DNA of 28,616 nucleotides from a virus. The stretch spans positions 1 through 28,616 of the IMG/VR virus record IMGVR_UViG_3300030106_006359; one strand, given 5' to 3'. The notes beneath the pieces were generated by a model. The model saw only the letters and a list, made by a program, of their open reading frames with translations. It was not told the origin of the DNA and did not search any database. The position numbers and the translations under genes were made by a program. Below are positions 1 through 28,616 of the stretch, piece by piece; position 1 is the stretch's first letter, and the number at the start of each line of letters is the position of its first letter.

Positions 1-8
1 AATCTGTA

Positions 9-14
9 TATAAT
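9..14 (+). promoter_or_regulatory. Possible -10 box before the first gene
   Basis: A perfect TATAAT lies 21 bases ahead of the GTG start at 36. The window begins too close to it to show a -35 box. The purine-rich stretch 15-25 (GGAGGG, then GAGG) would serve as ribosome binding site. Transcription from this box would leave a leader of about 15 bases. Confidence 0.3.
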
Positions 15-35
15 GGAGGGCGAGGATGTCACGCG

Positions 36-269
36 GTGTTATCAAATTTGACTTTAGCGTTTTTGCTCGTTGTTTTGGTGGATTCAAACAAGACTGTAGA
101 ATCCGACCCCTTCATGTTTTTTCGCGATGTTTATCGTTGCAATCAGTTTGCCTACGCTATCTCGAGCGGACAATGGTCCCCAAAACACAGGCCCTATTGG
201 CGAAACCACAAAATCACTGCGTATTGCGTTCCACGCAGAGTGCCCGAAAATACCAAATTTTACGACTGA
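36..269 (+). CDS. Small exported or membrane-anchored phage protein
   Basis: A 77-residue protein starting with GTG, with GAGG at 22-25 as ribosome binding site. Residues 1 to about 16 are hydrophobic (LTLAFLLVVLV) and look like a signal peptide or membrane anchor; the rest is polar and carries two cysteines (in YRCNQF and AYCVPR). The KITAYCVP segment resembles, from memory, a small protein family common in marine phages whose function is unknown. A longer ATG reading from 26 in another frame lacks these traits and is taken as a shadow. It sits just upstream of the lysis genes, so a role at the cell envelope is possible but unproven. Confidence 0.7.
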   Translation: MLSNLTLAFLLVVLVDSNKTVESDPFMFFRDVYRCNQFAYAISSGQWSPKHRPYWRNHKITAYCVPRRVPENTKFYD

Positions 270-276
270 GGAATTA

Positions 277-474
277 ATGAGAAAGCGTAGAGAAAAATAT
301 GTTTGCAAATTTTGTAATGGCGACGATCCAAAGCAGTTTACCAAAAATTGCTTTTACGAGTGCCGGAAGTGCCGGGCGCTTCGATCAAAAGATATACATT
401 TTGAAACTTATCTTAAAGCTCTGGAAAAACAGAGACTTGCTCAAACTTATTGGGATCAACATGTGGCAAATTAG
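277..474 (+). CDS. Small zinc-ribbon protein
   Basis: A 65-residue basic protein. Two CxxC pairs (C10/C13 and C29/C32), with a further C25, form a likely zinc ribbon, followed by a charged helix rich in Lys, Glu and Gln. GAGG at 268-271 precedes the ATG at 277, and the stop of the previous gene overlaps this ribosome binding site, so the two are co-transcribed. The frame is open further upstream (from 127), but that part overlaps the first gene and has no good start. Small zinc-ribbon proteins of this sort are frequent in phages and may bind nucleic acid; no target can be read from the sequence. Confidence 0.7.
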   Translation: MRKRREKYVCKFCNGDDPKQFTKNCFYECRKCRALRSKDIHFETYLKALEKQRLAQTYWDQHVAN

Positions 475-868
475 CGCGGGTTTAGGTGTTGCTTTAGCCA
501 TCACAGGCGGGGCTTTTAAATTGTACTTCGACAAAGCGGAGGCGGAAAAAGAAGCGCTGGCTGTGCAACTGCGGCAAGCAGCGGATAATCAAGTGGTGCT
601 AGAAAATAGTATCGCCGGGTTAAACGAACAGGTGTTGCAAGCAGAAGATGCGCGCAAAAAAGCGTTCGAGCAAATCAGTACCCTGCAAGCGGCAAACGAT
701 GAGGCGCGGCAAGAAGTGAGCGATTTACGTGAAAAATTTAACAAACACGACATGAACATTCTAAGCCTGCGGAAACCGGGGCTTATCGAAAAAATCATCA
801 ACAACGGAACTCGGGAGGTCTTGGATGAGTTTGAGAATCTTACTGTCTCTAACGCTGATAACGACTAG
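461..868 (+). CDS. i-spanin (Rz-like inner membrane lysis protein)
   Basis: A 135-residue protein with one N-terminal membrane segment (about residues 5-21, SAGLGVALAITGGAF) and a long Ala/Glu/Gln/Lys-rich coiled coil over residues 25-95. The C-terminal part (KPGLIEKIINNGTREV) resembles that of phage i-spanins. In Gram-negative hosts the i-spanin crosses the periplasm to an outer-membrane lipoprotein and fuses the two membranes in the last step of lysis. The o-spanin gene starts inside its 3' end in another frame (44-base overlap), the classic Rz/Rz1 arrangement. I chose the ATG at 461 because it places the membrane helix at the N terminus; the longer frame from 299 overlaps the zinc-ribbon gene. 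Confidence 0.88.
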   Translation: MWQISAGLGVALAITGGAFKLYFDKAEAEKEALAVQLRQAADNQVVLENSIAGLNEQVLQAEDARKKAFEQISTLQAANDEARQEVSDLREKFNKHDMNILSLRKPGLIEKIINNGTREVLDEFENLTVSNADND

Positions 869-1226
869 CGGCTGTAGCCTGCTAGGGAACAGCCCTTATG
901 TCCCCGAGGTCAAACCGGTGGAGGTGGTCACGATCACCAAACCGGCGGTCGTATATCATCCACCGCTACCGAATCAAATTAAAACAAAACCGGTGGAGTG
1001 GCGCGTTTTGACCCCAGCAATCATGCAAGAATATTTGACAGATCTGAGCGAAGGGAAAGCGCCGACCAACGTCTACTATGGGGTCAGTCCCCAGGGGTAT
1101 GAAAATTTGTCGATCAACATGGCCGAATTGAAACGCTACATACGGCAAGCGTTGTCGATTGTCGAATATTATCAAGATTTATACGAGGAGGAAGAAGATG
1201 GATCGGATATCACACCAGGACATTAG
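825..1226 (+). CDS. o-spanin (Rz1-like outer membrane lipoprotein)
   Basis: A 133-residue protein with a lipoprotein signal: MSLRILLSLTLITTSGC, where the TSGC lipobox would give a lipidated Cys17. The mature N-terminal part is Pro/Val-rich (PYVPEVKPVEVV), typical of o-spanins that span the periplasm from the outer membrane. GGGAGG at 813-818 (within cgggaggtc) precedes the ATG. It begins 44 bases inside the i-spanin gene. At 133 residues it is longer than the shortest Rz1 proteins. Its last residues (EEEEDGSDITPGH) overlap the start of the lipase gene, whose ribosome binding site encodes the Glu run. Confidence 0.85.
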   Translation: MSLRILLSLTLITTSGCSLLGNSPYVPEVKPVEVVTITKPAVVYHPPLPNQIKTKPVEWRVLTPAIMQEYLTDLSEGKAPTNVYYGVSPQGYENLSINMAELKRYIRQALSIVEYYQDLYEEEEDGSDITPGH

Positions 1227-1785
1227 CGTCGTCTGCGCCGAGTCCTATAACAAAAAAACTTTCGAGGAACTCAACATTGAAGTGTTAGTTGAGGACAATG
1301 TGTTCGCATTTCGCGGCACCGATGAGCCAATGGACGCAATCCGCGACCTACGGATCTTGCCAATCTGGACCAGGGAACTTGGTTGGGCGCCGGCAGGATT
1401 CTTAAAAGCGGCAAAACGGTTAATGCCCAAATGTCTGTCAGAGATGATGGCGAAAGACCTAGAACCAAAAAACGTCGTATTAACGGGGCATAGCCTCGGC
1501 GGTGCGGTGGCATTATTGGTCGGAGCACTCATGATGCGTGATGAAGTTAAAGTACGAGAAATTGTCACTTTCGGAGCGCCCCGTTGTGGCCGCTTAAAAA
1601 TCCTGGATGGGATTGAGGTGACGATGTATCGGCACGGTAAGGATATCGTGCCTCTCGTACCACCACTCATGCGTCGTCACAAAAAAATGATTAATTACGG
1701 GCAGAAAAATTCGTTTATCCGCGATCACTACATGCACCACTATATCAACATGCAAAAATGCCAAAAGCTTGTATGTGATGTATAG
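1198..1785 (+). CDS. Class 3 lipase-like alpha/beta hydrolase
   Basis: A 195-residue protein with features of the lipase class 3 family. The nucleophile elbow is GHSLGG (Ser99). The segment VTFGAPRCG (123-131) is a hallmark of the family. Asp149 in HGKDIVPLVPP is the likely acid, and the catalytic His is probably His177 or His181 in RDHYMHHY. No signal peptide is seen. GAGGAGGAAG directly precedes the ATG at 1198; the frame is open from 1159, but that region lies inside the o-spanin gene. The family hydrolyses ester bonds in acylglycerols or phospholipids. Between spanins and holin, it could weaken membranes during lysis; a virion or tail function is the alternative. Confidence 0.85.
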   Translation: MDRISHQDISVVCAESYNKKTFEELNIEVLVEDNVFAFRGTDEPMDAIRDLRILPIWTRELGWAPAGFLKAAKRLMPKCLSEMMAKDLEPKNVVLTGHSLGGAVALLVGALMMRDEVKVREIVTFGAPRCGRLKILDGIEVTMYRHGKDIVPLVPPLMRRHKKMINYGQKNSFIRDHYMHHYINMQKCQKLVCDV

Positions 1786-1814
1786 CGTCAGCGTTTGAAC
1801 TAGAGGAAAACCTT

Positions 1815-2180
1815 ATGGACCTAGACAAAAATACTCCGTCAAATAAAACAGTCGAACCGGATTCTGATCTAGCCGCGTTAGACACTAACGGCGACAACGT
1901 CATCACGCAAGAGGAATATCAAGCGAGTGAGCGGGCGATTCGGCTGGAATTGCTAAAAAACCAGGATCAAAAAGAAGACGCACAATTGCGCATGATCTGG
2001 TTTGCCTTGCTATCGCTATTGATTTTTCCGATTTTGCTAATGATTTCGTCGGTGTTCGGGTTGGAGGATGCTGGAAAAAACCTAACCGACATGAGTTCAA
2101 TCTTTTTCCTGACCATTGGTGGCCTGGTATCGGTGTTTTTCGGCGCTCAAGCAATCAAGAAAAATGGTAATGGACGATGA
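1815..2180 (+). CDS. EF-hand membrane protein, probable holin
   Basis: A 121-residue protein with a complete EF-hand calcium loop near the N terminus: Asp23, Asn25, Asp27, Val29, Thr31 and Glu34 occupy the ligand positions (DTNGDNVITQEE). A charged helix follows, then two membrane segments at about 60-82 and 95-113, and a short basic tail (KKNGNG). Its stop overlaps the endolysin start (ATGA), and two membrane helices beside an endolysin is the usual picture of a holin. GAGGAAA precedes the ATG. Similar EF-hand plus two-helix proteins occur, from memory, in marine phages. Holin activity is inferred from context and topology only. Confidence 0.7.
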   Translation: MDLDKNTPSNKTVEPDSDLAALDTNGDNVITQEEYQASERAIRLELLKNQDQKEDAQLRMIWFALLSLLIFPILLMISSVFGLEDAGKNLTDMSSIFFLTIGGLVSVFFGAQAIKKNGNGR

Positions 2181-2638
2181 ACCCTGCCAGCAGAGAAAAC
2201 GTGTTCGAGCAACTGAAGATTGACGAGGGCGTCAAGTACGAAATTTACTTAGATCACCTCGGGTTCAAAACGTTCGGGGTAGGTCACTTGTGTCTGATAG
2301 ACGACCCGGAGTATGACCAGGAGATCGCGACCCCCGTCAGTGAAGAGCGCGTCCAGGAATGTTTTGAGAAGGATCTCGACATCGCGATTGACGAGTGCAA
2401 AGTTTTGTTTGGCGAGAACCGATGGGGCAGTTTCCCGGACGAGGTCCAAGAGATCTGCGTCAACATGATGTTTAACCTCGGCAGGCCACGCTACAGCAAG
2501 TTTAAAAAACATCTTGCAGCCTTAGACGCCGAGGATTGGTCGGAGGCTGCGAAAGAAGCGCGCGATTCGCGATGGTATCGACAGGTAGGCGATAGAGCCG
2601 AGCGTCTGTGCCGGCGTCTGGAAGCGATCCATGAGTGA
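2177..2638 (+). CDS. Endolysin, T4-type lysozyme (GH24)
   Basis: A 153-residue muramidase with the GH24 triad in T4 spacing: Glu17 (IDEGVK), Asp26 (YLDHLG) and Thr32 (KTFGVGH). The C-terminal half holds further family segments (MMFNLGR, SRWYRQVGDRAERL). It cleaves the MurNAc-GlcNAc bond of peptidoglycan. No signal peptide or SAR segment is seen, so release to the wall should need a holin, which fits the EF-hand membrane gene overlapping it by four bases (ATGA). Its length is close to that of T4 lysozyme (164). The gene overlaps the next one by eight bases. Confidence 0.92.
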   Translation: MNPASRENVFEQLKIDEGVKYEIYLDHLGFKTFGVGHLCLIDDPEYDQEIATPVSEERVQECFEKDLDIAIDECKVLFGENRWGSFPDEVQEICVNMMFNLGRPRYSKFKKHLAALDAEDWSEAAKEARDSRWYRQVGDRAERLCRRLEAIHE

Positions 2639-3008
2639 AATAACGATAGCAGAGAGAACAACAAAAACGCGTGATGATTTGCTTGATCGAGCGAAAGACT
2701 TGGTCAACGGGCCCCGTAATAAAATTTACGGCGACCCGACCACGAATCACGAACGCATTGCAGACCTATGGACAGTGATTCTCAAACGACGAGTCACGAC
2801 CCACGAGGTCTATCTAATGATGGTGGCGCTGAAATTGAGCCGGTTGATTGAAACCCCAGGACATGAGGACAGTTGGGTGGACATGATTGGGTACGCGGCA
2901 CTGGGAGGAGAAAATGAGTCTACAAATGGCGATGTTTGCCCCGAAAACCGAGTGGATCCCGCCTATCGAACTGCCCGACTTGACGACGGCAAAACAGATA
3001 GCGATTGA
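2631..3008 (+). CDS. DUF6378-like phage protein
   Basis: A 125-residue protein. Residues 15-95 fit the DUF6378 pattern I remember: LLDRAKDLVNG, then YGDPTTNHERIADLW, LMMVALKLSRL and HEDSWVDMIGYAAL. The biochemical role is unknown; it is common next to phage replication genes. The conserved part ends near residue 93. The last 31 residues read through the start of the polymerase gene in another frame (95-base overlap), are low in recognisable pattern, and probably represent a displaced stop codon, not a domain. The gene starts eight bases before the end of the endolysin gene. Confidence 0.75.
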   Translation: MSEITIAERTTKTRDDLLDRAKDLVNGPRNKIYGDPTTNHERIADLWTVILKRRVTTHEVYLMMVALKLSRLIETPGHEDSWVDMIGYAALGGENESTNGDVCPENRVDPAYRTARLDDGKTDSD

Positions 3009-4806
3009 CGTTGAAACCAAAGACCCTAATCTAAAAACCAAGGGGCCAGGATGGCCGACCGGCGATGGACACGTCGTCGGGTATGCTATCGCGGCGGAGG
3101 GTTGGTCCGGGTATATACCGATTCGACATCTAGGTGGCGGTAACCTAGACGAAAAAATTGTTAACCGATGGCTGAAAAAAGTCTTCGAATGTCCGGCAGA
3201 TAAGATTATGCACAACGCGTCTTATGATGCGGGCTGGATCAAGCGCATGGGCTTCACGTTGAACGGGCGGCTCATCGACACGATGTTGATCGCGTCGTTG
3301 TTAGACGAAAATCGGTTTAGTTACAGTTTGAACGCACTGGCCTATGATCTTTTAAATAAGACCAAAAGCGAAAAACAATTAGTGGAGGCGGCGAGGGAAT
3401 TCGGAGTCGATCCGAAAGCAGAAATGTGGAAACTCCCCGCAGGTTTCGTTGGTCCCTACGCTGAGGCTGACGCTGAACTCGCCCTCGAACTCTGGCAATT
3501 TTTCTCGGGACAACTTAGCCAGGAAGAGCTCTGGCCTATCGCCAACCTCGAGCTTGAACTGCTCCCATGTCTCATTGACATGACGTGGCGGGGCGTCAGG
3601 ATCGACCAGGAACGGGTCGAGCGAACGCGGGATGCTCTCCTCAAGCGGGAGGTCGAAATTCGCAAGCAAATCAAGCACATCGCGGGCTGTGATGTTGAAA
3701 TCTGGGCTGCTCAAAGCCTCGCCAAAGCGTTCGACAAGTGTAATATCGCATACCCACGCACAGAGAAGGGCCATCCGAGTTTCACAAAACTCTTCTTGCA
3801 GGAGTCGGAAGAACTCCTTCCGAAACTCATCGTCCAAGCGCGGAACCTCAATAAGGGCTCCGGGACATTCATCAATACCATCATGAAACACTGTGACAAG
3901 GACGGCAGAATTCATTCTCATATCAACCAAATTCGTAGTGATGATGGTGGCACGGTTAGTGGTCGGATCAGCATGAACAATCCCAATTTGCAACAAATCC
4001 CGGCCCGTGACCCAGAATTAGGTCCGATGATTCGCTCTTTATTCTTACCAGAAGAAAACGAACAATGGGCGGCCATCGATTTTTCGCAGCAGGAACCACG
4101 GATCCTGGTGCATTATGCCTCTGTTTATGGCAAAACTCGAGGAATTGAATTGGAAAAAGCCGCTGATTTTGTCGAGGCTTACCAGAACGATCCCGACATG
4201 GATTTCCATACGATGGTCGCGGAAATGGCTAACGTGCCACGGAAACAAGCCAAAACCATCAACCTGGCGATGATGTATGGCATGGGCGTGAACAAATTGT
4301 CCGAGCAGCTTGATATCCCGGTTGATGAGGCGAAAACGTTGGTGCAGCAATATCATGACCGCGTGCCCTTCGTCAAAGGGCTTATGCAGGGCGTCACGAA
4401 TCGCTTGAATGACAAAACCTCGGGCGGCTCGGTACGCTCAATTTTGGGCCGAAAATGCCGATTTGATTTATGGGAGCCCGATACTTTTGCCATGAACAAG
4501 GCGCTGCCTTATCGCGAAGCGGTCCAGGAATATGGGCCCACGACTAAGTTAAAAAGGGCGTATACCTACAAAGCTTTGAATCGATTGATCCAGGCAAGCG
4601 CAGCGGACATGACCAAAAAGGCGATGACGGATATTTACAAAACCGGTAAAATACCGTTGATACAAATCCACGACGAAGTCGCCATGTCGGTCGCTAGTCG
4701 TGAAGAAGCGGAGAACATTGCAAAACTTATGACCGACGCTGTCCCGCTGGAAGTGCCGAACAAATGTGACATCGAAATCGGCCCTAGTTGGGGCGAGGCA
4801 GAATGA
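2914..4806 (+). CDS. DNA polymerase family A with 3'-5' exonuclease
   Basis: A 630-residue replicative polymerase. The proofreading domain has all three Exo motifs: Asp32/Glu34 (IAIDVET), Asn101 to Asp105 (NASYD) and Tyr182 to Asp186 (YAEAD). The polymerase domain has motif A Asp389 (DFSQQEPR), motif B with Arg443, Lys447 and Tyr455 (RKQAKTINLAMMYG), and motif C His586-Asp587-Glu588. The residue equivalent to E. coli Pol I Phe762 is Leu451. The 5' nuclease domain of bacterial Pol I is absent, as usual in phages. The ATG at 2914 follows a strong GGGAGGAG; a TTG at 2887 is in frame but less likely. No helicase or primase is seen in the window. Confidence 0.95.
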   Translation: MSLQMAMFAPKTEWIPPIELPDLTTAKQIAIDVETKDPNLKTKGPGWPTGDGHVVGYAIAAEGWSGYIPIRHLGGGNLDEKIVNRWLKKVFECPADKIMHNASYDAGWIKRMGFTLNGRLIDTMLIASLLDENRFSYSLNALAYDLLNKTKSEKQLVEAAREFGVDPKAEMWKLPAGFVGPYAEADAELALELWQFFSGQLSQEELWPIANLELELLPCLIDMTWRGVRIDQERVERTRDALLKREVEIRKQIKHIAGCDVEIWAAQSLAKAFDKCNIAYPRTEKGHPSFTKLFLQESEELLPKLIVQARNLNKGSGTFINTIMKHCDKDGRIHSHINQIRSDDGGTVSGRISMNNPNLQQIPARDPELGPMIRSLFLPEENEQWAAIDFSQQEPRILVHYASVYGKTRGIELEKAADFVEAYQNDPDMDFHTMVAEMANVPRKQAKTINLAMMYGMGVNKLSEQLDIPVDEAKTLVQQYHDRVPFVKGLMQGVTNRLNDKTSGGSVRSILGRKCRFDLWEPDTFAMNKALPYREAVQEYGPTTKLKRAYTYKALNRLIQASAADMTKKAMTDIYKTGKIPLIQIHDEVAMSVASREEAENIAKLMTDAVPLEVPNKCDIEIGPSWGEAE

Positions 4807-4807
4807 A

Positions 4808-5005
4808 ATGGATATTACATCGATACCGCCCACTGAAATTGCTTGGAAAACGGTCGCCGTCCAAAAAGCCGCGCGCCTACAGGAAGGGGGAGCGGGAAAA
4901 ACACTCAAACAAATGGTTAGTACAATCCCGCCTGTCTTATATACAGAAGGCGGAAAGATCGAACAAAAAAATCTACCAAGTTCTCGATTGAACGTGCAAG
5001 CCTAA
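4808..5005 (+). CDS. Small hypothetical protein after the polymerase
   Basis: A 65-residue protein beginning MDITSIPPTEIAWKTV; not recognised. GAGG at 4795-4798 lies nine bases ahead of the ATG. A second ORF in another frame, 4803-4991 (62 residues, beginning MKWILHRYRPLKLL, very basic), starts with an ATGA overlap to the polymerase stop but stands only four bases from the same GAGG. I prefer the 4808 frame because its composition is more protein-like and its start spacing better. Only one is likely to be translated. A promoter for the candidate small RNA downstream overlaps the 3' end. Confidence 0.45.
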   Translation: MDITSIPPTEIAWKTVAVQKAARLQEGGAGKTLKQMVSTIPPVLYTEGGKIEQKNLPSSRLNVQA

Positions 5006-5017
5006 ACAGGTTATACT
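4988..5017 (+). promoter_or_regulatory. Sigma70-like promoter for candidate small RNA 1
   Basis: TTGAAC at 4988-4993 and TATACT at 5012-5017 are separated by 18 bases. This resembles the TTGACA / TATAAT consensus (4 of 6 and 5 of 6). The expected start site, about 5024, coincides with the first base of a 7-bp stem (5024-5030 with 5073-5079). Confidence 0.5.
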
Positions 5018-5023
5018 CCGTCC

Positions 5024-5112
5024 GTCGGGTATCCTTCCTCAGTAGTTATCCTGCAAGATAACCAATCCCCACACCCGACATTATTGTTACCCCCGCTACG
5101 GCGGGGGTTTTT
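5024..5112 (+). ncRNA. Candidate small RNA 1 (about 89 nt)
   Basis: This is a promoter-to-terminator unit with no convincing ORF. The predicted transcript begins with GTCGGGT (5024-5030), which pairs with ACCCGAC (5073-5079). Inside it GTTATC (5045-5050) pairs with GATAAC (5057-5062). A rho-independent terminator (5089-5112) closes the unit. Outer stem, inner hairpin and terminator form a compact three-element fold. I do not recognise the RNA class. It could instead be only the 3' end of the polymerase operon transcript. Fold and boundaries are read by eye and not computed. Confidence 0.45.
5089..5112 (+). terminator. Rho-independent terminator with UNCG-type loop
   Basis: CCCCCGC (5090-5096) pairs with GCGGGGG (5101-5107), with A5089 and T5108 extending the stem. 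The loop is TACG closed by a C-G pair, a member of the very stable UNCG tetraloop class. A T-rich tract (5108-5112, continuing TTTC/TTTT) follows. It ends the polymerase operon and candidate small RNA 1. Confidence 0.88.
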
Positions 5113-5131
5113 CTTTCTTTTTCCCATAACA

Positions 5132-5143
5132 TCGCATATAATC
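5132..5143 (+). promoter_or_regulatory. Recurring TCGCATATAATC element before the RHH gene
   Basis: TCGCATATAATC contains a perfect -10 box (TATAAT at 5137-5142). No good -35 box is visible 17 bases upstream, which is the T-rich tail of the terminator. The same TCGCATAT core occurs ahead of 8055, 8964 and 10965, and inverted ahead of 17989. It probably drives the ribbon-helix-helix gene at 5164; AGGAG at 5152-5156 is that gene's ribosome binding site. Confidence 0.5.
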
Positions 5144-5163
5144 GTGTACATAGGAGAAATTTT

Positions 5164-5331
5164 ATGGACACTTCCAAGTGGAAATCGGTGCTCGTGCCCA
5201 GGGACGAGTACGAAGAACTCAAATTATTGAGTAAATCTGAAGGGCGTACCATGAGCGGGCAATTGCGCCTTATGTTTAAAGAATGGAAAGCCATGCGCCG
5301 CGAGAATTTAAAAAACGAGGCGACCGCTTGA
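5164..5331 (+). CDS. Ribbon-helix-helix (Arc/CopG-like) regulator
   Basis: A 55-residue protein. Residues 6-11 (WKSVLV) fit the RHH DNA-contacting beta strand, residues 13-27 (RDEYEELKLLSKSEG) helix A and residues 30-45 (MSGQLRLMFKEWKAMR) helix B. AGGAG lies eight bases before the ATG. RHH dimers bind inverted or tandem operator half-sites and usually repress. The gene stands alone between two candidate small RNA units, and its stop codon overlaps the -35 box of the promoter at 5328, so autoregulation or control of that promoter is plausible. Length and pattern fit the family well; the operator is not known. Confidence 0.7.
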   Translation: MDTSKWKSVLVPRDEYEELKLLSKSEGRTMSGQLRLMFKEWKAMRRENLKNEATA

Positions 5332-5356
5332 CAATGCCGCATACGCTTGCTAATGT
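5328..5356 (+). promoter_or_regulatory. Strong sigma70-like promoter
   Basis: A perfect TTGACA (5328-5333), a 17-base spacer and TAATGT (5351-5356; 4 of 6 to TATAAT). The expected start is about 5363. The -35 box overlaps the TGA stop of the RHH gene. TTGCTAA (5347-5353), which occurs in the recurring motif at 8013 and 8908, spans the spacer and -10 box. Confidence 0.65.
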
Positions 5357-5362
5357 TTGCGT

Positions 5363-5468
5363 ACTTCGTGGACTGACCCCACAGGATCAACAGGCGACGG
5401 CTTGTTGGCAAGTCGGTCTCTAGTGTGTGTGAAACCCTAAGCGGACGACCTTCGCTTGGGGTTTTTTT
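5363..5468 (+). ncRNA. Candidate small RNA 2 or attenuator leader (about 105 nt)
   Basis: The stretch from the promoter at 5328 to the terminator at 5432-5468 holds no convincing ORF but has clear fold potential. GTGG/CCAC pair near the 5' end. CGGCTTG pairs with CAAGTCG around a TTGG loop (5397-5414 region, one G-U pair). The terminator has a 12-bp stem. Because the T-run ends only about 14 bases before the start of the gene at 5483, the element may be either an independent small RNA or a leader whose terminator limits expression of the nuclease operon. No known class is recognised. Confidence 0.45.
5432..5468 (+). terminator. Strong rho-independent terminator
   Basis: AAACCCTAAGCG (5432-5443) pairs with CGCTTGGGGTTT (5453-5464) in 12 bp with one T-G pair, around a 9-base loop. 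A run of seven T residues (5462-5468) ends it. It sits between the promoter at 5328 and the gene at 5483, so it either ends a small RNA or acts as an attenuator. Confidence 0.9.
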
Positions 5469-5482
5469 ATGGAGGAAATAAA

Positions 5483-5614
5483 ATGTTAAGAATAAAACCA
5501 CCTTTTGTTTGCACTTTGAATCTCGACAACGCTCAACGTGAAGCATTGTGGCGGCAGCGCTTGCGCAGTTACCGTCGAAACTTTCGTTTACACCTAGTGA
5601 GGGGAGAGGCATGA
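5483..5614 (+). CDS. Small hypothetical protein before the nuclease gene
   Basis: A 43-residue protein beginning MLRIKPPFVCTLNLDNAQ; not recognised. The support is contextual: GGAGGA at 5471-5476 is a strong ribosome binding site seven bases before the ATG, and its TGA overlaps the ATG of the nuclease gene (ATGA at 5611-5614), implying translational coupling. The C-terminal half is Arg-rich (QRLRSYRRNFRLH), suggesting a nucleic-acid-binding or purely coupling role. It lies 14 bases after a strong terminator. Confidence 0.55.
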   Translation: MLRIKPPFVCTLNLDNAQREALWRQRLRSYRRNFRLHLVRGEA

Positions 5615-6021
5615 AAAAATTTTTATTGTTGGGTTTACTATTGCCTGTTCTCACGCAGGCGGAATGCTTCCCCGTTACCGACGTGGTGAAGGTCGTAGAC
5701 GGCGATACGATTGATGTGCGCATCAAAGTGCTGCCCACGGATCTGGACCTCCTGGCCGAAATTAGGGTACGTATGGAAGGCATCAATGCCTGGGAGTCGC
5801 GCACCAGGGATCAGGCCGAAAAAACAAAGGGCTTGGCGGCAAAAGCACGGCTCACGGAACTGGCCCAGGGACAAATTACCGTTTGTCTGAACGGCAAGGG
5901 CAAATTCGGGCGGTGGTTGGGCACGTTGTTTGATGGAGATGTCAATATCAACGAACAATTAGTCCAGGAAGGTCACGCGCACTACTATGACGGCGGAGCC
6001 CGCCAAAGTTTCAGCGAATGA
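5611..6021 (+). CDS. Exported staphylococcal-nuclease-like (SNase/TNase) enzyme
   Basis: A 136-residue protein with a signal peptide (residues 1-17, ending LTQA). The SNase fold residues are present: Asp30/Asp32 in VVDGDTI, Arg54 and Glu62 in RMEGINAWE (equivalent to Arg35 and Glu43 of the S. aureus enzyme) and Arg101 in KFGRWLG (Arg87). The Asp40 equivalent is Asn59, a change I recall from other family members. These enzymes cut DNA or RNA with calcium. Export suggests action in the periplasm or after lysis, such as degrading host DNA, excluding competing phages or clearing viscous DNA. GGGGAGAGG precedes the ATG, which overlaps the upstream stop. Confidence 0.88.
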   Translation: MKKFLLLGLLLPVLTQAECFPVTDVVKVVDGDTIDVRIKVLPTDLDLLAEIRVRMEGINAWESRTRDQAEKTKGLAAKARLTELAQGQITVCLNGKGKFGRWLGTLFDGDVNINEQLVQEGHAHYYDGGARQSFSE

Positions 6022-6197
6022 TCTACAATTTGTATATTTTTGGGATTACGCACGTCTTTTTATGGAACGCTTTTCCAGATATGGCGGAGTGCAAAGCAGC
6101 GGCCCTGGAACTCAACACCATTATCGCGACCAGGCATGACGGCAAAACGTTTCGGGCCGAGTGTTTGGCGATAAAAGTGTGCGAAAAAAATGTGTAG
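6018..6197 (+). CDS. Small exported Cys-containing protein
   Basis: A 59-residue protein whose ATG overlaps the nuclease stop (ATGA). The N terminus (MIYNLYIFGITHVFLWNAF) is hydrophobic, a possible signal or membrane anchor. The rest holds three cysteines (AECKAA, AECLAI, KVCEKN). The FPDMAECKAAALELN segment recalls small phage proteins of unknown role. Export and the cysteines suggest an oxidised periplasmic form. It probably shares the mRNA of the secreted nuclease and could assist or restrain it, but this is guesswork from position. Confidence 0.6.
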   Translation: MIYNLYIFGITHVFLWNAFPDMAECKAAALELNTIIATRHDGKTFRAECLAIKVCEKNV

Positions 6198-6331
6198 ACG
6201 GCTCGAGCAGTAGGCGAGTGGCAACGTCTCAAAAACACATGCTGGCAGAGCCGTCCCCGTTAAGTAGGCCGGGCACATCAATGCTTAATGTGTTTAATTG
6301 CCACACAACAATAATGAAGGAGGAAGGATAA

Positions 6332-6520
6332 ATGGTTACACGACCAGAGTTTTGGGAATGGATGAAAACGTGCCCGACCGAGTGGCAGCAGGAGCAGACT
6401 AACGATCCTTTTGGAAAAATATGGATTAGTTTTGCTATCGAATTTCACAAGGTGTTGCCCGAATCTACGACAGCCAAACATCTGCGGTGGGAAATGGAAA
6501 AAAATGACACGGACGCCTGA
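6332..6520 (+). CDS. Small hypothetical protein
   Basis: A 62-residue protein rich in Trp (five) and acidic residues, beginning MVTRPEFWEWMKTCPTEW; not recognised. A near-ideal AAGGAGGAAGG (6317-6327) lies just ahead of the ATG. It overlaps the next ORF by 17 bases. The 134-base gap before it has no clear promoter; it holds an 8-bp inverted repeat (6197-6204 with 6248-6255) of uncertain meaning. Confidence 0.6.
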   Translation: MVTRPEFWEWMKTCPTEWQQEQTNDPFGKIWISFAIEFHKVLPESTTAKHLRWEMEKNDTDA

Positions 6521-6665
6521 ACCAAAATTAGATCTTTCAGAGTTAGATAAAGTCATTGCTCAGTGGCAACGTGAGCGCAAAGAAAAGCAGCAGGGTTTCC
6601 TCAAAAACCTTGGTTCACCGTCCCCGCCCGGTGGCTGCGCGAGGCGGGGTTCACGGGACACGTGA
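6504..6665 (+). CDS. Small hypothetical protein, structured 3' end
   Basis: A 53-residue protein beginning MTRTPEPKLDLSELDKVIAQ. Residues 10-35 look like a charged amphipathic helix; the tail (SPSPPGGCARRGSRD) is low complexity because it is encoded by a strongly structured sequence (6613-6680). It starts 17 bases before the end of the previous gene with a weak AGGAA-like site. It has no recognised relatives. The helical part may be the only functional portion. Confidence 0.45.
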   Translation: MTRTPEPKLDLSELDKVIAQWQRERKEKQQGFLKNLGSPSPPGGCARRGSRDT

Positions 6666-6680
6666 GGGTGAACGTTTTTT
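6613..6680 (+). terminator. Three-way-junction RNA and terminator
   Basis: GTTCACC (6613-6619) can pair with GGTGAAC (6667-6673), enclosing CCCCGCC/GGCGGGG (6622-6628 with 6643-6649) and TCACG/CGTGA (6651-6655 with 6661-6665). G and six T residues (6675-6680) follow. A competing, simpler terminator hairpin pairs GTTCAC (6649-6654) with GTGAAC (6668-6673). Either form could end transcription of the 5483-6665 genes. Confidence 0.65.
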
Positions 6681-6731
6681 AGAGCGCTTTGAGAAAATCC
6701 CTCGTAAATAAAAAACTAAAGCTGGCTCCGG

Positions 6732-6753
6732 GAGGTTGCGAGACCTCATTTTT
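6732..6753 (+). terminator. Possible second terminator
   Basis: GAGGT (6732-6736) and ACCTC (6743-6747) form a 5-bp stem around TGCGAG, followed by A and five T residues. The stem is short, so it is a weak candidate that may back up the structure at 6613-6680. Confidence 0.45.
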
Positions 6754-6755
6754 GT

Positions 6756-6771
6756 CGTTTCACGTGGAACG
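6756..6771. promoter_or_regulatory. parS-like palindrome
   Basis: CGTTTCACGTGGAACG matches the core of the bacterial centromere site parS, consensus TGTTNCACGTGNAACA, at all 12 fixed core positions (GTT, CACGTG and AAC). Only the outermost T and A are replaced, by C and G, which keeps the outer positions complementary. ParB proteins of most bacteria bind this sequence. No ParB gene is present in the window, so a host ParB would be the partner. A chance match is unlikely but possible. Confidence 0.5.
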
Positions 6772-6833
6772 AAATCGTTACTGTTTGTTATATAGCTACA
6801 AAAATAAAAAAAATAATTTTTGTAAAAATAGCC

Positions 6834-6943
6834 GTAACCGGTGTAACCGTGTAACTTTTGGACAAAATCCCTTTATATATAAGGGTTTACAAGAAACATA
6901 AACTAAGAAATAAAAAAGTAACGTAACCATAGTTTGTGTAACC
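6834..6943 (+). repeat. GTAAC short direct repeats
   Basis: GTAAC begins at 6834, 6843, 6851, 6918, 6923 and 6938, mostly as GTAACC. The first three are spaced 9 and 8 bases, the last three 5 and 15. Iteron-like arrays of this kind can bind a replication initiator or regulator. The copies are too short to prove function. Confidence 0.45.
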
Positions 6944-7060
6944 TTATTTGCCAAAAGTGCGTTAAGGGGGTCTGAGAATTTTTTTATAAAAAAATAATTC
7001 TGGACATACATATAATAGATTAGGTATTTTAAGGCGAACTGTCTGAAAATAACGGGTTTT

Positions 7061-7687
7061 ATGAAAAAACACTTAACTTCGGTCCCCAAAAAACGGGGTA
7101 GACCACGACTTACGGCAAAATCCCCCCTCACGAGAAGGCAGGATCTGTTCGTCAAAGAATTAGTTAGCAAGGACGGTCAAATAACGATGCGGGAGGCTGC
7201 GATTAACGCAGGCTTTAGCGCCCGGTCTGCCCATACCAGAGCCTATGAAATGACGAATCCCAACCTGTATCCGAATATCTGTGCCAGGATTAGAGAGTAT
7301 CGGGCTGAATTGGATGAAAAATATGGGGTGGATTACAAAAGACATTTACGAGACCTGCAACTCATACGTGACGGCGCGATTGAAGCAGGTGCCTGGAGTG
7401 CGGCCACTATGGCCGAGTACCGGCGCGGTCAGGCTGAGGGAAACATCTATGTCAATAAATCCGAAGTGCGTCACGGTTCTATCGATTCGATGAGCAAAGA
7501 AGACGTGATGAGAGCTTTGAAAGAAATTAAGGAAAGTTATGCCCCGATTACCATTGACGAAGTCTATGCCGAAGGATCGGACAATGCCTCGAACCGCTCT
7601 AAGGCGAGAAGCAGGCTTTTGGAAGCAATTCCGGACAGCACTGAGCAATCACGCGAAAAACAAGAGGATCAATTGGACCCGACTTGA
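7061..7687 (+). CDS. terS: Terminase small subunit
   Basis: A 208-residue protein that recognises phage DNA for packaging. The start is very basic (KKRGRPRLTAKSPLTRRQ). Residues 20-70 form a helix-turn-helix region (QITMREAAINAGFSARSAHT), as in small terminases that sense the packaging site. The middle (VDYKRHLRDLQLIRDGAIEA, then a long helical stretch to about 170) is the likely oligomerisation part. No strong ribosome binding site precedes the ATG. The last 34 residues overlap the nuclease gene in another frame. The large subunit lies about 3.3 kb downstream, separated by small genes, which is unusual. Confidence 0.82.
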   Translation: MKKHLTSVPKKRGRPRLTAKSPLTRRQDLFVKELVSKDGQITMREAAINAGFSARSAHTRAYEMTNPNLYPNICARIREYRAELDEKYGVDYKRHLRDLQLIRDGAIEAGAWSAATMAEYRRGQAEGNIYVNKSEVRHGSIDSMSKEDVMRALKEIKESYAPITIDEVYAEGSDNASNRSKARSRLLEAIPDSTEQSREKQEDQLDPT

Positions 7688-8009
7688 AACCTGGGCAATG
7701 CCTGGGGTTCCGGATGTGGTTTTGCAAAATGAAAAAGGAGATTTCATTTTTGTCGAACTCAAGGCCACCGGTAGCAACGCCGTTGATTTGAGACCCCACC
7801 AGGTCAGTTGGCTGACCAAACATGCGCACGGCAGTGTTTGGATATTAGTAAGACAAGAAACTTCAAAGATGGAAAAACCAAAGCTTTACCTGTTCGCAGG
7901 CTCGGACGCTGTCGATTTAAAAATGGAGGGTTTGACCAAAGTGGACCCTGTTTTTACATGCGAAGCTCCGTTTACCTGGGAGACTGTTCTCGACTTGCTT
8001 TTGGATTAA
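7584..8009 (+). CDS. PD-(D/E)xK nuclease (VRR-NUC / resolvase-like)
   Basis: A 141-residue protein with the catalytic set of the PD-(D/E)xK superfamily: Glu35, Pro43-Asp44 (GVPDVVL), Glu58 and Lys60 (FIFVELKAT), followed by RPHQVSWL with Gln73. This combination fits the VRR-NUC / Holliday-junction-resolvase-like phage nucleases that cut branched DNA, useful for resolving replication intermediates before packaging. The N-terminal helix (REAGFWKQFRTAL) is also typical. GAAGGA at 7571-7576 supports the ATG at 7584. The first 104 bases overlap the 3' end of the small terminase gene in another frame, and both readings look real. Confidence 0.8.
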   Translation: MPRTALRREAGFWKQFRTALSNHAKNKRINWTRLETWAMPGVPDVVLQNEKGDFIFVELKATGSNAVDLRPHQVSWLTKHAHGSVWILVRQETSKMEKPKLYLFAGSDAVDLKMEGLTKVDPVFTCEAPFTWETVLDLLLD

Positions 8010-8012
8010 GAC

Positions 8013-8034
8013 CTTGCTAAACTCGCATATCTCA
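8013..8034 (+). promoter_or_regulatory. Recurring CTTGCTAAA-N-TCGCATAT element
   Basis: CTTGCTAAA at 8013-8021, one base, then TCGCATAT at 8023-8030. The same arrangement with identical spacing occurs at 8908. It stands immediately after the nuclease gene and 21 bases before the gene at 8055. Either a phage promoter or an operator would fit; no good -10 box follows at the usual distance from TTGCTA. Confidence 0.5.
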
Positions 8035-8054
8035 ACCAAAAGTGGAGGTATGAA

Positions 8055-8228
8055 ATGAAAAGTCGGAGATATGAAATGGAGGAGGCAGCCTTTGACTCCC
8101 CCACCAAATTACGTTCCAGTCTGGAGGCAGAATATCAAATTTATTTGTTCTGTGCAGACGCGGGCAATGGCCTGGACGTTACGACGGGCGAGCCGCTCAA
8201 ATCTTTTGATGAATGGCTGGGGAGTTAG
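8055..8228 (+). CDS. Small acidic hypothetical protein
   Basis: A 57-residue acidic protein beginning MKSRRYEMEEAAFDSP. The C-terminal part (CADAGNGLDVTTGEPL, then SFDEWLGS) recalls, from memory, small proteins of marine phages and cyanophages with a DEWL ending. Function unknown. GGAGG at 8044-8048 precedes the ATG; an earlier ATG at 8050 leads at once to a stop. One base separates its stop from the next gene's ATG, so it belongs to the 8055-8857 operon. Confidence 0.6.
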   Translation: MKSRRYEMEEAAFDSPTKLRSSLEAEYQIYLFCADAGNGLDVTTGEPLKSFDEWLGS

Positions 8229-8229
8229 T

Positions 8230-8523
8230 ATGACTTATCTCAAACAAACTATCGTAATTGGTTATAAAGAAGACGAGCTTAAAATCTCGATTCTTAACGG
8301 TCATTGGTCAGGTGACAGTGTGCTTGGTTTCGTCCGGCGGACAAAGCTAGATTTGAATACCGTAGAATATCGACACGATGTTCTGGACATGTCTGGACAT
8401 GGTCGCGGCGAGGAGGGCGCGAGGTTCCAGTTTGACGACAATCACCAACTGATTAAAGTGAGGGACGCCGAGGCGTACGACGACAGCCAGGATGTGTGGG
8501 ATTTGATGGAGGTGTCCGAATGA
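8230..8523 (+). CDS. Unknown protein, first of a tandem paralogous pair
   Basis: A 97-residue protein beginning MTYLKQTIVIGYKEDELK. It aligns along its whole length with the next gene: YLKQTIVIG with LLKQTVIVG, SILNGHW with SILHGHW, LDLNTVEYRHDV with IDLRTVIFHRDV, and GARFQFDDNHQ with GPRFEFDENQQ. The pair therefore arose by duplication. This copy has an additional acidic C-terminal tail (DAEAYDDSQDVWDLMEV). GGGGAG lies close before the ATG. No fold family is recognised; the pattern suggests a small alternating beta/alpha domain. Confidence 0.65.
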   Translation: MTYLKQTIVIGYKEDELKISILNGHWSGDSVLGFVRRTKLDLNTVEYRHDVLDMSGHGRGEEGARFQFDDNHQLIKVRDAEAYDDSQDVWDLMEVSE

Positions 8524-8777
8524 GCTTACTGAAACAAACTGTTATTGTGGGTTTTAAGGGCGATGAGTTTAGGTGCTCTATTTTACACGGTCATTGGAAA
8601 GACGAAACCCTGCGGCGTTTTGCGGAAAGATGTAAAATCGATTTGCGAACCGTGATTTTCCATCGAGACGTTACAAACACGTCCCTCCTGGGCAGTGGCG
8701 AGATTGGGCCGAGGTTCGAATTCGACGAAAACCAGCAAGCCGTCAAGCTCGAGGAGGAGACCGAAAAATGTTTTTAA
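8520..8777 (+). CDS. Unknown protein, second of a tandem paralogous pair
   Basis: An 85-residue protein that is a diverged copy of the preceding gene; shared signatures are the LKQT start, the HGHW motif and the GPRFEFDENQQ ending. Its ATG overlaps the upstream stop (ATGA). In-frame extension to 8496 would add residues inside the other gene and is less likely. It ends in a short Glu/Lys-rich tail, and its last bases (GAGGAGGAGA) form the ribosome binding site of the mini-ORF at 8768. Function unknown. Confidence 0.65.
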   Translation: MSLLKQTVIVGFKGDEFRCSILHGHWKDETLRRFAERCKIDLRTVIFHRDVTNTSLLGSGEIGPRFEFDENQQAVKLEEETEKCF

Positions 8778-8857
8778 TCGAATTCCTTATCGAATTGATA
8801 TACGGAAAAGACACCGTCCAGAAAAATAGAAGAAGAAAACAACGCCGGCGGCGATAA
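8768..8857 (+). CDS. 29-residue basic mini-protein with hydrophobic start
   Basis: The ORF begins MFLIEFLIELIYGKD and ends with ten residues that are nearly all Arg, Lys or Gln. A strong GAGGAGGAGA sits just before the ATG, and the start overlaps the upstream gene by ten bases. It fills the space to the terminator at 8873. The hydrophobic start and Arg/Lys tail suggest a membrane-surface peptide. Coding status is uncertain because of its size. Confidence 0.4.
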   Translation: MFLIEFLIELIYGKDTVQKNRRRKQRRRR

Positions 8858-8872
8858 AAAAACCTTTTAACC

Positions 8873-8897
8873 GGGCCCAGATAGGGCCCTTTTTTTT
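8873..8897 (+). terminator. Rho-independent terminator
   Basis: GGGCCC (8873-8878) and GGGCCC (8884-8889) pair around AGATA, followed by eight T residues (8890-8897). It ends the 8055-8857 operon and precedes a new promoter-like element. Confidence 0.9.
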
Positions 8898-8936
8898 GCT
8901 TGCATATCTTGCTAAAGTCGCATATTATCCTATATA
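8898..8936 (+). promoter_or_regulatory. Recurring element and probable promoter for the gp88-like gene
   Basis: GCTTGCATATC (8898-8908) is followed by CTTGCTAAAGTCGCATATTATCC (8908-8930; shown here as the best copy of the recurring motif). TTGCTA (8909-8914), a 16-base spacer and TATATA (8931-8936) form a plausible sigma70 promoter. The next gene starts at 8964. Confidence 0.5.
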
Positions 8937-8963
8937 CACGCTAAAAAAAACGGAGTTTTACAG

Positions 8964-9701
8964 ATGCAATACCCCAAAAAACTTTTGGACACCGGCGCCA
9001 GTAATACCAAGATTCGCAAAACGCAGAAACAAGGCGACGCCGTTCGAATGGCTAGCCTTTCACTTCTGCCGGATTCTATATTATGCCCGCACTCGAGTGC
9101 GGCGGGTTGTTTTGATGTTTGTTTGAAAAGTAGCGGGCGCGGTCGATTTGACAATGTTTCAAGAGCTCGGCAGGCAAAAGCAGACTATTACCACGAGGCC
9201 CCGGAGTTATTCCTGGACCAACTCCGCAAGGAATTGACACTGTTCGTTAAGGTATGCGCCCGCGATAATTTGAAAGCAGTCGCCCGGCTTAATGTTTTAA
9301 GCGATATTGCCTACGAACGCCACGAAATACCCCAGGAATTCCCCAACATATTTTTCTATGATTACACCAAGACCGCTCACAGATTGGCGCCCGGTCGTAC
9401 GCCAGATAATTATGAGCTCATGTTTTCTTACAGCGCCAAAAAAGAATACGCGCACAGCGTCAAGAAAGCATTGCTCACCGATGTACCTATAGCGGTCGTT
9501 TTTAAGACAATGCCCACTGATCCTAATTTCCGTTTTCTAGGCCGACCGTTCGTAAACGGTGACGCTAGCGACTTATTAAACCTCACCGCAAAGAATAAAA
9601 TTGTGGCTCTGAAATATAAAAGAAGTATGGCCGAGGATGACGTGGTGGACAATTCCGACTTCATCATTGACCCAACCAAAATTTTAGCGAGGGCGGCGTA
9701 A
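8964..9701 (+). CDS. gp88-like phage protein with three-Cys motif
   Basis: A 245-residue protein. It fits the pattern I remember for phage gp88-type / DUF7227 proteins: LSLLPDS, then CPHSSAAGC and DVC giving Cys41, Cys49 and Cys53 (C-x7-C-x3-C), SGRGRFDNVSRARQAKADY, ARLNVLSDIAYE, IFFYDYTK near residue 134, and a later VAVVF-like strand, GRPFVNGDASDL and KIVALKYKRS. The role is not known; the clustered cysteines could bind metal or an iron-sulfur cluster. It follows its own promoter and starts a new transcription unit. The C terminus overlaps the next gene by one base (TAATG). Confidence 0.7.
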   Translation: MQYPKKLLDTGASNTKIRKTQKQGDAVRMASLSLLPDSILCPHSSAAGCFDVCLKSSGRGRFDNVSRARQAKADYYHEAPELFLDQLRKELTLFVKVCARDNLKAVARLNVLSDIAYERHEIPQEFPNIFFYDYTKTAHRLAPGRTPDNYELMFSYSAKKEYAHSVKKALLTDVPIAVVFKTMPTDPNFRFLGRPFVNGDASDLLNLTAKNKIVALKYKRSMAEDDVVDNSDFIIDPTKILARAA

Positions 9702-9853
9702 TGACATTTGAAAAAAAACCGACTTGGGAACTGGCCGCGATTGTTAAGGCTTTAAGCCTCCATCCTTGGCTTAACACCTCCGAGGAAAACGAGCGGCTCG
9801 AGGCTTGCAAGCGAATATTAAAAGCTAGAAAAGTTTGTGATAATCGCTTATAA
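9701..9853 (+). CDS. Small hypothetical protein (ELAAIVKALSLHPWLNT type)
   Basis: A 50-residue, mostly helical protein joined to the gp88-like gene by TAATG. The segment WELAAIVKALSLHPWLNT followed by ENERLEACKRILKAR matches, from memory, a small conserved protein frequent in marine phages. No function is known. The 3' end contains the -10 box for the following gene. Confidence 0.65.
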   Translation: MTFEKKPTWELAAIVKALSLHPWLNTSEENERLEACKRILKARKVCDNRL

Positions 9854-9854
9854 T
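9849..9854 (+). promoter_or_regulatory. Possible -10 box
   Basis: TATAAT at 9849-9854, preceded by ATCGCT, so the sequence ATCGCTTATAAT is a relaxed relative of the recurring TCGCATATAAT motif. No -35 box is evident. The gene at 9887 begins 33 bases downstream. Confidence 0.35.
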
Positions 9855-9886
9855 TGCAGTTCACACATTAAACGAGGTTTACAAAA

Positions 9887-10222
9887 TTGAGCAATTATCA
9901 AGAATATCTAAAAAACATTAAACTCAAAAATAATCATTTCGACATCAAGTGCGCAATGGAACGCTTTCACGACGTTTTCTGCACTTGCAGTGACCAAGAC
10001 CGCCAAATACTCGAGCAGTTACTGGGCACTTGGTTCATAATGTCATTGGAACATTTCGCAATTGAGGAAGACAAGCAAAGTAATCTACTCCCAGAGATCG
10101 ATACTTACCCCTCTGCCTGCGCGAATCTACGAGAAGAAATTGAAGAGAAGCATTCCGAAGCCTTGTTTTCATTAGTTGCGCATAGGTGGGAAAAAGCAAC
10201 GGAGGGCGCCGCGAATGAATAA
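9887..10222 (+). CDS. Hypothetical protein with TTG start
   Basis: A 111-residue acidic, helical protein beginning MSNYQEYLKNIKLKN; not recognised. The TTG start follows GAGG (9874-9877) by nine bases. Cysteines occur in FDIKCAME, FCTCSD and YPSACAN. It overlaps the next gene by eight bases, so they form one unit ending at the terminator at 10481. Confidence 0.55.
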   Translation: MSNYQEYLKNIKLKNNHFDIKCAMERFHDVFCTCSDQDRQILEQLLGTWFIMSLEHFAIEEDKQSNLLPEIDTYPSACANLREEIEEKHSEALFSLVAHRWEKATEGAANE

Positions 10223-10460
10223 TGTTATTCCTTTTCCCGTACAACCTGCCCGCCTTAAATTATCCGGCTTTAATGCTACTCGCATTATGGGGAAAAAAGA
10301 CTTTCAAACCTTACTAACCCAACTTCGCCGCGACGGCTGCAAAGTTAAAAAAGAACTTGGCGCGTACACGGTCAACCTGTTCGGCGCACAAGTATTGAAA
10401 GCTTTTCCGGGTAATCGCGTCTATGTGTTGAAGCTTGATCCGAGATTTTTTGAGGAATAA
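10215..10460 (+). CDS. Small hypothetical basic protein
   Basis: An 81-residue protein beginning MNNVIPFPVQPARLKLSG; not recognised. GGAGGG at 10201-10206 precedes the ATG. The middle (DFQTLLTQLRRDGCKVKKEL) followed by AYTVNLFGAQVLKAFPGNRVYVLKLD suggests a small helix-strand-strand fold. It is the last gene before the terminator and the repeat-rich gap ahead of the large terminase. Confidence 0.6.
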   Translation: MNNVIPFPVQPARLKLSGFNATRIMGKKDFQTLLTQLRRDGCKVKKELGAYTVNLFGAQVLKAFPGNRVYVLKLDPRFFEE

Positions 10461-10480
10461 ACGCGAACGTACGACAAACA

Positions 10481-10506
10481 AAGGGCCTGCAATGGCCCTT
10501 TTTTTT
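10481..10506 (+). terminator. Rho-independent terminator
   Basis: AAGGGCC (10481-10487) pairs with GGCCCTT (10494-10500) around TGCAAT, with eight T residues from 10499. It closes the 8964-10460 transcription unit. Confidence 0.9.
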
Positions 10507-10640
10507 CGCTCGATTATTACAGTGAATCAAGGCCCGGCCCCCGTGCCAGGCACGGCGGGAAACGTACCGGGCATCGTTGGCCGTGTTAAACGTTGCCGGA
10601 ACTGGGCCCTTGCCGCGCGGGTCATGGTCCCCGGCCCCCG

Positions 10641-10696
10641 GTTCGTGGTCCCCGGTTCGTGGTCCCCGGTTCGTGGTCCCCGGTTATTGGCGCCCG
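10641..10696 (+). repeat. 14-bp tandem repeat, GTTCGTGGTCCCCG
   Basis: Three exact copies of GTTCGTGGTCCCCG run head to tail at 10641-10654, 10655-10668 and 10669-10682. A fourth degenerate copy (GTTATTGGCGCCCG) follows at 10683-10696. Partial GGTCCCCGG units flank it on both sides (around 10625, 10697-10709 and 10747-10755). The block stands out in composition from the rest of the window. Confidence 0.85.
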
Positions 10697-10722
10697 GTCC
10701 CCGGTCCCCAGTCGCCGGGACA

Positions 10723-10736
10723 AACTGATATCAGTT
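10723..10736. promoter_or_regulatory. Perfect 14-bp palindrome, possible operator
   Basis: AACTGATATCAGTT is a perfect inverted repeat without spacer. It is flanked by CGCCGG on both sides (10713-10718 and 10737-10742). It would suit a dimeric repressor, perhaps the RHH protein or a host factor. Confidence 0.45.
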
Positions 10737-10898
10737 CGCCGGTCATGGTCCCCGGTCCGGGTCCCTCACTTAGGGGCCCCGCGATATCGGGTCAAAATCC
10801 ACGGACCAGCCACCAGAAAAAAATTTTCAAAGCGTAAAGGTTAAGGTTGTTGTGGTAGAGGTAAAGGTCTATGTTTCGCGCAAATATTTACCCGTAAT

Positions 10899-10949
10899 TT
10901 GATATCCTGTTCACTGTCTTATAAATATGCTTAAATTCGCATATATTCG
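10899..10949 (+). promoter_or_regulatory. Promoter region of the large terminase operon
   Basis: TTGATA (10899-10904) and TATAAA (10920-10925) lie 15 bases apart, a short but possible sigma70 pair. They are followed by ATGCTTAAATTCGCATAT (10927-10944), the third copy of the recurring motif, here with one extra T. The large terminase starts 16 bases further on. Confidence 0.45.
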
Positions 10950-10964
10950 CGTAGGGTCCCCCGG

Positions 10965-12416
10965 ATGAATCAGGCATCGTTAGAGGAGCAAGAGCTAAAA
11001 TTAAGACTCCGTTTAGCGCAGTTGGAGCGCAATGAAGCTTGTCAAAATAATTTTTTAACTTTTGTCCGTAGGCTATGGCCCGAGTTCATTACAGGGCGAC
11101 ACCATAAAATTATTGCCGAGAAACTCGAACGGGTAGCCAGGGGCGAATTGAAACGTTTGATCATCAACATGGCTCCACGGCACACGAAAAGTGAGTTTGC
11201 GTCTTTTCTTTTTCCCGCTTGGATGATGGGCCGTAATCCGCGCATGAAGATCATTCAGGCAACGCATACGACCGAGCTTGCGGTGAACTTTGGTCGTAAG
11301 ACCAAGAACCTGATTGACAATGACGAGTACAAAGAAATCTTTCCCGAGGTCAAATTAGCAGCGGATAGTAAAGCCTCTGGTCGTTGGGATACAAGTTCGG
11401 GTGGGATGTATTACGCCGTGGGCGTCGGTTCAAACCTCGCGGGCCGTGGTGGTGACTTGGTGATTATTGATGATCCGCATTCGGAGCAAACAGCCATGTC
11501 CAATACAGGTTTTGATGATGCCTGGGATTGGTACACTGGGGGCCCCCGACAACGTCTCCAGCCGGGTGGTTCGATTGTCTTGGTGCAGACGCGCTGGTCG
11601 GAGAAGGATATGACCGGGCAATTGATTCGTGCGATGGCAAAAGACCCGTTAGCGGACCAATGGGAGATTGTGGAGTTACCAGCAATTTTTGATGATGGGC
11701 AGCCTTGTTGGCCGGAGTTTTGGAGTCTGGAGGATTTGACCGCCGTCCGCGCTTCTATTCCGCCGAGTAAATGGAACGCGCAGTATCAGCAGAATCCCAC
11801 GGGCGAAGAAAACGCAATTATCCCTCGCGAGTGGTGGTGCAAGTGGGAGCAGGATAATGTGCCGCAGTTACAGTTTGTTATCCAGTCTTACGATACGGCA
11901 TTCAGTCGCCGCGAGACTTCGGACTACAGTGCGATTACGACGTGGGGTGTTTTTTACCCGGTGGAGGGCGAAGGTCCAAACTTGATTTTATTGGATAGCA
12001 AAAAGGGGCGCTGGGACTTTCCTGAGCTCAAAGAGATTGCGCTCGAGCAATATAATTATTGGGAGCCTGATACGGTGATCGTGGAGGCTAAGGCCAGCGG
12101 TTTACCGTTGACGCAGGAGATGCGTCAGACGGGGATTCCGGTGGTGAATTTTACGCCGTCGAAAGGTAACGATAAGGTCAGCCGGGTACACGCCGTCTCG
12201 CCGTTGTTTGAGGCTGGGATGGTTTGGGCCCCCGATACAACTTTTGCTGAGGAGTTGATTGAGGAGGTGGCGGCGTTCCCCAATGGCGAATACGACGACC
12301 TTGTGGATAGTATGACGCAGGCTTTGATGCGGTATCGGCAGGGTAATTTTGTGCAATTGCCGTCAGATAGTTGGGAAGATGGGGTACAATCTGCTAGAGT
12401 TCGCGCATACTACTAA
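10965..12416 (+). CDS. terL: Terminase large subunit
   Basis: A 483-residue packaging motor. The N-terminal ATPase has a Walker A-like PRHTKS (71-76) and Walker B LVIIDD (165-170) with the catalytic acid in the following DDPHSE. The C-terminal RNase H-like nuclease has Asp310 in SYDTAF, a second acid in VEAKASG and Asp444/Asp445/Asp448 in YDDLVDS. It translocates DNA through the portal and cuts it into genome lengths. The gene begins at ATG 10965 after GGGTCCCCCGG; no strong ribosome binding site is seen. It opens the packaging and head operon. Confidence 0.95.
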   Translation: MNQASLEEQELKLRLRLAQLERNEACQNNFLTFVRRLWPEFITGRHHKIIAEKLERVARGELKRLIINMAPRHTKSEFASFLFPAWMMGRNPRMKIIQATHTTELAVNFGRKTKNLIDNDEYKEIFPEVKLAADSKASGRWDTSSGGMYYAVGVGSNLAGRGGDLVIIDDPHSEQTAMSNTGFDDAWDWYTGGPRQRLQPGGSIVLVQTRWSEKDMTGQLIRAMAKDPLADQWEIVELPAIFDDGQPCWPEFWSLEDLTAVRASIPPSKWNAQYQQNPTGEENAIIPREWWCKWEQDNVPQLQFVIQSYDTAFSRRETSDYSAITTWGVFYPVEGEGPNLILLDSKKGRWDFPELKEIALEQYNYWEPDTVIVEAKASGLPLTQEMRQTGIPVVNFTPSKGNDKVSRVHAVSPLFEAGMVWAPDTTFAEELIEEVAAFPNGEYDDLVDSMTQALMRYRQGNFVQLPSDSWEDGVQSARVRAYY

Positions 12417-12428
12417 CATTTTTGTGTA

Positions 12429-14486
12429 ATGTCCGAGCAAAGTTTGATACCGGGGCACTCTCCGGCAAAATTCGAGTACGGCTTACCTGATGATGCTCAG
12501 TTAAGTGGCATCGGTCGCTTTCTACAGGCTTTTTCGCCTTTTCGTTACCGCGTGGAGCAAGACCCACGAGCTCCGATTCCTGTCGAAGGGGCTTCTACTT
12601 TTGGGGTCGATGAGCGTGGTGTACCGTTTGAAGAACGTGTGTATACGGAGGCGGTCCCCGGTCAGTATGGCGAGGGTGAGTTTGGGCTGTCCTATATGCC
12701 TGCTGCACGGGCCCTGGGTCAAGGCCTAGAATTTTTCAAAGATTTAGTGATGGATCCGATGACGCGAGAGCGGGCCGCGAACGTGATGCGGCAAACGCCG
12801 GAAATAGCGTCGGAGATGGTACGGCAGGAGCAGCTAAAACTGGACGCCGCGAGTCGGGGATTTGATTTTGTTAGCGATCCTGAAACGGGTGCCGCGTTGC
12901 CGACGGATGAGACCGTATTGTATGCCCCCGCGTTGCTGGCAGCCGGTCGGGTTCTTGGGCCCTCGGTGCCCGAAAGCACGTTAGGTATTTTTGGTGGCCG
13001 CACCGGTCGTTCGGCAAAGGTAATGACCAAAGAATATGACGCGCTCCGTAAGCAAGGGCTCTCGAATCACGAAGCTTTTCATGAATTGGTCCGGCGGTCG
13101 AAAATTGTGGACGAGCGTGAAGAGTTGCCCGGCGAGGGTTTGGTGCGGGATATTTTACAACTGGGTGACAGGAAAGGTTCTTTTTTCCCTGCCTATCGAG
13201 ATCCTTTAGAACCGGACGCCATACGATACATTATTCCTGACGAGCAAGCTGAGTTGATTGTAAAATCCTCCTATGATGACGCTGGCCGTTTTATTCCCAA
13301 CAAGCGCAACGAGGCCAATGAAAAAGTTGCCCCTCCTGGTTTTTACGTGGGACAAGTCGGCATGGAGTTTACGCCGGGCACCACGGTCGGTGACATTCTG
13401 AACGATCCCCTTTTGTTTCGCGAATATCCCATTTTGAAAAACTATCCTGTAGTAGGCAACAAAGATCCCAAGGACCGCACCGCTAGTTTCAACACGGCCA
13501 CCAAAGAAATCAGCTTGCCACGACCCAGTTTTTTCAAGACGACCGCAAGCAACGAAGGTCTTACCCTAGAAGAAAAAAGAGACAAAGAGATTCAGTTTGT
13601 CACTAGTGCCTTGCGCCACGAGCTACAACACGCGGTCCAGGATCTTGACGAGCGTAGTGGTGGTGCGAACAAAAACCAATTTAAGGACGAGCAATATTTA
13701 ATACTAGAAGGCAATAAAAACGCTTTGGGAAGAGCGTTGAACATCAGACTGGATCAAATTTCGGAGAGTTTATTGGAATTAAACGCCGAGGCGCTTCAAA
13801 AACAGCCGGAGGCCCAGCTTTTTGCCAAAGCCGTCAGTCAAAGTGAAAAAGCAAAGCACAAAGAAGCTCTGAAAGAGAAAATTTTGGACACCACGATGGA
13901 TGCGTTACGGGTTTCTGGAGCGTCCAACGCAGGCGCGTCTCGGTTATACAAAAAATTAGTGGATCTGTTGGGTAGCACGGAGTCGGCGGACGAGGCTCTA
14001 GAAGCGCTCCGAGCCACAAGCAAGCAACGCGCAGAATACAACAAAGCGGATCGCAGGTTCAGAGAAAAAGAAAACGAGGTAGAAGATTTGTATCTCGCTA
14101 ATCCAGGAGAAGTGGAGGCCCGTTTGACCCAACTTATGAGCGACGGCGTTCCTGCGGGCAAATTTTTTGCGTACTTTGACGTTCCTGAAGATGCTGGTAG
14201 AGAAATTATGCGACTTATTCCGGATAAATTTGATGCTTTAGACCCGCGCTTCTTATACAACGGCATTCGAGTGGCGGAGGATATTACCGGCGAAGAGTTA
14301 CGTCGGGTCCCCCCAGATATTTTACGCAATTTAGTAACGAGGGGCGGCAAAATCGATCCGACGCAGATAAATCGGTCGCTCATCCCAGAATCTTTTTCGC
14401 CAGAAAATAAAGCAGAAGGTGGTCCTGTAGGCGGTCTTGATGTATATTTTGATCAAATGGAGTTGATGCGAGGGTTAAATGTCTGA
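12429..14486 (+). CDS. Large head-region protein with HELQH metalloprotease motif
   Basis: A 685-residue protein between terminase and portal. Near the middle is ALRHELQHAVQDL, a zincin-type HExxH (His397, Glu398, His401). A candidate third zinc ligand lies far downstream in PGEVEARL (Glu561/Glu563 at 560-565). HExxH followed by Gly-Glu-x-Glu-Ala-Arg is a combination I remember from metalloprotease-like domains in large polyvalent phage proteins. The N-terminal 180 residues are Pro/Gly-rich and unlike anything I recognise; 430-560 is strongly charged and helical. It could process head proteins, act in the ejected set of proteins, or be a virion protease. It overlaps the portal gene by eight bases. 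No clear ribosome binding site precedes the ATG. Confidence 0.65.
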   Translation: MSEQSLIPGHSPAKFEYGLPDDAQLSGIGRFLQAFSPFRYRVEQDPRAPIPVEGASTFGVDERGVPFEERVYTEAVPGQYGEGEFGLSYMPAARALGQGLEFFKDLVMDPMTRERAANVMRQTPEIASEMVRQEQLKLDAASRGFDFVSDPETGAALPTDETVLYAPALLAAGRVLGPSVPESTLGIFGGRTGRSAKVMTKEYDALRKQGLSNHEAFHELVRRSKIVDEREELPGEGLVRDILQLGDRKGSFFPAYRDPLEPDAIRYIIPDEQAELIVKSSYDDAGRFIPNKRNEANEKVAPPGFYVGQVGMEFTPGTTVGDILNDPLLFREYPILKNYPVVGNKDPKDRTASFNTATKEISLPRPSFFKTTASNEGLTLEEKRDKEIQFVTSALRHELQHAVQDLDERSGGANKNQFKDEQYLILEGNKNALGRALNIRLDQISESLLELNAEALQKQPEAQLFAKAVSQSEKAKHKEALKEKILDTTMDALRVSGASNAGASRLYKKLVDLLGSTESADEALEALRATSKQRAEYNKADRRFREKENEVEDLYLANPGEVEARLTQLMSDGVPAGKFFAYFDVPEDAGREIMRLIPDKFDALDPRFLYNGIRVAEDITGEELRRVPPDILRNLVTRGGKIDPTQINRSLIPESFSPENKAEGGPVGGLDVYFDQMELMRGLNV

Positions 14487-16905
14487 AGCAGATACCGGCC
14501 AGGGTGGTCTTATGGACCGAAATGTCCCCTCTCAATTGGACATCGAAGACCTTGAAGCAGAACTAGAAATAGAATTACCGGGGTCACAGAATGATGTGAC
14601 TGCCATGATCCAAGCAGAAAACGTTGGTGAGATCGCAATCGAGGCGGAAGAAGACGGTGGTGTTGTCATCGACTTTGATCCCCAGGATGCTCGAGGGACT
14701 AGCGACGACTTTTACGCGAACCTGGCAGAAGAGATGCCAGAACGAGAGCTTGCTCGCATCGCCAACGAACTATTGGGCGAATTCGACGCAAATAAAGCCA
14801 GTCGGCAAGATTGGGAAGACGCCTACGCAAATGGGCTCGAGTTACTTGGTTTTTCATACGAAGAGCGCACGGAACCTTTTCGCGGTGCCTCTGGCGTAAC
14901 CCACCCGCTTCTAGCCGAAGCAGCAACGCAATTCCAAGCCCAAGCATTCAACGAGCTTTTACCACCCTCTGGGCCGGTGCGCACAGTCGTTATGGGCAAA
15001 GAAACTGCGGAAAAAATGGACCAGGCCCAACGCGTCAAGCAGTTTATGAATTATTACCTGACCAATGTCATGGAGGAATACACGCCAGACATGGATCAGA
15101 TGCTGTTTTATTTGCCTCTGGCAGGCTCAACTTTTAAGAAAACGTATTTTGATGAAGCTTTGAACCGCGCGGTCAGCAAATTTGTGCCGGTAGAAAATTT
15201 AGTCGTCCCTTATGAGACCGCAGATCTGGAGACGTGTCCGAATATCACCCAAGTTGTTCGCATGTCTCTCAACGATTTGCGTAAAAATCAGATATCGGGT
15301 TTTTATTTAGATATTGAAGTGTTACCGGCGCAACAAGATATTACGTCGGTGATGGAGGAGACCAACCGCATCGAAGGGGTTGAGCCCTCACAAATCGATT
15401 ATGATTGCACGTTATTGGAATGTCATGTTGACCTCGACCTGGAAGGTTACGAGGACATGAATGAGGACGGTGAACCTACTGGAATCAAGGTTCCTTACAT
15501 CGTCACTTTGTCGCAAGACAATGGTCAGGTTCTAGCCATCCGTCGGAACTACGACGAGGATGACGAGTCTCGACAAAAAGTACAGTATTTTACGCATTTT
15601 AAATTTTTGCCAGGTTTTGGGTTTTACGGGCTAGGTTTGATCCACACGATTGGTGGTCTGTCGCGCACGGCTACCGCAGCGCTGCGGCAATTAATTGATG
15701 CTGGGACGCTCAGTAATTTGCCTGCCGGATTCAAGGCTCGAGGTCTGCGTATCAGGGACGATGACGATCCTTTGCAGCCTGGCGAGTTCCGGGATGTAGA
15801 TGCTCCAGGTGGAGCGATACGCGATAGCTTGATGCCATTGCCTTTCAAAGGACCCGATCCCACCTTATTTAATTTGCTTGGCTTTGTCGTGCAAGCAGGA
15901 CAACGGTTTGCCACGATTACCGACTTGAAAGTTGGCGATGGTAACCAGTCAGCAGCAGTCGGCACGACGATTGCGATGCTCGAGCAGGGTTCGCGGGTGA
16001 TGAGCGCCGTGCATAAGCGTTTGCATTACGCAATGAAAAAAGAATTCCGTATTTTGGCGCGGGTTATGCACGAAAGCTTGCCGCAAAAATACCCGTACAC
16101 GGTGACGGGGGCCGAAGAAGATGTCATGCGCGAAGATTTTGATGATCGCATTGACGTAATTCCTGTCAGTAACCCGAATGTATTCAGTCAAGCGCAACGT
16201 ATTATGTTAGCGCAAACGAAATTGCAGTTAGCGGGCTCTGCCCCGGACTTGCACAACATGCCGGAGATTTTCCGAGACATGTACGAAGCTTTGGGTATTA
16301 CTGACGTAGAACGAATCATGAAATCTGCGCCTAAAGACGAGGCGGTTGCGAAAGATCCGATCCAAGAAAACATCGATTCTATAGAAATGCTGGCGCTCAA
16401 AGTGTTCCCCGGTCAGAATCATGACGCGCACATTATGACACACCTTACTTTCTCTATTGGACCGATGGCTTCAGCGTCCCCACCGATTGCGGTAGCTTTG
16501 CAAAAACATATTATGGAACATGTCAAAGTGCAGGCGCAGGAACAAGCACAAATCGCTATGGAGCAGCAACAAATCGCCGGCGGGACAGCCTCTGAACTTG
16601 AAATGGAATCGTTGATTGCCCAATTCGAGGCGCAGGGAATGCAAAAACTGAAAGAAATGTCTGCGCAATTGACTGGTCAGGGCCAACCGGACCCACTAAT
16701 TGAGTTAAAACAGCAAGAATTGCAACAAAAAGCTCAAAAAGAAGCCGCAGATACTCAAATAGATCTGCAAAAACTGGGTCTGGAGCAACAAAATCAAGAA
16801 ACAAGGGCAGCACAATTCCAGCAACGGCTTGCTTCACAAGAAAAACAAACTGGTGCTAGAATAAATGCGGCTCTTGAACGAGAACTTTTGAAAAAGGAAC
16901 GGTAA
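14479..16905 (+). CDS. Portal protein
   Basis: An 808-residue protein of the size and composition of portals from P22-like and related podoviruses. It forms the ring at one head vertex through which DNA enters and leaves. The acidic N-terminal 90 residues (EDLEAELEIEL and similar) precede the core, which has SRQDWEDAYANGLELLGF, FRGASGVTHPLLAEAA, and a long helical region FNLLGFVVQAGQRFATITD with KVGDGNQSAAVGTTIAMLEQ downstream. The last 170 residues are Gln/Ala/Glu-rich coiled coil, like the portal barrel. It starts inside the preceding gene and is followed at two bases by the next ORF. Confidence 0.88.
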   Translation: MSEADTGQGGLMDRNVPSQLDIEDLEAELEIELPGSQNDVTAMIQAENVGEIAIEAEEDGGVVIDFDPQDARGTSDDFYANLAEEMPERELARIANELLGEFDANKASRQDWEDAYANGLELLGFSYEERTEPFRGASGVTHPLLAEAATQFQAQAFNELLPPSGPVRTVVMGKETAEKMDQAQRVKQFMNYYLTNVMEEYTPDMDQMLFYLPLAGSTFKKTYFDEALNRAVSKFVPVENLVVPYETADLETCPNITQVVRMSLNDLRKNQISGFYLDIEVLPAQQDITSVMEETNRIEGVEPSQIDYDCTLLECHVDLDLEGYEDMNEDGEPTGIKVPYIVTLSQDNGQVLAIRRNYDEDDESRQKVQYFTHFKFLPGFGFYGLGLIHTIGGLSRTATAALRQLIDAGTLSNLPAGFKARGLRIRDDDDPLQPGEFRDVDAPGGAIRDSLMPLPFKGPDPTLFNLLGFVVQAGQRFATITDLKVGDGNQSAAVGTTIAMLEQGSRVMSAVHKRLHYAMKKEFRILARVMHESLPQKYPYTVTGAEEDVMREDFDDRIDVIPVSNPNVFSQAQRIMLAQTKLQLAGSAPDLHNMPEIFRDMYEALGITDVERIMKSAPKDEAVAKDPIQENIDSIEMLALKVFPGQNHDAHIMTHLTFSIGPMASASPPIAVALQKHIMEHVKVQAQEQAQIAMEQQQIAGGTASELEMESLIAQFEAQGMQKLKEMSAQLTGQGQPDPLIELKQQELQQKAQKEAADTQIDLQKLGLEQQNQETRAAQFQQRLASQEKQTGARINAALERELLKKER

Positions 16906-16907
16906 TA

Positions 16908-17105
16908 ATGGCAAGAACAGTCAAATTTGAGGGTAAAACGCCGGCTAATCCGCCAAAAGCGGTTGATTTTGCACAAATCGATGATCAGGGGCGCATACCT
17001 TATGGAAAAACAGCCGACGTAGCAATACCGGAGAAACTCGAGGTGTTGACGGCGCGTGGCATGGGCGCGGCGAAAAAAGGCGGCGGCTATCTAGGATATA
17101 AGTAG
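16908..17105 (+). CDS. Small basic head-region protein
   Basis: A 65-residue protein (MARTVKFEGKTPANPPK start) ending in Gly/Lys-rich AAKKGGGYLGYK; not recognised. The ATG follows the portal stop by two bases, within GGAACGGTAATAATGG. Its stop overlaps the GTG of the next gene. Small basic proteins in this slot are common in marine phages, but their role is unknown. Confidence 0.55.
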   Translation: MARTVKFEGKTPANPPKAVDFAQIDDQGRIPYGKTADVAIPEKLEVLTARGMGAAKKGGGYLGYK

Positions 17106-17242
17106 TGCCCTTAAAGCCCGGTCGCCAGCCGAAAGTGATTAACGCAAACATCTCAAAGCTTATGAAAGAAGGTTATAAGCATAAGCAGGCGGTGGCGATT
17201 GCGTTACAACAAGCCGGTAAGAACAGGAAGAAAAAAACATGA
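17105..17242 (+). CDS. Small Lys-rich protein, KQAVAIAL type (DUF6496-like)
   Basis: A 45-residue protein read from a GTG that overlaps the previous stop (TAGTG). Its pattern, MPLKPG near the start, then NISKLMKEGYKHKQAVAIAL and QQAGKNRKKK, matches a very widespread small phage protein family that I associate with DUF6496. The biochemical role is unknown; it is usually found near portal or head genes. Its TGA overlaps the next ATG (ATGA), which confirms the frame. Confidence 0.7.
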   Translation: MPLKPGRQPKVINANISKLMKEGYKHKQAVAIALQQAGKNRKKKT

Positions 17243-17952
17243 TGGGTTTACAAGCAGGCATCGGTAGTTTCTTGAGTCCGCGTCCTATGCGACAAGGAGG
17301 ATCTCCTACTTATGGGGCAGATTTTAGAGGCACGGCTCGAAGGCAATTCGACACTGATCTCTCTGGTGGAACCTGGAGTATTTTCAACCCCGGCAGAAAA
17401 GTGAAACTAGATGATCAGGGTAATCCTATCTATGATTATACAAAAAGCTTCGAAGAAGCGGTTGGACCGCGTCCGAAGGAACCAGAAAGTGGGGATTTCA
17501 AAGAATTGGAAACTTATGGTATTAACGTTTCTAATTATGAGCTTGCAAAAAACACTTGGGAATCGATGACACCCGAAGAACGAGAACGGGAATTTATGGC
17601 GGTGTATAGTCGAAATGTGAGTAATGTCAGTAAAGGCGATCCTGCGAACGAAGTGCCGAGTGTCGGCGTCATTGGCGACCTCCCTGGAGGCGATACGGAC
17701 GGTAAGCCGGATCCTTTTGTTCCGATAACGATGCGAGACATAAGAGTCGCGTCGAACGTAGGGCCTAATTTAGAGAATCAAATGGTGGACCGATTACCTA
17801 CAAACCCTTTCAATCCGCCGGCAACGCCTGAAAAACAATTCGTGTTACCACAACCCATTTTTATTCCGGCCCCCCTGCCTGACCAGAAAACGGGTATGAC
17901 TTTAGCCTCTGACGCTTTGATAGGGGGATTTGCGCCGACTCCAAACGCGTGA
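17239..17952 (+). CDS. Hypothetical head-region protein
   Basis: A 237-residue Pro/Gly/Asn-rich protein beginning MMGLQAGIGSFLSPRPMRQG; not recognised. The middle (SNYELAKNTWESMTPEERER) is helical; the rest appears extended and the C-terminal 90 residues contain many prolines (PPATPEKQFVLPQPIFIPAP). Such composition is typical of flexible virion components. It starts with an ATGA overlap and lies among portal and scaffold genes, so a structural role is likely. Confidence 0.5.
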   Translation: MMGLQAGIGSFLSPRPMRQGGSPTYGADFRGTARRQFDTDLSGGTWSIFNPGRKVKLDDQGNPIYDYTKSFEEAVGPRPKEPESGDFKELETYGINVSNYELAKNTWESMTPEEREREFMAVYSRNVSNVSKGDPANEVPSVGVIGDLPGGDTDGKPDPFVPITMRDIRVASNVGPNLENQMVDRLPTNPFNPPATPEKQFVLPQPIFIPAPLPDQKTGMTLASDALIGGFAPTPNA

Positions 17953-17975
17953 TAAGATTTTATCAGAGTTTGAAA

Positions 17976-17988
17976 GATTATATGCGAC
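17976..17988 (-). promoter_or_regulatory. Inverted copy of the recurring motif
   Basis: Read on the minus strand this is GTCGCATATAATC, identical over 12 bases to the copy before 5164 (TCGCATATAATC). It sits at the start of the gene at 17989. On the minus strand it would point back over the head genes, where no minus-strand gene exists, so an operator role or coincidence is more likely than a promoter. A weak GATAA/TTATC hairpin (17951-17964) lies just upstream. Confidence 0.3.
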
Positions 17989-18186
17989 ATGGATGAAATT
18001 TTTATTGCCGAGGCGGTGTATCGGATTATACGAGAAAGACGCCAGGCAGTAATCGATTTGTTAATTTATAATAATGTAAACTCAATGGAACAATATCGTG
18101 GCTTGATGGGCAATTTAGATGCCCTCAATCACGTGGAACAGGAACTCTCCAACCTGCTAGATAAACAGGAGCAATCGGATGACTGA
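17989..18186 (+). CDS. Small helical head-region protein
   Basis: A 65-residue, almost fully helical protein (FIAEAVYRIIRERRQAVIDL, then SMEQYRGLMGNLDALNHVEQ and ELSNLLDKQEQ). The pattern recalls a small conserved protein common beside the co-chaperonin gene in marine phages, from memory. Function unknown. It overlaps the co-chaperonin gene by eight bases, so the two are likely co-translated. Confidence 0.6.
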   Translation: MDEIFIAEAVYRIIRERRQAVIDLLIYNNVNSMEQYRGLMGNLDALNHVEQELSNLLDKQEQSDD

Positions 18187-18601
18187 AGAAGCAAGCGTTA
18201 CGAACTTAGAACAGGCTTATCAACAAGAGCCGTTTTTTCTCAACCCAGACACTTTACCGGATTCATTGCTTGAAAGGATGCCCTCCCCAACAGGATGGCG
18301 CGTTTTGATTCTGCCTTATCGAGGTCAAGGAAAAACCGAGGGCGGTATTCTTTTGGCTCATGAGACACAAGAACGCACAAACGTCAATACGCAAGTCGGT
18401 TACGTGTTGAAAATGGGTCCATTGGCTTACCAGGATACCGAAAAGTTTCCAGATGGGGCTTGGTGTCAAGAAAAACAATGGGTAATGTTTGCTCGCTACG
18501 CGGGGTCCAGGTTTGAAATAGATGGTGGAGAGGTAAGGATTCTGAATGATGACGAAATCTTAGCCACTATTCTCGATCCCAACGATATTAAACAAACGTA
18601 G
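18179..18601 (+). CDS. GroES-like co-chaperonin
   Basis: A 140-residue protein with the Cpn10 (GroES) pattern: PTGWRVLILPYRGQGKTEGG at residues 37-56, followed by the mobile-loop-like ILLAHETQERTN region, then VGYVLKMGPLAY, WVMFARYAGSRFEI and EVRILNDDEILATI. These correspond to the beta-barrel strands of GroES. It would cap GroEL, probably that of the host, and help fold capsid proteins, as gp31 does in T4. The placement between portal and scaffold genes fits. It is longer than GroES (about 97) by an N-terminal extension of about 35 residues and additional loops. Confidence 0.8.
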   Translation: MTEEASVTNLEQAYQQEPFFLNPDTLPDSLLERMPSPTGWRVLILPYRGQGKTEGGILLAHETQERTNVNTQVGYVLKMGPLAYQDTEKFPDGAWCQEKQWVMFARYAGSRFEIDGGEVRILNDDEILATILDPNDIKQT

Positions 18602-18609
18602 AGGTACTG

Positions 18610-19500
18610 ATGTCAGAACAAACGCAAGTAGATTTAGATTTAGAGGGTGAAGAAGAAGCTGTCGTTGATTTGCCCGGTTCGGAAGAGGTAGAGCAAGCTC
18701 CTGTAGAGGAAACGCCCGTAGAGGATAATTACGAAAAGGCGGAAAACTCTACACAGAAACGTATCAATCGCCTCACGAAGAAAATGAGAGAGTCTGAGCG
18801 GCAATCTGACGCCGCTCTTCAATACGCGCAGGAAGTTCAAAAAGAAAATGAGGCTTTGAAGCAAAGACTTAACGCGCTTGACAATAATTATGTCGATCAA
18901 TATTCAGGCCGGGTGGAAAGTGAACTAGCGCAAGCGGAAAGTGAATTAGCGCAAGCGGTCGAACTGGCAGATTCCAAAGCGGTCGTTGCAGCCCAAAGAA
19001 AGCTTACTAATTTAGCGATAGAGGCAGACCGCGCAAACCAAGCAAAAAATAGGCAAAAAGCACAACAAGAACAAGTACAAGCCGCTCCGGCACAGGCTGC
19101 TGCGCCAGCGGTACAGCAACCTCAACAACCAGCAAGGCCCGACCCAAAAGCGGAAGCTTGGGCCTCAAAAAACCCTTGGTTCGGTGAAAACGAAGCGATG
19201 ACATATGCTGCTTTTGGTATTCACAAAAAATTAATTGAGGAAGAAGGGTTTGATCCGCAGAGCGATGAATATTACAATGAACTTGATAGGCAGATTGCGA
19301 CGGCGTTTAACACACAGCCAGAAGAATCTGCTACAGTGGTTGATACCGGCAAACGACCCGCCCAGACGGTAGCCGGTGCAACTAGAACGAAAAAATCTGG
19401 GCGCAGTGGGAAAAAGGTTCGACTCACCCCGAGCCAAGTTGCAATAGCAAAGAAATTGGGTGTGCCGCTTGAAGAATATGCGAAACACGTGAAGGAGTAA
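18610..19500 (+). CDS. Scaffolding protein
   Basis: A 296-residue, highly charged protein with the build of a head scaffold: an acidic N terminus, a long coiled coil (residues 50-150), an Ala/Gln/Pro linker, and a C-terminal part (AWASKNPWFGENEAMTYAAF, then SDEYYNELDRQI) matching scaffolds of marine phages. The end (VRLTPSQVAIAKKLGVPLEE, YAKHVKE) is a compact helical region probably binding the capsid protein. It directs procapsid assembly and is then lost. An exact 7-residue repeat (ESELAQA twice) lies in the coiled coil. It starts nine bases after the co-chaperonin gene. Confidence 0.85.
   Translation: MSEQTQVDLDLEGEEEAVVDLPGSEEVEQAPVEETPVEDNYEKAENSTQKRINRLTKKMRESERQSDAALQYAQEVQKENEALKQRLNALDNNYVDQYSGRVESELAQAESELAQAVELADSKAVVAAQRKLTNLAIEADRANQAKNRQKAQQEQVQAAPAQAAAPAVQQPQQPARPDPKAEAWASKNPWFGENEAMTYAAFGIHKKLIEEEGFDPQSDEYYNELDRQIATAFNTQPEESATVVDTGKRPAQTVAGATRTKKSGRSGKKVRLTPSQVAIAKKLGVPLEEYAKHVKE
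18916..18957 (+). repeat. 21-bp in-frame tandem duplication in the scaffold gene
   Basis: Two 21-base units, differing by one base, encode ESELAQA twice in the coiled coil. A heptad unit duplicated in frame lengthens the coil by one turn set and keeps its register. Confidence 0.85.
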
Positions 19501-19507
19501 AACTTAA

Positions 19508-19981
19508 ATGGAACAAACTGAAATGACTGTTAAAAGAACTCCCCGCGCTAAACAAACTAGGGAGAACCAAAGTGTAAGAAAACCTTGGGCTCCACCGTCT
19601 ATGTTAGATGCACCACCTGCTCCTGAAGGTTTTGTTCATCGTTGGATCCGTGCTGAGACGCGAGGTTTTGACGATACAAAAAATGTCAGCGCAAAATTAA
19701 GAGAAGGTTGGACGCTAGTGCGCTCCGACGAATATCCCGATTTTGAACTTCCCGTTGTGGAATCAGGTAAATACGAAGGTGTGTTTGGTGTTGGCGGGCT
19801 TCTCCTCGCAAGATTGCCAAAAGAAACGGCTGACGAAAGGAACCAGTATTTTGCACAACGCAATGCTGACCAAATGGAAGCGTTAGATCATGACATGATG
19901 CGAGAGAATGCACACTCAACTATGACGATTAGTAAACCTGATCGTCAATCTCGTGTAACCTTCGGTGGTCCACAAAAGTAG
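19508..19981 (+). CDS. Conserved head-region protein between scaffold and capsid
   Basis: A 157-residue protein. The strings KPWAPPSMLDAP, GFVHRWIRAETRGFDD, YPDFELPVVESGKYEGV, GVGGLLLARLP and PDRQSRVTFGG match, from memory, a protein found beside capsid genes in many marine phages. It may be a structural or assembly factor. The N-terminal 30 residues are basic and probably disordered. GAAGGAG lies nine bases before the ATG. Confidence 0.65.
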   Translation: MEQTEMTVKRTPRAKQTRENQSVRKPWAPPSMLDAPPAPEGFVHRWIRAETRGFDDTKNVSAKLREGWTLVRSDEYPDFELPVVESGKYEGVFGVGGLLLARLPKETADERNQYFAQRNADQMEALDHDMMRENAHSTMTISKPDRQSRVTFGGPQK

Positions 19982-20008
19982 GACTGCCTCATATAGGAGT
20001 AAGATAAA

Positions 20009-20659
20009 ATGGCAAATAGTACAACCGCCTATGGTCTTCGTCCTATCGGGCTAAACGGAAGTGCAACTAATTCCACTGGGGTAACTCAGTACGAAATTGC
20101 TTCTAACAACACTAATGCAATTTATCAATATGGCATTGTCGTCCCCACATCTGGTGGTGTAATAGACCAAGCAGGTGCAACAGACGGCGGTACGACGCAA
20201 GCATTAGGTGTCCTGATGGGCGTTGAATATCAAGACTCGGCTCAGAAAAAGCCAGTCTTTATCAATTATTGGCCGGGAGCTAACTCTGTCAGCGTTGACA
20301 CAAATTTCCCTGTGAAAGCGTTTGTTGCAGATAATCCTAACCAACTTTTTAAAGTCGCAAGTGATGCGACGTTAACAGATAGAGCAACAGGTTTGACTGC
20401 TATCTTCGCTAACGCCACACTTGGTACTTCGGCCCGTACTGGTTCTGACAGCACGGGGGTTTCTAACTCTGCATTGAGTGTTTCATCGATTGCTACGACT
20501 GCTACTCTTGCGTTACGCATTGTCGGTATTATGGACGACCCTGCTAACGAAGATTATAGCGCCGCAGGAATCCCTTTGATCGTAAGATTAAATGCTCATT
20601 TCAATGCACCAACAAGCCGATTCGATTCGCAGACTACTGCGACATCGACGGGCATTTAA
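20009..20659 (+). CDS. Head decoration-like structural protein
   Basis: A 216-residue Ser/Thr/Ala-rich protein beginning MANSTTAYGLRPIGLNG. The opening (AYGLRPIG) and the segment TTQALGVLMGVEYQDSA resemble small capsid decoration or stabilisation proteins that are encoded directly before the major capsid gene. The composition suggests a beta-rich surface protein. TAGGAG precedes the ATG and the capsid gene follows at 12 bases. The exact family is uncertain. Confidence 0.65.
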   Translation: MANSTTAYGLRPIGLNGSATNSTGVTQYEIASNNTNAIYQYGIVVPTSGGVIDQAGATDGGTTQALGVLMGVEYQDSAQKKPVFINYWPGANSVSVDTNFPVKAFVADNPNQLFKVASDATLTDRATGLTAIFANATLGTSARTGSDSTGVSNSALSVSSIATTATLALRIVGIMDDPANEDYSAAGIPLIVRLNAHFNAPTSRFDSQTTATSTGI

Positions 20660-20671
20660 GGAGGTCTGTAA

Positions 20672-21577
20672 ATGGCTATTTCTCGCGCACAATTAGCGAA
20701 AGAGCTAGAACCAGGCCTTAATGCCTTGTTCGGGCTTGAATATGATCGTTACGAAAACGAACACGCGGAAATTTACGAAGAGGAATCTTCCGACCGCGCT
20801 TTCGAAGAGGAAGTAATGTTGGGTGGTTTCTCCACCGCGCCTGTGAAAGGTGAAGGCACTGCTATCTCGTTTGATGACGCTCAAGAAACATATACGGCTC
20901 GTTACACGCACGATACTATTGCGTTAGCGTTCTCAATAACGGAAGAAGCTATCGAAGATAATCTCTACGATAGACTTGCCTCTCGTTACACCAAGGCTTT
21001 AGCTAGATCAATGGCTCAAACCAAGCAGATTAAAGCTGCCGCTGTTTTGAACAATGCTTTTAGCACAGGAAGTCCTATTGGTGACGGTGCCGCGTTATGT
21101 TCTTCTGCACACCCCTCTTTGTCTGGTAACCAGAGAAATCTTTTAACTACACCTGCTGATTTGAATGAAACTTCACTTGAGCAAATGTTAATCGATATTG
21201 CTGGCCTCACAGACGAGCGTGGTTTGAAGATTGCCGTTCGTGGCACAAAATTAATTATTCCGAAAGAACTGCAATTCATTGCAGAACGAGTGATTAATTC
21301 TAACCTGCGATCTGGTACTGCGGATAACGACATTAATGCCGTGAAAGCAATGGGCATGTTGCCTGAAGGAGCGGTTGTTAACCACTTCTTGACAGACACA
21401 GATGCCTTTTTCATAAAAACTGATGCGCCTAACGGTTTTAAATACTTCAACCGTTCGCCCATCAAAACGCAAATGGAAGGTGATTTTGACACCGGAAATA
21501 TGCGGTTTAAGGCACGGGAACGTTATTCGTTCGGTGTGTCAGACTGGCGTTGTGTCTTCGGGACTCCTGGAGCCTAA
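20672..21577 (+). CDS. Major capsid protein
   Basis: A 301-residue protein fitting the Mu gpT-like branch of the HK97 fold. The start (MAISRAQLAKELEPGLNALF, GLEYDRYENEHAEI) is typical of this group. Further signatures are YTHDTIALAFSITEEAIED (the E-loop/spine region), ALCSSAHPSLSGN, LIIPKELQFIAERV and a C-terminal FGVSDWRCVFGTPG. AAGGAGG ahead of the ATG is the best ribosome binding site in the region, consistent with high expression. A terminator follows directly, so the gene ends a transcription unit. No N-terminal protease domain or long cleaved delta region is evident. Confidence 0.92.
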   Translation: MAISRAQLAKELEPGLNALFGLEYDRYENEHAEIYEEESSDRAFEEEVMLGGFSTAPVKGEGTAISFDDAQETYTARYTHDTIALAFSITEEAIEDNLYDRLASRYTKALARSMAQTKQIKAAAVLNNAFSTGSPIGDGAALCSSAHPSLSGNQRNLLTTPADLNETSLEQMLIDIAGLTDERGLKIAVRGTKLIIPKELQFIAERVINSNLRSGTADNDINAVKAMGMLPEGAVVNHFLTDTDAFFIKTDAPNGFKYFNRSPIKTQMEGDFDTGNMRFKARERYSFGVSDWRCVFGTPGA

Positions 21578-21600
21578 CGAAGGTCTTATGGAAAAATTAG

Positions 21601-21629
21601 AAGGGCGGCTTTTGTCGCCCTTTCTTTTT
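21601..21629 (+). terminator. Rho-independent terminator after the capsid gene
   Basis: AAGGGCGGC (21601-21609) pairs with GTCGCCCTT (21614-21622) around TTTT, with one G-T pair. A T-rich tail (TTTCTTTTT) follows. It should separate the head operon from the downstream virion genes. Confidence 0.85.
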
Positions 21630-21661
21630 ACGGTAGTTTTGTTATTATTTTCATATCCTGA

Positions 21662-21680
21662 CAGTCACATGGGGTGACTG
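21662..21680 (+). promoter_or_regulatory. Hairpin or operator in the leader of the next operon
   Basis: CAGTCAC (21662-21668) and GTGACTG (21674-21680) form a perfect 7-bp inverted repeat with a 5-base spacer. No T-run follows, so it is not a terminator. It lies 26 bases ahead of the gene at 21706 and could be an operator or an mRNA 5' stem. A promoter in 21621-21661 is likely but no good boxes are seen. Confidence 0.45.
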
Positions 21681-21705
21681 ACACTAGCCACGACAGGAGA
21701 AAATT

Positions 21706-22422
21706 ATGGCTGTTCATTTTACTGGTCCCATCCTTTTTGCCGGTAAGGATTCCCCACGTAAGTGGTTTGCGGATCTTCCGGTCTCTACAAATCCTGATTT
21801 TGTCACTTACATGGACGATTTTACTGGTATCACCTTAGATACCACTAATGATTGGACGTTAATCAAAGATTCAAGTGCTACCGCAGCTTTGGGCGCTGAT
21901 GCAGAAAGCGGCACATTGGTTCTCACTTCACAAGCGACGACCGATAACGACGGTGCTTCTGTTCAGGGCAACGAAATTTTTGCGGTCTCAAGTGGTCGCG
22001 ACATTTGGTTTGAGACAAAAGTCAAAGTCGGTGACTCCGAGGGTAGTGCAATCGAACTTTGTGTCGGCTTGACCGTCAATTTCGCCACTAATCCCGAGGC
22101 GATGTTAACCGCCGCTGATAGAATCGTCTTCCAAGTCGATGACGGAGATACGAACATTGATTGTGTCACTGAAAAAGATGGCACAGCGACTACGACAGAC
22201 TCTGGAGTGGACATCGCAGACGATACCTTTGTCACTTTGGGTTTTCATGTGACCGACGCCGCAAAAGTCGAGTTTTTTGTAAACAGAAACTTGGTGGCTA
22301 CGCACACTGAAAACATCCCAGATGATGAAAATTTAGCGATTGGTGCGATGGAATTGTCTGGTTCAGCGACCGGAACCAAGTCCGCAACCGTTGATTATTT
22401 ATTCGCGTGTCAAACCCGGTAA
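21706..22422 (+). CDS. Virion surface protein, lectin-like beta fold
   Basis: A 238-residue Asp/Thr/Ala-rich protein. The start (FTGPILFAGKDSPRKWFADL), then YMDDFTGITLDTTNDWTLIK, GTLVLTSQA, DGASVQG, IWFETKVKVGD and VEFFVNRNLVATH, follows the rhythm of concanavalin-A-like jelly-roll domains in phage structural proteins. It probably coats the head or forms a fibre. ACAGGAG precedes the ATG. It is the first gene after the capsid terminator. The exact family could not be named. Confidence 0.6.
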   Translation: MAVHFTGPILFAGKDSPRKWFADLPVSTNPDFVTYMDDFTGITLDTTNDWTLIKDSSATAALGADAESGTLVLTSQATTDNDGASVQGNEIFAVSSGRDIWFETKVKVGDSEGSAIELCVGLTVNFATNPEAMLTAADRIVFQVDDGDTNIDCVTEKDGTATTTDSGVDIADDTFVTLGFHVTDAAKVEFFVNRNLVATHTENIPDDENLAIGAMELSGSATGTKSATVDYLFACQTR

Positions 22423-22433
22423 GGTATTGAAAA

Positions 22434-22646
22434 ATGGCTGAAAAAAAACGTGCTAGAGGTAAAGGCGGAAAGTTTCTTGCAGATGATCCGGATACGCCTG
22501 AAAACGAGGCCTGGGTAGAAGAAACTAAGCCCAAGGCAAAAACCAAGCCAAAAGCAAAAACAAAATCAGCTAAAACTGCTGCGCTTCCCCCCGTGGGAAG
22601 TGCGCAATACAAAGCTTTGCTTTTGCGCGGTGAAATAAAGGAGTAA
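22434..22646 (+). CDS. Small Lys-rich protein with KPKAKT repeat
   Basis: A 70-residue basic protein. The start (KKRARGKGGKFLADDPDTPE) and the end (YKALLLRGEIKE) recall small proteins of marine phages; between them lies a repetitive linker (KPKAKTKPKAKTKSAKT). It resembles histone-like tails and may bind DNA or bridge virion proteins. It is flanked by structural genes. Function unknown. Confidence 0.55.
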   Translation: MAEKKRARGKGGKFLADDPDTPENEAWVEETKPKAKTKPKAKTKSAKTAALPPVGSAQYKALLLRGEIKE

Positions 22647-22649
22647 ACA

Positions 22650-23264
22650 ATGGCAGGTTCAGATGTAAAAGCTGTCTTTATTACTGCTGATACAAATGCG
22701 GTGGACGCCGCATCTGTCGCAGCGGCTGCTAGACCTAACACAGACTTCACTATTGACGGGACCGACGCTTCTGGGGGCAGTGTTACGTTTGCGGCAGGGC
22801 GAATAATTACCGCGACTACAGCCGGAACAGGAGACAATGGAAAAACAGTAACAATTACGGGAACCGATGTGAATGGAGATGCCCAGACAGAGACAATCAC
22901 TCTTACTGGATCCGCCACAGCACATGCCGGTACAAAGTATTTCAAAACTGTGACAGCGGCAAGTGCCTCAGCACAACCTGCGGCTAATGTTTCTATCGGG
23001 ATGGCAGCCGGTGCCGCAGACGTGATTTTCGCGGGCAGGAGTCGATTGAAAGGTGCGTACATTGTCAACAGCGGGACGGCTGGGACGTTGGATTTTTTGA
23101 CGACTTCACCGACGGGTACCTCGATCATGAAACTTGGCACAGTAGCGAGTGCAACGGTCACTCGGGATGTGCATATACCCGAAGAAGGCGTTTTGTTTAC
23201 TGCTGGTGTGTACGTGCAATACGACGTGGCAACGTTTACCACTATTACGGCTTTCCACGCTTAA
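22650..23264 (+). CDS. Structural protein, Ala/Thr/Gly-rich
   Basis: A 204-residue protein beginning MAGSDVKAVFITADTNAV, rich in Ala, Thr and Gly throughout. Repeated short beta patterns (GKTVTITGTDVNGDAQTETI) suggest a beta-sandwich of the kind found in head decoration or tail proteins. The 3' half (GAYIVNSGTAGTLDFLTT) is similar to host-exposed phage proteins. AAGGAG precedes the ATG. A structural role is inferred from composition and neighbours. Confidence 0.55.
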   Translation: MAGSDVKAVFITADTNAVDAASVAAAARPNTDFTIDGTDASGGSVTFAAGRIITATTAGTGDNGKTVTITGTDVNGDAQTETITLTGSATAHAGTKYFKTVTAASASAQPAANVSIGMAAGAADVIFAGRSRLKGAYIVNSGTAGTLDFLTTSPTGTSIMKLGTVASATVTRDVHIPEEGVLFTAGVYVQYDVATFTTITAFHA

Positions 23265-23274
23265 TGGTCTAGAC

Positions 23275-23559
23275 ATGGCTACGACAAAAAACGTCAAACG
23301 TTTACCCTCTGGCCGATTACAGTATCGTGGCGAAACTTTCAGTGGTTACAACAAGCCAAAAAGGACACCTGGAAAAACTAAAAAAAGTGCGGTATTGGCA
23401 AAAAAAGGAAACGAAGTCAAATTAGTGCGCTTCGGAGACCCAAACATGACGATAAAAAAAGCACAGCCTGGTCGTAGAAAAAATTTTCGGGCTCGACACA
23501 ACTGCGATACTGCCAAAGATAAATTTACGGCCAGGTATTGGTCTTGTAAGGCTTGGTAA
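23275..23559 (+). CDS. DUF6321-like small basic protein
   Basis: A 94-residue basic protein. The C-terminal half (KLVRFGDPNMTIKKAQPGRR, then NFRARHNCDTAKDKFTARYW and SCKAW) fits the pattern I remember for DUF6321, found in viruses and marine phages. Conserved Cys and His (ARHNCDTAKDK, WSCKAW) could hold zinc. The N-terminal half is Lys-rich (NKPKRTPGKTKKS). The ATG at 23275 has weak ribosome binding support; an in-frame start at 23149 is inside the previous gene. First of a run of four such basic proteins. Confidence 0.7.
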   Translation: MATTKNVKRLPSGRLQYRGETFSGYNKPKRTPGKTKKSAVLAKKGNEVKLVRFGDPNMTIKKAQPGRRKNFRARHNCDTAKDKFTARYWSCKAW

Positions 23560-23560
23560 A

Positions 23561-23743
23561 ATGGATACGGATGATTTGCTTAATCGTTTGATCACGCATG
23601 AAAAAGAGTGCGGGTTGCGATATCAAAGAATTGAAGAACGGCTGAACGAACAAAAACAAACGTTAGCAAGCTTGGACGTAAAAATTTGGGGTTTGGCTGG
23701 ATTGATAATTGTTACTCCCTTTGTGAATAAAATTTTCTTATGA
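23561..23743 (+). CDS. Small coiled-coil membrane protein (XhlA-like)
   Basis: A 60-residue protein: a helical, charged N-terminal part (LITHEKECGLRYQRIEERLN, then EQKQTLASLDVKI) and a C-terminal membrane segment (WGLAGLIIVTPFVNKIF). This is the build of hemolysin XhlA-type phage proteins, which can act as anchors beside holins or as tail-related components. It starts one base after the DUF6321-like stop and ends with an ATGA overlap to the next gene. Its role here is unknown; it could be a second holin-like function, remote from the lysis cassette. Confidence 0.6.
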   Translation: MDTDDLLNRLITHEKECGLRYQRIEERLNEQKQTLASLDVKIWGLAGLIIVTPFVNKIFL

Positions 23744-23961
23744 AAAACAATAAGTTACCAAAAGGCTTAACTTACTTTCGAAAAGGCGGGAGTGCCTCAA
23801 AAAAATCAAAGGGGAGCAAAATTTGCCCCGAAGGTAAGGCATGGGCTAAAAGAACCTTTGATACCTATCCCTCTGCCTACGCGAATTTAGCGGCCTCAAA
23901 ATATTGTAAAGACCCCAATTACGCCAAGAAAGCGAAAGGCGGTAAACGTAAAGGTAGATAA
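23740..23961 (+). CDS. Small Lys-rich Cys protein
   Basis: A 73-residue, strongly basic protein. The core (CPEGKAWAKRTFDTYPSAYA, then NLAASKYCKDPNYAKK) is a motif I remember from small phage and giant-virus proteins; it holds two Cys. Both ends are Lys/Gly-rich. It is coupled to the gene before (ATGA) and abuts the one after. Its similarity in character to its neighbours at 23275 and 23962 suggests a shared DNA- or RNA-binding or virion role. Confidence 0.65.
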   Translation: MKNNKLPKGLTYFRKGGSASKKSKGSKICPEGKAWAKRTFDTYPSAYANLAASKYCKDPNYAKKAKGGKRKGR

Positions 23962-24276
23962 ATGGGTGAGCTAAAAAAATGGCTGGATCAAGACTGGGTG
24001 AGGATAGATTCTTCCGGCAATATTGTGGGAAAGTGTGGGACTTCCAAAGATACGAAAAAACCCGATAGATGCTTGCCTCGAAGTAAAGCTGAAAGTTTAT
24101 CGAAAGCCGAAAGGGCAGCTACTGCAAAGAAAAAGAAAAGATCAAAGAAAACCGTAGTTGCAAACACCAAAAAAGCGAAAGTAAGAAACCTCAGAGAGGG
24201 TGGAGCAATAGCTCGAGGGTGTGGCGCCATTTTAAGTGACCGTCGAAAATTCACCAAAGGGGCAGTTAAAACATGA
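23962..24276 (+). CDS. DUF5872-like basic protein
   Basis: A 104-residue protein with the DUF5872 pattern: LKKWLDQDWVRIDSSGNIVG, KCGTSKDTKKPDRCLPRSKA and SLSKAERAATAKKKKRSKK. It ends with GGAIARGCGAILSDRRKFTK, another recurrent viral tail motif. Cys residues in KCGTS, RCLP and GCGA might bind metal. The family has no known function that I recall. Its start follows directly after the preceding stop, and its end overlaps the next ATG (ATGA). Confidence 0.75.
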   Translation: MGELKKWLDQDWVRIDSSGNIVGKCGTSKDTKKPDRCLPRSKAESLSKAERAATAKKKKRSKKTVVANTKKAKVRNLREGGAIARGCGAILSDRRKFTKGAVKT

Positions 24277-24995
24277 CTTTTTTGACCAACAACCCCTTAG
24301 AAAAAGCAGTCATCGAAGAACTTAAAGACTGGACACAAGTGGGTCTCGCAATGCCTAATGAGTATTTCAACGGCTTGCCCGCGTGTCCTTTTGCACAGAA
24401 AGCTTGGGCAGAGGAAAAGGTTGCGGTTGTTTTTAATTATGAAAAAAATTGGCAACCTTTGTATTCAGCGATTTCCCAGTTCGATGATAACTTTGACATG
24501 GCGATTGTGGTTAACTTTGGGGACCTGGGAGTTTCCTCGGATTTACACGAATATCTGGGGCTTTTGAACCAGGCCGTGTCGGACGGCATTTTTATTGATA
24601 AAGACATTTGGTTAATGGGGTATCACCCGGATGACGATGAAGCAGAGTTTGTTACCGAAACAATGGTGGTCGAGGGTCTTGCAGAAGAAGAGTACTCGAT
24701 GGTTTTCGTGCAAAGACTTTCTAAAATACAAGAAGCTGCTTACAAATTAGTTCACAAAGGATATTATTCACATTATTTGAATGACGAATTGTTTTGTGAA
24801 CAATACGCAAAGAGAGAGCAATTTTATCAACTTTTGAGGAGTGACGAAGATGGCTGCAATGAAAAAGCAAAGACCTGTCAAAAAAGGACGAGGCGGGGCA
24901 ATGAAGAAGCAGAAACCCGTAGCGATGCGTGGGGGTGGTTCACCGAAGCGTATGAAAAAAGGTGGCGACACGGGAATGAGCGTAAGTCAGCTTAG
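24273..24995 (+). CDS. Conserved phage protein with displaced C terminus
   Basis: A 240-residue protein. Residues 1-190 look conserved in marine phages (LPACPFAQKAWAEEKVAVVF, NYEKNWQPLYSAISQF, FIDKDIWLMGYHPDDDEAEF, YSMVFVQRLSKIQEAAYKL). The final 48 residues read through the next gene in another frame and look like random coding. Both other frames have a TGA at the junction (24835-24837 and 24842-24844), so a one-base indel may have removed the natural stop. Function unknown; it stands among basic small proteins and connector genes. Confidence 0.65.
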   Translation: MTFLTNNPLEKAVIEELKDWTQVGLAMPNEYFNGLPACPFAQKAWAEEKVAVVFNYEKNWQPLYSAISQFDDNFDMAIVVNFGDLGVSSDLHEYLGLLNQAVSDGIFIDKDIWLMGYHPDDDEAEFVTETMVVEGLAEEEYSMVFVQRLSKIQEAAYKLVHKGYYSHYLNDELFCEQYAKREQFYQLLRSDEDGCNEKAKTCQKRTRRGNEEAETRSDAWGWFTEAYEKRWRHGNERKSA

Positions 24996-25038
24996 AGCCG
25001 CTGCGAAACAAAAAGGTTACAAGCTGGTTAAAGAGTAA
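24850..25038 (+). CDS. Small basic repeat protein
   Basis: A 62-residue protein with a 14-residue repeat: AMKKQRPVKKGRGG and AMKKQKPVAMRGGG. The end (MSVSQLRAAAKQKGYKLVKE) has a SAP-like or extended helical look. It starts within the tail of the previous gene; GAGGAG at 24836-24841 supports the ATG at 24850. It ends with a TAATG overlap to the next gene. It is probably a DNA-associated or virion-packed basic protein. Confidence 0.65.
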   Translation: MAAMKKQRPVKKGRGGAMKKQKPVAMRGGGSPKRMKKGGDTGMSVSQLRAAAKQKGYKLVKE

Positions 25039-25706
25039 TGGCGACTTCGGGTAGCACTGATTTCGAATTAGATGTCACCGAGTACATCGAAGAAGCTTTT
25101 GAACGTTGTGGTCTAGAGGTTCGGACTGGATACGATTTGAAAACCGCGAGAAGGTCTCTAAATCTTATGCTGGCCGATTGGGCAAACAGAGGCCTGAACC
25201 AATGGACAATAGAGCAAAAAACACAAGCTTTGACGCAAGGTGATGGTGAATATTCTTTAGGCACCGACATAATCGATATTTTATCGGTAGTCGTGCGTCG
25301 AGATGGAACAGATTTCTCTTTGTTACGTTTGAGCAGGGACGAGTTTCTTACCATCCCGAATAAAACGACGCAATCGAGACCAAATCAGTTTTTTCTTGAT
25401 CGCCAAGTGACGCCTAATCTGAAAATTTGGCCGCTACCCGAAAACAGCACGGATGTTTTGGTCTACGATGCTCTGACAAGAATCCAAGATGCGGATACTT
25501 ATATCAACACGATGGAAGTACCCTTCCGATTTTATCCTTGTTTAGCGGCAGGTTTAGCCTACTATTTATCTGTGAAACGAGCGCCCGAGCGAGTGCAGTT
25601 GTTGAAATCGATTTACGAAGAAGAGTTTGAAAGGGCGGCCACGGAAGATAGAGACCGTTCCTCTTTTAACGTCGTTCCCAAATACGAATATTACAGAGTA
25701 GGTTGA
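25038..25706 (+). CDS. Head-tail connector protein (gp4-like candidate)
   Basis: A 222-residue protein. The N-terminal half (DVTEYIEEAFERCGLEV, TARRSLNLMLADWANRGLNQ, WTIEQKTQAL) matches a connector family in podovirus-like phages that seals packaged DNA, compared with P22 gp4 from memory. The later part (DGEYSLGTDIIDILSVVVRR, PLPENSTDVLVYDALTRI) is beta-rich. The C-terminal 40 residues are acidic. It overlaps the upstream stop (TAATG) and abuts the next ATG. The gp4 assignment is a working one. Confidence 0.65.
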   Translation: MATSGSTDFELDVTEYIEEAFERCGLEVRTGYDLKTARRSLNLMLADWANRGLNQWTIEQKTQALTQGDGEYSLGTDIIDILSVVVRRDGTDFSLLRLSRDEFLTIPNKTTQSRPNQFFLDRQVTPNLKIWPLPENSTDVLVYDALTRIQDADTYINTMEVPFRFYPCLAAGLAYYLSVKRAPERVQLLKSIYEEEFERAATEDRDRSSFNVVPKYEYYRVG

Positions 25707-26011
25707 TGGCTAAATTTGCTTCAGGTAAAAACGCTTACGCCATATCGGATCGTTCTGGTCAACGATATCGTTATCGTTTGATGAAAAGAGAATGGAACGG
25801 TTTACTGGTTGGACCTGATGAGTATGAGCCCAAACAACCCCAGCTTGGTCCTTTCAGGACAGTTAAAGACCCGCAAGCTCTGCAAAATGCCCGACCAGAT
25901 AGGGTAGAGCCTCTCAGGGTGTTTGTCGGAGTTCGCACAGTCCCCGACCCTGAACCTGCCCTACTGGTCGTAAACGCAGTCGTGGGCGACGTAACGGTGA
26001 CTACCTCATGA
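25706..26011 (+). CDS. Small conserved structural protein
   Basis: A 101-residue protein beginning MAKFASGKNAYAISDRSGQ. The segment RYRYRLMKREWNGLLVGPDE, then YEPKQPQLGPF and DPQALQNARPD, is a motif I remember between connector genes in marine phages. It starts where the previous gene ends (TTGATGG), with a TTG at 25703 a less likely start. Its stop overlaps the next ATG (ATGA). No enzyme motif; a minor virion role is inferred. Confidence 0.6.
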   Translation: MAKFASGKNAYAISDRSGQRYRYRLMKREWNGLLVGPDEYEPKQPQLGPFRTVKDPQALQNARPDRVEPLRVFVGVRTVPDPEPALLVVNAVVGDVTVTTS

Positions 26012-26658
26012 GTTTTACATTTGCAGAACTAAAAACAGCTATCCAAGACTACACCGAATACGATGAGTCCGGGTTTGTAACTAACTTACCGGTTTTTATC
26101 CGTCAAGCCGAGGAGCGCATCTTAAAAAACGTCCAATTAAGTTTTTTCAGAAAAAATGCCACTGGATTATTTTCGTCGGGCAATAAATATTTGGCCTGTC
26201 CCACAGACTTTTTGGCTCCTTACTCGCTTTCTTTTATAAATTCTTCGAGCGAGCATGTTTTTTTAGAGTTTAAAGACCCCAATTTTGTACAGACAATGAA
26301 CCCTAATGCTTCAACGACAGGGGCCCCCAGGTTTTATGCGCAATTTGACGTGGACAATTTTATTATCGGTCCCACCCCGAATGATAATTTGAACGCAGAG
26401 TTGCATTATTTTTATCGTCCAGCCAGCTTGACGGCGGGAGCAGATGGCGGTACGACATGGTTGAGCACAAACGCGGATGTTGCGCTGCTTTATGGTTGTT
26501 TATTGGAGGCTTACATCTATATGAAAGGAGAGCCGGATTTAATATCTTTGTACGATAAACGTTTCGTAGAAGCTTTGACCTCTCTTAAAATGTTTGGGGA
26601 AGCAAAAGAAGTCACTGATGAATACATGACAGGTAAAGTAATAAGGCAGAAACAATAA
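26008..26658 (+). CDS. Phage adaptor protein (SU10 type)
   Basis: A 216-residue protein matching the SU10-type adaptor family from memory: FTFAELKTAIQDYTEYDESG, FVTNLPVFIRQAEERILKNV, FLAPYSLSFINSSSEHVFLE, PRFYAQFDVDNFIIGPTPND and WLSTNADVALLYGCLLEAYI. Adaptors bind the portal and link head to tail. This is good evidence for a short-tailed, SU10-like connector. It is joined to both neighbours by overlaps (ATGA and TAATG). Confidence 0.82.
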   Translation: MSFTFAELKTAIQDYTEYDESGFVTNLPVFIRQAEERILKNVQLSFFRKNATGLFSSGNKYLACPTDFLAPYSLSFINSSSEHVFLEFKDPNFVQTMNPNASTTGAPRFYAQFDVDNFIIGPTPNDNLNAELHYFYRPASLTAGADGGTTWLSTNADVALLYGCLLEAYIYMKGEPDLISLYDKRFVEALTSLKMFGEAKEVTDEYMTGKVIRQKQ

Positions 26659-26948
26659 TGTTTGCAGTAAATTTACAAAATGAAGTAGGCTCTGTTGAAG
26701 TGCAAACCACTGAAAATAGAGGACATACACCGGAAGAATTAGCGGCTTTTGCGGTGAAAAAAATAATCGAAATTTCTGACGATGCTGATCCTGTATTGAA
26801 AGAACAAGCGGTTGCTTTTCGAGAAAGAATGTATTGGGTGATCGTGCATACGGCAAGACAAGCAATCTTGAGTGATCGCACGACTCTTGCTAACCAGGCA
26901 GAAAGACAAGGCCAAATTGAACTGGCAAATATTTTGAGGAATTTATAA
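26658..26948 (+). CDS. Small conserved helical protein
   Basis: A 96-residue protein beginning MFAVNLQNEVGSVEVQ. Residues 20-96 are helical (TPEELAAFAVKKIIEISDDA, then FRERMYWVIVHTARQAILSD). It resembles, from memory, a small protein found beside the adaptor gene in many marine phages. Its role is unknown. It is joined to both neighbours by one-base overlaps (TAATG). Confidence 0.6.
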   Translation: MFAVNLQNEVGSVEVQTTENRGHTPEELAAFAVKKIIEISDDADPVLKEQAVAFRERMYWVIVHTARQAILSDRTTLANQAERQGQIELANILRNL

Positions 26949-27418
26949 TGGCAATCACACAAGCAATGTGTACTTCTTTCAAACAAGAACTGTTACAAGG
27001 GATACACAATTTCACGAACGGTAGCGGCGGCGGCACTACAACCTCTACGGGTACCGGTAATGCTTTTAAATTAGCTTTATACACCAGTAGTGCGACTTTA
27101 AGTGCCTCGACTACCGCTTTTACCAGCAGTAACGAAGCTTCTGGCACCGGATATAGCTCGGGGGGCGGAGCGTTGACCAATGTTACACCGACAACCTCCA
27201 GCACTACGGCTCTTACAGACTTTGCGGATTTGACTTTTGGGAGCTCCTCTATTACCGCAAGAGGAGCCATGATCTATAACTCAAGCACTACCGCTGGTTC
27301 TGCTAACCGGGCGGTGTTAATACTAGACTTTGGATCTGATAAAACGTCTTCTTCAGGGGACTTTACAATTCAGTTCCCGACCGCAGATTCAAGTAGTGCA
27401 ATAATTAGGATTGCGTAA
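26948..27418 (+). CDS. Structural protein, Ser/Thr-rich beta fold
   Basis: A 156-residue protein. FKLALYTSSATLSASTTAF, then SSNEASGTGYSSGGGALTNV, ITARGAMIYNSSTTAGS and VLILDFGSDKTSSSGDFTIQ follow a pattern I remember from phage virion proteins near the tail fibre genes. A beta-rich fibre or baseplate-like role is probable. It is coupled by TAATG overlaps to both neighbours. Confidence 0.65.
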   Translation: MAITQAMCTSFKQELLQGIHNFTNGSGGGTTTSTGTGNAFKLALYTSSATLSASTTAFTSSNEASGTGYSSGGGALTNVTPTTSSTTALTDFADLTFGSSSITARGAMIYNSSTTAGSANRAVLILDFGSDKTSSSGDFTIQFPTADSSSAIIRIA

Positions 27419-27765
27419 TGTCCGACGTTACTATTTTCTTTTCCGGCTACAACAGTATTACGCAAGGCTACAACGAAGGTGGATACGAATCCGATGTAGC
27501 TTTTACTGGTTTGACGAGTGCCTTGGGCACGGCAACAGCGTTAGCAGGGGTATTGGTTTCAGTATCTGGTTTAGCGGCAGTAACCTCAGAGGGATCCGTT
27601 ACCGTAACAACAGGCTCCGGTGCCACAATAGAACTAACAGGACTTGCCGCAACAAGTGGTATTGGTTCGGTTAATATCTGGGGTCCAATAGACCCAAGTC
27701 AAACACCAAGTTGGACCAACGAAACTCCCTCACAATCTCCGAATTGGACAGAAATAGCGGCGTAA
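27418..27765 (+). CDS. Small structural protein with repeated beta units
   Basis: A 115-residue protein. Short units resembling one another (VSVSGLAAVTSEGSVTVTTG, then ELTGLAATSGIGSVNIWG) give way to a Trp/Pro ending (SQTPSWTNETPSQSPNWTEI), itself a two-copy repeat. Such proteins are frequent beside fibre genes. Function unknown; structural by context. Starts with a TAATG overlap. Confidence 0.6.
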   Translation: MSDVTIFFSGYNSITQGYNEGGYESDVAFTGLTSALGTATALAGVLVSVSGLAAVTSEGSVTVTTGSGATIELTGLAATSGIGSVNIWGPIDPSQTPSWTNETPSQSPNWTEIAA

Positions 27766-27768
27766 ATT

Positions 27769-28616
27769 ATGGCAGCAACGTTTGTAAATAATTTAAGAGT
27801 AGCGGAACCAGCAGATGGCGATGCTGATTGGGGCACTACGACAAATGCTTCGCTTGAATTAATTGGTGAAGCGCTTGGCATTGGCGAAGAAGGGATTACA
27901 ACCAATGCCGATACGCACACTTCTACTGTAGCTGATGGTTCTACTGATCCTGCACGAGCACTCCACTTAAAATATACAGGCACTTTAGATTCTGCCTGTA
28001 CGATTACGATTGCCCCAAACACATTGAAGCGGGTACAAATCATCGAAAATGCCACCAGTGGTAGCCAATCAATCATTATTAAACAAGGCTCTGGTGCGAC
28101 AGTCACGATAACCAATGGCACCAAACGTATTGTGTATTTGGACGGGGCAGGATCTGGCGCAGCCGTGGTCGATGTCACCGCTGCCGCTTTCGGATCGCAA
28201 GCATTCTATGTGCCATCAGGCTCGACAGGCAACAGACCCACAGGTGTTGCAGGAGCTTTTCGTTACAACAGTACGACAGGCGCTTTTGAAGGATATACAG
28301 ATTCTTGGGGCGATATTGGTGGTTCGGGTGCAACCAGTGTATCGCTTACGGAAGCAACAGGAGATGGCAGTACCACGGCATTTACGCTGTCAACCGCACC
28401 GGGGTCAGAGAACAATACCCAAGTATTTATTGATGGTGTCTACCAAGAAAAAGGTACCTATGCTGTTTCTGGAACGACATTAACTTTCAGCACGGCTCCT
28501 CCAAATGGCAGCAGTGTGGAGGTAACAGGGTTTTCAGAGTCTTCCGTAGGAACGCCCGGTGATGGCACAGTCACCACCGCTAAACTAGCAGATGATGCAG
28601 TGACCGCTGCAAAACT
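27769..28616 (+). CDS. Tail fibre protein, N-terminal part
   Basis: The reading frame stays open to the end of the window (282 complete codons), so the C-terminal receptor-binding end is missing. The start (MAATFVNNLRVAEPADGDAD, WGTTTNASLELIGEALG) is typical of phage fibre N termini. Later segments are beta-rich, with a central FRYNSTTGAFEGYTDSWGDI motif, then LTEATGDGSTTAFTLSTAP and VFIDGVYQEKGTYAVSGTTL, and a final TAKLADDAVTAAK of the repeat type found in fibres. It should bind the host surface. Confidence 0.8.
   Translation, partial: MAATFVNNLRVAEPADGDADWGTTTNASLELIGEALGIGEEGITTNADTHTSTVADGSTDPARALHLKYTGTLDSACTITIAPNTLKRVQIIENATSGSQSIIIKQGSGATVTITNGTKRIVYLDGAGSGAAVVDVTAAAFGSQAFYVPSGSTGNRPTGVAGAFRYNSTTGAFEGYTDSWGDIGGSGATSVSLTEATGDGSTTAFTLSTAPGSENNTQVFIDGVYQEKGTYAVSGTTLTFSTAPPNGSSVEVTGFSESSVGTPGDGTVTTAKLADDAVTAAK

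Follow-up and report, generated by a model that had tools for sequence, protein, structure and literature searches.

The alphaproteobacterial alphaR8 RNAs are defined by an unpaired core, UUUCCUCCCU, located downstream of a weak hairpin, together with a Rho-independent terminator (PMC12559287). They are bound by Hfq, one of them, SisA, for which E. coli with Caulobacter Hfq has served as the test strain, represses mRNAs via the core, and in Caulobacter there is a host sponge that acts against them (PMC12559287). The family includes MmgR of Sinorhizobium meliloti and SisA to SisD of Caulobacter and corresponds to the Rfam family suhB (RF00519, gathering score 41). In the alphar14 or cuckoo RNAs (e.g. 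NfeR1), an anti-Shine-Dalgarno motif is displayed in loops whose closing stems are hypervariable in sequence (PMC10746234), as is also the case at the locus described here. Among phages, PreS of lambda and VpdS of VP882 are small Hfq RNAs acting by base pairing (reviewed in PMC12197685). Both were established by experiment, whereas the phage RNA that we describe is predicted from sequence. In a literature search, which was incomplete, we met no description of an alphaR8-like RNA from a phage.

The stretch of DNA analysed (henceforth the window) is the 28.6-kb virus record of a marine-type phage. In it, a family A DNA polymerase gene (2887–4806; Pfam PF00476, E 4.5e-60), the upstream gene of the operon and one that is also present in the relatives, is followed by a small gene, ORF62 (4803–4991), by the candidate RNA element (5024–5112) and by the gene of a small, 55-residue RHH-like protein (5164–5331; Pfam RHH_5 at 23.8 bits, just under the cut-off of 26) that is conserved in the relatives. 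These features of the window, and those given below, are on the plus strand unless stated otherwise. ORF62, which overlaps the polymerase stop, did not present any Pfam or PHROG match and does not behave as a conserved partner of the element, its only homologue being found in L084, the closest relative.

The body of the element (5024–5079) is closed by a 7-bp stem, GUCGGGU (5024–5030) pairing with ACCCGAC (5073–5079), around a C/U-rich segment and a 6-bp inner hairpin (5045–5062) in which GUUAUC (5045–5050) pairs with GAUAAC (5057–5062). The candidate seed UAUCCUUCCUC (5030–5040) is mostly unpaired in this fold and is complementary to Shine-Dalgarno sequences. The body is followed by an intrinsic terminator (5089–5112), nearly certain as such, with the stem ACCCCCGC/GCGGGGGU (5089–5108), a UACG tetraloop and a T run that provides the U tail; it heads the list of terminators in the 11 kb scanned and marks both the end of the RNA and a barrier before the RHH gene. 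A sequence-only reading of this DNA had already described the two nested stems, the strong UNCG-capped terminator and the promoter-like site discussed below, all of which are present as described, and had suggested a comparison with shuffled sequences, which bears it out. The complete element folds at -32.8 kcal/mol versus -19.1 +/- 2.9 for shuffles (z -4.74; 0 of 200 as good), and the body alone at -12.7 kcal/mol versus -6.2 +/- 2.0 (z -3.24; 2 of 200 as good). That no gene covers the element was likewise confirmed: a minus-strand ORF (5046–5804) was rejected as a protein gene because single-base deletions break its frame in L084, which is 95% identical to the window over the shared stretch.

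Whether the RNA has a promoter of its own is less clear. TTGAAC (4988–4993) and TATACT (5012–5017), with an 18-nt spacer, form a possible sigma-70 promoter (4988–5017, 9 of 12 matches) that is kept in L084; the end of ORF62 (4991) falls within the -35 box. Sites matching at 9 of 12 bases are found at chance level in the 11-kb region (12 versus 13.2 expected), and the hexamers of the window carry no weight as promoter evidence by themselves. More suggestive is their placement relative to the start of the stem, since such a promoter appeared in the 90 nt upstream of the stem in 1.8% of shuffles, and with a start no more than 2 nt away from 5024 in 0.2%, both figures having been computed post hoc. 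The pair of TATACT and a -35 box is not consistently conserved within the window's own clade, and the TATACT of the L073 group was set aside as a promoter, as it overlaps an arm of another hairpin. In many relatives the element begins only a few bases from the polymerase stop codon, so that processing from the 3' end of the operon fits equally well, and a small RNA transcribed from an independent promoter is for this reason possible but unproven. The earlier proposal of a gene-free small RNA with its own promoter thus holds for the structured RNA and its terminator, and the locus has gained comparative support (see below), but the promoter is at chance level and inconsistent in the clade. The phage DSL-LC04 (L082) has, near its primase, the gene of a small protein (2276–2533) whose annotation is RNA polymerase sigma factor, possibly relevant to phage promoter use.

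The surroundings of the element contain several other sites of potential regulatory interest. Column frequencies over 65 relatives delimit a promoter/operator of the RHH gene (5116–5163), with a TTGCAT-like -35 followed by repeats of about 10 bp (CATAnnnTCn TATAnnnTCn TAnA) over the -10, an arrangement conserved in nearly all relatives and suggesting that the RHH protein may regulate its own gene; a similar site is found at 8919–8936. Downstream of the RHH gene, a second strongly folded stretch without a gene (5332–5467; -55.7 kcal/mol, z -4.6) ends in a terminator immediately ahead of a 43-codon ORF (5483) and shows few differences in L084; it may represent a leader/attenuator or a further small RNA. 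By eye, a short promoter-hairpin-terminator unit was noted in two other relatives (L013, 5318–5408; L006, 5150–5250), again after the RHH gene; its loop, GCUCCGUA, is complementary to ACGGAG, the ribosome-binding site of the gene that follows. Much further along the window, a Mu-gpT-DE RNA (RF03012; 21656–21708, 69.5 bits, above threshold) adjoins a gpT-like capsid gene (20672–21577).

To place the element in a wider context, we compared the locus among related phages. With the polymerase as query, 80 related viral contigs were recovered, most of which keep the RHH gene downstream of the polymerase; further ones came from using the RHH protein as query, and the comparison was made on about 75 non-redundant relatives in which the two genes have this order. 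In the relatives that were examined, the two genes are separated by about 16 to over 900 nt, and this gap in most cases holds a terminator. No gap terminator was found in 19 of the 75, indicating that the element is dispensable. The sequence preceding the gap terminators varies greatly, and within it two short motifs stand out. CCTCCC, the complement of a Shine-Dalgarno sequence, is found within about 45 nt before 22 of 69 gap terminators but before just 2 of the 314 terminators located elsewhere in this DNA (Fisher p 4e-16), and CTGCTC before 15 and 2 of them, respectively (p 2e-10), p-values that are descriptive only given that both motifs were first seen in this same sequence set. The longer TCCTCCC is present in 13 of 53 upstream stretches, with 0.27 expected from shuffles. 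When the motifs were mapped as four states on the polymerase tree, 23 changes were required versus 41 in shuffles: their distribution tracks the phylogeny of the polymerase, although they changed repeatedly along it. We consider it likely that a conserved regulatory RNA locus lies between the polymerase operon and the RHH gene. Record titles place the phage relatives in MAGs of mixed phyla, probably binning noise, with several Alphaproteobacteria among the titles, single-cell genomes included; an alphaproteobacterial host fits these titles without being proved by them.

It is among the relatives with the anti-Shine-Dalgarno motif that the likeness to alphaR8 appears. Matches to suhB lie exactly at the gap in L121 (39.3 bits, E 1.3e-4), L035 (37.0), L024 (33.4), L029 (33.1), L069 (31.3), L150 (29.5), L076 (29.4) and L147 (28.8 bits), and none of the phage copies reaches the gathering score. 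About half of 30 whole records have such a gap match, including the complete phage DSL-LC04 (23.9 bits), and in most matching contigs the gap is the best site of the entire record. Six relatives (L035, L069, L076, L121, L147 and L150) carry the exact alphaR8 10-mer. Like the alphaR8 RNAs, these gap RNAs are 60–90 nt in size and have an unpaired core of this type followed by an intrinsic terminator and U tail; unlike them, they are found at the phage polymerase operon and not at the host FGase gene. A 54-kb phage contig, L061, has two more weak matches of suhB type, both on the minus strand and outside the polymerase gap (37307–37386, 25.3 bits; 37868–37935, 20.8 bits).

The window itself is a more divergent case. 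It shares with alphaR8 the Rho-independent terminator directly downstream (5089–5112), but it has no suhB/alphaR8 match, lacks the 10-mer and the weak hairpin 5' of it, and carries its own seed inside the strong 7-bp closing stem. Its best Rfam match is anti-hemB of Burkholderia (RF02837). This match covers the whole model at 21.6 bits (E 0.0024), far under the gathering score of 49.5, and is due largely to the terminator, which also accounts for most of the 15–18 bits scored by unrelated small RNA families. The window shares with anti-hemB the order of stem-closed C/U-rich loop (UUCUCCUCCCU), linker and terminator; no anti-hemB match was found in L002 or L010. SorX (RF02784) gave weak matches at the locus in L071, L028 and L143 (22–28 bits; threshold 46.6) and none in the window. 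In comparison with the cuckoo RNAs, which present CCUCCUCCC in three hairpins, the window has a single closing stem and CCUUCCUC, and CCUCCUCCC in several hairpin loops is absent from 5024–5112. At the Rfam thresholds, the window element was rejected as a member of suhB, of anti-hemB and of all other families. The original statement that the class of the RNA is not recognised remains valid for the window at gathering thresholds, whereas its relatives point to the alphaR8/MmgR type.

At closer range, the only difference in length between the elements of the window and L084 is a 3-nt insertion in the loop. Both stems are unchanged in L084, which leaves the window's own stems without informative variation. 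In the polymerase tree the window groups with L002 and then with L010 and L016 (support 95 and 94), and these three phages of the sister clade also have a C/U-rich hairpin loop before the terminator, with closing stems of unrelated sequence; by eye, the loop of L002, GGUUUCCCCUAGAUU, looks similar to the alphaR8 core and its flanks. Megablast of the element against phage records gave no match, and the blastn matches obtained there were discarded as short, terminator-type hits, mostly to mycobacteriophages. The window body had no blastn match in the relatives, and when viral contigs were scanned for the 17-mer GTCGGGTATCCTTCCTC, the hits were limited to the relative already known and a single unrelated contig. 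We read the window clade and the other relatives as sharing one locus with exchangeable seeds on the basis of position, layout and composition and not of alignable homology. Compensatory changes could be followed in two other, small groups at the locus. In L060, L115 and L124, a hairpin shows double changes in 3 of its 8 pairs with 100% pairing (22 of 500 shuffles reach this value), and in L073, L085 and L087 another one has a compensatory change in 1 of 15 pairs (186 of 500 shuffles). Such changes speak for hairpins at the locus in these other lineages.

The main rival to a functional RNA is that the element is simply the terminator of the polymerase operon, preceded by a 3' untranslated region that is structured by accident, an explanation that we find doubtful while taking it seriously. 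In its favour, terminators recur at the site while the sequence before them changes so much, the promoter does not rise above chance and a covariance model of seven phage anti-Shine-Dalgarno RNAs (R1) aligns only the terminator of the window (24.7 bits). A plain terminator does not account well for two motifs that are specifically enriched upstream of it and that other terminators of the same phages are without, for suhB matches located at the gap, for the covarying hairpin of L060, L115 and L124, or for a window body that by itself outfolds 198 of 200 shuffles.

Two other explanations grant the element a function of a different kind. The C/U-rich 3' segment might act in cis, by pairing with the conserved UUGGGG codons close to the polymerase stop, or else with the ribosome-binding site of the RHH gene, and so control the stability or translation of the operon. 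In several relatives RNAfold does pair CCUCCC, located ahead of the terminator, with the UGGGG at the end of the polymerase gene, and GGAG precedes the RHH gene start. The UUGGGG is fixed by protein coding, however, so that pairing with any CCCC or CCUCC is to be expected, and in the window ORF62 puts about 180 nt between the polymerase end and the element; we hold this role to be improbable. Similarly, we give little credence to a sponge or decoy, i.e. a phage RNA that would mimic the host alphaR8 seed and compete either for Hfq or for the sponge RNA of the host, thereby freeing host mRNAs. The presence of the alphaR8 core in relatives and the sponge known from Caulobacter (PMC12559287) are in line with it, but the core is absent from the window.

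The explanation that we prefer, with a probability of roughly 50%, is that the window encodes a phage base-pairing small RNA at a conserved polymerase-RHH site, whose terminator insulates the RHH gene. The predicted RNA of about 89 nt (5024–5112) would comprise a loop that is closed by a stem and exposes an unpaired C/U-rich seed, followed by the intrinsic terminator and its U tail, and would be either made from its own promoter or cleaved off the 3' end of the polymerase message. Its U tail would bind Hfq, and the seed would pair with chosen mRNAs of the host or the phage at their Shine-Dalgarno regions, blocking their translation, while the terminator would also insulate the RHH gene, which has its own putative promoter and operator. 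Within the phage, the best complement of the seed is GAGGAAGGATA (6320–6330), the ribosome-binding site of an ORF at 6332–6520, with an exact 11-nt match and a duplex of -18.9 kcal/mol. The start region of this ORF is a lead, not evidence, as a target of the predicted seed, because 17 of 1000 shuffled loops reach an equally good complement and the duplex weakens to -13.2 kcal/mol in L084.

Taking the relatives together, we tentatively propose, as a possibility that we rate well short of probable, that these widespread phages of marine type have an anti-Shine-Dalgarno small RNA of their own, similar to alphaR8/MmgR and always placed behind the polymerase gene, and that lineages such as that of the window swapped the seed (for CCUUCCUC or CUGCUC) and kept the site and layout, with the Hfq network of the host being hijacked or rewired. 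An alphaproteobacterial-type seed is present in many members of this phage group. The weak match in a named phage, DSL-LC04, makes the idea testable, and the variation in seeds provides a natural series for target mapping. Phage small RNAs are so far known from few, mostly enteric systems; if the proposal is true, uncultured and mostly aquatic phages would imitate, or compete with, the central Hfq small RNAs of their hosts.
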